A stretch of 64,000 bases of DNA from Streptomyces caniscabiei (GTDB taxonomy: Bacteria > Actinomycetota > Actinomycetes > Streptomycetales > Streptomycetaceae). The stretch covers positions 372,001 to 436,000 of the forward strand of contig NZ_JABXWI010000003.1 in the NCBI RefSeq assembly GCF_014930365.1. The letters are read 5' to 3'. Position 1 is the first letter of the stretch. Every line of letters begins with the position of its first letter. Of the stretch, positions 1 through 64,000 are shown one piece after another. The notes beneath the pieces were generated by a model that was not told the origin of the DNA, did not search any database, and saw only the letters and a list, made by a program, of their open reading frames with translations. The position numbers were made by a program, and so were the translations under genes.

Positions 1-389
1 GCGTGTTCCCGCCGGTCCCGCTCGACGGCTGGCCCAAGGACCTGGCCCGCCTCCAGGTCTCCGGCACGGACCTCGACGACCCGGAGCCGCCGGCCGACCC
101 GGAACCCGTGGCCCCGGTCCTGTGGCTGAACCCCGAGGTGGAGATGTCGGCTGGCAAGGCGATGGCGCAGGCGGGCCACGGCGCCCAGCTCGCCTGGTGG
201 GACCTGGACGACACGGCCCGCGCCGCCTGGCGGGACGCGGGATTCCCGCTCGCCGTCCGCACCGCCGCCCCCGCCCAGTGGCAGACCCTCACCACGGCCG
301 GCCTCCCCGTCGTACGCGACGCCGGTTTCACGGAGGTCGCCCCGGGCTCCAGCACGGTGGTCGCGGACCACCGGCCGCTGCGCGGCTGA
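1..389 (+). CDS. Peptidyl-tRNA hydrolase PTH2-like protein, C-terminal part
   Basis: The gene enters from outside the window, so only its last 128 or so residues are visible; the GTG at position 3 is probably internal. The segment AGKAMAQAGHGAQLAW matches the basic/glycine helix region of bacterial-type PTH2 (compare the family pattern GK-x-AAQ-x-x-HA). It is followed by a short alternating strand-helix domain ending in a V-x-DHRPLRG tail. PTH2 enzymes cleave peptidyl-tRNA in the cytoplasm, but actinobacterial proteins of this type are little studied and the N-terminal half is missing here. The gene ends in TGA, followed by a GAGCCCC-rich simple repeat before the next gene. Assignment rests on this one motif and the fold-like spacing. 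Confidence 0.6.
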   Translation, partial: VFPPVPLDGWPKDLARLQVSGTDLDDPEPPADPEPVAPVLWLNPEVEMSAGKAMAQAGHGAQLAWWDLDDTARAAWRDAGFPLAVRTAAPAQWQTLTTAGLPVVRDAGFTEVAPGSSTVVADHRPLRG

Positions 390-419
390 GCGGCGGCCGG
401 CCCGAGCCCCCAGCCCCCA

Positions 420-460
420 GCCGCGAGCCCGAGCCCCGAGCCCCGAGCCCCGAGCCCCGG
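420..460. repeat. Simple tandem repeat of a 7-base GAGCCCC unit
   Basis: About five near-identical copies of gagcccc run head to tail between the PTH2-like gene and the first DUF4142 gene. Long G-free and T-free tracts of this kind are prone to slippage. No function is apparent. Confidence 0.7.
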
Positions 461-562
461 TGAATCGTGTCCGCCTGAGCGGCCCGTCCTCAGGCGGCTC
501 AAAGGCCGTTGAACAACTTCACCGCCCCGTGCGTACTTCCCGGTACTGGCCAAGCAACTGCT

Positions 563-577
563 CCAACGACCAGTTGG
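563..577. promoter_or_regulatory. Inverted repeat in the leader of the first DUF4142 gene
   Basis: CCAAC-gacca-GTTGG lies 20 bases before the TTG start and just before the CGGGAGG ribosome site. The same element (CCAAC-gatca-GTTGG) precedes the second paralogue at an identical distance. It could be an operator or a small RNA hairpin near the ribosome site. Confidence 0.5.
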
Positions 578-597
578 CATCATCCGGGAGGATCACT

Positions 598-1206
598 TTG
601 CCTCGTCTCAACGGCTCGGTCTACGCCGGCCTGGCTCTCGTCGTCACCGTCGGCGCGCTGTCGTTCCCGATGTGGTCCTACGCAGACCGTTCGGGCACCG
701 CCCAGGCCAACATGGCTGCCAGCTCGGTGAACACTCAGTGGGGGCCGCTGACGGCCGCCGACCGGGACCTGATCATCCGTGTCCGGCTGGCGGGACTGTG
801 GGAGCTGCCCGCCGCCGAGAAGGCCATGGCGCGGTCGAAGAGCCCCGAGGTCAGGGAGGCGGCGGACCACCTGATCGTGGGCCACAAGGACCTCGACGAG
901 CGAGTGCGGAACGTCGCCACCCAGATGGGCGTCGAGCTGCCGAACGTGCCGAACGAGCAGCAGCAGGGCTTCCTCGCGCAGATGGACAACGCGACCGACG
1001 ACCAGTTCGACCGGGTCTGGGCCAACCTGCTGCGCTCCGCGCACGGCAAGATCTTCCCGGCCATCGGGGCGATCCGGAACCAGACCGAGAACACCCTGGT
1101 GCGCCAGCTGGCCTCGGACACCAACCAGACCGTGCTCGACCACATCACGATGCTGGAGAAGACCGGCCAGGTCGACTTCGACGCGATCGCCAACGGCACG
1201 ATCTGA
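598..1206 (+). CDS. DUF4142 family membrane-anchored or exported protein (paralogue 1)
   Basis: The start is taken as TTG at 598 because GGGAGG sits six bases upstream and the encoded product then begins with a basic segment and one hydrophobic helix (about residues 8-26); the longer open frame upstream has no ribosome site. The rest, about 170 residues, is the alpha-helical DUF4142 domain, a ferritin-like fold of unknown function. Shared blocks with the two other copies in this window are VRLAGLWELPA, the ANLLR-x-AHGKIFPAI region and NQTVLDHITMLEKTG. It has no cysteines, so metal or disulfide chemistry by Cys is unlikely. It is followed 133 bases later by a close paralogue, pointing to a local duplication that included the leader. 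Confidence 0.8.
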   Translation: MPRLNGSVYAGLALVVTVGALSFPMWSYADRSGTAQANMAASSVNTQWGPLTAADRDLIIRVRLAGLWELPAAEKAMARSKSPEVREAADHLIVGHKDLDERVRNVATQMGVELPNVPNEQQQGFLAQMDNATDDQFDRVWANLLRSAHGKIFPAIGAIRNQTENTLVRQLASDTNQTVLDHITMLEKTGQVDFDAIANGTI

Positions 1207-1304
1207 CGCGGCCCGTGGCCCCGCCCCCGGGCGGCGGCCCGGGACCCGACAGGCACAGCGACACCCCCGCGGTCACCTCCGCGCCCCAAGCAACAGTTCA
1301 GTCC

Positions 1305-1319
1305 CCAACGATCAGTTGG
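1305..1319. promoter_or_regulatory. Inverted repeat in the leader of the second DUF4142 gene
   Basis: CCAAC-gatca-GTTGG, positioned as in the first paralogue, followed by a near-identical cctccgggaggctca ribosome-site stretch. Conservation of non-coding leader sequence between the two copies suggests a shared control element, or simply a recent duplication. Confidence 0.5.
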
Positions 1320-1339
1320 TTTCCTCCGGGAGGCTCATT

Positions 1340-2146
1340 TTGCGACGCTCCAAGGGCTCTGTGCTCGTCGCCCTGGCGATCGCCGGCACACTCACCGCGG
1401 TCGCCTACCCCATCTTCTACTCGTACCCCAACCGCAACGCCACGGCCGCGGCCGCGCTCACCGGTGACACGGTGACCACGCAGTGGGGGCCGCTCACCCC
1501 CGGCGACCGCGACCTGCTCATCCGTGTGCGGCTGGCGGGACTGTGGGAGCTGCCCGCCGGGCAGCAGGCACTGGAGCGCAGCGGCAGCGCGTCCGTCCGA
1601 GAGGCCGCCGACCACCTGATCGTGGGCCACACCGACCTCGACAAGCGGTCGCGGGTCATCGCGGCGAAGCTGGGCGTCGAGCTGCCGAACCAGCCGACGG
1701 CGGAACAGCAGGGCTGGCTGGACCAGATGACCGCCAGCAAGACCGAGGCCGAGTACAACAAGACGTGGGCGAACCTGCTGCGGGCCGCGCACGGCAAGAT
1801 CTTCCCGGCGATCGCCTCCGTGCGGAACTCCACCCGCAACACGCTCATCCGTCAGCTGGCCTCCGACGCCAACCAGACCGTGCTGGACCACATCACGATC
1901 CTGGAGAAGACCGGCGAGGTCGACTTCGCGACGATCGCCGACAACTCGGTCAGCGGTACCGCGAGCCCCACCGGCCCGCCGCCGCCCGTCCCCGGCCAGC
2001 TGCCGCCCGCCGCGCCCCCGGCGGTGCCGTCCACCAACCCGGACGTGCAGTCCAAGCCGTCGCCCTTCGAGTCGGGGGCGGTCCCCACCGGTCGTCCCGA
2101 CCCGGAGGAGATCAACAAGGACCAGGGGCAGCCGCAGGTCCAGTAG
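1340..2146 (+). CDS. DUF4142 family membrane-anchored or exported protein (paralogue 2)
   Basis: The start is TTG at 1340, again with CGGGAGG six bases upstream. The product has a basic N-terminus, one hydrophobic segment (about residues 8-25) and a DUF4142 domain to about residue 200. A proline-rich tail of about 65 residues then follows, which paralogue 1 lacks. The domain keeps the VRLAGLWELPAGQQAL and NQTVLDHITILEKTGEVD blocks. The proline-rich tail looks like a cell-wall-spanning or low-complexity linker. The function of the family is unknown. Its position directly before the DUF692 enzyme gene makes it one of several candidate partners of that enzyme, by context only. Confidence 0.8.
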   Translation: MRRSKGSVLVALAIAGTLTAVAYPIFYSYPNRNATAAAALTGDTVTTQWGPLTPGDRDLLIRVRLAGLWELPAGQQALERSGSASVREAADHLIVGHTDLDKRSRVIAAKLGVELPNQPTAEQQGWLDQMTASKTEAEYNKTWANLLRAAHGKIFPAIASVRNSTRNTLIRQLASDANQTVLDHITILEKTGEVDFATIADNSVSGTASPTGPPPPVPGQLPPAAPPAVPSTNPDVQSKPSPFESGAVPTGRPDPEEINKDQGQPQVQ

Positions 2147-2302
2147 AAAGCTCAAATGTTGCTCTGAAGGTCCCCTCCTCGGGGTTCGGCCCCGGCTGTC
2201 GGGGCCATGACTCCGTCACGCCGGAACACAGGTCCGCCGTAAGGAGACACACAGGGTCCTGGTGAAGCCGTGGCCGACGTGACCGAGGAGGGGACGGGGA
2301 CG

Positions 2303-3622
2303 ATGGAGCAGATCGCACAGTTGGGGACGGGGATCGGCTGGCGGCCGGAGATCGCCGACGCCGTGGAGCGCATGGCCGGAGCGGACGGCGGTGTCGACTG
2401 GGTCGAGGTCGTCGCCGAGAACGTCTGTCCCGGCCACATCGCGGAATCGTTGCTGCGCCTGCGCGAGCGGGGCGTCACGGTCGTGCCGCACGGCGTCTCC
2501 CTCGGTCTCGGCGGCGCCGACCGCCCCGACGCGCAGCGCCTGCGCTCCCTGGCGGAGCGCGTGGAGGCACTGGGCGCCCCCCTCGTCACCGAGCACATCG
2601 CCTTCGTCCGGGCGGGCGGCGCCCTCACCGCGTCACCGCTGCTGGAGGCCGGCCATCTGCTGCCGGTGCCGCGCACCCGGGACGCGCTGGACGTGCTGTG
2701 CGAGAACGTCCGGATCGCCCAGGACGCGCTGCCGGTGCCGCTGGCGCTGGAGAACATCGCGGCGCTCATCAACTGGCCGGGCGAGGAGATGACGGAGGGG
2801 CAGTTCCTCTACGACCTCGTCGACCGCACCGGCGTCCGGCTCCTCATCGACGTGGCGAACCTGCACACCAACCACGTCAACCGGGGCGAGGACCCCGCCA
2901 AGGCGCTCGACGAGCTGCCGGTCGAGGCCATCGCGTACGTCCATGTCGCGGGCGGCTTCGAGCGCGACGGGGTCTGGCACGACAGCCACGCCCACCCCGT
3001 CCCGCAGCAGGTCCTCGACGTCCTCGCCGACCTCGCCTCCCGGGTCGCCCCGCCGGGCGTGCTCCTGGAGCGCGACGACAACTTCCCCGAGCCGGGCGAG
3101 CTGGAGCGGGAGCTGGGGGCGATCCGAGGGGTGCTGAAGAAGGCCGAGCCGAAGGCGGCCGAGGCCGTACCGGCGGCCGGTGGGGCAGCGGTCGAGGAGG
3201 CCGAGCCCGTCGCCCGGCAGCGGCTCGGGCTGGCGCAGGCGGCGCTGCTGTCGGCGCTGGTCGCGGGGACCCCGGTGCCCGAGGGGTTCGACCGGGTGCG
3301 GCTGAGCGTCCAGGCGCGGGCCCTCGCCGCCAAGCGGGCGGACGTGGTGGCCAAGGTGGCGCCGGAGCTCCCGGAGATCCTCGGAGCGTCGTACCGGCCG
3401 GCCTTCGTCGCGTACGCGCAGGGCCACCCGATGACCGACGGCTACCGGCGGGACGCCCTGTCCTTCGCCGAGCACGTGCTGCTCACGGGCCGCCCGGACG
3501 ACGCGGCCGTCCTGCGCGAGGTGCGCCGCTGGTGGCTGGAGCGCTCGGGTCCCGTGCCGCTCTCCCAGCGGCCGACGGCCCGGCTGGCCCGCGCGACCCG
3601 CAGGGTGCTGCTGCGCCGGTGA
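2303..3622 (+). CDS. DUF692 (UPF0276) MNIO-type oxidase with fused partner-like C-terminal domain
   Basis: The start is chosen as ATG 2303, ten bases after GAGGAGG; a GTG at 2270 has no ribosome site. Residues about 1-275 are a DUF692 TIM-barrel, the family of multinuclear non-haem iron oxidases (MbnB, bufferin enzymes) that alter cysteines or peptide backbones in ribosomal peptides. Conserved metal-site stretches are visible: [52 protein letters not shown] and LERDDNFP. After an Ala/Glu linker (about 280-315) residues 320-439 resemble the DUF2063/HvfC-BufC-like partner, with [38 protein letters not shown] and SFAEHVLL. Enzyme and partner therefore seem to be one chain. No obvious cysteine-rich precursor gene is adjacent. 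Family assignment is firm; substrate is unknown. Confidence 0.85.
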
Positions 3623-3875
3623 GGCGAGGGGTTCGGCCGAGGGGATGTGCTGCGATTAACAGACCCATGTCCCCCACACGGGTTTACCGTCCCGTGCGCC
3701 ATGGTTTGGCGTGATTCGCCCACCCCTTCGCGCGCCCCATCCGACGGTGTTTGTCCCCTCCTCAACCGTTCCTCCTCATACGGCAGTTGGCACGGACCGG
3801 GCAGTAACATGCCGGTGTGTAGGCCGACAAGCACCCGTTGCGCACCAGCGTGCGGTGCCGTGCGCAGGAGGCACC

Positions 3876-4667
3876 ATGCGAACCACCAACGGCAGAGGGG
3901 GACTGTTCAGTGGCACAGGACTCATCGTCGCCGGACTGACGGCGACACTCATCGCGCTGCTCTTCCCGATCTGGTCGTACGCGGACCGCTCCGGCACCGG
4001 CGTGAGCGTGCTCAACGCCTCCACCGTGACGACGCAGTACGGCCCGCTGTCCGCCCTGGACCGGGACTTCGTCACCAAGGTCAGACTGGCGGGGCTCTGG
4101 GAGCTGCCGGCCGGACAGCAGGCGCAGACCAAGGGCACCACCCAGGCCGTCCGCACCGCCGGGGAGCATCTCGTCGAGGGGCACACCTTCCTCGACGCGC
4201 GGGTCCGCGACGTGGCCTCCCGCCTCGCGCTGCCCCTGCCCAACCAGCCGAGCGACCAGCAGAAGGCATGGCTGGACACGCTGACGGCGGCGCAGGGCGA
4301 GGCCTACGACCGCGAGTTCGCCAACATCGCGCGCCTCGCGCACGGCAGGGTCTTCTCCGTCGTCGCCCAGGTCCGGGCGACCACCCGCAACTCGCTGGTC
4401 CGCGAGCTGGCCGACGACGCCAACACCACCGTCCTCGACCACATCAAGGCGCTGGAGGCCACCGGGCTCGTCGACTACGACGCGATCGCCCGCGACGCCG
4501 CCTCGGCGAGCGCCCCGCCCCTCACCAACTCCCCCACGCCGCCGACCCCGTTGAACGACCCGGGCTCCCCCGTCCCCGTGACCCCGTCGCCCGCCCCGTC
4601 ACAACCGGACCCGTCGCCGACCTACACCCTGCCCCCGGCCGCCAACGGCCCGGTGGACGACGGCTGA
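3876..4667 (+). CDS. DUF4142 family membrane-anchored or exported protein (paralogue 3)
   Basis: ATG 3876 follows GCAGGAGG at good spacing; the open frame to its left has no ribosome site. One hydrophobic helix (about residues 14-34) is followed by LFPIWSYADRSG, which closely matches paralogue 1 at the same place. The DUF4142 domain (about 50-215) keeps VRLAGLWELPAGQQAQ and ANIARLAHGRVFSVV. The C-terminal 45 residues are rich in Pro, Ser and Thr, as in paralogue 2. It sits between the DUF692 fusion and the TIGR04222 gene, all on the same strand. Its leader lacks the CCAAC/GTTGG repeat of the other two copies, so it is an older or separately controlled copy. Confidence 0.8.
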   Translation: MRTTNGRGGLFSGTGLIVAGLTATLIALLFPIWSYADRSGTGVSVLNASTVTTQYGPLSALDRDFVTKVRLAGLWELPAGQQAQTKGTTQAVRTAGEHLVEGHTFLDARVRDVASRLALPLPNQPSDQQKAWLDTLTAAQGEAYDREFANIARLAHGRVFSVVAQVRATTRNSLVRELADDANTTVLDHIKALEATGLVDYDAIARDAASASAPPLTNSPTPPTPLNDPGSPVPVTPSPAPSQPDPSPTYTLPPAANGPVDDG

Positions 4668-4836
4668 CGCCGGACGCGGCAGCCCCGGCGGACGCCCGCG
4701 GCTCCGCCCGCCCGCCGCCCGACGGTCCTGGCAATTGCGGGCCGCGACGGCGACCAAACGGAAGAGAGCGGCCACCTTCCCTGCGGATTACGGACAACGC
4801 CCGGTGCGGCCCGGGGCCGGCGCATAGAAACACGCC

Positions 4837-5607
4837 ATGCTCTGGGTCCTCTTCCTCCTGCCGGCCTGGGCCGCCGCCGGCGTGTCCTGTGCCCGACTCT
4901 GTCTCACCTCGATGCGCGCGGCGGCGGCCGACTCCGACGTCCACGTCGACCACGCCCACCACTGCCACCGGCTCACGCTGTACGAGGCGGCGTTCCTCTC
5001 CGGCGGCCCGGCCCGCGTCGCCGACCTCACCCTGGTCTCCATGGCCGGCCGGCGCAGGCTCCTGCTCGCGCACACCGGCTGGGTGACGGTGGTGGACCCG
5101 CAGGGACGGGACGACCTGGAGCGCTCCGTCATCGGTGCGATAGGCCCCGGCGGTCAGGCCCGGATAGCGCCCGTACGGCGGACCGCCGCGGCCGCGGATC
5201 CCGTACGCCGTCTCTCCGACCGGCTCGTCGCGGCGGGGCTGGCCGTGCCCGACGCCGCGCGCACGGGCGTGGCCGACGCGGTCACGCAGGTACGGGGCGC
5301 CGCGCTGGGCGTGTGCGTGCTGGGGGCGCTGGCGTTGATGCTGCCCGCGCAGGGGTTCGAGGAGCACCGGACGCTGGTCGCGCTGTGGTTCGCGCTGCCG
5401 CTGGTGCTGACGCTCAGCTGTCTGGTCATCGCACGGGTCGAGCGGCTGCCGGGCACACGGTGGGCGACACCGGAGGGGATGCGGGTGCTGCGGACCATCG
5501 CCGGCCGGGGCGGAGGCGACCTGGCGGACCTCGTCTCCGTGGCGGTCTGGGGCGTCGGCGCGGTCGGGTCCCCGGAACTGCGGGCGGCGTTCGAGCAGCG
5601 GCAGTGA
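4837..5607 (+). CDS. TIGR04222 domain membrane protein
   Basis: The 256-residue product starts with a hydrophobic segment. It then has a soluble part with the family pattern LTLYEAAFLSGGPARVADLT (about residues 48-67) and the short winged-helix-like stretch RRLLLAHTGWVTVVD. Two membrane helices follow, near residues 155-175 and 185-205. Many family members end in a glycine/cysteine-rich tail. This one does not, and stops soon after LRAAFEQRQ. A His/Cys cluster (HAHHCHR) lies at about residue 43. Co-occurrence with DUF692 genes is known for this family in actinobacteria (recalled), so a link to the upstream enzyme is plausible but not shown. Confidence 0.7.
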   Translation: MLWVLFLLPAWAAAGVSCARLCLTSMRAAAADSDVHVDHAHHCHRLTLYEAAFLSGGPARVADLTLVSMAGRRRLLLAHTGWVTVVDPQGRDDLERSVIGAIGPGGQARIAPVRRTAAAADPVRRLSDRLVAAGLAVPDAARTGVADAVTQVRGAALGVCVLGALALMLPAQGFEEHRTLVALWFALPLVLTLSCLVIARVERLPGTRWATPEGMRVLRTIAGRGGGDLADLVSVAVWGVGAVGSPELRAAFEQRQ

Positions 5608-5694
5608 CGGCGACACTCCCCGACAGTCCTTTACATTCGCCCCGTATGCCGCCAAACATCCCTTTGTCGCTGTCGTGCTTCGGAGGGATTCGCC

Positions 5695-7314
5695 ATGCGG
5701 GCTGCCGTTCTCCACGGGACCGTCGGGGCGGTGGTGCTGAGCTGCCTCGGTGCCGCGCCACCCGCCGAGAGGGATCTGAGCCGGACGGCGGCGGAGTCGG
5801 TCGCCGTCGCGGCCGCGCGGGCCGCCGACGAGGGCATCCGGTTCGGCCCGTGCCCGGTGGCGGAGGGGCTGCCGGACGAGGTGCGGTGCGGAACCTTCGA
5901 GGTACCGCTCGACTACGCGCGGCCGGGCGGCCGGCAGATCTCGCTGACCGTCAGCCGGATCGAGGCCCGGCGCAAGGACGCGCAGGGGCGGAAGGTCGCC
6001 CGGCAGGGGGCGCTGGTGTTCAACCCGGGCGGGCCCGGCGCCTCCGGGATGTTCTTCCCGCTCGTCGGTCATCTCCCGGAGTGGAAGCGGCTCGGCGCCG
6101 CCTACGACCTCGTCGGCTACGCCCCGCGCGGGGTCGGCCGCTCGGCGCCGCTGTCCTGCCAGGACCCGGCGCGACTGCACCGGGGGCCCGCACCGGCGCC
6201 GACGCACCCCTCGGAGTCGTACAAGAAGGAACGCGTCGCACGCGCCAAGGCGTACGCGCGGGACTGCGCGCGGCGGGGCGGGAGCGCGCTGCGGCACTAC
6301 CACTCCCTCAACAACGCCCGTGACCTGGACGTCCTGCGCGCCGCGCTCGGCGAACCGCGGCTGACGTTCCTGGGGGCGTCGTACGGGACGTACCTCGGGG
6401 CGCTGTACGCGGCCCTGTTCCCCTCCCACGTGCGCCGGATGGTCTTCGACTCGGTCGTGAACCCGGCCCCCGAGCAGATCTGGTACCGCAACAACCTCGA
6501 CCAGTCGGCCGCGTTCGAGGGGCGCTGGGCGGACTTCCGGGCCTGGGTCGCCAGGCACCACCGGGTCTACGGGCTGGGCGACACCCCGTACAAGGTGCTG
6601 CGCAGCTACGAGCGGGCGGCAGCGCGGCTGGCCGACCGGCCCGCCGCCGGCACGGTGGGCCCGGCCCAGCTGCAGGGCGCGTTCCTCCAGGCCGCGTACT
6701 ACGACGATCTCTGGCCGCAGCGCGCCCTGGCGCTGGCCGCGTATCTGAAGGGCGACCCGAAGCCGCTCGTCCAGATCGCCGGCCCGTACCCGGAGGCAGC
6801 CGTCGAGCAGGAGAACGCGAAGGCCGTCTACACGGCCGTCGAGTGCAACGACGCGCCCTGGCCCACGCGGTGGAGCGACTGGGACCGCGACAACACCCGG
6901 CTCGCGCGGACCGCGCCCTTCGAGACCTGGGACAACGTGTGGACGAACCTGCCCTGCGCCTACTGGAGCGGCCCCCGGCAGCGGCCGCTCGACGTACGGA
7001 CCGGACCGGGCGAGCTGCCGCCGACGCTGATCCTGGCGGCCGAGCGGGACGCGGCCGCGCCCTACGACGGCGCGATCGAACTGCACCGGCGCCTCTGGGG
7101 GGCGGCCCTGGTGACCGAGCGGGACGCGGGGAACCACGGGGTCGCGGGAGGCACGAACAGGTGCGTCAACGGCTACCTGGAGGCGTACCTGTTGGAGGGA
7201 CGGGTCCCGGACCGGAGGGCCGCGTGCGCGGGTCGGCCGGAGCCGAGCGCCGCCCGCCCCAAGGCCGTCGGGAAACCGCGGGCCGTCGGGGAACTGCGGG
7301 CCGCCGGTGGTTGA
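5695..7314 (+). CDS. Secreted S33-family alpha/beta hydrolase, tripeptidyl aminopeptidase type
   Basis: ATG 5695 follows CGGAGGG. A signal-like hydrophobic N-terminus of about 20 residues ends near LGAAPPAE. The catalytic domain shows the oxyanion-region motif NPGGPGASG, the nucleophile elbow GASYGTYLG (Ser of G-x-S-x-G), and a late GNHGVAGG holding the probable catalytic His. The TAP-like C-terminal domain covers about residues 400-500, with the CNDAPWP and CAYWSGP cysteine positions typical of Streptomyces Tap/SlpD/SlpE enzymes. Such enzymes remove tripeptides from the N-termini of extracellular proteins. Length (539 aa) is normal. The last codons and stop fall inside a dispersed repeat, so the true C-terminus may have been replaced by repeat sequence. 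Confidence 0.85.
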   Translation: MRAAVLHGTVGAVVLSCLGAAPPAERDLSRTAAESVAVAAARAADEGIRFGPCPVAEGLPDEVRCGTFEVPLDYARPGGRQISLTVSRIEARRKDAQGRKVARQGALVFNPGGPGASGMFFPLVGHLPEWKRLGAAYDLVGYAPRGVGRSAPLSCQDPARLHRGPAPAPTHPSESYKKERVARAKAYARDCARRGGSALRHYHSLNNARDLDVLRAALGEPRLTFLGASYGTYLGALYAALFPSHVRRMVFDSVVNPAPEQIWYRNNLDQSAAFEGRWADFRAWVARHHRVYGLGDTPYKVLRSYERAAARLADRPAAGTVGPAQLQGAFLQAAYYDDLWPQRALALAAYLKGDPKPLVQIAGPYPEAAVEQENAKAVYTAVECNDAPWPTRWSDWDRDNTRLARTAPFETWDNVWTNLPCAYWSGPRQRPLDVRTGPGELPPTLILAAERDAAAPYDGAIELHRRLWGAALVTERDAGNHGVAGGTNRCVNGYLEAYLLEGRVPDRRAACAGRPEPSAARPKAVGKPRAVGELRAAGG

Positions 7315-7342
7315 TCGCGCAGTTCCCCGCGCCCCTTACGGG
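7309..7342 (-). repeat. Dispersed intergenic repeat, copy 1 (reverse)
   Basis: First of seven copies of a short element whose core reads gcgcggggaactgcgcgacc on its forward strand. This copy supplies the stop codon of the S33 hydrolase gene and abuts the stop of hemQ, lying exactly between two convergent genes. Confidence 0.75.
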
Positions 7343-7344
7343 GC

Positions 7345-8076
7345 CTAGGCGAGGCCCGCCACCAGCTCCGCCACCGACTTGCGGCGGCCCGTGTAGAACG
7401 GGACCTCCTCGCGGACGTGCATCCGGGCCTCCGAGGCGCGCAGGTGCCGCATGAGGTCGACGATGCGGTACAGCTCGTCGGCCTCGAAGGCGAGGATCCA
7501 CTCGTAGTCGCCGAGCGAGAAGGAGGCCACCGTGTTGGCCCGGACGTCCGGGTAGCCGCGGGCCATCTTGCCGTGGTCGGCGAGCATCCGGCGGCGGTCC
7601 TCGTCGGGCAGCAGGTACCAGTCGTAGGAGCGCACGAAGGGGTAGACGCTGACGTAGTCGCGGGGCGTCTCGTCGGCGAGGAACGCCGGGATGTGCGAGC
7701 GGTTGAACTCGGCGGGGCGGTGCAGCGCCATGTTCGACCACACCGGGGTGAGCGCGCGCCCGAGGCGGGTGCGGCGGAAGAGGTTGTACGCCTCCTGGAG
7801 CTGGTCGGCGGTCTCGGCGTGCCACCAGATCATGACGTCGGCGTCGGCGCGCAGCCCCGACACGTCGTACGTACCGCGGATGGTCACGTCCTTGGCGGCG
7901 AGCTGGTCGAACAGCTCCTGGACCTGGTCGGCGTACCCGGCGCGGTCCTCCGGCAGTACGTCCTTCAGCTGGAAGACGGACCACAGCGTGTAACGGATGA
8001 CCTCGTTGAGGTCCTTGGCCAGCTTGCCCTTGTTCGGGATCCGGCCGGACTCGGTGGTGGGGGCGTCGTCGCTCAT
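7345..8076 (-). CDS. hemQ: Coproheme decarboxylase (HemQ/ChdC), chlorite-dismutase family
   Basis: The product turns coproheme into haem b by two oxidative decarboxylations, the last step of the coproporphyrin-dependent pathway used by Gram-positive bacteria. The 243-residue chain matches the family through [12 protein letters not shown] near the start, [28 protein letters not shown] and [14 protein letters not shown]. The strand-and-helix ferredoxin-like repeats and [10 protein letters not shown] at the end also fit. ATG 8076 is preferred over ATG 8085 because the latter is only two bases from GGGAG. It lies five bases after the hemY stop and is surely cotranscribed with it. It lacks the Arg of true chlorite dismutases at the distal site as far as can be judged, which fits ChdC. 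Confidence 0.9.
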
Positions 8077-8081
8077 GGGTC

Positions 8082-9569
8082 TCATTCTCCCGCTCCGCCG
8101 TGGAGGCTCTGCACCGGGTGGGCCGTGAGCTGCCGCACCGCGCGCAGGTCACCGTGGATCTGGTCGACCGCGGCGGCGGCGCTCGCGACGCACGCCGGGA
8201 TGCCGACACCGTCGTACGCCGCGCCGCAGACCGCTAGGCCGGGCAGCTTGCCGAGGTGCTCGCGCAGACGGGCCACGCGCGCGTGGTGGCCGACCGGGTA
8301 CTGCGGCAGGCCGTCGTCCCAGCGGGTCACGCGGGTCTCCACCGGGACGGCGGACAGACCGGTGGCCTCCCGCAGGTCGGTTCTCGACACCTCCACCAGG
8401 CCGGCGTCGTCGCGCTCCAGGATCGCCGTCTCGCCGTACCGGCCGACCGAGGTGCGCAGCACCAGCAGGTCCGGGTTCCGCTGGGCGATCCAGCCCCACT
8501 TCTGGGAGGCGAACGTGGACGCCTTGATGGTGCGGCCGTCGACCGGCGGCACCAGGAACCCGCTGCCCTCGGGAAGGGTGACGTCGGCGCGGCGGTAGGC
8601 GAGGGTGACCAGGGCCATCGAGGCGTACTCGACGGCCGCCAGCTCGGCGGCGGCCGCGGGCGCCTCGGCCCGCAGCAGGCCGGCGGCGGCCGGCGCGGGG
8701 ACGGCCACGACGACGGCGTCGGCGTGCAGGACACGGGCGTCGGCCCCGGTGTCCCCCGTACCGGCGACGACGCGCCAGCCGCCCGAGGACCGCCGGCGCA
8801 GTTCTGTGACAGGGGCGCCGGTGAGGATCTCGGCGCCGCGTGCCCGCACCGACTCGGCCACGGCGAGCGGCAGTTGCCCCACCCCGCCCTCGATGCCCAT
8901 GAACACCGGCCCCGTCTGCTGAGCGGCGGCCGCTCGCTCCTGGATGCCCCGGACGGCCTCGGTGAGGGAGGTGTGGGTCCGGGCGGCCTCGAAGAGCTGC
9001 GGGACGGCCGAGCGCAGGGAGATGCGGTAGGCGTCGCCGGCGTAGACCCCGCCGAGCAGCGGCTCCACCAGGCGGTCGACGACCTCGCGGCCGAGGCGGG
9101 CGGCCACGTACTCGCCCACCGCGACGTCGTCGCCGATCTCGGTGCGCGGCAGGTCGGCGTCGCGCGCGATACGTGCGAGGCCCTCGTCGGACAGGACCCC
9201 GGCCAGGGCGGAAGCGGTGCCGGGAACGCCCATGACGTGGCCCTTGGGCATGGGGCGCAGGGCGCCCCGGGTCCAGAGGGAGGCGGTGGCGGTGGCGGGT
9301 GGCTGGAGCCGGTCGGCGAGGCCGACCTCCCGGGCGAGGGCGACCGCCTCGGGCCTGCGGGCCAGGATCGACTCGGCGCCGAGGTCGACGCGGGCGCCCG
9401 CGATCTCACCCGGCAGCAGCTTGCCGCCGACCCGGTCCGAGGCCTCCAGGACGGTCACTCTCGCGCCCCGGTCCAGCAGTCCGTGCGCGGCGGCCAGCCC
9501 CGCGACACCGGCCCCGATGACGACGACATGGCCGGCGTCGCGCCCGGCCTCCGTACCCGATCCGCTCAT
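8082..9569 (-). CDS. hemY: Coproporphyrinogen III oxidase (HemY/CgoX), flavoprotein
   Basis: This FAD enzyme oxidises coproporphyrinogen III to coproporphyrin III ahead of iron insertion and HemQ. Residues 14-45 carry the dinucleotide fold [19 protein letters not shown] and the acidic end [11 protein letters not shown]; the GG motif region [10 protein letters not shown] follows. The C-terminus has [17 protein letters not shown], the usual FAD-closing motif of protoporphyrinogen/coproporphyrinogen oxidases. Length is 495, normal for the family. The upstream sequence GAGGGTGGAACC supplies a ribosome site. The gene is transcribed with hemQ and stands about 4 kb from hemE on the same strand, so three late haem genes are grouped but not in one operon. 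Older annotation calls it hemG or protoporphyrinogen oxidase. Confidence 0.9.
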
Positions 9570-9763
9570 GGTTCCACCCTCTCAGACGTCACTGACAGTC
9601 ATGGCGCCGGTCCCGCCCGCCCGGCGGCTCGGCCGTGGCCCGGCCGAGTCCCGACCGTGACCGCTTCGCGACTGCCTCCGCCCAACGTTCCGGTCCGCTC
9701 CGGCGTCAAAGGACCGTCAGCACGACAGACAGGCTTTTCTCGACGCCCGGGGGGCACACAGCA

Positions 9764-10771
9764 ATGGCCGACACACTCGTACGACGTTCCCGGCGGCCCG
9801 CAGGGGCCCTGGCGGCCCTGTTCCTCGCCGCCGCCCTGGCGGTCACGGGCTGCACGGCCCGCGACTCCGGGGCCGACTCGGCCAAGAGCGGCACGAGCGA
9901 CCGCGGCATGGCCCGCCAGGAGGGCGCCCTCGCCGACCAGAGCGGTAACAGCGACTCCTCCGGCGGGGGCAAGAACTCCGACGCGCCGCCGAGCGTCAGC
10001 CCGAGCCACATCATCCGCACCGCCACCCTGACCGTGCGGGTCAAGGACGTACCGAAGGCCCTGGACGAGGCCCGCACCACCGTCGAGGGCGTGGGCGGGT
10101 TCGTGGGCAGCGAGTCCACCACCCGGGACGGCAAGGACCGCGAGCGCACCCGGGTCGTCCTGCGGGTGCCCGCCGAGAAGTACGAGGAGGTCCTCACCGA
10201 GCTGGAGGGCACCGGCAAGCTGATCGAGCGGAAGACGAAGGCCGAGGACGTCACCGACCAGGTCGTCGACGTGGAGAGCCGCATCAAGACGCAGCGGGCG
10301 AGCGTGGCCCGCATCCGGGAGCTGATGGACCGGGCGACCAAGCTCGGCGACGTGGTCACCCTGGAGGGCGAGCTGAGCACACGTCAGGCCGACCTGGAGT
10401 CCCTGCTGGCCCAGCAGAAGTCCCTGAAGGACCGCACCAGCCTGGCCACCATCACGCTCTCCCTGTCCGAGACCGCGGTGAAGAAGGCGCCCGAGGACGA
10501 CGACCCCGGTTTCGTGGACGCGCTCTCGGGCGGCTGGAACGCGTTCGTCGCCGTCTTCCGCTGGCTGGCCATGGCGCTCGCCGCGATCCTCCCCTTCGCG
10601 GTGGCGACCGCCTTGGTGCTGTTCGTGTGGTACCGCCTCACCCGCTCCCGCCGGCCCGTGCCGGCGACGGCGGGAGCCGCCGTGTCGCTCCCGGCCGCCG
10701 CGCCGGACGAGACCGAGCGCCAGGAGCCGGCGTCGCGGGAGGAGGGTCAGGGGCGGCAGGAGCGGGAGTGA
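9764..10771 (+). CDS. DUF4349 lipoprotein
   Basis: ATG 9764 gives a proper lipoprotein signal: RRSRR, a hydrophobic run and the lipobox LAVTGC, so the chain is anchored by a lipid on Cys about 33. A low-complexity Ser/Asp/Gly linker leads to the DUF4349 domain (about residues 85-255). This has IIRTATLTVRVKDV, the VVLRVPAEKYEEVLTEL repeat and a long coiled-coil stretch, EDVTDQVVDVESRIKTQRA to LLAQQKSLKDRTS. A C-terminal membrane helix follows (about 280-305) with a short basic then acidic cytoplasmic tail. Proteins of this sort look like small envelope adaptors; no enzymatic function is known. It is divergent from hemY and 31 bases before the following flavoprotein gene. Confidence 0.85.
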   Translation: MADTLVRRSRRPAGALAALFLAAALAVTGCTARDSGADSAKSGTSDRGMARQEGALADQSGNSDSSGGGKNSDAPPSVSPSHIIRTATLTVRVKDVPKALDEARTTVEGVGGFVGSESTTRDGKDRERTRVVLRVPAEKYEEVLTELEGTGKLIERKTKAEDVTDQVVDVESRIKTQRASVARIRELMDRATKLGDVVTLEGELSTRQADLESLLAQQKSLKDRTSLATITLSLSETAVKKAPEDDDPGFVDALSGGWNAFVAVFRWLAMALAAILPFAVATALVLFVWYRLTRSRRPVPATAGAAVSLPAAAPDETERQEPASREEGQGRQERE

Positions 10772-10810
10772 CATGAGCCCGGCGGGTGGGTCCCCCGTAG
10801 CGTGTTCCCC

Positions 10811-12214
10811 ATGAACACGAGCCGCGCTGAAGCACGTTCGAGGGAACGCCTGGTGGTCGTCGGAGGCGACGCGGCGGGCATGTCCGCCGCGTCGCAGGCA
10901 CGCCGGCTGAAGGGCCCCGACGACCTGGAGATCGTGGCGTTCGAACGGGGCCACTTCACCTCGTTCTCGGCGTGCGGCGTCCCCTACTGGGTGGGCGGCG
11001 ACGTCCCCGAGCGGGCCGACCTCATCGCCCGCTCGCCCGAGGAGCACCGGGCCCGGGACATCGATCTGCGGATGCGCACGGAGGTCGTGGAGATCGACGT
11101 CGAGGGCTCCCGCGTGCGGGCGCGGGACCTCGAAGCGGGCACCGAGTCCTGGACCGCGTACGACAAGCTCGTCATCGCGACCGGCGCCCGCCCGGTCCGC
11201 CCCGACCTGCCGGGCGTCGACGCGCCGGGGGTGCACGGCGTGCAGACCCTGGACGACGGCCAGGCCCTGCTGGACACGCTGACCGCCACCGAGGGCCGTC
11301 GCGCGGTGGTCGTCGGCGCGGGATACATCGGCGTGGAGATGGCCGAGGCGCTCATCAACCGGGGGTACGAGGTCACGGTCGTCAACCGCGGCAGGGAGCC
11401 GATGTCGACCCTGGACCCCGACATGGGCCGCCTGGTGCACAAGGCCATGGAGGGCATGGGCATCACCATGGTCGACGACGCCGAGGTCACGGCCCTGCGG
11501 ACCGGCGACGACGGCCGCGTCCGCGCGGTCGCCACCGAGGACGCCGAGTACCCGGCGGACGTGGTGGTGCTGGGGATCGGCGTGACCCCGGAGACGGAGC
11601 TGGCGCGGGCGGCGGGGCTGCCCGTGGGCGACCACGGCGGCCTTCTCACCGATCTCGCGATGCGTGTGCGGGGCCACGCGGACATCTGGGCCGGCGGCGA
11701 CTGCGTCGAGGTCCTCGACCTGGTCTCGGGCCGCGAGCGGCACATCCCGCTGGGCACGCACGCCAACAAACACGGCCAGATCATCGGCGCCAACGTCGGC
11801 GGCGGCTACGCCACGTTCCCCGGTGTCGTCGGCACCGCCGTCAGCAAGGTCTGCGACCTGGAGATCGCCCGCACCGGGCTGCGCGAGAAGGACGCCGACC
11901 GGGCCGGGCTCCAGTACGTCACCGTCACCGTCGAGTCCACGAGCCGCGCGGGCTACTACCCGGGGGCCGCCCCCATGACGGTGAAGATGCTCGCCGAACG
12001 CCGCACCGGCCGTCTCCTCGGCGTCCAGATCGTCGGCCGGGAGGGCGCGGGCAAACGCGTCGACATCGCGGCGGTGGCCCTCACCGCGGGCATGACGGTG
12101 GAACAGATGACCGCGCTCGACCTCGGCTACGCCCCGCCCTTCTCCCCGGTCTGGGACCCGATCCTGGTGGCGGCGCGAAAGGCGACGGCGGCGGTGAGGT
12201 CGGGCGCTTCCTGA
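10811..12214 (+). CDS. FAD/NAD-dependent oxidoreductase, CoA-disulfide reductase family
   Basis: The 467-residue product has two dinucleotide folds: VVVGGDAAGMSAA at the N-terminus for FAD and VVVGAGYIGVEMAEAL (about residue 165) for NAD(P)H. The motif FSACGVPYWVGG near residue 50 holds the single redox cysteine of CoA-disulfide reductases and NADH oxidases. A second FAD motif, ADIWAGGDCVEV, and a C-terminal dimerisation domain with LDLGYAPPFSPVWDP complete the family pattern. It probably reduces low-molecular-weight disulfides or polysulfide, or oxidises NADH; sequence alone does not decide between these. ATG 10811 is used instead of GTG 10802; neither has a strong ribosome site, so the start is uncertain by three codons. 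Confidence 0.85.
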   Translation: MNTSRAEARSRERLVVVGGDAAGMSAASQARRLKGPDDLEIVAFERGHFTSFSACGVPYWVGGDVPERADLIARSPEEHRARDIDLRMRTEVVEIDVEGSRVRARDLEAGTESWTAYDKLVIATGARPVRPDLPGVDAPGVHGVQTLDDGQALLDTLTATEGRRAVVVGAGYIGVEMAEALINRGYEVTVVNRGREPMSTLDPDMGRLVHKAMEGMGITMVDDAEVTALRTGDDGRVRAVATEDAEYPADVVVLGIGVTPETELARAAGLPVGDHGGLLTDLAMRVRGHADIWAGGDCVEVLDLVSGRERHIPLGTHANKHGQIIGANVGGGYATFPGVVGTAVSKVCDLEIARTGLREKDADRAGLQYVTVTVESTSRAGYYPGAAPMTVKMLAERRTGRLLGVQIVGREGAGKRVDIAAVALTAGMTVEQMTALDLGYAPPFSPVWDPILVAARKATAAVRSGAS

Positions 12215-12249
12215 GCCGGGCGCCTGTGAACCCAGGGGCACGGCCTCCA

Positions 12250-12280
12250 GGGGCGCGGGGAACTGCGCGACCAGCCACGA
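12250..12280 (+). repeat. Dispersed intergenic repeat, copy 2 (forward)
   Basis: Forward copy of the repeat (gcgcggggaactgcgcgacc core, followed by agccacga), just past the stop of the flavoprotein gene and before the convergent small gene. Confidence 0.75.
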
Positions 12281-12334
12281 ATCACCCGCACCCGGCAACG
12301 CACAGCACCCCCACGGCGCTCCCCCGGCTCCCCG

Positions 12335-12682
12335 TCACACGGCTGACGTACCGGTGATCCGATCGATGGCCTGCCGCGCCTGATCCGCCGGCGGCCGCGA
12401 CGGCAACGAGGACACCGACGCGGCGGACGTCATCGCGGACGTCACCGCGGCGGGCGGCGCCGTCGGCGCCGAGGCCGGCTTCGCGTGCGCCGCCGGCCGG
12501 GCCGACCGCAGGCGATGGCTCACGGCCTCGTCCAGCGTCACCGGCCGCTGCATCCGCGCGGCCAGCCGCCCCGCCTCCTGGCCGAGCGCGGCCACGTCCT
12601 CCCAGGGCAGCCGCACCACCAACGAGATCTCGGCCTCACCATCAGGGGTGGCGTGCATCGCCGGGGCAACTCGGTCGTTCAT
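12335..12682 (-). CDS. Small Ala/Pro-rich hypothetical protein
   Basis: ATG 12682 lies eight bases after AAGGAAC and gives a 115-residue protein; the open frame runs eight codons further up without a ribosome site. Residues 10-60 look folded (AEISLVVRLPWEDVAALGQEAGRLAARMQ, then a short helical stretch with RPVTLDEAVSHRLR). The rest is low-complexity Ala/Ser/Pro ending in a short helix. I do not recognise the family. The first half resembles small Streptomyces proteins with a ribbon-helix-like segment, but no DNA-binding motif is convincing. It is convergent with the flavoprotein gene and divergent from the rhomboid gene. Confidence 0.55.
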   Translation of the reverse strand: MNDRVAPAMHATPDGEAEISLVVRLPWEDVAALGQEAGRLAARMQRPVTLDEAVSHRLRSARPAAHAKPASAPTAPPAAVTSAMTSAASVSSLPSRPPADQARQAIDRITGTSAV

Positions 12683-12805
12683 CGCCTGTTCCTTACGTAG
12701 ATACATAGATCCGCGGTTGAGAACTCATACGCACCACCCACCCCGTACGTTCACCGGCCACCGACCCGCCTGATTCCGGCCCCGTATCGCGGGCACAAGT
12801 CCGGT

Positions 12806-13615
12806 GTGGTCATCCCCGTCCATGACGTGAACCCCGTGCGCCGCACGCCCTATGTGACCTACGCGCTCATCGCCGCGAACGTCTTCGTCTTCGTCTTCAT
12901 GCCGGGCCTCGCCGGGGCCGTGCCGGGCGACAGCGCGGCGGTCCGGCTGTGCCACACGCAGGCGTTCCTGGAGCAGTACGCGGCGATACCGCAGGAGTTG
13001 ATCCACCATCAGCTGCCGCGGCTGGTGCCGACCGGCGAACTCGCCCCGTCGGGCGGCTGCGCGCTGGGCCCGCCGGGCTACGACAAGTCGCCCGCGCTGT
13101 CCGTCCTCACCGCGCTGTTCCTGCACGGCGGCTGGCTGCACCTGCTGGGCAACATGCTGTTCCTGCTGATCTTCGGCAACAACATCGAGGACCGGCTGGG
13201 CCACGTCCGCTTCGCGCTGTTCTACGTGGCCTGCGGGTACGCGGCGTCGTACGGCTACGCCTTCCTCAACGCCGGCTCCGCGGACCCCCTGATCGGCGCG
13301 TCCGGGGCGATCGCCGGGGTGCTCGGCGCGTATCTCGTCCTCTACCCGAAGGCCCGGGTCTGGATCCTCGTCCCGTTCCTGCTCTTCCTGCCGCTGAGAC
13401 TGCCCGCCTGGCTGGTGCTGGGCTCCTGGTTCGTGCTCCAGGCCGTGTACTCCTCCGACGAGGGTGTCGCCGACGTCGGCACCGTGGCGTACGCGGCCCA
13501 TCTCGTCGGCTTCGTCGCCGGCATGCTCCTGGCCTGGCCCCTGCGCCCGGGGACCCCGCCCCCGCCCGAGCCGCGCGGCCTGCTGTTCGGCAGACGGGCG
13601 CGGCCGGGCTGGTGA
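12806..13615 (+). CDS. Rhomboid family intramembrane serine protease
   Basis: The 269-residue product has the six-helix rhomboid core. The first helix (RRTPYVTYALIAANVFVF) is followed by a periplasm-side loop. Then come LFLHGGWLHLLGNMLFL (the family HGGWxHLxxNM motif), GASGAIAGVLGAYLVLYP with the catalytic Ser of GxSG, and AAHLVGFVAGMLLAW with the catalytic His in the last helix. Both residues of the Ser-His dyad are present, so it should be active inside the membrane. The short C-terminal tail (about 25 residues) is cytoplasmic and Pro/Arg-rich. It is convergent with hemE, with only 10 bases between the stops. The substrate is unknown. Confidence 0.9.
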   Translation: MVIPVHDVNPVRRTPYVTYALIAANVFVFVFMPGLAGAVPGDSAAVRLCHTQAFLEQYAAIPQELIHHQLPRLVPTGELAPSGGCALGPPGYDKSPALSVLTALFLHGGWLHLLGNMLFLLIFGNNIEDRLGHVRFALFYVACGYAASYGYAFLNAGSADPLIGASGAIAGVLGAYLVLYPKARVWILVPFLLFLPLRLPAWLVLGSWFVLQAVYSSDEGVADVGTVAYAAHLVGFVAGMLLAWPLRPGTPPPPEPRGLLFGRRARPGW

Positions 13616-13625
13616 CCGGGCGCGT

Positions 13626-14693
13626 CTAGCGCGCGGTCTGCGTGTGGACGTACTCCACGAGCCGGGTCAGGGCGTCCGGGTCGGTGCTGGGCATGACGCC
13701 GTGGCCGAGGTTGAAGACATGGCCCTCCAGGCCGGCGGCGGAGTCGAGGACCTCGCGGGTCTTGGTCTCGACGGCCTGCGTGCCGGCGAACAGGACGGTC
13801 GGGTCGAGGTTGCCCTGGAGCGCCTTGCCGGGGCCGACGCGGCGGGCGGCCTCGTCGAGCGGGACGCGCCAGTCGACGCCCACGACGTCCGCGCCGGCCT
13901 CGCCCATGAGGCCCAGCAGCTCACCGGTGCCGACGCCGAAGTGGATGCGCGGGACGCCGTACCCGGCGACGGCGTCGAAGACCTTCGCGGAGGCGGGCAG
14001 CACCGAGCGGCGGTAGTCCGCCGGGGCCAGCGCTCCGGCCCAGGAGTCGAAGAGCTGGACGGCGGAGGCGCCCGCCTCGATCTGGACCTTGAGGAACGCG
14101 GAGGTGATCCCGGCGAGGCGGTCGAGCAGGTCGGCCCAGAGCTCGGGGTCGCCGTACATCATCGCCTTGGCGTTCTCGTACGTGCGGGACGGGCCGCCCT
14201 CGACGAGGTAGCTGGCGAGGGTGAAGGGGGCGCCGGCGAAACCGATGAGGGGGGTCGCGCCGAGTTCGGCGGTGAGCAGGCCGATGGCCTCGGTGACGTA
14301 GGAGACGTCGTCGGGGGTCAGATCGCGCAGCTGGGCGAGGTCGGCGCGGGTGCGGATCGGCTTCTCGACGACGGGGCCGACGCCGGGCTTGATGTCGAGG
14401 TCGATGCCGATGGCCTTGAGCGGGACGACGATGTCGCTGAAGTAGATCGCCGCGTCCACCCGGTGCCGGCGGACCGGCTGCAGGGTGATCTCGGTGACCA
14501 GCTCGGGCCGCATGCACGACTCCAGCATGGGGATGCCCTCGCGCGCCTTCAGGTACTCGGGCAGCGAGCGCCCGGCCTGCCGCATGAACCACACCGGTGT
14601 GTGCGGCACGGGCTCGCGCCTGCACGCCTTCAGGAAAGCTGAGTTGTACGTGGCGGTCGGCTGGTGGCCCGAGGGGCTGGCGTTGGCACTCAC
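13626..14693 (-). CDS. hemE: Uroporphyrinogen III decarboxylase
   Basis: HemE removes four carboxyl groups from uroporphyrinogen III to give coproporphyrinogen III in the cytoplasm, feeding the HemY/HemQ steps encoded 4 kb away. The start is GTG 14693 (Val-Ser-Ala-Asn), giving 355 residues; the much longer open frame upstream is not coding. Signature motifs are [16 protein letters not shown] (first HemE pattern, with the substrate-binding Arg pair), [31 protein letters not shown] (second pattern), FDSWAGAL and [14 protein letters not shown]. The C-terminus has [14 protein letters not shown], which carries the conserved His. Length and all active-site stretches are normal. It is divergent from DUF3000 with about 185 bases between. 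Confidence 0.95.
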
Positions 14694-14879
14694 GACGCAA
14701 AGTCTCGCACGCCCGCTTGACAGCTCGGGCCCGGGCCGGGGACGGCCGGGACCCGCGCTCGCGCGGTCGGCGCCCACGGCCGCCGGCGGGGCCCGCGTTC
14801 GCTCAGCGCGATCCGACCGTGACCCAGCGCACGGGTGTCTTGCCCTCCGCAGGGGCCCCGTTCCCCTTAATGTTCCGGC

Positions 14880-15551
14880 ATGGCTGCGGCTCAGGGACGA
14901 CTGTCGGACGGCGCTGGCGGGATGGACGACGCGAAGGAGGGGGAGCGCGATGCGAGTCAGACGGCACCGCTGCCGTTCCGCTCCGCCGTCGAAGCGCTGC
15001 GGGTCACACGGCTGCGGCCGGAGATCGAGATCGAGTCGACGAAGCCGCCCCAGCGGCTCGCCCCGTACGCGTACGCCCTGGAGGCCGCGGTCGTCGAGGG
15101 CGAGGAGGATCTGGCGGACGGCCGGCTGGTGCTGCTGCACGACCCGGCGGGGCACGACGCCTGGCAGGGCACGTTCCGGCTGGTGACGCTGGTCCGGGCG
15201 GAGCTGGAGCCCGAGATGGCGGCCGACCCGCTGCTGCCGGAGGTGTGCTGGTCCTGGCTGACGGGCGCGCTGCAGTCCCGGGGGCTGTCGTACGGGGAGC
15301 CGAGCGGGACGGTGACGCGGGCCGGCTCGCACTACTTCGGCGGGCTGGCGGCGCGGCCGGCCGTGTCGCAGATCGAGATCCGGGCGTCGTGGACCCCGCG
15401 CGAGGTCATGGGCGGGGTTCCCGACACCGCCGCGCATCTCGCCTCGTGGTGCGATCTGCTCGCCCAGATCGCGGGTCTGCCCCCGGCCGTCGACCCCGGG
15501 GACGCGGCGGTGGTGTCGCTGCCGCAGCGGCGGGGTCCGCAGTCCCGCTGA
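14880..15551 (+). CDS. DUF3000 family protein
   Basis: A 223-residue conserved actinobacterial protein of unknown function that in Streptomyces lies next to hemE. After an acidic 25-residue N-terminus the folded part runs from [20 protein letters not shown] to about residue 200. It contains [45 protein letters not shown] and a conserved IEIRASWTP segment. No signal peptide, membrane helix or catalytic motif is visible. ATG 14880 is the first start in frame; an internal ATG 14 codons later (MDDAKEGE) is possible. Transcription ends at a strong hairpin 28 bases after the stop. Confidence 0.85.
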
Positions 15552-15578
15552 CCCCTCTCCCCCTCAGGTGTTCTTCTC

Positions 15579-15608
15579 AAGGACCGTGCTCTGCGGAGCA
15601 CGGTCCTT
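15579..15608 (+). terminator. Rho-independent terminator after DUF3000
   Basis: A perfect 13-bp stem (aaggaccgtgctc / gagcacggtcctt) with a TGCG tetraloop, followed by TTTTCG. It is a classic intrinsic terminator and separates DUF3000 from whiI. Confidence 0.9.
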
Positions 15609-15635
15609 TTCGTCGGCTCTTCACTCTCATCACTT

Positions 15636-15669
15636 TGTCGATACGGCCACTTTCGGCCTCGTATCGACA
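15636..15669. promoter_or_regulatory. Inverted repeat TGTCGATACG / CGTATCGACA upstream of whiI
   Basis: Two perfect 10-base arms are separated by 14 bases, about 200 bases before the whiI start and downstream of the DUF3000 terminator. Its position suggests an upstream operator, perhaps for a developmental regulator; which protein binds cannot be told from sequence. Confidence 0.5.
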
Positions 15670-15686
15670 TGAAGCGACACCGTTCG

Positions 15687-15706
15687 ATCTTCGAATGATC
15701 GAAGAT
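15687..15706. promoter_or_regulatory. Inverted repeat ATCTTCGA-atga-TCGAAGAT upstream of whiI
   Basis: A perfect 8-bp palindrome with a four-base spacer, nested with a second symmetry (TTCGATC ... GATCGAA at 15683-15703). It lies about 50 bases upstream of the proposed WhiG promoter, a usual place for an activator or repressor site. Confidence 0.5.
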
Positions 15707-15753
15707 TTGTCCGAATTGAACGTATTGTTACTCACCAGATCGTGATCATTCTC

Positions 15754-15781
15754 TAAAGGAGCAGAGGTTTGATGCCGAAGA
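15754..15781 (+). promoter_or_regulatory. WhiG-type sigma factor promoter of whiI
   Basis: TAAA (15754-15757), a 16-base spacer and GCCGAAGA (15774-15781) match the WhiG/motility-type consensus TAAA-N15/16-GCCGATAA in all four -35 and six of eight -10 bases. The whiI gene is a known direct target of sigma WhiG in S. coelicolor. The promoter leaves a leader of about 80 bases before the GTG start. Confidence 0.8.
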
Positions 15782-15868
15782 CCTCTGTGACCTTGAAAGC
15801 ACGGTTCGTCCCGGCTTCGACCCCACGAGCCCAGCGAGCCGGCCCCCGTCCCGCACCCAGGAGGCCTG

Positions 15869-16528
15869 GTGTCCGTTCTCCTCGAGCAGCCCGCAAGCCT
15901 GGTCGCCTACCGTCCGAACAAGCCGACCGCGATGGTGGTGGTGGCGGATCCCCGGGTCCGGTCCACCGTGACCCGCCACCTGTGGGCTCTCGGGGTCCGC
16001 GACGTGATCGAGGCCTCGTCCATCGCCGAGGCCCGCCCCCGCGTCGGGAACCCCCGTGACATCTGCGTAGCAGACGTCCACCTGCCGGACGGTTCCGGCC
16101 TGACACTCCTCTCCGAGACCCGCGCGGCGGGGTGGCCCAACGGCCTCGCCCTCTCCGCCGCCGACGACATCGGTGCCGTACGCAACGCCCTGGCGGGCGG
16201 TGTGAAGGGATACGTCGTCACCGGCACCCGCACCAACATCGGACTGCCCACCCGCCCGGGTGCCGCTCCCATCGGCTCCGCCGCCCGTATGCACCGCCGT
16301 CCCCCGGGCGCCCCGAGCCACCCGGGCGGCTACCGGGAGCTGTCGGGACGTGAGGTCGAGGTACTGCGCCTGGTCGCGGAGGGACAGTCGAACAAAGCGA
16401 TCGGCGTCTCCATGGGCCTGTCCGCGCTCACGGTCAAGAGCCACTTGGCCCGAATCGCACGCAAGCTCGGCACCGGCGACCGTGCCGGAATGGTGGCGGT
16501 GGCCCTGCGCACCGGGATCATCCACTGA
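15869..16528 (+). CDS. whiI: Orphan response regulator WhiI, sporulation control
   Basis: NarL/LuxR-type regulator of 219 residues. GTG 15869 has AGGAGG four bases ahead. The receiver (about 22-130) starts with MVVVADPR, with one acidic residue where phosphorylated receivers have two. It keeps an Asp at the usual acceptor place (CVADVHLPDGSG) and a Lys (GVKGYVVTG), so the pocket is atypical, as described for WhiI. The C-terminal HTH (about 155-215) reads LSGREVEVLRLVAEGQSNK and LTVKSHLARIARKLG. WhiI is known to act late in sporulation as a heterodimer with BldM, without a partner kinase. Identification rests on order (hemE, DUF3000, whiI, RNase D), the degenerate receiver and the WhiG-type promoter. 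Confidence 0.85.
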   Translation: MSVLLEQPASLVAYRPNKPTAMVVVADPRVRSTVTRHLWALGVRDVIEASSIAEARPRVGNPRDICVADVHLPDGSGLTLLSETRAAGWPNGLALSAADDIGAVRNALAGGVKGYVVTGTRTNIGLPTRPGAAPIGSAARMHRRPPGAPSHPGGYRELSGREVEVLRLVAEGQSNKAIGVSMGLSALTVKSHLARIARKLGTGDRAGMVAVALRTGIIH

Positions 16529-16608
16529 CGCCGGGGGTGCCGGAACGGCGAGAGGCCGGGATTCCTCCCGCTCGTCCGGTCCCTCCAGGTTCGCCGGGAA
16601 CATTCACT

Positions 16609-16625
16609 GACACGTGTGACACGTG
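16609..16625. repeat. Direct repeat GACACGTG with a 9-base period
   Basis: Two copies of the palindromic-core octamer GACACGTG lie head to tail, 80-95 bases upstream of the RNase D start. Such spacing could place a regulator dimer on one DNA face; function unknown. Confidence 0.4.
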
Positions 16626-16645
16626 ACCGGTTTACGACCCCGCAA

Positions 16646-16677
16646 GGCCCGTCGGCGGAACGTTCCGTCGGCGGGCC
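16646..16677 (+). terminator. GC-rich hairpin between whiI and the RNase D gene
   Basis: Arms ggcccgtcggcggaa and ttccgtcggcgggcc pair over 15 positions with two G-U pairs and a CG loop. There is no T tract, so it is a weak terminator or processing hairpin rather than a classic one. Confidence 0.5.
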
Positions 16678-16704
16678 ATGTCCATACACGGATACCCTTG
16701 ACAG

Positions 16705-18006
16705 GTGACCGACGCCCAAGAGACCGCAGCAGACAGGACCCTGCGAACCACCGGAGGCGCCCCTCCGGACGACGGCGGATCCTCTGAAGCGGGGGCGCCG
16801 ATCCCTCTGCTGGAGCCGAGGGACGGCATTCCGGCCGTGATCGCCGACGAGTCCTCGCTCGCCGACGTGATCGCCGCGTTCGCCGCCGGCTCCGGCCCCG
16901 TCGCCGTGGACGCCGAACGCGCGTCCGGTTATCGCTACGGTCAGCGGGCCTATCTGGTGCAGCTGCGCCGCGAGGGCGCGGGCACCGCGCTCATCGATCC
17001 CGTCGCCTGCCCCGACCTCTCCGGCCTCGGCGAGGCCCTCTCCGGCGTGGAGTGGGTGCTGCACGCGGCCACCCAGGATCTGCCCTGTCTGCGCGAGATA
17101 GACATGGTGCCGACGCGGATCTTCGACACCGAGCTGGCCGGACGGCTCGCCGGGTTCCCCCGGGTCGGCCTCGGCGCGATGGTCGAGGGCGTCCTCGGCT
17201 ACGTCCTGGAGAAGGGCCACTCCGCGGTCGACTGGTCCACCCGCCCGCTGCCCGAGCCGTGGCTGCGCTACGCCGCGCTCGACGTGGAGCTGCTGGTGGA
17301 CCTGCGGGACGCCCTGGAGAAGGAGCTGGACCGGCAGGGGAAGCTGGAGTGGGCGCGGCAGGAGTTCGACGCGATCGCGTCCGCGCCGCCCGCCGAACCG
17401 CGCAAGGACCCCTGGCGGCGCACGTCCGGGATGCACAAGGTGCGGCGGCGCCGGCAGATGGCGGTCGTGCGGGAGATGTGGGAGGCACGGGACCGCATCG
17501 CCCAGCGTCGGGACGTCTCGCCGGGGAAGGTGCTGAGCGACGCGGCGATCGTGGAGGCGGCGCTGGCCCTGCCGGTCAACGCGCACGCGCTGGCCGCGCT
17601 GACCGGGTTCGGGCATCGGATGGGGCGGCGGCAGCTGGAGCAGTGGCAGGCCGCGGTGGACCGGGCCAGGGCCCTGCCGGACACCGCGCTGCCGGCGCAC
17701 GGGCAGCCGGTGACCGGTCCGCCGCCGCCGAAGGCGTGGGCCGACAAGGATCCGGCGGCGGCGGCGCGGCTGTCCGCGGCGCGGGCTGGGGTGAGTGCTC
17801 TTGCCGAGCAGCTCGCCATGCCTCAGGAGAACCTGATCACGCCGGACACGGTGCGGCGGCTGTGCTGGGAGCCGCCGGTCACGGCCGACGCCGAGTCGAT
17901 CTCCGCGGCGCTGGCCGGGTACGGGGCTCGGGCCTGGCAGGTGGAGCTGGTGACGCCGGTGTTGGTGGGGGCGATGCGGGCTGTGGCGAAGGTCAAGGGC
18001 GCGTAG
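16705..18006 (+). CDS. rnd: Ribonuclease D-like 3'-5' exonuclease with HRDC domain
   Basis: The DEDD-family exonuclease domain (about residues 30-200) has the three motifs: VAVDAERASGYRY (D-x-E), LHAATQDLPCL (second Asp) and RYAALDVELLVDL (Tyr-x3-Asp). An HRDC domain follows (about 240-320, RRQMAVVREMWEARDRIAQ to GRRQLEQWQAAV). A C-terminal extension of about 100 residues is typical of actinobacterial copies. In other bacteria RNase D trims tRNA and stable RNA 3' ends. Length is 433. GTG 16705 is the start; the ribosome site is weak. It is adjacent to whiI, as in S. coelicolor, and marks the left edge of the inserted mannoside cluster. Confidence 0.85.
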   Translation: MTDAQETAADRTLRTTGGAPPDDGGSSEAGAPIPLLEPRDGIPAVIADESSLADVIAAFAAGSGPVAVDAERASGYRYGQRAYLVQLRREGAGTALIDPVACPDLSGLGEALSGVEWVLHAATQDLPCLREIDMVPTRIFDTELAGRLAGFPRVGLGAMVEGVLGYVLEKGHSAVDWSTRPLPEPWLRYAALDVELLVDLRDALEKELDRQGKLEWARQEFDAIASAPPAEPRKDPWRRTSGMHKVRRRRQMAVVREMWEARDRIAQRRDVSPGKVLSDAAIVEAALALPVNAHALAALTGFGHRMGRRQLEQWQAAVDRARALPDTALPAHGQPVTGPPPPKAWADKDPAAAARLSAARAGVSALAEQLAMPQENLITPDTVRRLCWEPPVTADAESISAALAGYGARAWQVELVTPVLVGAMRAVAKVKGA

Positions 18007-18032
18007 TCGCCACAGGGGTGCTGTGGATGGGC

Positions 18033-18082
18033 GACTGCGGGTGCTTCGTGGCTGGTCGCGCAGTTCCCCGCGCCCCTGAAAA
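18033..18082 (-). repeat. Dispersed intergenic repeat, copy 3 (reverse)
   Basis: Full-length reverse copy, starting gactgcgggtgcttcgtggc and ending in the gcgcccct edge. It sits between the RNase D gene and the convergent ABC transporter operon. Confidence 0.8.
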
Positions 18083-18113
18083 GCCTGGCGTTCCCCACGG
18101 CGCGTAGGCGCCC

Positions 18114-18971
18114 CTACTTCGTCGCTCCCCTCATGAAGCCGTTGTAGATGAACCTCTGGAGCAGCAGGAAGGCGATCAGGGTCGGCAGGATCACCAGGAC
18201 CGCTCCTGCCGAGATCGTCTCCCAGTGCGCTCCGAAGGGGCCCTTGAAGCGGAAGAGGGACGTGGAGATGACGCCGCGGTCGTCCGAGGGCAGGTACAGG
18301 AAGGGGATGTAGAAGTCGTTGTAGACGGTGATCCCCTTGACGATGACGACCGTGGCGATCGCCGGTCTGAGCAGCGGGAAGATGATCTTTCGGTAGATCG
18401 TGAAGGCGTTGGCGCCGTCCAGGCGGGCGGCCTCGTCGAGGGAGACCGGGATCGACCGCACGAACTGAAGGAAGATGTAGATCGAGACGATGTCGGTGCC
18501 CATGTAGAGGGCGATCGGCGCCCAGAGGGTGTCGAACATGCCGAAGCTGTCGACGATCTGGAAGGTCGCGACCTGGGTGGTGACGCCGGGGACCAGGGTG
18601 GCGACGAGGAAGAGGGCGACCACCGGCTTCCGGAAGCGGAAGGTGAAGCGGTCGATCGCGTAGGCCGCCATCGAGCCGATGAGGACCGTGCCGGTGATGG
18701 CGAAGAAGAGGATGAAGGCCGTGTTGCCGAAGGCGGCGAGCATCTCTCCGTCGCGGAAGGCCGTGACGTAGTTCTCCAGGTTCAGGACGTTCTCCGGCAG
18801 GGTGAGGGCGCCGCTGTCGTCGGCCATCTCCCGTTCGGTCTTGAGCGAGGTCAGCAGGACCACGAGCAGGGGCAGCAGGACCACGACCGACGCGCCGACC
18901 AGGGACAGATAGATGAGCGTGCGGGCGACCCGCCTGCGGGTCACCGGGCCCGGGGTCGTCAGCGTCGTCAT
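18114..18971 (-). CDS. Sugar ABC transporter permease, MalG type (mannoside cluster)
   Basis: 285 residues with six membrane helices and the permease EAA loop reading EAARLDGANAFTIYRKIIFP, which docks on the ATPase. A long N-terminal helix is followed by a periplasmic loop (LPENVLNLENYVTAF) typical of the CUT1 family. ATG 18971 overlaps the upstream permease stop in an ATGA, so the two are translationally coupled. The operon is solute-binding protein, permease, permease, without an ATPase gene; Streptomyces CUT1 importers usually share the ATPase MsiK, encoded elsewhere. The divergent beta-mannosidase suggests beta-mannosides or manno-oligosaccharides as substrate, by inference. Confidence 0.85.
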   Translation of the reverse strand: MTTLTTPGPVTRRRVARTLIYLSLVGASVVVLLPLLVVLLTSLKTEREMADDSGALTLPENVLNLENYVTAFRDGEMLAAFGNTAFILFFAITGTVLIGSMAAYAIDRFTFRFRKPVVALFLVATLVPGVTTQVATFQIVDSFGMFDTLWAPIALYMGTDIVSIYIFLQFVRSIPVSLDEAARLDGANAFTIYRKIIFPLLRPAIATVVIVKGITVYNDFYIPFLYLPSDDRGVISTSLFRFKGPFGAHWETISAGAVLVILPTLIAFLLLQRFIYNGFMRGATK

Positions 18972-19939
18972 ACGAGGTCCACCCTCTCGTCCGGGACCAG
19001 CCGGCGTTGCAGCCACGTCACCGCCAGGATGATCAGCAGCAGGACGACCGCGGCGGCGGACGCGAGGCCGGTCTTGTTGAACTGGAAGGCGAGCTTGACG
19101 GTCTGGATCACGAAGGTCTCGGTGCCGGTGGCGCCGCCGGTCATGATGTACGGGATCTCGAAGACCGAGAGCGAGCCGGAGATCGAGAGGATCACGCTCA
19201 GGCTCAGCACCGGCCGGATGCCGGGCGCGATGATGTACCGGAACTGGTGCCAGCGGTTGGCGCCGTCGATCTCGGCCGCCTCGTACAGCTCCCCCGGGAT
19301 CGACTGGATCGCGCCGAGGAAGAGCACGAAGTTCAGGCCCATGTAGCGCCAGATCGAGACCCCGGCGAGCGAGACGTTCGCGGAGGTCTCCGTGCCGAGC
19401 CAGGCGCGGTCGGACTCGTGGCCGAACAGGGCGAGCACCGAGTCGAGAGTGCCGCCGTCCTGGAAGAAGTACAGGAAGACGAAGCCGATCGCGACGCCGT
19501 TGATCAGGTACGGGAAGAAGAGGATGCCCTTGAAGACGTTCCGGAAGCGGAGGTTGAAGCTGAGGATCGTCGCGAAGTAGAGGGCCGCCGCGATCTGTAC
19601 GGCGGACGCGGCCAGGTAGTAGCCGCTGACGAAGAAGACCCGGAACAGCTCGGGGCGGGTGAAGATCTCGACGTAGTTGTCGGTGCCGGTGTAGTTCAGC
19701 TCGGGACTGACGCCGTCCCAGTCGGTGAAGCTGTACGCCAGCATGTTGGCGACCGGCGCGTAGGTGAAGGTGATCAGCAGGGCCAGCGGGGCGGCCAGGA
19801 AGAGCCAGGGGGTGAGCCCGCGCCACAGGCGCACCCCGCGAGGGGCGCGCCGTGGCGTGGGGGGCCTGGGCGCGGCCCCCCGGGGCCGCGCCGCCTTCTC
19901 CGTCGCGTGCGAGCGGGCTGTCGTACGCGCCTGGGGCAT
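18968..19939 (-). CDS. Sugar ABC transporter permease, MalF type (mannoside cluster)
   Basis: 323 residues with a basic Pro/Arg-rich cytoplasmic N-terminus of about 40 residues, then six membrane helices. The EAA loop is EAAEIDGANRWHQFRYIIAP. Conserved FTDWDG and NYVEIF pieces near the start of the first periplasmic loop are usual for MalF-type CUT1 permeases in actinobacteria. Its ATG shares one base with the stop of the binding-protein gene, and its stop overlaps the next permease start, so all three are one tightly packed operon. It forms the membrane channel with the downstream permease. Confidence 0.85.
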   Translation of the reverse strand: MPQARTTARSHATEKAARPRGAAPRPPTPRRAPRGVRLWRGLTPWLFLAAPLALLITFTYAPVANMLAYSFTDWDGVSPELNYTGTDNYVEIFTRPELFRVFFVSGYYLAASAVQIAAALYFATILSFNLRFRNVFKGILFFPYLINGVAIGFVFLYFFQDGGTLDSVLALFGHESDRAWLGTETSANVSLAGVSIWRYMGLNFVLFLGAIQSIPGELYEAAEIDGANRWHQFRYIIAPGIRPVLSLSVILSISGSLSVFEIPYIMTGGATGTETFVIQTVKLAFQFNKTGLASAAAVVLLLIILAVTWLQRRLVPDERVDLV

Positions 19940-21255
19940 CAGGACCCCACGGTCTTCGCTGCCTCGGTCCAGCGCTTGCCGAGGCCGTCGAGGAAGTCGT
20001 CGATGTCGCCGTCCTTGGCGCCCCGGGCGATGTCGACCAGTTCCTGACGGTAGGCGGGCGCGTTGATGCCGACCTCCGAGGCGTTGTCGATCTCCTTGAC
20101 CTTCGCGCCCTCGGCGTCGTCGAGTTCGATGAGTTCGACGCCCTGCTCCTCGTACGGCTTCAGGACCTCGGGCAGGGGGGCGTCCTTGAGCGTGGAGATC
20201 GAGAGGTTGTCCTGCGCGTAGCCCGACTTGTCGGTGAACCAGTCGATCCAGGCGCGGGCCGCCTCCTTGTGCTTGGAATGGATGCTGACGGCCTGGTTGT
20301 AGTCGGGGTTGACGGTCGCGCAGGCCTTGCCGTCGACGCGGGCGGGGAACGGCATGAAGCCGATGTCGTCGGGGTCGGCGCCGGCCTTCTCGGCGGCCTG
20401 CCGGAACTGGATGACCGCCCAGCTGCCGAGCCAGGCCGTCGCGATCTCGCCCTTCGCCAACTGCGGCTTGGAGTTCTCCCAGTTGGTGGTCGACGGGTCC
20501 TTCTCGATCAGCTTCTGGTGCACGATGTCGTACAACAGCTGGTCGGCGACGCGCAGTTCGCCGTCCTCGCCCCATGGGTTGCCCTCGGCGAGCCGGGTGG
20601 TGGCCTCGGTGTCGCAGCTCACCGAGCCGTTGACGGCGGTCCACTGGCTCAGCGGCCACTGGGCGGCGAAGTTGGTGTAGTACGGCACGGCGTCGGTCTT
20701 GGACTTGATGGCCTTCAGCGCGGTGAGGAACTCCGCCGGGGTGGTGGGCCAGTCGGTGACGCCGGCATCGGCCCAGATCCGCTTGTTGTAGAGGAAGCCG
20801 GGGGCCGCGCCCATCGGGCTCTGGCCGTAGACCTTGCCGTCGACGGCGGTGAAGTCGGTGAAGCGGTACTTCTCGCTCAGCTCCTTCTGGGTGCCGAGCG
20901 AGGCGAAGAACTTGGGGTAGTCGTTCTTCTTGATGACGGCCGGGATCATGAGCACGTCGCCGTAGTTGTCCGTGTTCATCCGGATCTTGACTTCGGCCTC
21001 GTAGTCGGTGATCGCGTCGAACTTCACCTTCACCTTCGGATAGGTCTTGTTGAAGGCGTCGGCGTACTTCTGCATCGTGCCGTCCTGCACGATGTCCGTC
21101 CGGTGGGTGAGGACCGTGATGGATCCGGACACCTGCGCCGGGTCGTCGGCCGCCTCGGCGTCGGCGCCCTTGGAGCTTCCTCCGCCGCCGGTGCAGCCCG
21201 ACGCGAGAAGCGCGGCCGCCAGCAGTGTTCCGGTGAGCGTCTTCCGGTGGTTCAT
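19939..21255 (-). CDS. Extracellular sugar-binding lipoprotein (mannoside cluster)
   Basis: ATG 21255 begins a lipoprotein signal: MNHRKTL, a hydrophobic run and the lipobox LLASGC, with lipid attachment at that Cys. The remaining 415 or so residues form a family 1 solute-binding protein. Typical pieces are GSITVLTHRTDIVQ, AFNKTYPKVKVKFD, KIRMNTDNYGDVLMIP, AWLGSWAVIQFRQA and HKEAARAWIDWFT. It would capture an oligosaccharide outside the cell and hand it to the two downstream permeases. Start choice: the open frame continues 25 codons upstream but without ribosome site or signal, while GGAG lies 11 bases before ATG 21255. Ligand is inferred as mannoside from the divergent GH2 gene. Confidence 0.85.
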   Translation of the reverse strand: MNHRKTLTGTLLAAALLASGCTGGGGSSKGADAEAADDPAQVSGSITVLTHRTDIVQDGTMQKYADAFNKTYPKVKVKFDAITDYEAEVKIRMNTDNYGDVLMIPAVIKKNDYPKFFASLGTQKELSEKYRFTDFTAVDGKVYGQSPMGAAPGFLYNKRIWADAGVTDWPTTPAEFLTALKAIKSKTDAVPYYTNFAAQWPLSQWTAVNGSVSCDTEATTRLAEGNPWGEDGELRVADQLLYDIVHQKLIEKDPSTTNWENSKPQLAKGEIATAWLGSWAVIQFRQAAEKAGADPDDIGFMPFPARVDGKACATVNPDYNQAVSIHSKHKEAARAWIDWFTDKSGYAQDNLSISTLKDAPLPEVLKPYEEQGVELIELDDAEGAKVKEIDNASEVGINAPAYRQELVDIARGAKDGDIDDFLDGLGKRWTEAAKTVGS

Positions 21256-21345
21256 GTGCACCAGCTCCGTTCGGGACGGACGAGCACGGGTGGGATGGAT
21301 GGGCGGATGGGTGGATGGCTGGTTCGGCACTCTGGCAGCCCGTCA

Positions 21346-21426
21346 CTGAACCGGTAAAGTCCCAATTTCGCCAAGGCTGGCGAAAGCTTTCGCGATCGTG
21401 TCGGCTCACTGACTGGACCGGTTTAG
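21346..21426. promoter_or_regulatory. Composite operator between the mannoside transporter and beta-mannosidase genes
   Basis: Two ACCGGT sites in mirror orientation bound the region: ctgaaccggtaaagtc (21346-21361) and gactggaccggtttag (21411-21426), which match as inverted copies at 13 of 16 bases. Between them lie TTTCGCCA-aggc-TGGCGAAA (21366-21385) and a perfect palindrome GCGAAAGCTTTCGC (21380-21393). The last two overlap, so their occupancy could be exclusive. The AACCGGTT-like and GAAAGCTTTC-like centres fit LacI-family operators, and a LacI gene ends this cluster. The right site overlaps the beta-mannosidase ribosome site. Confidence 0.75.
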
Positions 21427-21435
21427 GGAGTGCGC

Positions 21436-23838
21436 ATGCTGGACGCCACACCGCTCACCGAGGGCTGGATCCTCCGGCACGAGCGGGGACCGCTCGCCGC
21501 CGTGGTGCCCGGGTGCGTGCACACCGATCTGCTGGCGGCCGGGCTGATCCCGGATCCCTTCCTCGGGCGGAACGAGGACGAGGTGGCGTGGGTGGGGCGC
21601 CGTGAGTGGACGTACGAGGTCGAGCTGCCCGGGGGTGGCGCGGCCGGCGGGCACGACCAGACCGACCTGGTCTTCGACGGGCTCGACACCGCCGCCGAGA
21701 TCCGGCTCGACGGCCGGCTCCTCGGCTCGGTACGGAACATGCACCGCTCGTACCGCTTCGACATCACCGGGACGAGCGGTCTGCTCTCGGTGCGTTTCGC
21801 CTCCGCGTACACCGAGGCCGAGGCGGTGCGCGAACGGCTCGGCGACCGGCCGAACGCCTATCCGGAACCGTTCCAGTTCATCAGGAAGATGGCCTGCTCC
21901 TTCGGCTGGGACTGGGGGCCGACCCTCGTGACCGCCGGGATCTGGCGGCCCGTCCGGCTGGAGCGGTGGTCCACCGCCCGGATCGCCCGCGTACGGCCGC
22001 TGGTGACCGTCGACGGCACGACCGGGTGGGTGGAGCTGCTCGTCGACGTGGAGCGGGCGGCCGTCGAGGCGGGGCTGCGGCTGGAGGCCCGGGTGGGCGG
22101 GGTCACCGCGACCGCGGAGGTCGAGGGGACGAGTGGTGTCGTACGGCTGGAGGTGCCGGGCGTGGAGTTGTGGTGGCCGCGCGGTTACGGTGAACAGCCT
22201 TTGTACGAGGTGGAGTTGACGCTGTACGCCGGGGATGACGCGCTCGATGTGTGGCGACGGCGGGTCGGGTTCCGCACCGTGGAGCTGGACCGGGGCGCCG
22301 ACGAGCACGGCACCGGGTTCACGCTCGTCGTCAACGGGGAGCGGCTGTTCGCGCGCGGGGTGAACTGGATCCCGGACGACGTGTTCCCCTCCCGTGTCAC
22401 GCGCGAGCGGTACCGGGAGCGGCTGCGGCAGGCGGCCGGGGCCGGTGTCGATCTCGTACGGATCTGGGGCGGCGGGATCTACGAGAGCGAGGACTTCTAC
22501 GACGTCTGTGACGAGACGGGGCTGCTGGTCTGGCAGGACTTCCCGTTCGCGTGCGCGGCCTACCCGGAGGAGCAGCCGCTGCGGGGCGAGGTGGAGGCCG
22601 AGGCGCGGGAGAACGTCGTACGGCTGATGCCGCATCCGTCGCTGGTGCTGTGGAACGGCAACAACGAGAACCTGTGGGGGTTCCGGGACTGGGGCTGGGA
22701 GGAGCGGCTCGCCGGGGAGTCGTGGGGCGAGGGGTACTACCTGGGGCTGCTGCCGCGGGTGGTGGCGGAGCTGGACCCGACCCGGCCGTACACGGCGGGC
22801 AGCCCGTGGTCGGGGTCGTGGGACCGGCATCCGAACGACCCGGCGCACGGCACGCACCACTCCTGGGAGGTGTGGAACCGGGAGGACTACGCGGAGTACC
22901 GGGCGGACGTGCCGCGGTTCGTGGCCGAGTTCGGGTGGCAGGCGCCGCCCGCGTACGCGACGCTGCGGCGGGCGCTGCCCGGTGAGGAACTCGCGCCCGA
23001 CTCCCCCGGCATGCTGCACCACCAGAAGGCCGAGGACGGCAACGGGAAGCTTGAGCGGGGTCTCGCGCGTCATTTCGTGGTGCCCGAGGGGGACTTCGAC
23101 CGCTGGCACTATCTGACACAGGTCAACCAGGCGCGGGCGATCGCCGCCGGGATCGAGCACTGGCGGTCCCACTGGCCCGTGTGTGCGGGCACGGTCGTGT
23201 GGCAGCTCAACGACTGCTGGCCGGTGACCTCGTGGGCGGCGGTCGACGGGGACGGCCGGGAGAAGCCGCTGTACCACGAGCTGCGCCGGCTGTACGCGGA
23301 CCGGCTGCTGACCCTGCAGGTCCGGGGCGAGGGGCTGGTGTTGGCCGTGGTGAACCAGGCGGGTGAGCCCTGGGTCCCGGGTGGGCTGCGGTTGCGGCGG
23401 ATGTCCGTGGAGGGCGGTGTCGTCGCCGAGGTGGCGGTGGAGGTGTCCGCGGCCGCGCGTACGGTGGCCGAGGTACGGGTGCCGCGCGAGGTGGAGCCCG
23501 TGGGGGCGAAGGAGTTCCTGGTGGCCGACGGGCATGACGGCACGGGGCCGCTGCGGGCGGTGCGTTTCCCGGTGCCGGACCGTGAAGTGGCTTATCCGGC
23601 GCCGGAGTTCGACGTCGAGGTCGGGCCGGGCGCGGTAACGGTGACGGTGACGGCGCGGACGCTGGTGCGGGACCTGCTGCTCCAGGCGGACCGGCTGGGG
23701 CCCGCGGCGCGGGCCGACACCGGGCTGGTCACCTTGTTGCCGGGTGAGCGGGTGACCATCGGGGTGCGCGGGCTGGAGGCCGTGCCGGACGCGGCGGACG
23801 TGCGCCGGGCCCTGTACTGCGTGGAGCCCGCCCGGTGA
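21436..23838 (+). CDS. GH2 beta-mannosidase, cytoplasmic
   Basis: An 800-residue exo-beta-mannosidase releasing mannose from the non-reducing ends of beta-1,4-manno-oligosaccharides. Start ATG 21436 is five bases after AGGGAG. Order: N-terminal jelly-roll sugar-binding domain (about 1-180, with RREWTYEVELPG), Ig-like domain (about 185-275), TIM barrel (about 280-600), then beta domains. In the barrel WNGNNEN (406-412) holds the acid/base Glu411 and FVAEFGWQ holds the nucleophile Glu498. The LVRIWGGGIYE and WQDFPFACAAYP blocks are typical of beta-mannosidases rather than beta-galactosidases. There is no signal peptide, so the substrate must be imported, which fits the divergent ABC transporter. 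Its stop overlaps the LacI start. Confidence 0.9.
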   Translation: MLDATPLTEGWILRHERGPLAAVVPGCVHTDLLAAGLIPDPFLGRNEDEVAWVGRREWTYEVELPGGGAAGGHDQTDLVFDGLDTAAEIRLDGRLLGSVRNMHRSYRFDITGTSGLLSVRFASAYTEAEAVRERLGDRPNAYPEPFQFIRKMACSFGWDWGPTLVTAGIWRPVRLERWSTARIARVRPLVTVDGTTGWVELLVDVERAAVEAGLRLEARVGGVTATAEVEGTSGVVRLEVPGVELWWPRGYGEQPLYEVELTLYAGDDALDVWRRRVGFRTVELDRGADEHGTGFTLVVNGERLFARGVNWIPDDVFPSRVTRERYRERLRQAAGAGVDLVRIWGGGIYESEDFYDVCDETGLLVWQDFPFACAAYPEEQPLRGEVEAEARENVVRLMPHPSLVLWNGNNENLWGFRDWGWEERLAGESWGEGYYLGLLPRVVAELDPTRPYTAGSPWSGSWDRHPNDPAHGTHHSWEVWNREDYAEYRADVPRFVAEFGWQAPPAYATLRRALPGEELAPDSPGMLHHQKAEDGNGKLERGLARHFVVPEGDFDRWHYLTQVNQARAIAAGIEHWRSHWPVCAGTVVWQLNDCWPVTSWAAVDGDGREKPLYHELRRLYADRLLTLQVRGEGLVLAVVNQAGEPWVPGGLRLRRMSVEGGVVAEVAVEVSAAARTVAEVRVPREVEPVGAKEFLVADGHDGTGPLRAVRFPVPDREVAYPAPEFDVEVGPGAVTVTVTARTLVRDLLLQADRLGPAARADTGLVTLLPGERVTIGVRGLEAVPDAADVRRALYCVEPAR

Positions 23839-24929
23839 GCACCTCGCCGACTCCGCCACCACCCCCGTCGCCGGGCCCGCGTCCGTCGTCGGGTCCGCCC
23901 CCGGCCTCGCGCGTGACCATCAAGGACGTCGCCGCGCTCGCCGGGGTGTCCAAGGGGGCGGTGTCGCTCGCGTTCAACCGGAAGCCGGGGCTGGCCGACG
24001 CCACGCGGGACCGGATCTTCGCGGCGGCCCGGCAGCTCGGGTGGGCGCCGAACCTGGCGGCGCGGTCGTTGTCGAGCCAGCGGGTCGACGTGGTGGGGCT
24101 TGCGGTCTGCCGGCCCGCCCGGCAGCTCGGACTCGAACCGTTCTACATGGAGTTCATCTCCGGTGTGGAGAGCGTGCTGACCGAGCGGTCCTGCTCGCTG
24201 CTGCTGCGGCTGGTGCGGAACCTGGAGGAGGAGGTGGGACTCCAGGACGCGTGGTGGCGGGGGCGGCAGGTCAGTGGGTCGATCCTCGTCGACTTCCGCG
24301 CGGACGATCCGAGAGTGGCCGCGGTGGGGCGGCTGGGGGTGCCGGTGGTGGCCGTCGGGCATCCGTCGCTGACCGGCGGGCTCACCTCCGTGTGGACGGA
24401 CGACGCGACCGCCGTGACGGAGGCGGTGCGCTATCTGGCGGCGTTGGGCCACCGGCGGATCGCGCGGGTGGGGGGCGCTGCCGCGCTGGGACACACGGGG
24501 ATTCGTACGGCGGCGTTCGATCAGGTGGCGCGGGGGCTGGGGCTGGCTGGGGCGTGGCAGGTGGCGACCGACTTCTCGGGGGAGGCCGGGGCTCGGGCCA
24601 CGCGGTCGTTGCTGACCGCGTCGGAGGGGGATCGGCCGACCGCGATCGTGTACGACAACGACATCATGGCGGTGGCGGGCTTGTCGGTCGCGGCGGAGAT
24701 GGGGGTGCGGGTGCCGGAAGACGTGTCGTTGCTGGCGTGGGACGACTCGCAGTTGTGTCGGCTGACGCGGCCGACGCTGTCCGCGATGAGTCATGACGTG
24801 TACGGGTTCGGGGCGGAGGTGGGGCGGACGTTGTTCGGGGTGATCGCGGGGGACGGAGAGGTCGGGGTGTCGCATCCGGTGGCCACGCCCGTGCTGGTTC
24901 CGAGAGGGTCCACTGCGGCTGCCCCTTGA
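23835..24929 (+). CDS. LacI-family repressor of the mannoside cluster
   Basis: GTG 23835 overlaps the beta-mannosidase stop (GTGA), so the gene is cotranscribed and coupled. A proline-rich 25-residue lead precedes the HTH, IKDVAALAGVSKGAVSLAF, and the hinge helix AARSLSSQRVDVVGLAV. The periplasmic-binding-protein-like effector domain covers about residues 80-360 and contains GSILVDFRADDP, HRRIARVGGAAALGHTGIRT and TAIVYDNDIMAVAGL. It most likely represses the divergent promoters between 21.26 and 21.44 kb and is released by an imported mannoside; the operator is described separately. Length and layout are normal for the family. Confidence 0.88.
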   Translation: MSTSPTPPPPPSPGPRPSSGPPPASRVTIKDVAALAGVSKGAVSLAFNRKPGLADATRDRIFAAARQLGWAPNLAARSLSSQRVDVVGLAVCRPARQLGLEPFYMEFISGVESVLTERSCSLLLRLVRNLEEEVGLQDAWWRGRQVSGSILVDFRADDPRVAAVGRLGVPVVAVGHPSLTGGLTSVWTDDATAVTEAVRYLAALGHRRIARVGGAAALGHTGIRTAAFDQVARGLGLAGAWQVATDFSGEAGARATRSLLTASEGDRPTAIVYDNDIMAVAGLSVAAEMGVRVPEDVSLLAWDDSQLCRLTRPTLSAMSHDVYGFGAEVGRTLFGVIAGDGEVGVSHPVATPVLVPRGSTAAAP

Positions 24930-24940
24930 TCGCCGTACGG

Positions 24941-25011
24941 GACTGCGGGTACGTCGTGGCTGGTCGCGCCCACGCGGCGGAGCCGCATATCAGACACAGC
25001 CCCGCGCCCCT
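24941..25011 (-). repeat. Dispersed intergenic repeat, copy 4 (reverse, with internal insert)
   Basis: The copy begins gactgcgggtacgtcgtggc and ends ccccgcgcccct as others do. Its middle is replaced by a 30-base palindromic segment (cgcggcggagccgcatat ... cacag). This marks a second subfamily of the same repeat. Confidence 0.75.
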
Positions 25012-25089
25012 GCGGCGACTGCGAGTAACCGGCGGTAACATGCTGACCCGATGTGACCTTCGCCGCTCCCTCGCTCAGGGGTGGGCAGC

Positions 25090-25130
25090 ACTGTTACTCG
25101 CAAGTAGCATGGGCCTGAGCGCGCGCTCAG
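25090..25130. promoter_or_regulatory. Two operator-like palindromes upstream of the thiolase gene
   Basis: TACT-cgca-AGTA (within gttactcgcaagtagc, 25093-25108) is followed by a perfect 16-base palindrome CTGAGCGCGCGCTCAG (25115-25130), 51 bases before the GTG start. TetR-type fatty-acid regulators commonly use sites of this size. Which protein binds is not visible here. Confidence 0.55.
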
Positions 25131-25180
25131 CGGTTGCGCGTCGCAGCAGTGCCGTCCCGCACCTCTGGAGGAGAGCCATC

Positions 25181-26407
25181 GTGCCTCGTACCGTCAAGGA
25201 AGTCGTCTTCGTCGACGGCGTCCGCACCCCGTTCGGCAAGGCGGGCCCGAAGGGCATCTACCACGAGACCCGCGCCGACGACCTCGTCGTGAAGGCGATC
25301 CGGGAGCTGCTGCGCCGCAACCCCGGTCTGGAGCCCGCGAAGATCGACGAGGTCGCCATCGCCGCGACCACGCAGATCGGTGACCAGGGCCTCACCATCG
25401 GCCGTACGGCGGGCATCCTCGCCGGTCTGCCGCAGTCGGTGCCCGGTTACTCCATCGACCGCATGTGCGCCGGCGCCCTGACCGCCGTCACCTCGGTCGC
25501 CGGTTCGGTCGCCTTCGGCGCGTACGACGTCGCCATCGCCGGTGGTGTCGAGCACATGGGCCGCCACCCGATGGGTGAGGGCGTCGACCCGAACCCGCGC
25601 TTCGTCAGCGAGAAGCTGGTCGACGAGTCCGCCCTGTTCATGGGCATGACCGCCGAGAACCTGCACGACCGCTACCCGACGATCACCAAGCAGCGCGCCG
25701 ACGAGTACGCCGTGCGCTCCCAGGAGAAGGCCGCCAAGGCGTACGCCAACGGCAAGATCCAGGCCGACCTGGTACCGATCTCGGTGCGCCGCACCAACGC
25801 CGAGGCCGGCGAGACCGGCTGGGGCCTGGTCACCGCCGACGAGCCGATGCGGCCGGGCACGACCATCGAGAACCTGACGGGTCTGAAGACCCCGTTCCGC
25901 GTGCACGGCCGGGTCACCGCCGGTAACGCGGCCGGTCTGAACGACGGCGCCACCGCCTCGCTCATCGCCTCCGAGGACTTCGCCCGCGAGAACAACCTCC
26001 CGGTGAAGATGCGCCTCGTCTCGTACTCCTTCGCGGGTGTCGAGCCGGAGGTCATGGGCTACGGCCCGATCCCGGCCACCGAGAAGGCGCTCGCCCAGGC
26101 GGGTCTGTCCATCGACGACATCGGCCTGTTCGAGATCAACGAGGCCTTCGCCGTGCAGGTGCTCGCCTTCCTGGAGCACTACGGCATCGCCGACGACGAC
26201 GCGCGCGTCAACCAGTACGGCGGCGCCATCGCCTTCGGTCACCCGCTGGCCTCCTCGGGTGTGCGTCTGATGACGCAGCTCGCCCGCCAGTTCGAGGAGC
26301 AGCCGGAGGTCCGCTACGGCCTCACCACCATGTGCGTCGGCTTCGGCATGGGCGCCACCGTCATCTGGGAGAACCCGCACCACAAGGACGCCGGAGGCGA
26401 CAAGTGA
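25181..26407 (+). CDS. fadA: Acetyl-CoA acyltransferase (3-ketoacyl-CoA thiolase)
   Basis: The last enzyme of fatty-acid beta-oxidation, cleaving 3-ketoacyl-CoA with CoA. GTG 25181 is eight bases after GGAGGAG; the open frame to its left is not coding. The 408-residue chain has the acylated cysteine Cys96 in IDRMCAGALTAV, then GGVEHMGRHPMGEG. The C-terminal catalytic set is NEAFAVQVL, GGAIAFGHPLASSG (His) and TTMCVGFGMGATVIWE (second Cys). It is coupled to the following fadB-like gene by a GTGA overlap. This pair is the usual Streptomyces beta-oxidation operon and closes the right border of the inserted mannoside cluster. Confidence 0.92.
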   Translation: MPRTVKEVVFVDGVRTPFGKAGPKGIYHETRADDLVVKAIRELLRRNPGLEPAKIDEVAIAATTQIGDQGLTIGRTAGILAGLPQSVPGYSIDRMCAGALTAVTSVAGSVAFGAYDVAIAGGVEHMGRHPMGEGVDPNPRFVSEKLVDESALFMGMTAENLHDRYPTITKQRADEYAVRSQEKAAKAYANGKIQADLVPISVRRTNAEAGETGWGLVTADEPMRPGTTIENLTGLKTPFRVHGRVTAGNAAGLNDGATASLIASEDFARENNLPVKMRLVSYSFAGVEPEVMGYGPIPATEKALAQAGLSIDDIGLFEINEAFAVQVLAFLEHYGIADDDARVNQYGGAIAFGHPLASSGVRLMTQLARQFEEQPEVRYGLTTMCVGFGMGATVIWENPHHKDAGGDK

Positions 26408-28533
26408 GCACCACCGCCGATCTTCTCAAGGGCGCGGCCGAGCTGTTCCCCGACGAGGTCGTGACGTCCGCGCACGTACGCCACCTCGACCTGCCGTTCG
26501 GTGCCGGGCGCTTCGCGCTCATCACGCTGGACAACGGCTTCGACCACACCAAGCCGACCACCTTCGGCCCGGCGTCGCTGGCGAACCTGAACACCGCCAT
26601 CGACCAGGTCGAGAAGGAGGCCGCGGCCGGCGAGATCGTCGGCGTCGGCATCACCGGCAAGCCGTTCATCTTCGCGGTCGGCGCCGACCTCAAGGGTGTC
26701 GAGCTGCTGAAGAAGCACGAGGACGCGCTCGCGATCGGCAAGGGCGGCCACGAGGTCTTCAAGCGCCTCGCCGGCATCGCGGCGCCGACCTTCGCGTACT
26801 ACAACGGTGCCGCCATGGGCGGTGGCGTCGAGGTCGGTCTGCACTGCACCTACCGCACGGTGTCCGCGGCCCTGCCCGCCTTCTCGCTCCCCGAGGTCTT
26901 CCTCGGTCTGGTCCCCGGCTGGGGCGGCTGCACGATCCTGCCGAACCTGATCGGCGCCGACAAGGCCGTCTCGGTGATCATCGAGAACAGCCTCAACCAG
27001 AACAAGCAGCTCAAGGGCCAGCAGGTCTACGAGCTCGGGATCGCCGACGCGCTCTTCGAGGGCGCCGACTTCCTGGAGCAGTCCCTGCTGTGGACGGCGT
27101 CCGTCCTCAAGGGCGAGATCGTCATCGAGCGTCCGGTGATCGACCGCGGTGAGGCCTGGGACCAGGCCGTCGCCAAGGGCCGGTTCATCGCCGACTCCAA
27201 GGTGCACGGCGCGGCCCCGGCCGCCTACCGCGCCCTGGACATCATCGCCGCCGCCAAGAACGGCGACCTCCAGCAGGGCTACGACGCCGAGGACGTCGCC
27301 CTCGCCGACCTGATCATGGGTGGCGAGCTGCGCTCCGGCATCTACGCCTTCAACCTGGTGCAGAAGCGCGGCAAGCGCCCCGCCGGCGCCCCGGACAAGA
27401 ACCTGGCCCGCCCGGTCACCAAGGTCGGTGTCGTCGGCGCCGGTCTGATGGCCTCCCAGCTCGCGCTGCTCTTCCTGCGCCGCCTGGAGGTGCCGGTCGT
27501 CCTGACCGACATCGACCAGGAACGCGTCGACAAGGGTGTGGGCTACGTCCACGCCGAGATCGACAAGCTGCTGCTCAAGGGCCGGATCAACCAGGACAAG
27601 GCCAACCGCCTCAAGGCGCTGGTCACCGGTGTCCTGGACAAGGCCGAGGGCTTCGCGGACGCGGACTTCATCATCGAGGCCGTGTTCGAGGAGATCGGTG
27701 TCAAGCAGCAGGTGTTCGCGGAGGTCGAGGCGGTCGCCCCGGCGCACGCGATCCTGGCGACGAACACCTCCTCCCTCTCGGTGACCGAGATGGCGTCGAA
27801 GCTGAAGAACCCCGAGCGGGTCGTCGGCTTCCACTTCTTCAACCCGGTCGCGATCCTGCCGCTGCTGGAGATCGTCCGGGGCGAGGCCACCGACGACGCC
27901 TCCCTCGCCACGGCCTTCGCCGTCGCCAAGAAGCTGAAGAAGACCGCGGTGCTCGTGAAGGACGCCCCGGCGTTCGTCGTGAACCGCATCCTCACCCGCT
28001 TCATGGGCGAGATCCAGAACGTCATCGACGAGGGCACGCCGGTCGAGGTCGCGGAGAAGGCGGTGGAGCCCCTGGGCCTGCCGATGTCTCCCCTCGTCCT
28101 GCTGGAGCTGGTCGGTCCCGCGATCGGTCTGCACGTCTCGGAGACCCTCAACCGGGCCTTCCCGGACCGCTTCACCGTCTCCGAGAACCTCGCCGCGGTC
28201 GTCAAGGCCGGCAAGCGCGGCTTCTATGTCTACGACTCCGGCAAGCCGGAGCTGGACCCCGAGGTCGCCGCGCTCCTCAAGCAGGGCGACTCCGTCCTGT
28301 CCGAGGAGCAGGTGCGGGCCCGGGTGCTCGACGCCGTCGCCCAGGAGATCGGGCTCATGCTCGACGAGGGTGTCGTCGCCGAGGCCCAGGACATCGACCT
28401 CTGCCTGATCACCGGCGCCGGCTGGCCCTTCCACCTGGGCGGCATCACGCCGTACCTGGACCGCGAGGGCGTCAGCGAGCGCGTCAACGGCAAGAAGTTC
28501 CTGGAGACCGGGGTGGCTTCGGTCCCCGCGTGA
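26404..28533 (+). CDS. fadB: Fatty-acid oxidation complex alpha subunit (enoyl-CoA hydratase / 3-hydroxyacyl-CoA dehydrogenase)
   Basis: 709 residues, two enzymes in one chain. The N-terminal crotonase domain (about 1-300) has FAVGADLKGVELL and AAMGGGVEVGLHCTYRTVS with the oxyanion and acidic catalytic region, then PEVFLGLVPGWGGC. The dehydrogenase domain starts near residue 340 with the NAD fold VGVVGAGLMASQLALLFLRR. It contains NTSSLSVTEMA, GFHFFNPVAILPLLEIVRG (catalytic His) and the helical dimer domain to the end. It hydrates enoyl-CoA and oxidises the product for the upstream thiolase. GTG 26404 overlaps the thiolase stop, with GGAGG just before. A strong hairpin follows the stop. Confidence 0.92.
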   Translation: MSTTADLLKGAAELFPDEVVTSAHVRHLDLPFGAGRFALITLDNGFDHTKPTTFGPASLANLNTAIDQVEKEAAAGEIVGVGITGKPFIFAVGADLKGVELLKKHEDALAIGKGGHEVFKRLAGIAAPTFAYYNGAAMGGGVEVGLHCTYRTVSAALPAFSLPEVFLGLVPGWGGCTILPNLIGADKAVSVIIENSLNQNKQLKGQQVYELGIADALFEGADFLEQSLLWTASVLKGEIVIERPVIDRGEAWDQAVAKGRFIADSKVHGAAPAAYRALDIIAAAKNGDLQQGYDAEDVALADLIMGGELRSGIYAFNLVQKRGKRPAGAPDKNLARPVTKVGVVGAGLMASQLALLFLRRLEVPVVLTDIDQERVDKGVGYVHAEIDKLLLKGRINQDKANRLKALVTGVLDKAEGFADADFIIEAVFEEIGVKQQVFAEVEAVAPAHAILATNTSSLSVTEMASKLKNPERVVGFHFFNPVAILPLLEIVRGEATDDASLATAFAVAKKLKKTAVLVKDAPAFVVNRILTRFMGEIQNVIDEGTPVEVAEKAVEPLGLPMSPLVLLELVGPAIGLHVSETLNRAFPDRFTVSENLAAVVKAGKRGFYVYDSGKPELDPEVAALLKQGDSVLSEEQVRARVLDAVAQEIGLMLDEGVVAEAQDIDLCLITGAGWPFHLGGITPYLDREGVSERVNGKKFLETGVASVPA

Positions 28534-28548
28534 CCGCCTGCACCACCT

Positions 28549-28578
28549 GAGGGCCTCCGCCTGCGGGCGGGGGCCCTC
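28549..28578 (+). terminator. Terminator of the beta-oxidation operon
   Basis: A stem of 13 pairs (gagggcctccgcc / ggcgggggccctc, one T-G pair) with a TGCG loop, 15 bases after the fadB stop and followed by TT. It is GC-rich with little T, as is common in Streptomyces. Confidence 0.75.
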
Positions 28579-28612
28579 TTGGCGTGGTCGGGGGGCAGCG
28601 GGCGGCCGCGCC

Positions 28613-28660
28613 CCGTCAGAGGCGCGGAGAACTGCGCGAGCGACCCCGTACAACCCGCAC
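28613..28660 (+). repeat. Dispersed intergenic repeat, copy 5 (forward, degenerate)
   Basis: A diverged forward copy (ggcgcggagaactgcgcgag, then acaacccgcac), between the beta-oxidation terminator and the convergent propeller gene. Confidence 0.6.
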
Positions 28661-28705
28661 GGCCCGCATCACCTGCCCCGGCGACGCGCAGCCGCACACA
28701 CACCG

Positions 28706-29827
28706 TCAGACAGCGACCGACGGCGCCAATGCCAAGCCCGCCTCGTCGTTCTGCCGGGCTATGCGCAACGCGCCCCCCGCGTCGATCACCGCGAGCACCA
28801 CCCGCCCGTACGCGTCCCGGGCCAGCGCCGGCGCCCCCACACCGCGCTCACGGGTCGGCGACCACCACACCCCGGCCTGCTCGTTCTCCGTGCCGCAGGC
28901 CGCCAGCACGACCCGTCCCCCGACGTCGCGATGGGCCAGCACCGTGCAGTCGTACCCGTCGAGCGGCACCCGCAGCACGGCCATCGGGCCCTCCGCCGGA
29001 GTCCCGCCGAGCGGGATCACGGGGCCGTCCGGCCGGTGGGCGACGACGCCACCGGTCTCCGGGTCGGTCCAGTAGTACGTCGCCCGGTCCGGCGCGGTCT
29101 CCAGACCCACCACGCTGCCGCGGGCCACCGACAGCGCAACGGTCGGCGTCTGGGCGAAGGTCCCGTCCGGCTTCTCCTGCGTCCAGCGCATGACGAGGTC
29201 CTGACCGCCGGCCAGCGCCTCGACGTGCCCGGAAGCGAAGGCGACCACGGCCACCGGGTCCTGCACCAGGCGGCCCTTGAGGTCGGTCCACGCGCTCCAC
29301 TTGCCGCCCGCCAGCTCCCGGCGCAGCATGACGCCGCCCCCCGCGTTGCGCGCGAAGACATGGACGTTGCCGCCGGCGCTCACCGCGCCGGTGGGCGGCC
29401 CGAAGCGCGCCGCCTTGGCCACGTCCTTGTGCGGATTGCCCAGCGACCGCCACTCGGTGACCGGTCGGCCGGTCTGGTACTGGATGGCGTGCACGACGTC
29501 CACGGCGGGCAGGCCGTCACCCTTGGTGACCTCACGGCGGCCTAGGAAGTGCACATACGTGTCCACCCCCTGCACGACATGGAGATCCGTCAGCCCCGCC
29601 ACGGGGAAGAGGTCGGGGCCGGTCCACTCGGCGCCGCCGGGCCGCGTCTGCGTCCAGCGCAGCAGTCCCGCACGCGCGCGGGCGTACGCGGTGAGCCTGC
29701 CGTCCTTGCCGAGGACGAGCCAGGAACCGGCGAGCGTGGTCTCGGCCCGGTGCCGCTCGCTCCCGCCGTTCGCCGAGGTGTCGGCCGCCGTCCCCTGGGC
29801 GGCGGCGCGCCCGGATCTGGTCCGCAT
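28706..29827 (-). CDS. Beta-propeller-like hypothetical protein
   Basis: The 373-residue product has no clear signal peptide. It is built of repeated strands of about 45-50 residues with recurring Trp patterns such as GLLRWTQTRPGG-x-EWTGPD, KWSAWTDLKG and DLVMRWTQEKPDGTF. This resembles PLL-type (DUF346-like) or tachylectin-like beta-propellers that bind sugars or act as protein scaffolds. ATG 29827 is taken as the start because the charge-rich, non-folded frame upstream is not coding; the ribosome site (GGAAAGG region) is modest. No enzymatic residues can be named. It is divergent from the NYN-like gene. Confidence 0.65.
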   Translation of the reverse strand: MRTRSGRAAAQGTAADTSANGGSERHRAETTLAGSWLVLGKDGRLTAYARARAGLLRWTQTRPGGAEWTGPDLFPVAGLTDLHVVQGVDTYVHFLGRREVTKGDGLPAVDVVHAIQYQTGRPVTEWRSLGNPHKDVAKAARFGPPTGAVSAGGNVHVFARNAGGGVMLRRELAGGKWSAWTDLKGRLVQDPVAVVAFASGHVEALAGGQDLVMRWTQEKPDGTFAQTPTVALSVARGSVVGLETAPDRATYYWTDPETGGVVAHRPDGPVIPLGGTPAEGPMAVLRVPLDGYDCTVLAHRDVGGRVVLAACGTENEQAGVWWSPTRERGVGAPALARDAYGRVVLAVIDAGGALRIARQNDEAGLALAPSVAV

Positions 29828-29993
29828 GGAGTGACCCGCCCTTTCCGATGACGCTCGGCGCGGCTCCCCGGCCGCCCTCTCGCACGGGACACGGAAGGCC
29901 GAGCGGCCCCCATCATAAGATGAACGTTTCACCCGCCCGGCGGGCATCACTCGCCCGCCCGGCGTGACCGCCCGGCGTGCGACCCTGTCCCCC

Positions 29994-30368
29994 ATGGACG
30001 CCCCGCTGCTCGTGATCGTCGACGCCGCCAACGTCATCGGCTCCGTCCCCGACGGCTGGTGGCGCGACCGGCGCGGCGCGGCGGAGCGCCTGCGCGACCG
30101 CCTGGCCCGCGACGGGGTCCCCGGCCGCGACGAGCCCGTCGAGCTGGTGATGGTCGTGGAGGGCGCGGCCCGCGGGGTGGAGCCGGTGCCGGGCGTACGG
30201 GTCGAGGCGGCACCCCGCAGCGGCGACGACCGCATCGTGGAACTCGTCGCCGAGGAGGGCGCCGCCCGCCCCTGTCTCGTGGTCACCGCCGACCGCGAAC
30301 TACGCCGCAGAGTGGCCGAGTTGGGCGCCGAGGTGACCGGACCACGGACGGTGCGCGGCAGTTCGTGA
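29994..30368 (+). CDS. NYN/PIN-like domain protein, possible small ribonuclease
   Basis: A 124-residue protein that is almost entirely one alpha/beta domain. The start LLVIVDAANVIGS has the first acidic residue and the following Asn of NYN/PIN nucleases. SGDDRIVELVAEE and CLVVTADRELRRRVAELGA supply further acidic residues at the expected strand ends. These domains bind a metal ion and cut RNA. No toxin-antitoxin partner is present next to it, so a housekeeping role similar to YacP/Rae1 is more likely than a toxin. ATG 29994 is the only start that keeps the whole fold. Confidence 0.65.
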   Translation: MDAPLLVIVDAANVIGSVPDGWWRDRRGAAERLRDRLARDGVPGRDEPVELVMVVEGAARGVEPVPGVRVEAAPRSGDDRIVELVAEEGAARPCLVVTADRELRRRVAELGAEVTGPRTVRGSS

Positions 30369-30447
30369 ACCGCCGCGCACGGTCCGGCGGCCGGCCTCGA
30401 CCGTCGGGAGCGCGGGGCCGGTAGGTGAGCGGGCCTCGGAGGGTCGG

Positions 30448-31968
30448 TCAGGGGGTGCCGCGTCCCGGTCCGCCGGTCTCGGCCGTCGGCGTCTCCTCGC
30501 GGCGCGCGAGCCGGCTGTGCGTGCGGCCGTAGACGAGGTAGACGACGATGCCGAGGACCATCCAGGCGGCGAAGCGGAGCCAGGTCTCGGTGGGCAGGTT
30601 GAGCATCAGCCACAGCGAGGCGCACACCGACAGGATCGGGACGACCGGCACCCAGGGGGTGCGGAACGACCGGGGCAGGTCGGGGCGGGTCCGGCGCAGG
30701 ATGACGACACCGATCGCGACGACCACGAACGCGAACAGCGTGCCGATGTTCACCAGCTCGGCCAGCTCGCTCAGCGGGGTGAAGCCCGCGACGATCGCGA
30801 TGACCACCCCGAGCAGGATGGTCGGCCGGTGCGGGGTCTTGAACCGGGGGTGGACGTGGGAGAAGAAGCGCGGCAGCAGTCCGTCGCGGCTCATCGCGAA
30901 GAACACCCGCGTCTGACCGAGCAGCAGGATCATGCACACGGTCGTCAGACCGACGGCGGCGCCGAAGCTGATGAAGCCCGCGAACCACGGATGTCCGGTG
31001 GCCTTGAAGGCGTCGGCGAGCGGCGCGGTCACCGACAGATCGGTGTAGTGCTGCATGCCGGTGACGACGATCGAGACCGCCACGTACAGCGTGGTGCAGA
31101 TCAGGAGGGAGCCGAGGATGCCCCGGGGCATGTCGCGCTGCGGGTTCCGCGTCTCCTCGGCGGCCGTGGCGACGACGTCGAAGCCGATGAACGCGAAGAA
31201 GACGACGGAGGCGGCCGTGAAGATGCCCATCACACCGAAGTTGGCGGGCGCCCAGCCGAACATCAGCTGGATCAGCGGGGACTGGAGACTGTCGCCCGCC
31301 GGGACCGCCTGCGCCTTCGGGATGAACGGGTCGTAGTTGTCGGAGGTGACGAAGAAGGCGCCCGCGATGATCACGGTGAGGACGACCGTCACCTTGATGG
31401 CGACGACGACCGAGGTGACCCGCGCGGAGAGCTTGGTACCGGCCACGAGGATGACGGTGAGGATCAGGACGAGCGCGGCGGCGAGGATGTCGAAGCCGAA
31501 GCCGTCGGCCCCGTCCCTCGTGCCGAGCGCGGCCGGCAGGTCCCAGCCCGCGTTGTCCATCAGCGAGTGGATGTAGCCGGACCAGCCGACGGCCACCACC
31601 GCCGTCCCCAGCGCGAACTCCAGCACCAGGTCCCAGCCGATGATCCAGGCGGGCAGCTCCCCGAGGGAGGCGTAACTGAAGGTGTACGCGGATCCGGCGA
31701 CCGGGACCGTGGAGGCGAACTCCGCGTAGCAGAGGGCGGCGAGCGCGCAGACGACACCGGCCACGACGAACGCGAGGGCGACGGCGGGACCGGCGTTGTT
31801 CTTGGCCACCGTGCCGGTCAGGACGAAGATGCCGGTGCCGATGATGACACCGACGCCGAAGACCGTCAGATCCAGCGCGGACAGGGATTTCTTGAGGGCG
31901 TGCTCTGGCTCCTCGGTATCGAGGATGGACTGCTCGACCTTCTTGGTCCGAAAGAGTGTGCTGCTCAC
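30448..31968 (-). CDS. APC-superfamily cationic amino acid permease
   Basis: 506 residues. GTG 31968 has GGAGG seven bases ahead; the longer open frame is spurious. After 30 hydrophilic residues (TKKVEQSILDTEEPEHALKK, a motif common to bacterial CAT-type transporters) come at least 12 membrane helices, beginning LDLTVFGVGVIIGTGIFVLTG. That piece carries the substrate-binding GxG-T stretch of APC transporters. FAFIGFDVVATAAEET (helix 6 region with Phe/Asp) and SRDGLLPRFFSHVHPRFKTP also match. It is a plasma-membrane amino-acid importer or exchanger; substrate cannot be set. It follows dxs on the same strand but is separated by a hairpin. Confidence 0.85.
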   Translation of the reverse strand: MSSTLFRTKKVEQSILDTEEPEHALKKSLSALDLTVFGVGVIIGTGIFVLTGTVAKNNAGPAVALAFVVAGVVCALAALCYAEFASTVPVAGSAYTFSYASLGELPAWIIGWDLVLEFALGTAVVAVGWSGYIHSLMDNAGWDLPAALGTRDGADGFGFDILAAALVLILTVILVAGTKLSARVTSVVVAIKVTVVLTVIIAGAFFVTSDNYDPFIPKAQAVPAGDSLQSPLIQLMFGWAPANFGVMGIFTAASVVFFAFIGFDVVATAAEETRNPQRDMPRGILGSLLICTTLYVAVSIVVTGMQHYTDLSVTAPLADAFKATGHPWFAGFISFGAAVGLTTVCMILLLGQTRVFFAMSRDGLLPRFFSHVHPRFKTPHRPTILLGVVIAIVAGFTPLSELAELVNIGTLFAFVVVAIGVVILRRTRPDLPRSFRTPWVPVVPILSVCASLWLMLNLPTETWLRFAAWMVLGIVVYLVYGRTHSRLARREETPTAETGGPGRGTP

Positions 31969-32090
31969 GGGCGTACCTCCCACGCTGGGCGTCCTCGACA
32001 TGATGGGGAGGGGGCGATGGGGGTCCCCTCGGTCGAGCGAAGCCGAGACTGGGGGAGCGTTTGCCCGGACGGGAGCGGTTTCACGCGAAT

Positions 32091-32130
32091 GGGCCGGTAT
32101 CGCCACCGTAAAGAATGGCGACACCGGCCC
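32091..32130 (-). terminator. Hairpin after dxs
   Basis: Arms gggccggtatcgcca and tggcgacaccggccc pair at 14 of 15 positions around a 10-base loop, 21 bases after the dxs stop. It should end or limit dxs transcripts before the permease gene. Confidence 0.7.
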
Positions 32131-32150
32131 GAACGGCCCAAAGCGGTACG

Positions 32151-34070
32151 TCAGTCGCGCGCGGGCTCCGCCTCGGCGGGCGCCCCGTCGAGGCGGCCGT
32201 CGAGTTTGGAGACCAGCCCGGTGACCTGGCGGGCGATGTCGGGCGCGGTGAGCCCGATCTCGGCCAGGACCTCGGCGCGGGTGGCGTGGTCGAGGAAGCG
32301 CGGCGGGATACCGAAGTCGCGCAGCGGGAGGTCCACGCCGGCGTCGCGCAGCGCCTGGGCGACGGCCGAGCCGACGCCGCCGACACGGGAGTTGTCCTCG
32401 ACGGTGACGACCACACGGTGCTTGTCCGCGAGGGGCGCCATGTGCTCGTCGACCGGCTTGACCCAGCGCGGGTCGACGACGGTCGTGGTGATGCCCTGCT
32501 TGTCGAGCAGGCCGGCGATCTCCAGGCACATCGGCGCGAGGGCGCCGACGGAGACGAGGAGCACGTCGGGGGTGTCGGTGCCGGGCTCGCGCAGCACGTC
32601 CATGCCGCCGACGCGGCGCAGGGCGGGCACGGCGGGGCCGACGGCGCCCTTGGAGAAGCGCACCACGGTCGGTGCGTCGGTGACCTCGACGGCCTCGCGG
32701 AGCTGGGCGCGCACCTGGTCGGCGTCACGCGGCGCGGCGAGCCGGAGGCCCGGGACGACCTGGAGGATCGACATGTCCCACATGCCGTTGTGCGAGGCGC
32801 CGTCGGTGCCGGTGACACCGGCCCGGTCCAGGACGAACGTCACACCGCACTTGTGGAGGGCGACGTCCATCAGGACCTGGTCGAAGGCCCGGTTGAGGAA
32901 GGTGGCGTACACCGCGAAGACGGGGTGCAGACCCCCGGTGGCCAGGCCCGCCGCCGAGACCGCGCCGTGCTGCTCGGCGATGCCGACGTCGTACACGCGC
33001 TCGGGGAAGGCCTTGGCGAACTTGTCGAGGCCGACCGGCTGGAGCATGGCCGCCGTGATGGCGACGATGTCCTCGCGCTCCTTGCCGAGCTTCACCATCT
33101 CCTCGCCGAAGACGGAGGTCCAGTCGGCGCCGGAGGAGGCGATGGGCAGCCCCGTGTCCGGGTGGATCTTGCCGACGGCGTGGAAACGGTCGGCCTCGTC
33201 CTGGAGGGCGGGCTGGTAGCCGCGGCCCTTCTCGGTGAGGCAGTGCACGATGACCGGGCCGCCGAACCGCTTGGCGCGGGCCAGCGCGGACTCCAGGGCC
33301 TCGATGTCGTGGCCGTCGATCGGGCCGACGTACTTCAGGCCGAGGTCCTCGAACATGCCCTGCGGGGCGATGAAGTCCTTCAGCCCCTTCTTGGCGCCGT
33401 GCAGCGTCTCGTAGAGCGGCCGGCCGACGACCGGGGTGCGCTCCAGCAGGTCCTTGCCGCGGGCGAGGAAGCGCTCGTAGCCGTCGGTGGTCCGCAGGGT
33501 GGCCAGGTGGTTGGCGAGGCCGCCGATGGTCGGCGCGTACGAGCGCTCGTTGTCGTTGACGACGATGACCAGGGGGCGGTCCTTGGCGTCGGCGATGTTG
33601 TTGAGCGCCTCCCAGGCCATACCGCCGGTCAGCGCGCCGTCGCCGATGACCGCGACCACGTGGTCGTCGCGTTTCAGCACCTGGTTGGCCTTCGCGAGGC
33701 CGTCGGCCCAGCCGAGGACGGTGGAGGCGTGGCTGTTCTCGATGACGTCGTGCTCGGACTCTCCTTGCGAGGGGTAGCCGGAGAGGCCGCCCTTCATCTT
33801 CAGCCGGGAGAAGTCCTGGCGGCCGGTCAGCAGCTTGTGGACGTAGGACTGGTGGCCCGTGTCCCACAGCACCTTGTCCTTGGGCGAGTCGAAGACCCGG
33901 TGCAGTGCGATGGTGAGCTCGACCACTCCGAGGTTCGGGCCGAGGTGACCGCCGGTCTTCGACACCGCCTCCACGAGGAAGGTCCGGATCTCCTCCGCCA
34001 GCTGGTCCAACTCCTCCAGGCTGAGCCGGTCCAGATCGCGCGGTCCCCTGATGCGGGTCAGCAGCGGCAC
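32151..34070 (-). CDS. dxs: 1-deoxy-D-xylulose-5-phosphate synthase
   Basis: Dxs joins pyruvate and glyceraldehyde-3-phosphate with thiamine diphosphate in the first step of the MEP isoprenoid pathway. 639 residues, normal length. GTG 34070 follows AAGGAGG. The N-terminal domain has [18 protein letters not shown] and [15 protein letters not shown]. The ThDP motif is [18 protein letters not shown], followed by [14 protein letters not shown]. The central pyrimidine domain has [18 protein letters not shown] with the activating Glu, then [16 protein letters not shown]. The C-terminal domain includes [18 protein letters not shown]. It is a single gene on the minus strand, next to the end of the xylose transport operon. 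Confidence 0.95.
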
Positions 34071-34235
34071 CCGTGCCTCCTTGCGATAGTGCTGTTCGAG
34101 CGTTACCGGGCTCGACGAAGTCTAATCTTCCGCGCACCGGGCCGACCGCCGGGCGGTCGGGTCCCGTGTCACGCAAACGGCCGTAAACCATCCTGCGCAG
34201 ACGTACCCGTACGAAACGTCCGACAACAAGCGGAA

Positions 34236-34264
34236 GTGCCCGGCGCCTTGAAGGCACCGGGCAC
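34236..34264 (-). terminator. Hairpin after the xylFGH operon
   Basis: GTGCCCGG / CCGGGCAC and inner GCCTT / AAGGC pair around one mismatch and a single-base loop. It lies 100 bases past the xylH stop on the minus strand and beyond the dispersed repeat. Confidence 0.65.
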
Positions 34265-34278
34265 ATGAGCGCCCTGAA

Positions 34279-34320
34279 GGGGCGCGGGGAACTGCGCGAC
34301 CAGCCACGAACAACCCGCAG
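34279..34320 (+). repeat. Dispersed intergenic repeat, copy 6 (forward)
   Basis: Well-kept forward copy (ggggcgcggggaactgcgcg, then accagccacgaacaacccgc), lying just after the xylH stop. Confidence 0.8.
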
Positions 34321-34363
34321 CCGGCGACGGACAGGCACCCCGACGGCGCCCCCCGTCAGACCG

Positions 34364-35686
34364 CTACGCGCGACCCGCGGCCTTCTGGCTCCGACGGCTG
34401 ACGGAGTCGATGACGACCGCGCCCAGCAGCACCGCACCCGTGATCATGTACTGGATCGACTGGTTCATGTTCAGCAGGTCCAGACCCGTCTGGATCGACT
34501 GGATGACGAGCATGCCCAGCAGCGCCGACCACACCGACCCCCGCCCACCGAAGAGGCTGGTGCCGCCGATGACGGCCGCGGCGATCGCGAGCATCAGAAT
34601 GTTGCCGCCACCGGCGGACAGCGTCGCACTCGCGGTCTGGCCGGCGAAGAACATACCGCCGATCGCCGCGAAGCCACCGGAGATGGCGAACACGGTGATC
34701 CGGATCATCGGCACGTTGATACCGGCACGGCGGGCGGCCTCGATGCCACCGCCGACCGCGAACACCTTGCGGCCGTACGTCGTGCGCCGGAGCACGAAGT
34801 CCACGATCACCAGGGCCGCGAGGAAGATCACCAGCGCGTTGGAGACACCGGACGCGTTGTTGAGCACGGCGGCGGCGGCGAAGGCGGCGACGGCGAGCGC
34901 GCCGACGCGCAGCAGGATCTCGCTGGTGGCCCGGAACGGGACGCCCGCGGCCCGGCGACGGCGCTGCTCGTTGAGGTTGCCGACCAGGGAGAGGACGACG
35001 GCGAGACCGGCCAGGAGCCAGGCGCCGATGATGGCCTGGTCCATGAAGAAGGAGCTCTGGCCGAGCAGGCGGATCGGGCCCTCGTCGGACGGGATGTTGA
35101 TCGTGCCGCTCTCGCCCAGCAGCCACAGCATCACGCCGTTCCAGCCGAGGAAACCGGCCAGGGTGACGACGAACGCGGGCACGCCGATCTTGGCGAAGAA
35201 CCAGCCCTGCAACGCTCCGATGGCGATACCGGTGAGCACCGCGAGGACCAGCGCCAACCAGGCGTTCATCCCGTTGGTGACCACGAACACGGCGAACACG
35301 GTGGAGGCCAGGCCGCTGACCGAGCCCACGGACAGGTCGATCTCGCCGAGCAGCAGCACGAACACCAGGCCGATGGCGAGCATGCCGGTGGCTGAGAGGA
35401 AGTAGCTGATGTTCGAGAGGTTGTCGGCGCTGAGGAAACGATCGTTCTGGAGCTGGAAGATCGTCCAGATGACGATCAGACCGATGACCACCGGCAGCGA
35501 GCCCAGCTCGCCGCCCTTCACCTTGCGCTTGAACTCGGTGACGTAGCCCTTGAGGCCCTCTTCGCGGACCAGCAGACGCGGGTCGACGACGGTGACCGGC
35601 GCGGCCGTGGGGTCGTCGGCGGGGGCGACCGTGGTCTGGCCGTCGGCTGCGGAATCGCTCTTCACGGTCTTGGACGTGTCGCTCAC
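34364..35686 (-). CDS. xylH: Xylose ABC transporter permease XylH
   Basis: 440 residues, ribose/xylose (CUT2) permease family. After about 65 cytoplasmic residues there are ten or more membrane helices. Recognisable stretches are GMLAIGLVFVLLLGEIDLSVG, the CUT2 hallmark, and TLAGFLGWNGVMLWL. GRKVFAVGGGIEAARRAGIN is the cytoplasmic loop that contacts the ATPase, and AAVIGGTSLFGGRGSVWSAL also fits. GTG 35686 overlaps the xylG stop (GTGA), so translation is coupled. The set xylF-xylG-xylH next to a ROK regulator on the same strand matches the xylose importer of S. coelicolor. The length, compared with about 390 for E. coli XylH, is due to the N-terminal extension. Confidence 0.88.
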   Translation of the reverse strand: MSDTSKTVKSDSAADGQTTVAPADDPTAAPVTVVDPRLLVREEGLKGYVTEFKRKVKGGELGSLPVVIGLIVIWTIFQLQNDRFLSADNLSNISYFLSATGMLAIGLVFVLLLGEIDLSVGSVSGLASTVFAVFVVTNGMNAWLALVLAVLTGIAIGALQGWFFAKIGVPAFVVTLAGFLGWNGVMLWLLGESGTINIPSDEGPIRLLGQSSFFMDQAIIGAWLLAGLAVVLSLVGNLNEQRRRRAAGVPFRATSEILLRVGALAVAAFAAAAVLNNASGVSNALVIFLAALVIVDFVLRRTTYGRKVFAVGGGIEAARRAGINVPMIRITVFAISGGFAAIGGMFFAGQTASATLSAGGGNILMLAIAAAVIGGTSLFGGRGSVWSALLGMLVIQSIQTGLDLLNMNQSIQYMITGAVLLGAVVIDSVSRRSQKAAGRA

Positions 35687-36465
35687 TTTGCCGCCTCCGT
35701 GGTGCGCCGCCCCGCACGACGGGTCACGGCGTTGTCCGTGGCACCCGTGATCGCGGCGATGATCTCTTCGTGACTGGTGTCCTTCACGGAGAAGGAACCG
35801 TTGTTCTTGCCCAGGCGCAGGACCGCGACGGTGTCCGCGACCGCCTTGACATCGGCCATGTTGTGGCTGATGAGGATGACGGCGAGGCCGCGCTCGCGCA
35901 GCCGCTCGACCAGGTCGAGAACCTGCGCGGTCTGCTCGACGCCGAGGGCGGCGGTGGGCTCGTCCAGGATGACGAGCTTGGGGTCGCCGATGAGCGCGCG
36001 GGCGATGGCGACGACCTGGCGCTGACCGCCGGAGAGGCTCGCGATCGGGATCCGTACGCTCGGGATCCGGATGGAGAGCGTGGACAGCAGCTCCCGCGAG
36101 TTCTTCTCCATCGTCACCTCGTCGATGACGCCCCGGTGCAGCAGCTCGCGACCGAGGTAGAGGTTGCCGACGACGTCGAGGTTGTCGCAGAGCGCGAGGT
36201 CCTGGTAGACCGTCGCGACACCGAGGCCCTGGGCGTCGTGCGGCTTGTTGATCTTGACCGGGTCACCCTGCCACTCGATGACGCCCTCATCGATGGGGTG
36301 GACACCCGCGATGGTCTTGACCAGGGTGGACTTTCCTGCGCCGTTGTCGCCCACCAGGGCGACCACTTCTCCGGCGTGGACCTCCAGCTCGACGTCGGTG
36401 AGTGCCTGCACCGCACCGAACCGCTTGGAGACTCCGCGCAACGCCAGCACGGGCGTAGCGGACAC
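35683..36465 (-). CDS. xylG: Xylose ABC transporter ATP-binding protein XylG (single ABC domain)
   Basis: A 260-residue ATPase with Walker A (VALVGDNGAGKSTLVKTI), Q-loop (YQDLALCDNLD), signature (LSGGQRQVVAIARAL), Walker B (KLVILDEPTAALG) and the switch His (ILISHNMADV). CUT2 ATPases in E. coli have two ABC domains in about 510 residues; this protein has only one, so two copies probably pair, as usual for actinobacterial XylG/FrcA types. GTG 36465 is preferred: AAGGAG is nine bases ahead, while ATG 36474 touches that ribosome site directly. It lies more than 260 bases after xylF, past a perfect hairpin. Confidence 0.88.
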   Translation of the reverse strand: MSATPVLALRGVSKRFGAVQALTDVELEVHAGEVVALVGDNGAGKSTLVKTIAGVHPIDEGVIEWQGDPVKINKPHDAQGLGVATVYQDLALCDNLDVVGNLYLGRELLHRGVIDEVTMEKNSRELLSTLSIRIPSVRIPIASLSGGQRQVVAIARALIGDPKLVILDEPTAALGVEQTAQVLDLVERLRERGLAVILISHNMADVKAVADTVAVLRLGKNNGSFSVKDTSHEEIIAAITGATDNAVTRRAGRRTTEAAK

Positions 36466-36614
36466 GTGAACCATCTCCTTCGCCGCCTGACCGGCGGGGA
36501 TGCCGCGCCGGAAACCGGACGCGGAGGATGTGCGGGCCCCTGGGGGTGAGGGCCGTCGCACAAGGCTTACAAGGTGAACATGCGTGTGGCCGCTGCTCTC
36601 TCGGCAGCGGTTCC

Positions 36615-36665
36615 GTCCGGCGCCCGCCCCGGAAGCGGGGTCTGAGGTCGGGGCGGGCGCCGGAC
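36615..36665 (-). terminator. Perfect 16-bp hairpin between xylF and xylG
   Basis: Arms gtccggcgcccgcccc and ggggcgggcgccggac pair without mismatch around a 19-base loop, inside the operon. It should stop or protect the xylF transcript so that binding protein is made in excess of the ATPase and permease. Confidence 0.85.
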
Positions 36666-36728
36666 AGGTTCAGGTGGGCCGTCGAGCGGTCGTGACGCGG
36701 TGACCGCTCGCGGCCCGGGCCCGAGCGA

Positions 36729-37832
36729 CTACTCGAGGCCGGCCGCCTTGCAGGCCTTGGCGAACTCGGGGGTGCAGATGTCGGCGACCGTGTAGAGGCC
36801 GTCCTTCACCACCGTGTCCTTGATGTTGTCCTTGGTCACGGAGACCGGGGTCAGCAGCTTCGCCGGGACCTTGTCGCCGGACCCGCTGGTCACCTCGGTG
36901 TCGGCCAGGGACTTGATGTCCTTGTCCTCCAGCAGGTTGACCGCGAGCTCGGCGGCCGTGTCGGCCTCCGGCTTGTAGGCCTTGTAGACCGTGGAGGACT
37001 GCGTGCCGGCGACGATCCGCTGGATGGCGGCGAGCTCGGCGTCCTGGCCGGTCAGCGGGATACCACTGATCTTCGCGCCCTTGAGGGTGTTGGCGATGCC
37101 ACCGGCCATGCCGTCGTTGGCGGCGTAGACGCCCGCGATGTTCTTGGCACCCAGCTGGGTGATGGCCGCGGACATCTTCTGGGCGGCGACCGTGTCCTTC
37201 CAGAGGCCGGACTGCTCGTAGGCGATGTCGACCTTGCCGTCGAGGGCCTTGTGCGCGCCCTCCTTGAACTGACCGGCGTTCGGGTCCGCGTCGTCGCCGT
37301 TGATCATGACGACCTTGGCCTTCGGGGTCGCCTTGTCGCCGAGGGCGGCGATGAGGGCCTCGCCCTGCAGCTCGCCGACCTTGACGTTGTCGAAGGAGAC
37401 GTAGGCCGAGACCGGGCCCTGGGCCAGACGGTCGTAGGCGACGACCTTGACGCCCTTGTCCACCGCGGACTGGATGGAGGACTTGATGGCGGCGGAGTCC
37501 TGGGCGGAGACGACGATGACCTTGACGCCCTTGGTCACCATGGTGCTCATCTGCTGAGCCTGCTTGGTGGGGTCGGCGGCGGCGTTCGCGTACTCGACCT
37601 TGCAGTCGGAGCAGAGTTCCTCGACCTTGTCCTCGAAGTACGGACGGTCGAACTTCTCGTAGCGCGCGGTGACGTTGTCGGGCAGGAGCAGACCGATCGT
37701 CTTGCTGTCGCCGCCACCGGTGCTGCCGCTGTCCGAGTCGTTGTCGTCGCCGGCCTTGCCACAGGCGGCCACGGAGAGCGCCAGCGAAGCCGCGGTGGCG
37801 CCGATCACGACTCTACGCATCGTTGCGTTCAT
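36729..37832 (-). CDS. xylF: Xylose-binding lipoprotein XylF
   Basis: 367 residues. ATG 37832 (GGGAGG upstream) starts a lipoprotein signal with lipobox SVAAC. The mature protein is a type I sugar-binding protein: KTIGLLLPDNVTARYEKFDRP, STMVTKGVKVIVVSAQDSAAI, VVAYDRLAQGPVSAYVSFDN, VVMINGDDADPNAGQFKEGA, GVYAANDGMAGGIA and IPLTGQDAELAAIQRI. These match the xylose/ribose group, with the Asp and Arg ligand contacts in YDRL and NDGM. It is first in the operon, and a Rok7B7-type site lies about 80 bases upstream. Expression is expected on xylose or xylan. Confidence 0.88.
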   Translation of the reverse strand: MNATMRRVVIGATAASLALSVAACGKAGDDNDSDSGSTGGGDSKTIGLLLPDNVTARYEKFDRPYFEDKVEELCSDCKVEYANAAADPTKQAQQMSTMVTKGVKVIVVSAQDSAAIKSSIQSAVDKGVKVVAYDRLAQGPVSAYVSFDNVKVGELQGEALIAALGDKATPKAKVVMINGDDADPNAGQFKEGAHKALDGKVDIAYEQSGLWKDTVAAQKMSAAITQLGAKNIAGVYAANDGMAGGIANTLKGAKISGIPLTGQDAELAAIQRIVAGTQSSTVYKAYKPEADTAAELAVNLLEDKDIKSLADTEVTSGSGDKVPAKLLTPVSVTKDNIKDTVVKDGLYTVADICTPEFAKACKAAGLE

Positions 37833-37910
37833 ATTGGGTTGTGCCTCCCTGACACGGGCCGCAGCGCTGCGGCCGAGGTGGCTGGAAGTCAACTCGGCCA
37901 CACGTGCGAC

Positions 37911-37923
37911 GTCAAGAAGTAAA
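37911..37923 (-). promoter_or_regulatory. Candidate Rok7B7 binding site upstream of xylF
   Basis: On the minus strand the 13 bases read TTTACTTCTTGAC. They fit every position of the published Rok7B7 consensus as I recall it (TTKAMKHSTTSAV). The site lies 79-91 bases upstream of the xylF start and just after the rok7B7 stop, where a repressor of xylFGH would be expected to act. Confidence 0.65.
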
Positions 37924-37957
37924 TCCTTAACGGGTTGGCAACGGCGTGTTTCGTTCT

Positions 37958-39157
37958 CTAAGTGAAGACAGGGGTGGCCGCGGTGAGGGTTCCGTCCAAA
38001 AGGGTGGAATCACCCATCTCGCCGAGGGCCAGCGCCAGGGCCCCGAGGACCTCGGCACGGCCGCCAAGCGCCCCTGGCAGCACTGAGAGTTGACGTGCGG
38101 CACTCGGGATCGCGTACCGGCCGACCGACTCCCTTATGGGTCCGAGAACCAGCTCTCCGGCCTCGGCGAGATCGCCACCGAGGACCACGCGGCTCGGGTT
38201 CAACAGATTGCAGAGATTGGCGACTCCACTGCCGATGTGTCGGCCGACGTCGGCGATCACCCGACGGCAGCCCGGATCCCCGTCCCTCGCCAGCCGTACG
38301 ACCCCTTCCATGGTCAGATCGGTGCCGTGGCTGGACTGGAGGAGCGGCAGCACATAGCGCGCGGCGGCGAAGGTCTCCAGGCAGCCGCGGTTGCCGCAGC
38401 GGCAGACCGGGCCGGATTCATCAAGAGTAATATGCCCGATTTCTCCCGCTGTGCCACCCGGGCCCCGGTAGATCTTGCCGTCGATCACCAGTCCGGCTCC
38501 CACGCCGCTGGAGACCTTGATGTACGCCAGGTCCCGCACCCCCCGGCCGCTGCCCCAGACCAGCTCACCGAGGGCGCCGAGGTTGGCGTCGTTGTCCACG
38601 TGCACCGGGACGCCCAGGCGGTGCTGCATCTCGGCGGCTGGCTTGGTGCCGGTCCAGCCCGGAAGGATCGCGGTGGAGCCGAGCGTGCCGGACTCCACGT
38701 CGATCGGGCCGGGCACGCCGAGGCCCACCCCCGCGATCTTCGTACGGTCCACCCCGGTGGCCTCGACCAACCGGGTGACCAGCTGATCCGCCCGGTCGAA
38801 ACCCTGGGTCGACGAGGCGTCCACATCCAGCGGCTCGGACTCCTCGGCGAGCACCTGATGGGCGAGATTCCCGATCGCGACGCGCAAATGCGTGTGCCCG
38901 AAGTCCACGCCGATCACGATGCCGGCGTCCCCGCTCAGCGAGACCGCGCGCGCCCGGCGGCCGCCCGCCGAAGTGGGCGTGACCTCGACGGTTCCACCGT
39001 CCTTGAGTTCGCGCACGATGTTGGAGACCGTGGCCGCGGACAGGCCGGTGGTCCTGGCGATCTCCGCCTGGGTGAGCGACCCGGCGAGACGCACCGCCCG
39101 TACGACGCGCTCGAGATTTGCTCGGTGCAGCGACGACTGCGACCCCGGAGTCTCCAT
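37958..39157 (-). CDS. rok7B7: ROK-family regulator Rok7B7
   Basis: 399 residues. The N-terminal winged HTH (about 15-75) reads LAGSLTQAEIARTTGLSAAT, then VSNIVRELKDGGTVEV. The ROK sugar-kinase-like domain follows, with GIVIGVDFGHTHLRVAIG, GVPGPIDVESGTLG, HVDNDANLGALGE, GEIGHITLD and the zinc motif CRCGNRGCLETFA. In S. coelicolor the orthologue controls xylFGH, carbon catabolite repression and antibiotic production. Here too it sits between xylFGH and the ngc operon, which supports the name. ATG 39157 is chosen (GGGAG 11 bases ahead); a GTG four codons earlier touches that site. The effector is not evident from sequence. Confidence 0.88.
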   Translation of the reverse strand: METPGSQSSLHRANLERVVRAVRLAGSLTQAEIARTTGLSAATVSNIVRELKDGGTVEVTPTSAGGRRARAVSLSGDAGIVIGVDFGHTHLRVAIGNLAHQVLAEESEPLDVDASSTQGFDRADQLVTRLVEATGVDRTKIAGVGLGVPGPIDVESGTLGSTAILPGWTGTKPAAEMQHRLGVPVHVDNDANLGALGELVWGSGRGVRDLAYIKVSSGVGAGLVIDGKIYRGPGGTAGEIGHITLDESGPVCRCGNRGCLETFAAARYVLPLLQSSHGTDLTMEGVVRLARDGDPGCRRVIADVGRHIGSGVANLCNLLNPSRVVLGGDLAEAGELVLGPIRESVGRYAIPSAARQLSVLPGALGGRAEVLGALALALGEMGDSTLLDGTLTAATPVFT

Positions 39158-39361
39158 CGACTCATCCACTCCCGTCCCGGACCGGGCGGCCCGCACGCCG
39201 CCCGGGTGACCCGGGTCACAGCCATAAGACCCGGCCCACTTACAAGTTGTGAACTCCAAGCTCCGCTGAACGGGTTACCGCAGTCAAGTCCTTGAGGGAA
39301 ACTGGGGTCGCCGAATGACCACTAAATGTCACTCTGCGGCTACTTGGGGTCCCGGGACCGG

Positions 39362-40294
39362 CTACTTGAGCGTGGCGGAGGTGAGGCCCGCCTGGACCTG
39401 CCGCTGGAAGGAGAGATAGACCACGAGCATGGGGACCATGGCGATGGTGACCCCGGCGAAGAGGACGGGCAGATCGGACGCGTAGCCCTGCTGCTGCTGG
39501 AGCTGGATGAGGCCCTGGGTGAGGACGTACCGCTCGGGATCGTCGCCGCTCTGCGGCTGCATCAGCACCGTGGGCAGGATGAACTGGTTCCACTGCCCCA
39601 GAGTGTTGAAGATGCCGACACTGATCAGTCCGGGCTTCGCCATCGGCAGCATGACCTGGAAGAACGTCCGGGTGTGCGAGGCCCCGTCGAGGATGGCCGC
39701 CTCGAAGACCGCCGTGGGCAGCGTGCGGAAGAACGCGTGCATGAAGAACACGGTGAACGGCAGCGAGTAGGCGACGTACACCAGGATCAGCCCCTGGTAG
39801 GTGTTCAGCATGTCCAGCCGTTTGACCATGAAGAACAACGGCACCAGGGCCAGGAACACGGGGAACATCGCGCCGGCGACGAAGAAGTAGTACAGCAGCC
39901 GGTTGCCCCGGAACGGGTAGCGGGCCAGGACGTACGCGGCCATCGAGCCGAACAGCATGGTCAGCGGCACGGAGAAGACCAGCACGATGACCGTGTTGAC
40001 GAAGTAGTCGCCGATGCCCTTGTCCCAGGCGCGGGAGAAGACGTCCAGGGACCAGTTCTCGGGCCAGCCGAAGGCCGAGCCGCCGATCTGGACGTCGGTC
40101 TTGAAGGAACTGAGCACCAGCCACAGCAGCGGCAGCACGATCAGCAGGGCCCACAGGGCGAGGAACCCGTGCGAGAAGGCGTTCAGGACGACGCCTTCGC
40201 CGCGGTCGTCGCCGGGTCCGGTCCGGCCCGTGTCCACCGTCGGGCCGGTGGGGACCGAGTCGCCGCGCGAGGCGGTCTTGAGGGGTGCACTCAT
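39362..40294 (-). CDS. ngcG: N-acetylglucosamine/chitobiose ABC transporter permease NgcG
   Basis: 310 residues, MalG-type CUT1 permease with a 40-residue cytoplasmic lead and six membrane helices. Helix 1 is LALWALLIVLPLLWLVLSSF; the EAA loop is EAAILDGASHTRTFFQVMLP. It is the last gene of a binding protein-permease-permease operon, 20 bases after NgcF. There is no ATPase gene, and MsiK is the expected partner. In S. coelicolor the three-gene set next to rok7B7 (SCO6005-6007, recalled) takes up N,N'-diacetylchitobiose and similar sugars. Substrate assignment rests on this position and on the binding protein. Confidence 0.8.
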   Translation of the reverse strand: MSAPLKTASRGDSVPTGPTVDTGRTGPGDDRGEGVVLNAFSHGFLALWALLIVLPLLWLVLSSFKTDVQIGGSAFGWPENWSLDVFSRAWDKGIGDYFVNTVIVLVFSVPLTMLFGSMAAYVLARYPFRGNRLLYYFFVAGAMFPVFLALVPLFFMVKRLDMLNTYQGLILVYVAYSLPFTVFFMHAFFRTLPTAVFEAAILDGASHTRTFFQVMLPMAKPGLISVGIFNTLGQWNQFILPTVLMQPQSGDDPERYVLTQGLIQLQQQQGYASDLPVLFAGVTIAMVPMLVVYLSFQRQVQAGLTSATLK

Positions 40295-40313
40295 CTTCTG
40301 TCGTCTCTCCCGC

Positions 40314-41243
40314 TCAGAACTCGACGCGCTCGCGCCGGGTGGCCCGCAGCATGACCACCGACACGATCAGGGTGAGGAGCAGCATCACGACGCCCATCGC
40401 GCAGGCGTAGCCGCTCCTGCCGTACAGCAGGAAGTTCCGCATCATCACGGTCGCCATGACCTCGCTGTGGTGGTCGGGGCCGCCTCCGTACTCCCCCGCG
40501 GTCATGGTCGAGACCAGGATGAACATGTCCATCGCCGCGATGCCGAGGTAGACCCAGGCGGTCTGCACGGAGTCCCACAGCAGGGGCAGGGTGATGCGGA
40601 AGAAGGTGTGGGCGCGGCCGGCGCCGTCGATCAGGGCGGCCTCGTAGATGTCCCTCGGGATGGCCTGCATGGCGGCGGAGAACAGGATCAGGTAGAAGCC
40701 GACGCCGTGCCAGACGACGACCAGGATGAGGGCCCAGAGCACCATGTTCGGCTCGTTCAGCCACTCGACGGGGCTGCTCTCGTCGACCAGCCCCAGCTTC
40801 ATCAGGAGACCGTTGAGCATGCCGCCGCTGTCGCTGCGGTACACGGCGCCGAACAGCACCGCGAGGATCGCCAGCGACAGCACCTGCGGGAAGAAGTAGA
40901 CGATCTTGTAGAAGCCCGATCCGGCGACCCCCGAGACCCCGCCGGCCCGGCCGCGCCCGCCCGCGTTCAGCATGAACGCGAAGAACAGCGCGAGCAGGAT
41001 GGTGATGACCGGGATGAACACCAGGAACAGGATGTTGTGCCAGATCGCCTGGAGGAAGATGTCGTCCTCGAACAACGCGGTGTAGTTGTCCAGGCCGATG
41101 AAGGAGAAGGTCTGGGACTGCCCCTTCCAGTCGGTCAGCGAATAGCCGAACGTCTGGATGTACGGCCAGATCACGAAGATCAGATAAAGCGCCACGGGGG
41201 CCAGGAGAAACCCCGCGACGAACCGGTTCTGCCCTTTACGCAT
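40314..41243 (-). CDS. ngcF: N-acetylglucosamine/chitobiose ABC transporter permease NgcF
   Basis: 309 residues, MalF-type CUT1 permease. A short basic start (MRKGQNRF) is followed by helix 1 (VAGFLLAPVALYLIFVIWPY), the FGYSLTDWKG segment and the EAA loop EAALIDGAGRAHTFFRITLP. A Gly/Arg-rich insertion (NAGGRGRAGGVSGVAGSG) lies in a cytoplasmic loop. It forms the channel with NgcG. The start at ATG 41243 follows a weak purine stretch; a dispersed repeat occupies the gap between it and ngcE, which may create an mRNA hairpin that uncouples expression of binding protein and permeases. Confidence 0.8.
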   Translation of the reverse strand: MRKGQNRFVAGFLLAPVALYLIFVIWPYIQTFGYSLTDWKGQSQTFSFIGLDNYTALFEDDIFLQAIWHNILFLVFIPVITILLALFFAFMLNAGGRGRAGGVSGVAGSGFYKIVYFFPQVLSLAILAVLFGAVYRSDSGGMLNGLLMKLGLVDESSPVEWLNEPNMVLWALILVVVWHGVGFYLILFSAAMQAIPRDIYEAALIDGAGRAHTFFRITLPLLWDSVQTAWVYLGIAAMDMFILVSTMTAGEYGGGPDHHSEVMATVMMRNFLLYGRSGYACAMGVVMLLLTLIVSVVMLRATRRERVEF

Positions 41244-41296
41244 TGGCGTTTTCCTGCCTCGGGTTCCATGAGACGAAAGGCGTGCCCCGTCCTTTC

Positions 41297-41339
41297 CGGG
41301 GCGCGGGAACTGCGCGACGAGCCACGACGAACCCGCAGC
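41297..41339 (+). repeat. Dispersed intergenic repeat, copy 7 (forward), inside the ngc operon
   Basis: Forward copy (ggggcgcgggaactgcgcga, then cgagccacgacgaacccgca) between ngcE and ngcF. It is the only copy found within an operon rather than at its end. Confidence 0.75.
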
Positions 41340-41379
41340 TCACCACAGTGCGCAGCTCCCACGGCGCTCCGACGCCCCG

Positions 41380-42852
41380 CTAGTCCCGGCGGTTGTTCTT
41401 GGACTCCGGGTCCTTGGCCTGCTTGTCCACCGCGGCCTGCGCCCGCTTGAGCCACTCGGCGGGCTGGATCCGCTTCGCCATCAGTTCGTTCGAGGCGTTC
41501 TGGATCGCCGTGTCCATCTCGCTGTACCACTCGGTGTACAGGTAACGGAACGTATTGTCACCGGCGGCCTTGGAGGCCTCGACCGTGGACTGCGTGCCCG
41601 GGCGCAGCTGTACGCCGGTGTCGACGCCGTCCTTCAGGATGGTCAGCGAATTGGCCTCCTTGGCGAACAGCGTCGACCACTCCTTGGAGAGCATCATCCG
41701 CATGAATTCCTTGGCGGCCGGGAGGTTCTTGGCCTTGGCGGGGATGATGAACGGCTCGCCGGAGCCGGCCCGGATCGCCTCGAACGGCATGACGCTGTCC
41801 GGCAGCAGTGGCATCGGCATGAACTTCATGTCGAAGTCCTCCGGTGTCTGCTTCAGCTGCTCGTTCTCCAGCCAGGAGCCGGAGGTGATGAACACGGCCT
41901 TGTACTGGTTCCAGCGGGTCTGCGACTCGGTGTGGGTGAGACCGTTGGTGCCGGGCATCAGATAGCCCTTCTCGACGACCTCGTAGATCGCCTCGACCGC
42001 GGCCTTCGCGGCGTCGGAGCCGACGAACGCCTTCGGGTCGAGGTTGTCGATCGCCTTCATGGCGTCCAGGCCGCCCGTCTTGGCGATCAGGTCCATGATG
42101 GCGACGTTGATGTAGTACGGGTACTTGCCCTGGTGCGCGAGGCCGCCGATGTCCTTGGCCTTGGCCTCCTTGCAGATGGTCAGGAAGTCGGCCCAGGTCT
42201 TGGGCTCCTCCCAGCCGTTCTCCTCGAAGAGCTTGCCGGAGTACCACAGGCCCCACACCGTGTAGATGTAGTTGAGGGCGACGATCTTGTCCTCCTGCAT
42301 GCCCGCGTCGAGCGTGCCGGGGATGAGGGTGTCGCGGACCTTCTTGGCCGGGTCGTCGATCGAGGGGGCGTCCAGCACCGCGGCGAGGTCGAGGAGCTGG
42401 TCGTTCTTGTAGAGGACGTCGATCGGGATCTGCTGGGCGCCGGAGTCGTCGACGATGTCCGGCGGGTTGCCGGCGTTGAACCGGGGCTGGAGCTTGCCGG
42501 TGATCTCCTGGGTGCCGGTGTGGGTGGAGGTGACCCCCCACTTCTTCTGGAAGGCGGCCTCCCAGGCCTTGGCGTAGGCGTCGCCGTAGCCGCCCTTGAA
42601 GATGACGACGTCGAGTTTGCTGCCCTTCTTCACACCGAAGGGGTTCGACTCGGAGGTCTTGCCCTGACTGTCCTCGGCGTTGTCGTCCCCGCCGCCCCCG
42701 CTGGCACACGCGGACAGGAAGCTCATCGTGGGAACGGTGATCAGGCCCAGCGCGGCGGAGCGCTTGATCAGATCGCGGCGGCCGACGCCCTCGGGCCGGG
42801 TGGTGTCGGCGCCGTCGGGGCCGTGGTCGTGCGCAGCGGTAGTGGATCCCAT
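41380..42852 (-). CDS. ngcE: N-acetylglucosamine/chitobiose-binding lipoprotein NgcE
   Basis: 490 residues. The start has GRRDLIKRSAALGLITV, a twin-arginine-like lead, and a lipobox at FLSAC, so it is probably a Tat-exported lipoprotein. The mature part is a family 1 solute-binding protein: LDVVIFKGGYGDAYAKAWEA, FNAGNPPDIVDDSGAQQIPI, NYIYTVWGLWYSGKLF, TWADFLTICKEAKAKDIGG and GEPFIIPAKAKNLPAAKEFM. These agree with the NgcE family rather than with maltose- or cellobiose-binding proteins, as far as memory allows. A DasR-like site lies about 200 bases upstream, which fits control by aminosugar metabolism. ATG 42852 follows a GAGG site. Confidence 0.82.
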   Translation of the reverse strand: MGSTTAAHDHGPDGADTTRPEGVGRRDLIKRSAALGLITVPTMSFLSACASGGGGDDNAEDSQGKTSESNPFGVKKGSKLDVVIFKGGYGDAYAKAWEAAFQKKWGVTSTHTGTQEITGKLQPRFNAGNPPDIVDDSGAQQIPIDVLYKNDQLLDLAAVLDAPSIDDPAKKVRDTLIPGTLDAGMQEDKIVALNYIYTVWGLWYSGKLFEENGWEEPKTWADFLTICKEAKAKDIGGLAHQGKYPYYINVAIMDLIAKTGGLDAMKAIDNLDPKAFVGSDAAKAAVEAIYEVVEKGYLMPGTNGLTHTESQTRWNQYKAVFITSGSWLENEQLKQTPEDFDMKFMPMPLLPDSVMPFEAIRAGSGEPFIIPAKAKNLPAAKEFMRMMLSKEWSTLFAKEANSLTILKDGVDTGVQLRPGTQSTVEASKAAGDNTFRYLYTEWYSEMDTAIQNASNELMAKRIQPAEWLKRAQAAVDKQAKDPESKNNRRD

Positions 42853-43046
42853 GCTCAAGTCCTCGCCTTCTCCAGGACTCAGGCGGTGAACCGGATCCTC
42901 CCGGCACCGCGGTCGGTTCAAGCTGGGGTCATGCGTGAGGATTCAACAGGGGGAGGAGGTGGTCGGCGCGCGGACACGTCCGCGGCCACCGGTAATTCCC
43001 CCCAGGTAGTGCCGTCCACGGTTGTGCGACCACTATGCGGACGCCG

Positions 43047-43062
43047 ACAGGTATAGTCCACT
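43047..43062. promoter_or_regulatory. Candidate DasR-responsive element (dre) upstream of ngcE
   Basis: acaggtatagtccact matches the DasR consensus ACTGGTCTAGACCACT at 13 of 16 positions, including both outer half-sites. DasR is the GntR-type repressor of chitin and GlcNAc genes in Streptomyces. The site lies in the intergenic region between ngcE and the GH92 gene. Confidence 0.65.
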
Positions 43063-43251
43063 TCCCGCCAGGGGGGCAAGATCGAATGCAAGGTTCGCCT
43101 TCGGTCTTTTCCGAGTTGAGACCTCTCGGAAATATGAGCGACCTTGCGCCACCTGACCGGAAAATCCCCGCCATTCGGCCTGGATGGCGCAGCCAACACC
43201 CTTGACATCGCTCGTCACTTCCACCCCTACTGGTGCCCGCGTTACAGAGTC

Positions 43252-43263
43252 GACAACGTTGTC
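43252..43263. promoter_or_regulatory. Palindromic operator GACAACGTTGTC upstream of the GH92 gene
   Basis: A perfect 12-base palindrome with the central CG of LacI-family operators, 60-71 bases before the GH92 start. The identical motif with matching flanks (tCGACAACGTTGTCCt) recurs at 46346-46357. No LacI gene adjoins, so a distant regulator would be involved. Confidence 0.7.
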
Positions 43264-43322
43264 CTCTTTCGATCACTTCTTGATCGGAAACAGTCTGCGG
43301 GACGTTGGGAGGGTGCTCGCTG

Positions 43323-44123
43323 ATGCGGCACAGACGGAGTTCCAGGGCGGTGCTCGGCGCCGTCGCGTTCGCTCTGGTGATGGCCTCGCAGGGCGCGGCC
43401 GTCGCGTTATCGGACCGAGCGGCGGCCGGTGCGCGGGAGTTCGGCTCCTCGTTCGAGCCGGACGACCCGGCGCCGGACTGGATCAGCACGGTCGACACCG
43501 CTCCGGACGGCTCGGCGCGAGCCTCCGGTGTCGACGGCGGCTACACCACCGGCATCCCGGGCAACATCACCGACCGGGTCACCGAGGTCCGGGCCAGCGG
43601 CGAGAACGCCGCCGGCGGGGAGGTGAAGGAGAACCTCGTCGACGGCGAGTCCGGCACCAAGTGGCTCACCTTCCAGCCCGCCGGCTGGGCCGAGTTCGAC
43701 CTCGCCGGACCGGCCGAGGTGGTGACCTACGCGTTGACGTCGGCGAACGACTTCGAGACCCGCGATCCGAAGGACTGGACCCTGAAGGGCTCCGCCGACG
43801 GCAAGGAGTGGAAGACCCTCGACACCCGCTCCGGCGAGTCCTTCACCGAACGGTTCCAGACGAAGTCGTACGACATCCCCCGCGACGCGGTGGCCGGCTA
43901 CCGGCACTTCCGGCTCGACATCACCCGGAACAACGGCGCCTCGATGATCACCCAGCTCGCCGATGTGCAGTTCTCCACGGGCGGCGGCGAGGCGCCCCCG
44001 CCGAAGGAGATGCTGTCGCTGGTCGACCGGGGCCCGAGCGGATCCGCGACCGCGAAGGCCGGCGCGGGCTTCACCGGCAAGCGGGCCCTGCGGTACGCGG
44101 GCCGCCACACGGCGGACTCGTGA
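43323..44123 (+). pseudogene. GH92 alpha-mannosidase, N-terminal fragment
   Basis: ATG 43323 starts a signal peptide (MRHRRSSRAVLGAVAFALVM), then EFGSSFEPDDPAPDWISTVD and a discoidin/NPCBM-like domain (about 60-215: VKENLVDGESGTKWLTF, DWTLKGSADGKEWKTLD). The linker MLSLVDRGPSGSATAKAG leads to GKRALRYAGRHTAD, where the family chain continues into the catalytic part. Here the frame stops at TGA 44121-44123, at the edge of a TnpB element. The (alpha/alpha)6 catalytic domain is missing from the window, so the gene is dead. Intact Streptomyces GH92 enzymes with this layout remove alpha-linked mannose from glycans outside the cell. Confidence 0.85.
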
Positions 44124-44129
44124 GTGTGT

Positions 44130-45500
44130 GCTGTACGTCAACCATTGACATCCTCCCCCTCTCAGACGAGGGGGATTCCACCCCGGTTGGGTTGAGGTTC
44201 ACGGGCGCTCGAACGGCTGGTGGCCGTTGTCGCCCCTCCGGCACCGGCTGTCCGCCGGGGGCGGGGGATCCCGCCCTGTCCTGCCGCGACGTTGATCGCT
44301 GCGTTGCTGTCCGCGTTGCAGGTGAAGCCACAGGAGGAACAGACGAACCCGGCTTGGCTCTTGCGCGAGTTCTTGTCGATCCATCCGCAGGCACTGCACC
44401 GCAGGCTGGTGTAGGGGGCGGGAACGTCTTCGACCCGGCCGGGGGCCTTGTGCCCGGTGCGCTGCCGCAGCAGGCCCCAGCCTTGGGCGAGGATCGAGCG
44501 GTTCAGCCCGGACTTCTGCGCCACGTTCCTGCCGGGCCGCTCCACGGTTCCCTTCGCGGAGCGGGTCATCGTCTTGATGTTCAGCTTCTCGAACCGGATG
44601 AGGTCATAGGAGCGAGCGAGCATGGTGCTGGTCTTCTCGCACCAGTCCTTGCGCCGGTTCGCCTCCCGCGCCCTGAGCTGGGCGGCCTTCGCGTACTCGG
44701 CCGCCTTGGCGGCGCTGCCTTTCGGGGCTCTGGCAGCCCGCCGCTGGTGCTTGCGGATCTGCGCACGTTCCTTGTCGGTGAGCTGGGGGCAGTTCAGCTT
44801 CCGGCCGTCGGAGAGGGCGGCGGTGATGGTGACACCCCGGTCGATGCCGATCACCTCGCCCGTGCCGGGCGTAGGCGCAGGCTCGGGGATGACCGCGAAC
44901 GCGATGTGCCACTGCCCGTTGCGGAAGGTGACCCTAAACGTCTTCGCGTCGGGCAGCTTCGCACCCTTGCCCCTAGCGCTGAGACGGAACCGGACCCAGC
45001 CGCAACCGGGCACCTTCACCTGCGCCCACCGCCGGTTGAGTTTCTGCACCACGACCGACCGGCCCAGGACCTGCCGACCGGTCTTGGCGTTGAACTTCGG
45101 CGACCCGTCCGCGTGATACTCCGGTACGCGGTCGGTGCCGATGACACGGAAGCCCTCGTGCACATGCTTCCTCCGCCAGGTCGGCTCACCGAACCCGGAC
45201 GTGAATCGGGCGTTCTTGGCCTTGGCGAAATCCTTCAACGCCTGCTGCTGCACATCCGCGTTCCCCGAACCCAGCCACTCGTTCTCCCGCCGGGCCTCGG
45301 TGAGTTGACGGCACTGCTCCGCGAAACCAGGCGCACTCCTGCGCCACCGGCGCCAGTGCGAGTGCTGCTCGACGGCAAGGTTCCAGACGTACCGGGCGTG
45401 CGCGCAGTGTGTGAGCATCTACTCGGCCTGCACAGGCGACGGATACATCCGGAATCGAGACATGCCACGAACCTAGATATCTCGTTCCCCTCCCGCGCGC
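44130..45500 (-). mobile_element. IS200/IS605 (IS1341-type) element with tnpB only
   Basis: The element holds tnpB and no tnpA, and has replaced the middle of a GH92 gene. Its right end carries a hairpin TCCCCCTC-tcagac-GAGGGGGA (44154-44175) whose loop contains the tnpB stop. This is the typical place of the overlapping reRNA (omega RNA), and GAGGATGTCAA follows on the minus strand, as in related elements. The left end is not sharply defined (about 45480-45500). Boundaries are estimates from where GH92 similarity ends. Confidence 0.8.
44162..45463 (-). pseudogene. tnpB: tnpB, RNA-guided nuclease of an IS605-type element, with an early TAG
   Basis: Reading from ATG 45463 the chain starts MSRFRMYPSPVQAE, then TAG (45421-45419), then ATG and LTHCAHARYVWNLAVEQHSH. 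TnpB proteins normally read Gln at such a site, so CAG to TAG is likely. The rest (419 residues from ATG 45418) is intact. It has a RuvC-like core with VIGIDRGVTITAAL (Asp), LIRFEKLNIKTM (Glu) and FTCNADSNAAINV (Asp). The zinc finger is CSACGWIDKNSRKSQAGFVC plus C-G-F. Restart at ATG 45418 could give a protein lacking only the first strand, so activity is uncertain. TnpB is a guide-RNA-directed DNA nuclease that helps such elements persist. Confidence 0.8.
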
Positions 45501-45635
45501 GCCTTCGACCAACATCACCCGCGAGAGTGACGGGCACACTTTCGCCTTCCAGGGCTACCCCGGCCCCGGATCCTCACCCCACCCGCACCACGGACAGCTC
45601 AAGGCCCATCACCACCGTCCCTCCCGAAACGCTGG

Positions 45636-46264
45636 TGATGGGCAGCGGCGAGTACGCCGTCGGCTCCACCCTGTTCACCAAGGCGACCGTCCATCTGGAG
45701 AACGGCAGGGACCTGGTGGTCGAGGCCCCGAGGAACAGCGCCAGGAACGTGTACGTGCAGGGCCTGAAGGTCAACGGCAAGGCCTGGAACTCGACTTCAC
45801 TGCCGCACTCGCTGATCTCCCGTGGCGGGGTGCTGAAGTTCGACATGGGTCCGAGGCCCTCCCGCTGGGGCACCGGTGAGCGTGCCGCCCCGGTGTCGAT
45901 CACGAAGGACGGCAAGGTGCCCTCCCCCCGTGCGGACGCCGTCGAGGGGCAGGGGGAGCTGTTCGACGACACGTCGTCGACGAAGGCCTCCGTGGAAACC
46001 GTGCCGCTGCCGACTCCCGCCCGGACCAAGGCCGTTCAGTACACGCTGACCTCGGCCGACCACGCCGGGGCCCCGTCCGGCTGGACCTTGCAGGGCTCGG
46101 CGGACGGCACGACCTGGAAGACCCTCGACAGACGCGTCGGCGAGTCCTTCGCCTGGGACCGGCAGACCCGGGCCTTCTCCGTCCCGGCCCCGAGGGCGTA
46201 CGACCACTACCGGCTGGTCCTCGACGACACGGCGACGCTCGCGGAGGTGGAGCTGCTGGCCTGA
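45636..46264 (+). pseudogene. GH92 alpha-mannosidase, C-terminal fragment
   Basis: From about LVMGSGEYAVGSTLFTKATV the frame matches the end of GH92 catalytic domains and the following beta region (NSARNVYVQGLKVNGKAWNS, LKFDMGPRPSRWGTG). A last discoidin-like domain follows (KAVQYTLTSADHAG, GWTLQGSADGTTWKTLD, FAWDRQTRAFSVP), ending TLAEVELLA. It is the far end of the gene whose start lies at 43323; the two pieces are in different frames and the middle of roughly 600 or more residues is absent. The 150 bases just before it (45500-45635) encode STNITRESDGHTFAFQGYPG in another frame and are of unknown origin. There is no start codon or ribosome site, so this part is not expressed on its own. Confidence 0.8.
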
Positions 46265-46345
46265 TCCGGTTCGGGCCGGGGCACCGGCCCGAACCCGCTT
46301 GACCTGGTTGCCCGAGGGAACGATAGAGTCATGTCCAGACCACTC

Positions 46346-46357
46346 GACAACGTTGTC
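46346..46357. promoter_or_regulatory. Second palindromic operator GACAACGTTGTC
   Basis: Identical to 43252-43263, here 80 bases after the GH92 remnant and before the convergent LPMO gene. It controls no obvious gene now. It may be the operator of a lost neighbour that belonged to the same regulon. Confidence 0.65.
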
Positions 46358-46525
46358 CTGCCGAGGGGTCCCACAGCCGCACTCCCACCGCGCCCGGTCT
46401 CCCCCGTACCGGACGCGGCTCGCGGACCGGGTGGGCACGTACCGCCCGCCCACCCGGTCCGCCCCGAGCACGGCGCCCGCCCCCGCACAGGGCCGGCGCC
46501 GCAGATCGGGCCGACAGCGCCGGGC

Positions 46526-47599
46526 TCAGCCCACCCGGCAGGGCAGCGTGGTCGCGGGATCACCTCCCGACCCCTGCACCACATATCCGAAGTTCGCGGT
46601 CTCACCTGGATCCAGTGACCCGTTCCAGTCCGCGTTGTGCACCATCACGTTCTGCCCGGTGTAGGTCGCGCTGCCGCTCCACAGACTGTCGACCTTCTGC
46701 CCGGCGGGCAGCGTCCAGTCGACCATCCAGCCGAGCATCGGCACGTCGCCGGTGTTCTTGACGACGACCTCGGACTGGTAGCCGCCGGTCCAGCTGCCCG
46801 TCGTACGGCGGGTCGCGGAGCACTCGCCCGGGACCGGCTCGGTGGGGTTGCCGGGCTCCTTGATGCCGGTCACCTCGCCGTTGCCGCCGTCGAAGACGAC
46901 GTCGGAGCAGGAATAGAAGGTCTCCTGGCTGTCGGAACGCTGCCAGACCATGTAGACGATGTGGCGGCCCGACTTGTTCGCGGGCAGCTGGCCCCGCCAC
47001 GAGTAGTTGGCCTCGACCGTGCCCGGGCTGCCGTTCAGCGGCGGGTGGTCGACGCTCAGGAACGGCTGCGCCTCCATGTCGTTCCAGGTGAGCGTCTTCG
47101 TCGGGTCGAAGCCGTCCTTGGTGATGTAGACGTAGAACCAACCCGGGTGCGCCGCCCACGCGTTGTACGAGAAGTCGACGGTCGCGCCGGAGGTGAGATG
47201 GGTCAACGGCCAGTCGGCGCTGGGGGTGTTGAAGCCGGTGAAATTGGGGTTGCCGCCGCTGCACAGCTGGCCGTCCGGGACGAAGCCGCGGGTGCGGCCG
47301 GCGCCGTCCGAACGGAGCACCGAGAACCAGTTGTAGAACGGCGTCGTCCCGCTGACCTGCTGCGCGGAACGACAGGCCGGGTTGATCGGTTTGATCTCCC
47401 CGGTGTCGGTCAGCCCGTCCTGCCAGCACAGGAACGTGCGGCTGCCGGGCTTCATCGGGGTGCCGTGCGCCTCCGCCTTGCCGCTGCCGGCGGTGACGAC
47501 GAGACCCAGTGCCGGGATCGTGGTCACGAGGGCGAGCAGGACGAGGAGAAGGGCCCTGTGGCGGCGGGGCAGCCCTAAGCGTGATTTTGTCACGTGCAT
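46526..47599 (-). CDS. AA10 lytic polysaccharide monooxygenase with CBM2, cellulose type
   Basis: A secreted copper enzyme that oxidatively cuts crystalline polysaccharide. ATG 47599 follows AAGGAG. The signal peptide ends in KAEA, leaving His45 (HGTPMKPGSRTFLC) as the mature N-terminus, which with the His of AWAAHPGWF makes the histidine brace. The catalytic domain (45-about 235) resembles cellulose-active CelS2-like enzymes (MKPGSRTFLCWQDG, HIVYMVWQRSDSQETFYSC) rather than chitin-binding types. After a Pro/Thr linker a CBM2 (about 255-357) begins GECSATRRTTGSWTGG and ends TTLPCRVG, with paired cysteines and Trp surface residues. A perfect CebR operator upstream supports cellulose as the substrate. 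Confidence 0.9.
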   Translation of the reverse strand: MHVTKSRLGLPRRHRALLLVLLALVTTIPALGLVVTAGSGKAEAHGTPMKPGSRTFLCWQDGLTDTGEIKPINPACRSAQQVSGTTPFYNWFSVLRSDGAGRTRGFVPDGQLCSGGNPNFTGFNTPSADWPLTHLTSGATVDFSYNAWAAHPGWFYVYITKDGFDPTKTLTWNDMEAQPFLSVDHPPLNGSPGTVEANYSWRGQLPANKSGRHIVYMVWQRSDSQETFYSCSDVVFDGGNGEVTGIKEPGNPTEPVPGECSATRRTTGSWTGGYQSEVVVKNTGDVPMLGWMVDWTLPAGQKVDSLWSGSATYTGQNVMVHNADWNGSLDPGETANFGYVVQGSGGDPATTLPCRVG

Positions 47600-47649
47600 G
47601 ACAAGAACTCCTTGCGTGTACGGCTTGGAGGTGGGGGGACGTGCGCGTG

Positions 47650-47765
47650 CCGATGTGCGGGTGCGGGGTGTACCGAAGTACGGGTGCGAGGTGCGGCGAT
47701 GCGCGGGTGCGAGGTGTGGCGATGCGCGGGTGCGAGGTGTGGCGATGTGCGGGTGGCGGTGCGGA
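47650..47765. repeat. Tandem 23-base repeat in the LPMO leader
   Basis: About four and a half copies of a 23-base unit (core cgatgcgcgggtgcgaggtg), two of them identical, lie between the CebR box and the LPMO start. The copies are directly repeated with no spacers, so it is a minisatellite and not a CRISPR array. It would lie in the 5' untranslated RNA if transcription starts near the CebR box. Confidence 0.8.
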
Positions 47766-47825
47766 CAGGTGGTGCGGGTGGGAGCGGATCCGGGGGGGGA
47801 CGGGTTCCGGTCCGCCTCGCCCAGG

Positions 47826-47839
47826 TGGGAGCGCTCCCA
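47826..47839. promoter_or_regulatory. CebR operator (TGGGAGCGCTCCCA) of the LPMO gene
   Basis: A perfect 14-base match to the CebR box. CebR is the cellobiose-released LacI repressor of cellulose genes in Streptomyces. It lies 227 bases upstream of the LPMO start, with the tandem repeat in between. Confidence 0.9.
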
Positions 47840-47985
47840 CCCCACCTGCTTCGGAAGCTAGCGCGCGGCGCGACGCTTGTAAACGGCTGTCGCGCATCGA
47901 CGCGCGGGGGCCTCGCCCACCGCTGCGGGTGAACCGTCGGGCGGCTCGGGGACGGCGTGGCGCGTGGCTCCCGCGCCCGCGTGGC

Positions 47986-48474
47986 TCAGCCGGCCCTCCT
48001 CCAGGGGCGCTCGGCCTGGAGCCGGGTGGTCGTCAGGAGCCGGCGGGTGAGCTTCGCGTGCGTACCGGTGCCCAGGGCGAGGAGGCGGTACAGGCCGCCG
48101 GCCGGGCCGGGGAAGACGGCACGGGTCTCGGCGCGCAGCCGGGTGTGGTCCGGTCCTGCCGCGTCGAGGTGGAAGGTCAGGGTGTAGGAGGAGAAGCGGT
48201 GGCGGCCCAGGAGGGTCAGCCGACTGCCCGGGATCGCGGTCAGCGTGCGGAAGCCGGGGAACGTCGTCTCGCCCTCGACGGGCGGGCGGGGCCCGGACGC
48301 GGTGTGGTCGGCGCAGCCCACGAGCTTGGCGTAACGGACGGCGGCGGGGCGGGAGAAGGCCCAGTCGAGCGCCTCGGCCAGGGCCCACCAGACCTCGTCG
48401 GCATCCGCCTCGACGAGGATCGTGTGCTCGTCGACGTACGGGAGCGGGGTGCGGCGGCGCATCGGTGCATCCAT
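47986..48474 (-). CDS. SRPBCC-fold protein (polyketide cyclase/START-like)
   Basis: 162 residues forming one SRPBCC/Bet v1-like domain. The opening strand and helix (HTILVEADADEVWWALAEALDW), the middle sheet (TTFPGFRTLTAIPGSRLTLLG and YTLTFHLDAAGPDHTRLR) and the long C-terminal helix (YRLLALGTGTHAKLTRRLL) are all in order. Such proteins bind small hydrophobic ligands; no catalytic residues can be assigned. ATG 48474 is the start in frame, with a second ATG four codons later. It lies alone between the LPMO promoter region and the XRE gene, all on the minus strand. Confidence 0.7.
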   Translation of the reverse strand: MDAPMRRRTPLPYVDEHTILVEADADEVWWALAEALDWAFSRPAAVRYAKLVGCADHTASGPRPPVEGETTFPGFRTLTAIPGSRLTLLGRHRFSSYTLTFHLDAAGPDHTRLRAETRAVFPGPAGGLYRLLALGTGTHAKLTRRLLTTTRLQAERPWRRAG

Positions 48475-48560
48475 GGGTGCCAGTCTTGGCCCTCCGGCCT
48501 GCCGATCGCCAGGGTTGCCGGGCCGGGAACATACGGGACATGGGTGGGCGGCTACGTGGC

Positions 48561-49343
48561 TCAGTCGTCCGGCGGGTGCGTCCGCAGGGCCTTCGCGGTG
48601 TCGGTGACCTGGTGGAGCTGGCTCACGGTGAGGCGGCGCAGCTCCCAGATGAGGTCGGCGACTGCGGGGGTGTCGGGCTTGGGCGTTCCGGGGGTGGGCA
48701 GGGGGATGGCGGTGAGTGCGGAGAGGTCGTCGGCGGGGACGTCGAGCAGTACCGCGTAGTCCGCCAACAGGTCAGGGGTGAGGGGCTTGCGGCCATGGCC
48801 CACCTGGCCGAAGGTGGAGGCCGCCCAGTACCGGTAGGTGACCGTACCGAAGGTAATGGCTATGGCCGGCCAGTTGAGATTCCGGTTGTGCAGCATGGAC
48901 ATGAGAAGGGCGCCTGGCCCCGGAGGGTAACGACGGCCCGGCGGGGTTTCCGGGACGGGCCGGGTGCGCTCGGCCTGGGGCAGGGACGCGACGTATCGGC
49001 GCAGCGTGTCGTACTGCTGCGGCGGGAGGGCGGCTGCGTCCTGGAGGACACGGGGGATGGCGCGTCCGGCGGTCGTGTCCACCGGGGTGAGGTCGTCCGG
49101 GGTGTCGGTGCCCGCGATCGCGAAGACGTCCGCCGTGTGGAGGCCGAGGGCGGGTGCGAGCCGCCGGAGGAGGGGCGGCGCCGGTGCCTCGCCGCCGTGG
49201 AGGACGACCGTCAGCTCGCGCTCGGGGACGTCGACGTGCCGGGCCAGGGCCGCCGGTCGCAGCCGCCGGTGATCGAGCAGCCGCCGTAACCGCGCACCGA
49301 AGTCGTGTTCCCCCACCGTCTCCCCCACCATGTCCCCCACCAT
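48561..49343 (-). CDS. XRE-type HTH regulator, Streptomyces type
   Basis: About 255-260 residues. The N-terminal HTH (about 14-65) reads FGARLRRLLDHRRLRPAALA, then RHVDVPERELTVVLHGG. A central linker follows, and a C-terminal helical region has LLMSMLHNRNLNWPAIAITF, then GTVTYRYWAASTFGQVGHGR, LTPDLLADYAVLLDVPADDL and DLIWELRRLTVSQLHQV. The C-terminal part itself looks like a second HTH domain. The start is uncertain: the sequence repeats GTGGGGGA three times, giving several ATG/GTG codons between 49343 and 49316. It follows the acnA terminator on the same strand. Its targets are unknown. Confidence 0.65.
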   Translation of the reverse strand: MVGDMVGETVGEHDFGARLRRLLDHRRLRPAALARHVDVPERELTVVLHGGEAPAPPLLRRLAPALGLHTADVFAIAGTDTPDDLTPVDTTAGRAIPRVLQDAAALPPQQYDTLRRYVASLPQAERTRPVPETPPGRRYPPGPGALLMSMLHNRNLNWPAIAITFGTVTYRYWAASTFGQVGHGRKPLTPDLLADYAVLLDVPADDLSALTAIPLPTPGTPKPDTPAVADLIWELRRLTVSQLHQVTDTAKALRTHPPDD

Positions 49344-49493
49344 CGGGTCAGAGTAGGCCGATGATCGCCCGGAGACCGAGGGAACCGACGGAACCGAAGA
49401 AGCGGACGGGCCTCGCCGGGGAACCCGCGTTCCGGCTGAGCCGCAGCCGCTCGCCCCGGAAGAAGCGTTTCGGACGCGGCGTGGGCACGGCGG

Positions 49494-49527
49494 AGGGCCG
49501 CACCCCCGGTCCCGGGGATGCGGCCCT
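49494..49527 (-). terminator. Terminator of acnA
   Basis: AGGGCCGCA / TGCGGCCCT with an inner CCCC / GGGG stem, 25-58 bases past the acnA stop on the minus strand. It is a strong GC hairpin without a long T run. Confidence 0.75.
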
Positions 49528-49551
49528 CGACTGCCCTGCTCAGCCGGCCGC

Positions 49552-52356
<2,805 letters not shown>

Positions 52357-52398
52357 GTACCCCTTACCGGGGTGGCGGCCGCAGTGCGCCTCGGCAGA

Positions 52399-52416
52399 TA
52401 TCTCGATGTCGAGATA
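52399..52416. promoter_or_regulatory. Palindrome TATCTCGA-tg-TCGAGATA between acnA and the VOC gene
   Basis: A perfect 8+8 base palindrome followed by AC. It shares the pattern ATCTC-N6-GAGATAAC with a site in front of the HTH-MurA gene (53719-53737), 1.3 kb away. Confidence 0.65.
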
Positions 52417-52626
52417 ACTGTAGTACATGGGGGCGGGCTGGTCATGCCCGGCCCGATGTGGCGTGCGCCAATCTCCCGCGCGGGAGGGCCGGGCGCGCGG
52501 GCCTTTTATTGCGTTGCGGGGCGTTTCCCGGGCTTCCTAGCATGGTCGTTCCTCGCATGGCTGTTCCTCATGGGCGGGGGACGAGCCCTGTCCGCGGCCG
52601 TGCCGGCGGATCGGAGATCCCACGCG

Positions 52627-53349
52627 ATGACGTCCCACCTCCACGCGCTCAGCTTCGACGCGAACGACCCCGCCGGTCTCGCGCACTTCTGGGCCGGCGT
52701 CCTGGACCGGGAGACGACCGAGGACCCCTACGGGGGCATCGCGCTCGCCCCGGACGACGACACCGGGCTCCGGCTGCGCTTCCTGCCCAGCCAGGAGAAG
52801 AAGACCGTGCCCAACCAGATGCACTTCGACCTCACCAGCACCTCCCTCGACGACCAGCGGCGGATCGTGGCGCGGGCGCTGGAGCTCGGCGGGCGCCACA
52901 TCGACATCGGGCAGCTCCCGGACGAGAAGCACGTGGTCCTCGCGGACCCCGAGGGCAACGAGTTCTGTGTCATCGAACCGGGCAACGGCTTCCTCGCCGG
53001 CTGCGGATTCATCGGCGCGCTCGCGAGCGACGGCTCGCAGGAGGTCGGGTACTTCTGGAGCCGGGCGCTGGGCTGGCCCCTGGTCTGGGACCAGGACGAG
53101 GAGACCGCGATCCAGTCGCCGCACGGCGGCACGAAGATCACCTGGGGCGGTCCGCCCCTGGCCCCGAAGGTCGGGAAGTACCGCCTCCACTTCGACCTCG
53201 TCCCGTCCGCCGACAGCGACCAGCGAAGCGAGATCGACCGCCTGGTCTCGCTCGGCGCGACCCCCGTCGACATCGGCCAGGGCGCGGCCGACTGGGCGGT
53301 CCTGGTCGACCCCGACGGCCACGAGTTCTGCGTACTGCCGCCCCGCTGA
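52627..53349 (+). CDS. VOC (glyoxalase/bleomycin-resistance fold) protein with two domains
   Basis: 240 residues. ATG 52627 follows CGGAG. Two vicinal-oxygen-chelate domains lie in tandem: residues about 1-118 (HALSFDANDPAGLAHFWAGV to GNEFCVIEPGN) and about 125-240 (GALASDGSQEVGYFWSRALG to GHEFCVLPPR). Each ends in the same EFCV strand, and MHFDL / LHFDL appear at matching places. Such proteins bind metal and act as lyases, dioxygenases or antibiotic-binding proteins. Streptomyces has many uncharacterised copies and no function can be set. The preceding 250 bases are non-coding and hold a palindrome. Confidence 0.75.
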   Translation: MTSHLHALSFDANDPAGLAHFWAGVLDRETTEDPYGGIALAPDDDTGLRLRFLPSQEKKTVPNQMHFDLTSTSLDDQRRIVARALELGGRHIDIGQLPDEKHVVLADPEGNEFCVIEPGNGFLAGCGFIGALASDGSQEVGYFWSRALGWPLVWDQDEETAIQSPHGGTKITWGGPPLAPKVGKYRLHFDLVPSADSDQRSEIDRLVSLGATPVDIGQGAADWAVLVDPDGHEFCVLPPR

Positions 53350-53443
53350 GGCAAGTACCCCCCGGCAGAGCCCAGTTGTCGTAGGCGGGAGGGATGCGGA
53401 CCGAAGAGCGGGGTACCCGTCGGGCAACGGGAAGGAGACAGCC

Positions 53444-53641
53444 ATGCCGCTCACGTTCCGCAAGAGCTTCCGGATCCTGCCGGGGGTGCGACTGAACATC
53501 AACAAGCGCTCCTGGTCCATCACCACCGGCGGCCGCAACGGCCCCCGCCACACCCACAGCAGCACGGGTCGCCGTACGACCTCGATGGACCTGCCCGGGC
53601 CCTTCGGCTGGCGCCGCACCCGTGACGCGCGGCGCCACTGA
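53444..53641 (+). CDS. DUF4236 small protein
   Basis: A 65-residue basic protein. ATG 53444 follows GAAGGAG. The start, MPLTFRKSFRILPGVRLNIN, is the DUF4236 signature, then KRSWSITTGGRNGPRHTHSS. Functions of the family are unknown, but it is widespread as a short N-terminal domain or stand-alone protein. It lies between the VOC gene and the HTH-MurA gene, all on the plus strand. Confidence 0.8.
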   Translation: MPLTFRKSFRILPGVRLNINKRSWSITTGGRNGPRHTHSSTGRRTTSMDLPGPFGWRRTRDARRH

Positions 53642-53718
53642 ACACGGCTGACGGTTCGTCACACCCTTCACCCGAACGGGCCCGCGTCACGGCCCCAACG
53701 GACCCCCCAAGAGGCGTC

Positions 53719-53737
53719 ATCTCATATCTGAGATAAC
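53719..53737 (+). promoter_or_regulatory. Operator-like palindrome ATCTCA-tatc-TGAGAT at the HTH-MurA start
   Basis: A perfect 6+6 palindrome followed by AAC, only 13 bases before ATG 53747. There is no room for a ribosome site beyond it, so the mRNA may be nearly leaderless and the palindrome may overlap the -10 region. The protein's own HTH domain is the obvious candidate binder. Confidence 0.7.
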
Positions 53738-53746
53738 CTTGCCCTC

Positions 53747-55276
53747 ATGGCAGACGACTACCTCGAACGCATCGGCAAGCTCATCCGTGACGCCCGGCAG
53801 CACCGCGGCTGGACACAGTCGCAGTTGGCGGAGGCGCTCGGCACGAGCCAGAGCGCGGTGAATCGTATCGAGCGCGGTAATCAAAACATCAGCCTTGAGA
53901 TGATCGCCCGAATCGGTGAAGCCCTCGACAGCGAGATCGTCTCACTGGGCTACGCGGGTCCGATGCATCTGCGGGTGGTCGGCGGACGTCGGCTGTCGGG
54001 TGCGATCGACGTGAAGACCAGCAAGAACGCGTGTGTCGCGCTGCTGTGCGCCTCCTTGTTGAACAAGGGGCGCACAGTGCTGCGCAGGGTGGCCCGCATC
54101 GAGGAGGTGTACCGCCTTCTGGAGGTGCTCGGCTCCATCGGCGTACGCACCCGGTGGATCAACGGCGGGGTCGACCTGGAGATCGTGCCGCCCGCCGAGG
54201 TGGACCTCGACGCGATCGACGCGGAGGCGGCGCGCCGCACCCGCTCGATCATCATGTTCCTCGGCCCGCTGCTGCACCGCATGGACCACTTCAAGCTGCC
54301 GTACGCGGGCGGTTGCGACCTCGGGACGCGGACGATCGAGCCGCACATGATCGCCCTGCGCCGGTTCGGCCTCGACATCACGGCCACCGAGGGGCTCTAC
54401 CACGCCGAGGTGGACCGCTCCGTCGTCCCCGGCCGCCCGATCGTGCTGACCGAGCGCGGCGACACGGTGACCGAGAACGCGCTGCTCGCCGCCTCCCGGC
54501 ACGACGGCGTCACCGTCATCCGCAACGCCTCGTCCAACTACATGGTCCAGGACCTCTGCTTCTTCCTGGAGGCCCTCGGCGTACGGGTCGAGGGCATCGG
54601 CACCACCACGCTCACCGTGCACGGGGTGCCGCACATCGACGTGGACGTCGACTACTCGCCCTCCGAGGACCCGGTCGAGGCGATGAGCCTGCTCGCCGCG
54701 GCGGTCGTCACCGAGTCCGAACTGACCGTGCGCCGGGTGCCGATCGAGTTCCTGGAGATCGAACTGGCGGTCCTGGAGGAGATGGGCCTCGACCACGACC
54801 GCTCGGCGGAGTACTTCGCCGACAACGGCCGCACCCGCCTGGTGGACCTCACCGTCCGCCCCTCCAAGCTCCAGGCCCCCATCGACAAGATCCACCCCAT
54901 GCCGTTCCCCGGCCTGAACATCGACAACGTCCCGTTCTTCGCGGCCATCGCCGCCGCCGCGCAGGGCCAGACCCTCATCCACGACTGGGTCTACGACAAC
55001 CGCGCGATCTATCTGACCGACCTCAACCGCCTCGGCGGTCGCCTCCAACTCCTCGACCCCCACCGGGTGTTGGTCGAGGGCCCCACCCGCTGGCGCGCCG
55101 CCGAGATGATGTGCCCGCCCGCACTGCGCCCCGCCGTGGTCGTTCTCCTCGCGATGATGGCCGCCGAGGGCACGTCGGTGCTCCGCAACGTCTATGTCAT
55201 CAACCGGGGGTACGAGGACCTCGCGGAGCGACTGAACACGGTGGGGGCGCAGATCGAGATCTTCCGCGACATTTGA
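53747..55276 (+). CDS. murA: UDP-N-acetylglucosamine 1-carboxyvinyltransferase (MurA type) with N-terminal HTH domain
   Basis: 509 residues in two parts. Residues 8-66 are an XRE/Cro-type HTH: IGKLIRDARQHRGWTQSQLA, EALGTSQSAVNRIERGNQ. Residues 70-509 are a full MurA domain with the inside-out alpha/beta barrel, including VKTSKNACVALLCASLL (conserved Lys-Asn) and FKLPYAGGCDLGTRTIEPHM. In the latter, Cys190 matches the fosfomycin-reactive Cys of MurA. LEIELAVLEEMG, PMPFPGLNIDNVPFFAA and VINRGYEDLAERL also fit. MurA starts peptidoglycan synthesis by adding enolpyruvate to UDP-GlcNAc. The chain joins DNA binding to cell-wall precursor synthesis or to UDP-GlcNAc sensing. The fusion is known in Streptomyces annotations (recalled), but its role is not. 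Confidence 0.88.
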   Translation: MADDYLERIGKLIRDARQHRGWTQSQLAEALGTSQSAVNRIERGNQNISLEMIARIGEALDSEIVSLGYAGPMHLRVVGGRRLSGAIDVKTSKNACVALLCASLLNKGRTVLRRVARIEEVYRLLEVLGSIGVRTRWINGGVDLEIVPPAEVDLDAIDAEAARRTRSIIMFLGPLLHRMDHFKLPYAGGCDLGTRTIEPHMIALRRFGLDITATEGLYHAEVDRSVVPGRPIVLTERGDTVTENALLAASRHDGVTVIRNASSNYMVQDLCFFLEALGVRVEGIGTTTLTVHGVPHIDVDVDYSPSEDPVEAMSLLAAAVVTESELTVRRVPIEFLEIELAVLEEMGLDHDRSAEYFADNGRTRLVDLTVRPSKLQAPIDKIHPMPFPGLNIDNVPFFAAIAAAAQGQTLIHDWVYDNRAIYLTDLNRLGGRLQLLDPHRVLVEGPTRWRAAEMMCPPALRPAVVVLLAMMAAEGTSVLRNVYVINRGYEDLAERLNTVGAQIEIFRDI

Positions 55277-55282
55277 TACGAC

Positions 55283-55343
55283 GATGCCGCCGCACCCCGT
55301 CTGACCTGCTACTTAGCGGGTCAGGGAGGGGTGCGGCGGCATC
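55283..55343 (+). terminator. Large two-part terminator after murA
   Basis: Outer arms gatgccgccgcacccc and ggggtgcggcggcatc pair over 16 bases without mismatch. Inner arms ctgacctgc and gcgggtcag pair with one T-G pair. It lies between murA and the degraded integrase, so it also marks the island border. Confidence 0.85.
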
Positions 55344-55379
55344 TCTGGGACTTCTCTGGGACTTTGGGCCTGCGGCGGG

Positions 55380-56496
55380 CTACGGGCCGCGCTCAACAGC
55401 CTCTGCGGACTGGCCGCGGCTACGCGAAGATCGCGTCGATGGCGGCGCTGCCCCGGCGCCGGCGCGGGGCAGGAAGTGCGAGTACTTCCGCAGCGTGAAC
55501 CCGGGGTCGGAGTGCCCCAGCCAGCGTGCCAGGGAGACGATTGATTCGCCAGCCTCCAGTTCCTCGGAGGCGTAGAAGTGGCGCAGGGCGTGGAAGCCGT
55601 GCTCCCGGGACGGCTCCCACACGCGAGCACCATCGGTGCCGCCTTCCTCTAGCGATGCGATCACACCCGCTCCGGCCAACGCGGGCTTCCACACGTAGGA
55701 GTTGAAGTAGTTCCGGTTGATGGCCTTCCGTTCGCGTCCCGTCACCAGGAGGTTGTAGGTCCTCGGCCGCCGGTGCTTGGCCTCCACCGGCGTCTCCGGT
55801 GGAGTCGGGTCGTCCCAGGGCAGCGTGACCGGAACCGGCGCGAACAGCTCGATGTGCTGCCGAATGGCCCGGGCCACGCTGGACGGCAGCGGCACGTCCC
55901 TGACCTTGCGGCCCTTGGGAAGCGCGAAACAGAGCTTCGCCCGCACCATCTTGACCTGCCGCCGAACGTGGACGACTTCCTTGGCGAAGTCGATGTCTTC
56001 CAGGGCGAGCCCGAGCGCCTCTCCCTGCCGGAGCCCAAGACCCGCGCCGATCACAAGGAGGAGCCGGTAGCGGTCGGGCAGTGCCTCCCGTACCGCCAGC
56101 ACCCGCTCGGGCGACCACGCCTCGACCCTGCCGGGTGTGGCGGCCGGAGGACCGACCGTGCTGGACCGACAGGGATTGCGTCCGAGACGACGGTCCTCGA
56201 CGGCGGCCTGGAGAACGCTGGAGAGCGTCGCCCAGACCAGACGGATCGAGGTCGGACCGAGGTCCTTCTCCAACCGCTTCTTCCAGTGACGCAGGACTTC
56301 GGTGCCGATGGCGTTGAGCGGCTGAGCACCCAGGTGAGGAACGACGTGCCGACGCACCCTCTGCTCGATCCGCTCGATCGTGGACGGGTCACCGCTCTGG
56401 GTGGGCCACCAGTGGGTGGCGATGTAGTCCTTGAGGGAGATGGCTCCATCGCGCGGATCGACGAACTCGCCTCGGCGTGCGTCGGTCTGGGTGGGC
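55380..56496 (-). pseudogene. int: Tyrosine site-specific integrase, truncated and frameshifted
   Basis: The catalytic domain is well kept: GAGLGLRQGEALGLALEDID (first Arg region), HGFHALRHFYASEELEAG (HxxR), RWLGHSDPGF (His) and LRKYSHFLP (Tyr). The core-binding domain starts near GEFVDPRDGAISLKDYIATH. Upstream the frame runs straight into the end of an IS256-type element at 56496-56497, so the arm-binding domain and start codon are lost. The usual tail GSAAIDAIFA with its stop at 55420 is now in another frame, so a one-base shift lies near 55455-55475. The gene came from an integrative conjugative or mobilisable element of actinomycetes and is surely inactive. Confidence 0.85.
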
Positions 56497-56536
56497 GGGG
56501 TCTGTGTAGCGAACGGTGGAACTCGGTCGGTTTTGT

Positions 56537-57247
56537 TCAGCGGCGTCCGGCGGTGAGCCGGCCGTCGAAGGTGATGTCGAAGGCTTGGAGTGCGGCCTTC
56601 CAGCGGATGGTCCAACGTTTGCGTCCGGTGCCGGTCGGGTCCAGGCTCATGACGGCCAGGTAGACGCACTTGAGGGCGGCCTGGTCTGTGGGGAAGTGCC
56701 CCCGGGCCCGGACGGCCTTGCGGATCCGTGCGTTGATGCTCTCGATCGCGTTCGTGGTGCAGACGATCTTGCGGATCTCCACGTCGAACTGGAGGAAGGG
56801 CACGAACTCCGCCCAGGCCGCCTCCCAGAGCCGGACGATCGCCGGATACTTCCCGCCCCAGGCGTCGGTGAACTCCACGAACCGCTCCAGAGCGGCCTCC
56901 TCGGTCGGCGCGGTGTAGACGGGCCTGAGCGCCTTCGCGATCTTCTCCCAGTCCTGCCGGGCCGCGTAACGGAAGCTGTTCCTCAGCAGGTGAACGACAC
57001 AGGTCTGGACGATCGTCGCAGGCCAGACGGTATTCACGGCATCCGGGAGACCGGTCAGGCCGTCACAGACCAGCATCAGGACATCGGCCGCGCCGCGGTT
57101 CTTGATCTCGGTCAGGACCTGGAGCCAGTACTTCGCACCTTCACCACCGTCGCCGATCCACAGGCCCAGGATGTCCCGGTGCCCCTCGGCGGTGACCGCC
57201 ACCGCCATGTAGACGGGCCGGTTGGCGACCTGCCCGTCCCTGACCTT
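56537..57247 (-). pseudogene. IS256-family transposase, C-terminal part
   Basis: From KVRDGQVANRPVYMAVAVTA to LTAGRR at the stop. It holds the second and third residues of the DDE triad in VLMLVCDGLTGLPDAV (Asp) and CTTNAIESINARIRKAVRA (Glu), and the family motif CVVHLLRNSFRY. It lacks a start of its own; the methionine near 57310 lies in the inserted ISL3 end. Together with the part at 58948-59534 it would make a normal transposase of about 415 residues. Confidence 0.88.
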
Positions 57248-58947
57248 GGTTCTGTCGACGATCTTGTGATCCGGACGGCTGAGTACGTTGCTCCGCCTGT
57301 TCGCGATCATGCATCGCGTGCTCTCGTGATGTGCTCCTGGAGCTGTTTCCGTACCTGTCCGCGCTGCTGATCGAGGAGGTGGAGAGGCGACCGGACCAGG
57401 TGGTGCTGAGAACGCGGGTGCGGGCGACGGCTGGCTCCTGTCGGTGCGGTCAGAGCTCGGCCCGAGTGCACGGCCAGTACGTACGCAGGCTGCGTGATGT
57501 CGCCGTGGGCGGGCTCGGTGTCGTGATCGAGTTATGCGTGCGCCGCTTCCGCTGCGAGAACCCTGCCTGCACGGCGGTGACGTTCGCCGAACAGATCTCC
57601 GGACTGACCACCCCGCACAGTCGGCATACCCCGCTGCTGCGCGAGGTGTTGACGCAGATCGGGCTGGCCCTGGCCGGCCGGGCAGGAGCGCGACTGGCGT
57701 CCGCGGTCGGCCTCACCATAGGTAAGGACACACTGTTGCGGCTGGTCAGGGCCCTGCCCGAGCCGGAGATCGGCAAGGTGGAGATCCTCGGCGTCGACGA
57801 CTTCGCCTTCCGCAAGGGCCGCCACTACGGCACGGTGTTGATCGACATGGCCACCCACCGGCCGCTGCACCTCTACGACGGCCGCGAAGGCGAAGACCTG
57901 GCTGTCTGGCTCCGCGATCACCCCGAGGTGAAGGTCATTTGCCGGGACCGTTCCAGCGGTTACGCGGAGGGCGCTCGGGTCGGGGCGCCGCAGGCCGAAC
58001 AGGTCGCGGATCGCTATCACCTGTGGGCCAACCTCGGCCAGGCGGTCGAGAAGACGGTCAACGCCCATCGCTCCCACCTGGCCGAACCACCTCCCGGCTC
58101 GGCCTCCGGCCCCGACCACGCGGAGGTGGAGCCCGAGGTGGTCCAGCCACCGAAAGACCTGAAGATCGTGATCCGGCTGCGCGAGCAGCATGCTGCCGCC
58201 CATGATCTGTGGCAGCAGGGGATGTCGAAGGCGGCGATCGGTCGGAAGCTCGGGCTGCACCAGGCCACGGTCCGTAAACTGGTCAACGCCCGCTCCGCCG
58301 ATGATGTCGTGGCCAAGAACCTCCAACGAGCACATGTCGTCGACCCGTACGTCGGCTACTTGCACCGGCGCTGGAACGAGGGCGTCAGGAACGCCGCCCA
58401 GCTCTACCGCGAAATCCAGCAACTCGGCTACCCCGGTGGAGAGTTGGCTGTTCAGCGGCATCTGCGGCGCTACCGGACCGGGCGCGGACACGCACCCGAC
58501 CCGGGACCGAAGCCTCCATCGGTCCGCGAGGTCACCTCCTGGATGATGACCCACCCCGAGCACCTGCGAAACGAGGACGCCGACAAGCTGCACCGGCTGC
58601 GTGAGCGCGACCCCGACCTCGACCGGCTCACTCTTCACATCAGGAAGTTCGCCGCGATGATGACCGGCCGCCACGGCGACCGCCTCGAAGAGTGGATCAC
58701 CGACATCGAACGGGACAGCCTGGCTCCGCTTGCGGGCTTCGCCCGCAACCTCCGCCGCGACTTCGACGCGGTCCACAACGGGCTGTCCCTGCCGCACAGT
58801 TCCGGCGCCGTCGAGGGCAACATCAACCGGCTGAAGATGCTAAAACGCCAGATGTTCGGCAGGGCCAGCCTCGATCTCCTTCGCAAACGCGTCCTACTCA
58901 CACGATGAACCCCCAACCCACCGGATCACAAGATCGTCGACAGAACC
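57248..58947 (+). mobile_element. ISL3-family insertion sequence, complete
   Basis: A 1700-base element with perfect 27-base inverted ends (57248-57274 and 58921-58947, outer bases GGTTCTGTCGACGATCTTGT) and an 8-base target duplication CTGACCTT (57240-57247 and 58948-58955). It carries one intact transposase. It sits inside the IS256 transposase gene, so it is the younger insertion, and its perfect ends suggest it is recent and possibly still mobile. Confidence 0.93.
57331..58908 (+). CDS. ISL3-family transposase
   Basis: 525 residues, intact. The N-terminal zinc-binding region has CRCGQSSARVHGQYVRRLRD and RFRCENPACTAVTF. The DDE core shows ILGVDDFAFRKGRHYGTVLI (first Asp), VKVICRDRSSGYAEGARVGA (second Asp) and LPHSSGAVEGNINRLKMLKR (Glu). 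An HTH-like insert (MSKAAIGRKLGLHQATVRKL) lies between. The first codon used here is ATG 57331; a more upstream GTG is possible. It ends 13 bases before the right terminal repeat. Confidence 0.9.
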   Translation: MLLELFPYLSALLIEEVERRPDQVVLRTRVRATAGSCRCGQSSARVHGQYVRRLRDVAVGGLGVVIELCVRRFRCENPACTAVTFAEQISGLTTPHSRHTPLLREVLTQIGLALAGRAGARLASAVGLTIGKDTLLRLVRALPEPEIGKVEILGVDDFAFRKGRHYGTVLIDMATHRPLHLYDGREGEDLAVWLRDHPEVKVICRDRSSGYAEGARVGAPQAEQVADRYHLWANLGQAVEKTVNAHRSHLAEPPPGSASGPDHAEVEPEVVQPPKDLKIVIRLREQHAAAHDLWQQGMSKAAIGRKLGLHQATVRKLVNARSADDVVAKNLQRAHVVDPYVGYLHRRWNEGVRNAAQLYREIQQLGYPGGELAVQRHLRRYRTGRGHAPDPGPKPPSVREVTSWMMTHPEHLRNEDADKLHRLRERDPDLDRLTLHIRKFAAMMTGRHGDRLEEWITDIERDSLAPLAGFARNLRRDFDAVHNGLSLPHSSGAVEGNINRLKMLKRQMFGRASLDLLRKRVLLTR

Positions 58948-59534
58948 CTGACCTTCACGTTCACACAGTCGATGAAGACGACCGGGTAGACGCTGTCCAG
59001 CTGGCGGTTCTGCCATTCCGCCATGCCGGCCATCACGCTGTCGGTGATCGTGGAGATTGTGGACTTGGAGATCTCCGTGCCGTACACCTCGGCGAGATGC
59101 GCGGAGATCTCCCCATGCGTCAGCCCCTTCACCGACAGCGACAGGACCATCTCGTCCACCCCGCCCAGACGCCGCTGGCGCTTCTTGACCAGCTGGGGCT
59201 CGAACGACCCGGCCCGGTCCCGCGGCACAGCGATCTCGACCGGCCCCGACTCGGTGATCACCGTCTTGGACCGGTGCCCGTTGCGGTAGTTCTCCCTGCC
59301 ACCCTCGGCCCTCTCGCCGGGCTCATGTCCCAGATGGTCAGTGAGCTCGCCCTCCAGCGCGGACTCCAACACCCGCTTGGTCAGCAGCTGCAGGAGGCCG
59401 CCCTCCCCGGTGAGCTTCACGCCACCGGCCTGAGCCCGGGCAACCAACTCGGCGACCAGCCCGTCATCCACGGCGCTCGCACCACCCACAGCGGCCTTCC
59501 CGGCCTCGGTGTCACTCGTCACGTCAGTCATCAA
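58948..59534 (-). pseudogene. IS256-family transposase, N-terminal part
   Basis: Starts MMTDVTSDTEAGKAAVGG and runs through LLTKRVLESALEGELTDHLG, ENYRNGHRSKTVITESGPVE and STISTITDSVMAGMAEWQNR to VYPVVFIDCVNVKV, holding the first Asp of the DDE triad. There it is cut by the ISL3 element, in whose end the open frame stops at 58926. It continues at 57247 in the same frame once the insertion is removed. Confidence 0.88.
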
Positions 59535-59634
59535 CTGTCGCTTCCAGCTCAGGAGTTACACCGATCACCGTACAGACCCCCCCAACAGGTATCCGTGCTG
59601 GTCAGAGCCGCGAAGCCAGTGCAGGCGCCGTCGC

Positions 59635-59678
59635 TCCCCAAGCTGAGAGCGCGAGTTCGATTCTCGTCACCCGCTCCA
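59635..59678 (+). other. 3' half of tRNA-Gly(CCC): probable attachment-site scar
   Basis: From ctccccaagctgagagcg through the T arm (gcgagttcgattctcgt) to cacccgctcca the sequence equals the anticodon loop-to-CCA half of a Streptomyces tRNA-Gly with anticodon CCC. The 5' half (GCGGGTG...) is absent; unrelated sequence precedes it. Tyrosine integrases of actinomycete elements cross over at or near the anticodon loop and carry a copy of the tRNA 3' half, so this is the expected far end of an inserted element. No full-length copy lies within the window. Confidence 0.8.
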
Positions 59679-59686
59679 GAGAGGAA

Positions 59687-59713
59687 CCCCAGGTCAGCGA
59701 CCTGGGGCTTGTT
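59687..59713 (+). terminator. Terminator behind the tRNA-Gly remnant
   Basis: CCCCAGGTC-agc-GACCTGGGG followed by cTTGTTTG, nine bases after the tRNA CCA. This is the natural terminator of the tRNA gene carried along with the 3' half. Confidence 0.85.
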
Positions 59714-59797
59714 TGTTATCTAGACCAATTCGGGGGTTGCATGCCCTCTGCGTGCCCTTAAGGGGTGCCTTCAGAAAGCCGGGTGCTTGTGGGGACG

Positions 59798-59829
59798 AAG
59801 GCCCTGATCCGCTTTCGGATCGGGCCCTC
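59798..59829 (+). terminator. Second hairpin after the tRNA remnant
   Basis: aggccctgatccg / cggatcgggccct with a CTTT loop and one bulged T. It could end transcripts leaving the island. Confidence 0.6.
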
Positions 59830-59867
59830 GCTTCACACCGTCGTGGGGACTTACGACCGTGTCCGCT

Positions 59868-60045
59868 CCTGTTCGTTGCCGCCGTCACAGATCCACGGGA
59901 CCAACTGGGTGCTGTTGGCGGTTCCCGCGTCGGCGGAAGTGAGGCAGACGCCGCCGTTCACCGGGGGGCGACGGTGCCGTCCGCGTCGACGTTCCACCGC
60001 TGCTTGCGGAAGGTGTTGTTCCAGGACTTCCGACCTGGCCCGGAA
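59868..60045 (-). pseudogene. Fragment of a ricin-type (beta-trefoil) lectin domain
   Basis: On the minus strand SWNNTFRKQRWNVDADGTVAP is followed, after a shift of frame at a run of C, by VNGGVCLTSADAGTANSTQL and VPWICDGGNEQ. The QxW-like spacing and the CLT-x5-GT-x4-L-x2-W-x-CDGG pattern are those of ricin-B lectin modules attached to many Streptomyces glycosidases. It has neither start nor intact frame. It may be the tail of an enzyme removed when the island formed. Confidence 0.55.
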
Positions 60046-60254
60046 GCCTCCGGCGGATCGACTACGCCCCACTCCCTTGCCCCGCCTTCCGCGAGACCGT
60101 CATCGACATGCTCGAAGGCCGGCTCAGCCCGGAACGGCACAGCGGCAGGACCCCAGCCGGAGCCGAACTCGTTCATCCAGTGGTCGCTGTTCGCCGGGCT
60201 GCCTGCCCCGGCACACGGGTGTGTGTCGGGGCAGGCCACTGCGACCGCGGCGTG

Positions 60255-63200
60255 CTACTTGATGCCGATCTCGGCCAGCTGCAGGCGGAACTTGGTGGTT
60301 TCGTCGGAGGCCGGGGTGCCGAGTTTCGTCGCGGTCAGGCGCAGGTGGCGGCCGGTGGTGGAGGTGAGGGTGTAGGTCTGGGCGGCTCCGCTCGGGTTGG
60401 CCTGGCCGGTGACGGTGCGGGCGGTGGTGTAGGTGCCGGATCCGTCGGGGCGGGTCTGGAGTGTGAAGTCGACGGGGAAGTTCGCCGAGCCGCCGCCGGC
60501 TCCACTGGCGTCGGTGCGCGGGTGGAGGGTGACGGAGCCGATGGACCGGTCGGCGCCGAGGTCGACCTCGATCCACACGGGTGTGCCGCTGACGTCGGCG
60601 GCGGGGAAGTCGATGCTGGTGAAGCCCCTGGCACCGGTGACGCTGGTGGTGGTGCCGTCCAGGATCCGGGTCTTGCCCCAGTCGCTGTTCTCCAGCGTGT
60701 AGTTGGCCGTGACGGTCGTCGCGGCGGTCGGGACGGTGAGTTCGGCGAGCTGCAGACGGAACTTGGTGGACTCGTCGGAGGCGGGGGTGCCGAGTTTGGT
60801 GACCTGCAGGCGGACATGGCGGGCCGTGGTGGTCTTGAAGCCGTACGTCTGGACCTTACCGTCGGGGTTGGCCTGGCCGGTGACGGTGCGGACGGTGGTG
60901 TAGGTGCTGGATCCGTCGGGGCGGGTCTGGATCGTGAAGTCGACGGGGAAGCCCGCCGTACCGCCGCCCGCTCCCGCGGTGTCGGTGCGGGGGAAGAGGC
61001 GTACGGCGTCCAGGTCGGTGTCGGCGCCGAGGTCGATCTCCACCCAGACGGGGTTCGCGCTGACGTCGGCCGAGGCGAAGTCGTTGCTGGTGTAGCCCCG
61101 GGCGCCGCTGACGCTGGTGAGCTTGCCGTCGGTGAGCCGGTTCCTGCCCCAACTGCTGTTCTCCAGGCTGTTGTTGCTGGTGACCGTCCGGTTCAGGGCG
61201 AGGTCGTCGAGGCGGCCGGTGCCTGTCGCCGTGAACGTCCAGCTGCCCGGCTGGACCTTGAAGTAGACGTACGAGGAGTCCTTGCCGTCATAGCTCAGAC
61301 CGCTGACGCTGCCCGTCGAGGAACCGCCGGTGAAGACGGTGGTGCCGTTCGCCTTGATGACCGGCTGGGAGCCGCCGTAGGTGGGCACACCGACGCGGGC
61401 CGTCGTGCCACCGGGTGAGGTGAGGGTGAGGGTCACCTGGGTGCCGTCCCGCTCGATGCCGAAGCGGATGGTTCCCTCGACGGTCGGCGTCACCGTGTTG
61501 ATCTTCGTGAGGGTGCCGGTCTGCGGGATGACCTCGTAGGTCTTCCAGCCTGCCGTGGCGGGGCGGACGCCTGCGGCGTACGCGGACAGGGCGTACAGCG
61601 GGCCGCCGTTCCAGGCGTGGTTGTCGGTGCCCTGCGACTTGACCCAGACCTCCCACAGGGTGTGGCAGGCGGGGTCGGCGACCTGGGCGGCGAAGCGGTT
61701 GCGCATCCGCTCCTCGGCGACCGTGGCCGCGCCCATCAGATACAGCGCCTCCAGGACGTAGAACTCCATGTACGGGCTGGCGTTGAGGTGGGTGCGCAGC
61801 ACGTTGGTGATCGCCGGGTAGTGGCTGGGCGTGGCCAGGCCCGCGACCACCGCGAGGGCGTTGGCCCGGTCGTCGGTGTCGCCGGTGTAGGACGGCGAGC
61901 GGTACTCGTTCTTCGTGGAGTTCCACAGCAGGGAGTCGAAGTTGGCCTTGATGCTGGTGCGCTGGGCCTGCCATCCGGCGACGTCGCCGGAGTTGCCGCT
62001 GAGGTCGGCGAGCTTGGCGGCGGTGTCCAGGGCCAGGTAGTACCAGCAGTTGTTCAGGACCCGGGTGTCGATGTTGCTGCCCCAGTCCTGCCAGTCCCAG
62101 TCCCCGGAGCGGTGGGCCACCAGTCCGTCGCTGCCCAGACCCCACAGGTCCAGGTACTTCTTCACCGCCGGGTAGGCGCCGGTGACGGTGCTCGTGTCGC
62201 CGGTGTAGAGGTGGAACGTCCAGAACGACCACACCGAGGCGAGCATCTGGTTGGGCAGTTCGGCGGTCCAGATGGTCGAGGGCATCGGGGAGTAGAGAGC
62301 CCCGGTGTCCTTCGCCCAGGCGGCCAGCTGCGAGATGGCCTTCTTGCCCAGGGCGTGGGAGTTGGTGTCGAAGGTGTAGAAACCTTCCTTCAGCTGGTTG
62401 ACCACGTCGCCCCACCACTGGGCACGCTCACGGGTGGGGCAGTCCATGTAGTTGTCCCGCATGTTGACGTACATGGTGCGGGCGGCCTTGGTCCACACCG
62501 TGTCGAAGAGGGCGTCGCTGCTGGTGAACGACCCGTCGAAGTCCGTGTCGTACCCGGATTCCCGGTACTTCAGCTCCACGATCGTCACGCCCGCCGGGAT
62601 GATGTACCGCACGGCGGTACCGCTCATCCAGGCCAGCGCCTCGAACTCCTGGACCCCGCCGGTGCAGACGTAGGTGGCACGGACGTTGAAGATGGTTTTC
62701 TGGTCGATGCCCACCAGGCCCTTGCCGTCGTCGTAGTGGTCGGTCTGGATGCCGATCACCGCGCCGGCCGGGGCGTCGACCTTCAGGTACGGCGTGACCT
62801 GGATGTTGGACGGCAGGTTGGCCCAGATCGCGGTCGAGCCCTGGCCGGTGGCCGGGAGCGAGGAGGCGTTTGTGTAGGACTTCAGGCCGGAGTAGCGGAA
62901 CTGCGGGACGGGACGCTCGACGAGGCCGTTCCAGGGAGCGGCACCGGCGGCGCCGAAGTCGGTGGGCGCGCTCCAGGAACTGTCGTCGAAGCCGGCGGAC
63001 TGCCAGTCGTCCATGGCGGTGGCGTTGCGGGCGTCGTAGTAGACGTTCGACTCCGGCAGCCGGAAGTTGACCTGGGTGCCGCTGGTGTTGTTCGAATAGC
63101 CTGGGTGGACCTTGTGCTTCCATCCGGTGTTGCTGACCAGCCGGGTCGTGGTCGAACCGGTCTCGATGTCGGACTGGAACAGCAGACCGCCCTTGCCGCT

Positions 63201-63617
63201 GCTGCTGTGCGAGAAGCCCTGCTTGCCGAAGTACCAGACCAGCAGCGCCACCGTGTTGCTGCCGCTGGTCAGGTACGGAGCGAGGTCGATCTCGTCGTAG
63301 TACGTGTCCGTACGGTTCGGGCCGCGCTTGAGCCCGCCCTCGAAGACCACGAGTGTGCCGTTGACCCACAGCCAGTACTTCGAGTCCGCCGCGATCTGGG
63401 TCACGGCCTTCGAGGGCGCGGAGTCCAGGGTGAACGATCTGCGGAACGCCACCCACTGGTTCGCCGAGCTGGACGGAGCCCAGATCCACTTCGCGGTCCA
63501 CGAGACCGCCGCGGACGCCGTCGGCGCCAGGCCGGGCAGGATCAGGGAACCCAGGGTGGGGGCGAGGGCCACGGCTGTGGCAGAGCGAAGAATGTTGCGG
63601 CGCGTCACATCGTGCAT
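60255..63617 (-). CDS. Secreted GH78 alpha-L-rhamnosidase with two C-terminal discoidin domains
   Basis: 1120 residues. ATG 63617 has AGGAG upstream. The Tat-type signal VTRRNILRSATAVALAP is cleaved after TASA. Domain order: N-terminal beta domains (about 35-330; AADSKYWLWVNGTLVVFEGG, DEIDLAPYLTSGSN), and the (alpha/alpha)6 GH78 barrel (about 370-690; NYMDCPTRERAQWWGDVVNQ, SGDWDWQDWG, LWEVWVKSQGTDNHAWNGGP). The acidic residues of DCPTRERAQWWGD and the later Glu of LWEVW are catalytic candidates. A C-terminal beta domain (about 695-800) and two F5/8-type C domains follow (about 800-955 and 965-1120), nearly copies of each other (TVTSNNSLENSSWGRNRL / TVTANYTLENSDWGKTRI). It releases rhamnose from plant or bacterial glycans outside the cell. 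Confidence 0.9.
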   Translation of the reverse strand: MHDVTRRNILRSATAVALAPTLGSLILPGLAPTASAAVSWTAKWIWAPSSSANQWVAFRRSFTLDSAPSKAVTQIAADSKYWLWVNGTLVVFEGGLKRGPNRTDTYYDEIDLAPYLTSGSNTVALLVWYFGKQGFSHSSSGKGGLLFQSDIETGSTTTRLVSNTGWKHKVHPGYSNNTSGTQVNFRLPESNVYYDARNATAMDDWQSAGFDDSSWSAPTDFGAAGAAPWNGLVERPVPQFRYSGLKSYTNASSLPATGQGSTAIWANLPSNIQVTPYLKVDAPAGAVIGIQTDHYDDGKGLVGIDQKTIFNVRATYVCTGGVQEFEALAWMSGTAVRYIIPAGVTIVELKYRESGYDTDFDGSFTSSDALFDTVWTKAARTMYVNMRDNYMDCPTRERAQWWGDVVNQLKEGFYTFDTNSHALGKKAISQLAAWAKDTGALYSPMPSTIWTAELPNQMLASVWSFWTFHLYTGDTSTVTGAYPAVKKYLDLWGLGSDGLVAHRSGDWDWQDWGSNIDTRVLNNCWYYLALDTAAKLADLSGNSGDVAGWQAQRTSIKANFDSLLWNSTKNEYRSPSYTGDTDDRANALAVVAGLATPSHYPAITNVLRTHLNASPYMEFYVLEALYLMGAATVAEERMRNRFAAQVADPACHTLWEVWVKSQGTDNHAWNGGPLYALSAYAAGVRPATAGWKTYEVIPQTGTLTKINTVTPTVEGTIRFGIERDGTQVTLTLTSPGGTTARVGVPTYGGSQPVIKANGTTVFTGGSSTGSVSGLSYDGKDSSYVYFKVQPGSWTFTATGTGRLDDLALNRTVTSNNSLENSSWGRNRLTDGKLTSVSGARGYTSNDFASADVSANPVWVEIDLGADTDLDAVRLFPRTDTAGAGGGTAGFPVDFTIQTRPDGSSTYTTVRTVTGQANPDGKVQTYGFKTTTARHVRLQVTKLGTPASDESTKFRLQLAELTVPTAATTVTANYTLENSDWGKTRILDGTTTSVTGARGFTSIDFPAADVSGTPVWIEVDLGADRSIGSVTLHPRTDASGAGGGSANFPVDFTLQTRPDGSGTYTTARTVTGQANPSGAAQTYTLTSTTGRHLRLTATKLGTPASDETTKFRLQLAEIGIK

Positions 63618-63713
63618 CGCGGGCTCCTAGGGGATGTGCGGAGAGCGGAGAGGGCGGCAAACACGCCGGCAGCCCGGGGGCAAGACGGGACGGAATTGTT
63701 TCTTCCGGGATTC

Positions 63714-63725
63714 TGAATCGTTTCA
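63714..63725. promoter_or_regulatory. LacI-type operator-like site upstream of the rhamnosidase
   Basis: TGAATCGTTTCA is two changes from the perfect palindrome TGAAACGTTTCA used by many LacI-family regulators. It lies about 100 bases upstream of the start codon. The remaining sequence to the window end (63726-64000) shows no gene or repeat that I can support. Confidence 0.55.
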
Positions 63726-64000
63726 ATCGTGTGTTTGCAGGCGTGATCCTGACCCCGGCGCAGGCGTCGTGTCAATGGCCGCGCAACCGGGACTTGCGGG
63801 AGCGGCCCGAGTGATGTCGGGGGTCTGTGCAGTTCAAGGGGGTGGCGCGCGGCGGCTTCCAGCGCGGCGAGCGGTCAGGTGCGGTGGGGGGCGGGACCGA
63901 ACCGGCCAGTCCCATTGACGAACTCACGGCCGACACTTATCTTCTGCACGAACTTGCGAACGGTGTTCGATTTTTCGGACCATGGCTGTCAGAAGGGGCA

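Follow-up and report, generated by a model that had tools for sequence, protein, structure and literature searches.

A MurA homologue with its own helix-turn-helix domain and a conserved palindrome in its promoter: a probable autorepressing enzyme of actinomycetes

Organization of the locus

The window, the whole stretch of 64,000 nt of Streptomyces caniscabiei DNA that was analysed, contained a gene in which a helix-turn-helix (HTH) domain was fused to the N-terminus of a MurA domain. MurA is the UDP-GlcNAc enolpyruvyl transferase, which carries out the first committed step of peptidoglycan synthesis and is the target of fosfomycin. The open frame at 49552..52302 is called acnA here on similarity and on the position of the S. 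coelicolor neighbour SCO5999. The features considered were as follows.

49552..52302, minus strand: acnA (aconitase) open frame as listed, used as the tblastn query for locus comparison
52338..52356, no strand assigned: iron-box-like sequence before acnA, a possible DmdR1 site (14/19 to the presumed consensus)
52399..52416, no strand assigned: acnA palindrome TATCTCGATGTCGAGATA (18 bp), a probable TamR operator outside the circuit of the fusion, judged from conservation and likeness to tam/tamR sites
53668..53683, minus strand: BldM-WhiI group II-like site TCACCCGAACGGGCCC, 15/16 to TGnnCCGnnCGGGTGA on the other strand (motif from PMC4125116)
53718..53735, no strand assigned: operator-like palindrome CATCTCATATCTGAGATA in the fusion's own promoter, conserved upstream of orthologues
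53734..53739, plus strand: -10-like hexamer TAACCT, 7 nt before the ATG and overlapping the 3' end of the palindrome, of a probable leaderless promoter
53747..55276, plus strand: murA2, encoding the HTH-MurA fusion of 509 aa and orthologous to SCO5998 of S. coelicolor (open reading frame, profile matches and AlphaFold2 model)
53783..53938, plus strand: HTH_3 (XRE/HipB-like) DNA-binding domain, residues 13-64 (Pfam HTH_3)
53981..55234, plus strand: MurA domain of the EPSP_synthase fold, residues 79-496 (Pfam PF00275, 144 bits; NF006873; Foldseek; VIA)

In S. coelicolor, SCO5998 is MurA2 and adjoins the aconitase gene SCO5999, as stated in PMC12161575. The N-terminus of the fusion exceeded the gathering score of HTH_3 (57.1 bits against a cut-off of 23) and matched TIGR03070 (couple_hipB) with an E-value of 3.2e-16 and 59 bits, under the cut-off of 71.65. 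The profile NF006015 also matched the HTH part, to which the PADLOC matches were confined. Against NF006873 the protein scored 320 bits, over the cut-off of 297, and against TIGR01072, the MurA model, 305 bits, under the cut-off of 392.7. The AlphaFold2 model had a mean pLDDT of 89, with the linker residues 65-69 between the two domains below 50. The MurA fold was recovered with Foldseek, for which the best solved MurA was 5u4h (E-value 1.4e-38), and by VIA superposition of the model on Enterobacter cloacae MurA (Z about 46, rmsd 2.0, 415 residues).

A small DUF4236 gene lay upstream of the fusion at 53444-53641 of the window; being present at just 38 of 80 named Streptomyces loci (the best relatives kept from the search), it was rejected as a partner. 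Downstream, window positions 55380-58908 contained open frames that resembled, judged by eye from their translations, an integrase and two transposases. Of 8 frames picked from the neighbourhood of the fusion in genomes G359 and G451, 4 matched no family.

The palindrome before the fusion and its recognition helix

The 16-bp form of the palindrome, ATCTCATATCTGAGAT, was located at 53719-53734, separated by 12 nt from the ATG at 53747. Over 60 orthologue loci, picked for diversity from 12 family codes, the site followed the pattern CTCA-N4-TGAG within TATCTCA-N4-TGAGATA, with CTCA and TGA nearly invariant. At the threshold of 11/14 that was set for this self-type site, it was found before 58 of the 60 orthologues and in 1 of 1,200 random windows of the same loci. 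Conservation before orthologues, on which the earlier note had staked its proposal that the fusion represses its own gene, was observed in 12 family codes. Position 7 was A in 58/58 and position 12 was T in 57/58 of these sites. Before the 80 named Streptomyces orthologues the site was never missing (13/14 in 76 loci and 12/14 in 4), and its core was ATATCT in 69 of them and GATGTC in none. It also preceded the fusion in Nonomuraea gerenzanensis (L294) and Streptomyces sp. BHT-5-2 (L295). Of the plasmid records, 74 matched the fusion, two of them at 80-90% identity (2.8 Mb, linear, and 11.9 Mb), both with the operator; no sign of mobility of the fusion was seen among these 74.

In 55 of the 58 orthologues having the palindrome, a TANNNT hexamer began at its final TA, and in 56 the first in-frame start codon lay 4-9 nt after that position. 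This spacing fits the leaderless mRNA that had been suspected from the window's sequence, and the palindrome would occupy the place of the spacer in a probable leaderless promoter. The -35 element seems weak, because a TTG within 9 nt upstream was present in only 17/58, as against 8/58 for the control word GTT.

The two sampled loci lacking the operator, L251 and L259, were those in which the recognition helix was replaced, namely by MTGTDIEQIEAG and MTEQDIEQIESG, while the other 58 had TSQSAVNRIERG-like helices; both fusions retained an HTH-like N-terminus. Since both genomes belong to genus g27, the loss of helix and operator counts as one evolutionary event. Read from these sequences, the two loci are a natural case in which the fusion has been uncoupled from the operator. 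The conservation of the operator, together with its loss along with the helix, makes it very likely that the fusion autoregulates through the palindrome of its promoter, and the self-repression predicted earlier gains accordingly from the sequence comparison.

The fusion was found in 114 of 394 sampled genomes of the class, representing 25 of 137 genera (E-value at most 1e-100), at 64-96% identity, and in 97 of 121 Streptomycetaceae genomes (E-value at most 1e-60). Counted per genome at any position, a self-type site within 1 mismatch was present in 90 of the 97 genomes with the fusion and in 5 of the 24 without (Fisher p 3e-12, with no correction for kinship). Among the 121 Streptomycetaceae genomes, 95 had such a site, each with one or two occurrences. 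The genome of the window's own strain had no second such site within 1 mismatch, and two weak sites appeared within 2 mismatches of a slightly different pattern; the regulon therefore looks local. The five fusion-less genomes with a match were G060, G063, G078, G086 and G088. Four such sites from three of them were inspected, and three had an AACGTT core, which we have taken as another site type. A related palindrome with this core, TATCT(C/G)AACGTTGAGATA, was seen in L226 and L227 near position 1500 and in contig C17 of G088, also in fusion-less genomes, and it formed a second site in eight genomes of genus g18.

On this evidence we consider it likely that the fusion is a working MurA carrying its own repressor domain, that is, an autorepressing enzyme, and that the palindrome before acnA is a separate site, probably for TamR. 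Two HTH domains of the fusion would bind TATCTCA-N4-TGAGATA in its own promoter, presumably as a dimer and presumably for repression rather than activation. Because the operator overlaps the -10 of the leaderless promoter, the bound protein should block RNA polymerase, and this exclusion would provide negative feedback on the amount of MurA. It appears that a family of enzymes distributed across the class of actinomycetes brings along both its repressor and its operator. In Streptomyces the protein would serve as a second MurA, with BldM-WhiI adding sporulation control, and in several other actinomycete lineages it would be the only MurA.

Within this scheme the feedback may depend on concentration only, with a real operator and no effect of ligands on DNA binding, a form to which we give close to an even chance; it needs just the anatomy described above, and the linker joining the HTH and MurA domains was of low confidence in the model. 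What speaks against it is indirect, namely that ligands of MurA could couple to the linker. Titles of solved MurA structures include complexes with UDP-GlcNAc, UDP-MurNAc and a PEP-Cys adduct, and from these the product-charged state (UDP-MurNAc plus the PEP-Cys adduct) would be the natural candidate for a signal. Our guess is that UDP-GlcNAc, PEP or UDP-MurNAc modulates the binding of the fusion to DNA. We propose only tentatively that the protein is a ligand-gated homeostat, in which UDP-GlcNAc, or the state with UDP-MurNAc and the PEP-Cys adduct, determines how tightly the protein holds its operator. If this were true, the first committed step of wall synthesis would, in lineages with a sole MurA, be controlled by the enzyme acting as a transcription factor. 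Whether the state of the precursors is coupled directly to transcription can be tested with a single protein and a single DNA fragment.

Another, unlinked regulator might instead bind the self palindrome, with the HTH domain of the fusion serving elsewhere or only dimerising the enzyme. The promoter is already known to be controlled by a different system in Streptomyces: murA2 of S. venezuelae (sven5810, vnz_28735) is a reported target of BldM-WhiI, which left a DNase I footprint on its promoter, with the motif TGnnCCGnnCGGGTGA (PMC4125116), and the BldM-WhiI-like site of the window lay 34 bp upstream of the fusion's palindrome. Binding of the operator by the fusion's HTH, as in the reading we prefer, is moreover deduced by comparing sequences. 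Yet the self site accompanies the gene across the 12 family codes, is scarce elsewhere in the genomes, and is absent from the loci with a replaced recognition helix, so that an unlinked regulator is unlikely. As for other control of murA2, overexpressing the gene reportedly did not mimic, in exploration, the phenotype that overexpressed whiI produces (PMC11005364), and a SigB-dependent promoter of SCO5998 has been reported (PMC8346170); the published letters of the latter were absent from the S. violaceoruber locus L066, the single related locus checked.

The MurA domain, genomes with a sole MurA and relation to known systems

Residues K93, N94, R166, C190, R195, D393, R419, R461 and R487 were invariant in 35 aligned sequences, that of the window included, which bears out the Cys190 and Lys-Asn (Lys93-Asn94) that the earlier note had pointed to in the HTH-MurA fusion. 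By sequence alignment they are the equivalents of Lys22, Asn23, Arg91, Cys115, Arg120, Asp305, Arg331, Arg371 and Arg397 in the E. coli MurA numbering. At the position of Asp369, all 35 sequences had alanine (Ala459 in the fusion), within an invariant CPPALRP motif. Several active-site residues of MurA are named in PMC4062475 and PMC4790336, in which Asp369 appears as a residue of the fosfomycin or PEP site, and PMC4062475 reports it as conserved across its MurA set. The loss of Asp369, together with the missed TIGR01072 cut-off, suggests that catalysis may differ from that of canonical MurA.

Outside Streptomycetaceae, 30 of the 74 fusion-bearing genomes were examined, and 14 of these had no MurA homologue besides the fusion (E-value at most 1e-10, with the canonical MurA of the window's own strain as the query). 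In each of the 14, PF00275 matched AroA and the fusion alone. The operator was retained in 12 of them and absent from two. As the sole MurA homologue, the fusion should be a working enzyme in these genomes, and judging from these gene complements it should act as the cell's MurA in such lineages. For the same reason Asp369 was not taken as defining MurA, and the sequences predict an active MurA that lacks it.

The fusion could also be a pure regulator, with its MurA domain a catalytically dead ligand sensor like those of HTH regulators with an enzyme-derived domain, a view favoured by the missing Asp369, the subthreshold TIGR01072 score and the presence of a canonical MurA as well in Streptomyces. 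It is made very unlikely by the invariance of the catalytic Cys, Lys, Asn, Arg and Asp equivalents and by the 14 genomes that have the fusion as their sole MurA homologue.

In the genome complement of Streptomyces, the fusion is a second MurA copy next to the canonical one. A third MurA/EPSP-like paralogue, 25% identical to the fusion, was encoded in the strain's own genome at G000:C23:53299-54552 (L285). The fusion was split over two frames in three genomes, at G043:C1:2095128-2096653, G121:C4:6256469-6257988 and G288:C1:1261840-1263365; in G288 a sequencing error seems likely, since the split fusion is the sole MurA homologue there.

Canonical MurA (TIGR01072; the enzymes of E. coli, E. cloacae and Acinetobacter baumannii) shares the fold of the fusion (Z 45-46) and the equivalents of Cys115, Lys22, Asn23, Arg120, Asp305 and Arg397, although identity to the solved MurA chains listed in the VIA comparison was 24-30%. 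Unlike it, the fusion has an N-terminal HTH, alanine for Asp369 in CPPALRP and its own operator. Work on how cells set the amount of MurA has dealt mostly with inhibition and degradation. Enzymes are known that repress their own genes, and trigger enzymes or bifunctional enzyme-repressors such as PutA and BirA bind DNA to control their own pathway; the fusion differs from these in having an XRE-type HTH on a cell-wall enzyme and an operator apparently limited to its own promoter. Similar in arrangement are regulators of the BzdR and BoxR type, with which the NF006015 match of the HTH part was associated, HTH_3 proteins in which a shikimate-kinase-like domain acts as the sensor: as in the fusion, an XRE HTH is followed by an enzyme-derived domain, but some genomes have no MurA homologue other than the fusion.

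The murA2 gene, its developmental control and an NCBI family model that scores the fusion as MurA (NF006873) are already known. By position and name, SCO5998 and sven5810 (MurA2) are the same gene as the fusion; the passages considered from PMC12161575 and PMC4125116 treat it as a second peptidoglycan enzyme and do not mention the HTH, its own operator or a role as sole MurA. Among the literature matches listed, taken by title and abstract and with most subscription papers outside reach, there was neither an HTH-MurA fusion nor an autoregulated MurA. Nor did these matches mention a conserved operator of the fusion gene, the disappearance of that operator together with the helix, or the fusion acting as sole MurA.

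The palindrome before acnA and other features of the acnA/VOC gap

The 16-bp form of the acnA palindrome, ATCTCGATGTCGAGAT, was located at 52400-52415. The earlier note had described this site and that before the fusion as two matching palindromes and had suggested acnA or the neighbouring VOC gene as a second target. Both palindromes were present where it had placed them, but they did not match each other, the core being GATGTC in 59/59 acnA sites and ATATCT in 69/80 self sites. The strain's own genome (10.9 Mb) contained 8 exact ATCTC-N6-GAGAT sites, and with one mismatch allowed at least two matches arose in 20 of 100 shuffles of the window, so within the window alone the pair does not stand out from chance. 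Each site is nevertheless considered real because of its conservation, at 80/80 fusion loci and at 59/59 acnA loci, the latter being those of the 80 named Streptomyces loci that contained the 5' end of acnA.

On the self-type pattern the acnA site scored 12/14, above the self threshold of 11, with the same half-site spacing; it differed exactly at the positions fixed in self sites, having G and C at 7 and 12 against their A and T. In 30 fetched loci with an acnA-type site (L171-L200, of 96 genomes), a distance of 47-165 bp separated the site from the first residues of acnA in the alignment. The exact acnA-type site was present in 82/97 genomes with the fusion and retained in 14/24 without it, so that a weak association remains (Fisher p 0.009, with no correction for kinship). 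It still preceded acnA in G073, G126 and G132, the three fusion-less genomes among the fetched loci. In genus g7, counting exact matches only, it occurred in 0/14 genomes although 12 of the 14 had the fusion.

In the strain's own genome, the next-best acnA-type match had 2 mismatches and was flanked by genes for a MarR protein and a trans-aconitate 2-methyltransferase; a site with 3 mismatches lay 30 bp from it. Comparison of tam and tamR in 12 genomes, 3 of which had no tamR match in the locus and 6 of whose tam genes passed the NF010703 cut-off, revealed a TATCTYGAYRTCRAGATA-like palindrome (at least 12/16) between the two genes in 9/9 loci with tamR beside tam. TamR, a MarR-family protein unrelated to the fusion, is described in a review as a repressor of the aconitase gene whose DNA binding is attenuated by citrate and trans-aconitate (PMC5487221). 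By its likeness to the tamR/tam sites, the acnA palindrome is probably a separate site, a putative TamR operator.

That a single operator, present in two copies, lets the fusion repress acnA (or the VOC gene) as well as its own gene, as the equal spacing, the 12/14 score and the commoner occurrence of acnA-type sites with the fusion might suggest, is most improbable given the different cores (GATGTC before the fusion in 0/80), the retention of the acnA site in fusion-less genomes, the absence of exact matches from g7 and the resemblance to tam/tamR. A shared operator of the fusion and acnA was accordingly rejected as the main reading, though some cross-binding may occur, which corrects a tempting but wrong link of the fusion to aconitase. 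The VOC gene, which matched Glyoxalase_6 with 162 bits, was found at 0/80 named Streptomyces loci (E-value at most 1e-20; 76 of the 80 include 5 kb upstream) and was dropped as a partner for this reason.

Scored against the presumed DmdR1 consensus, the best iron-box-like sequence reached 12-15 of 19 in 58/59 Streptomyces acnA loci. The iron-box-like sequence of the window agrees with a prediction in PMC12161575, which places a DmdR1 site between SCO5998 and SCO5999. According to that paper SCO5998, not SCO5999, is anti-correlated with dmdR1; iron control may therefore concern murA2 too.
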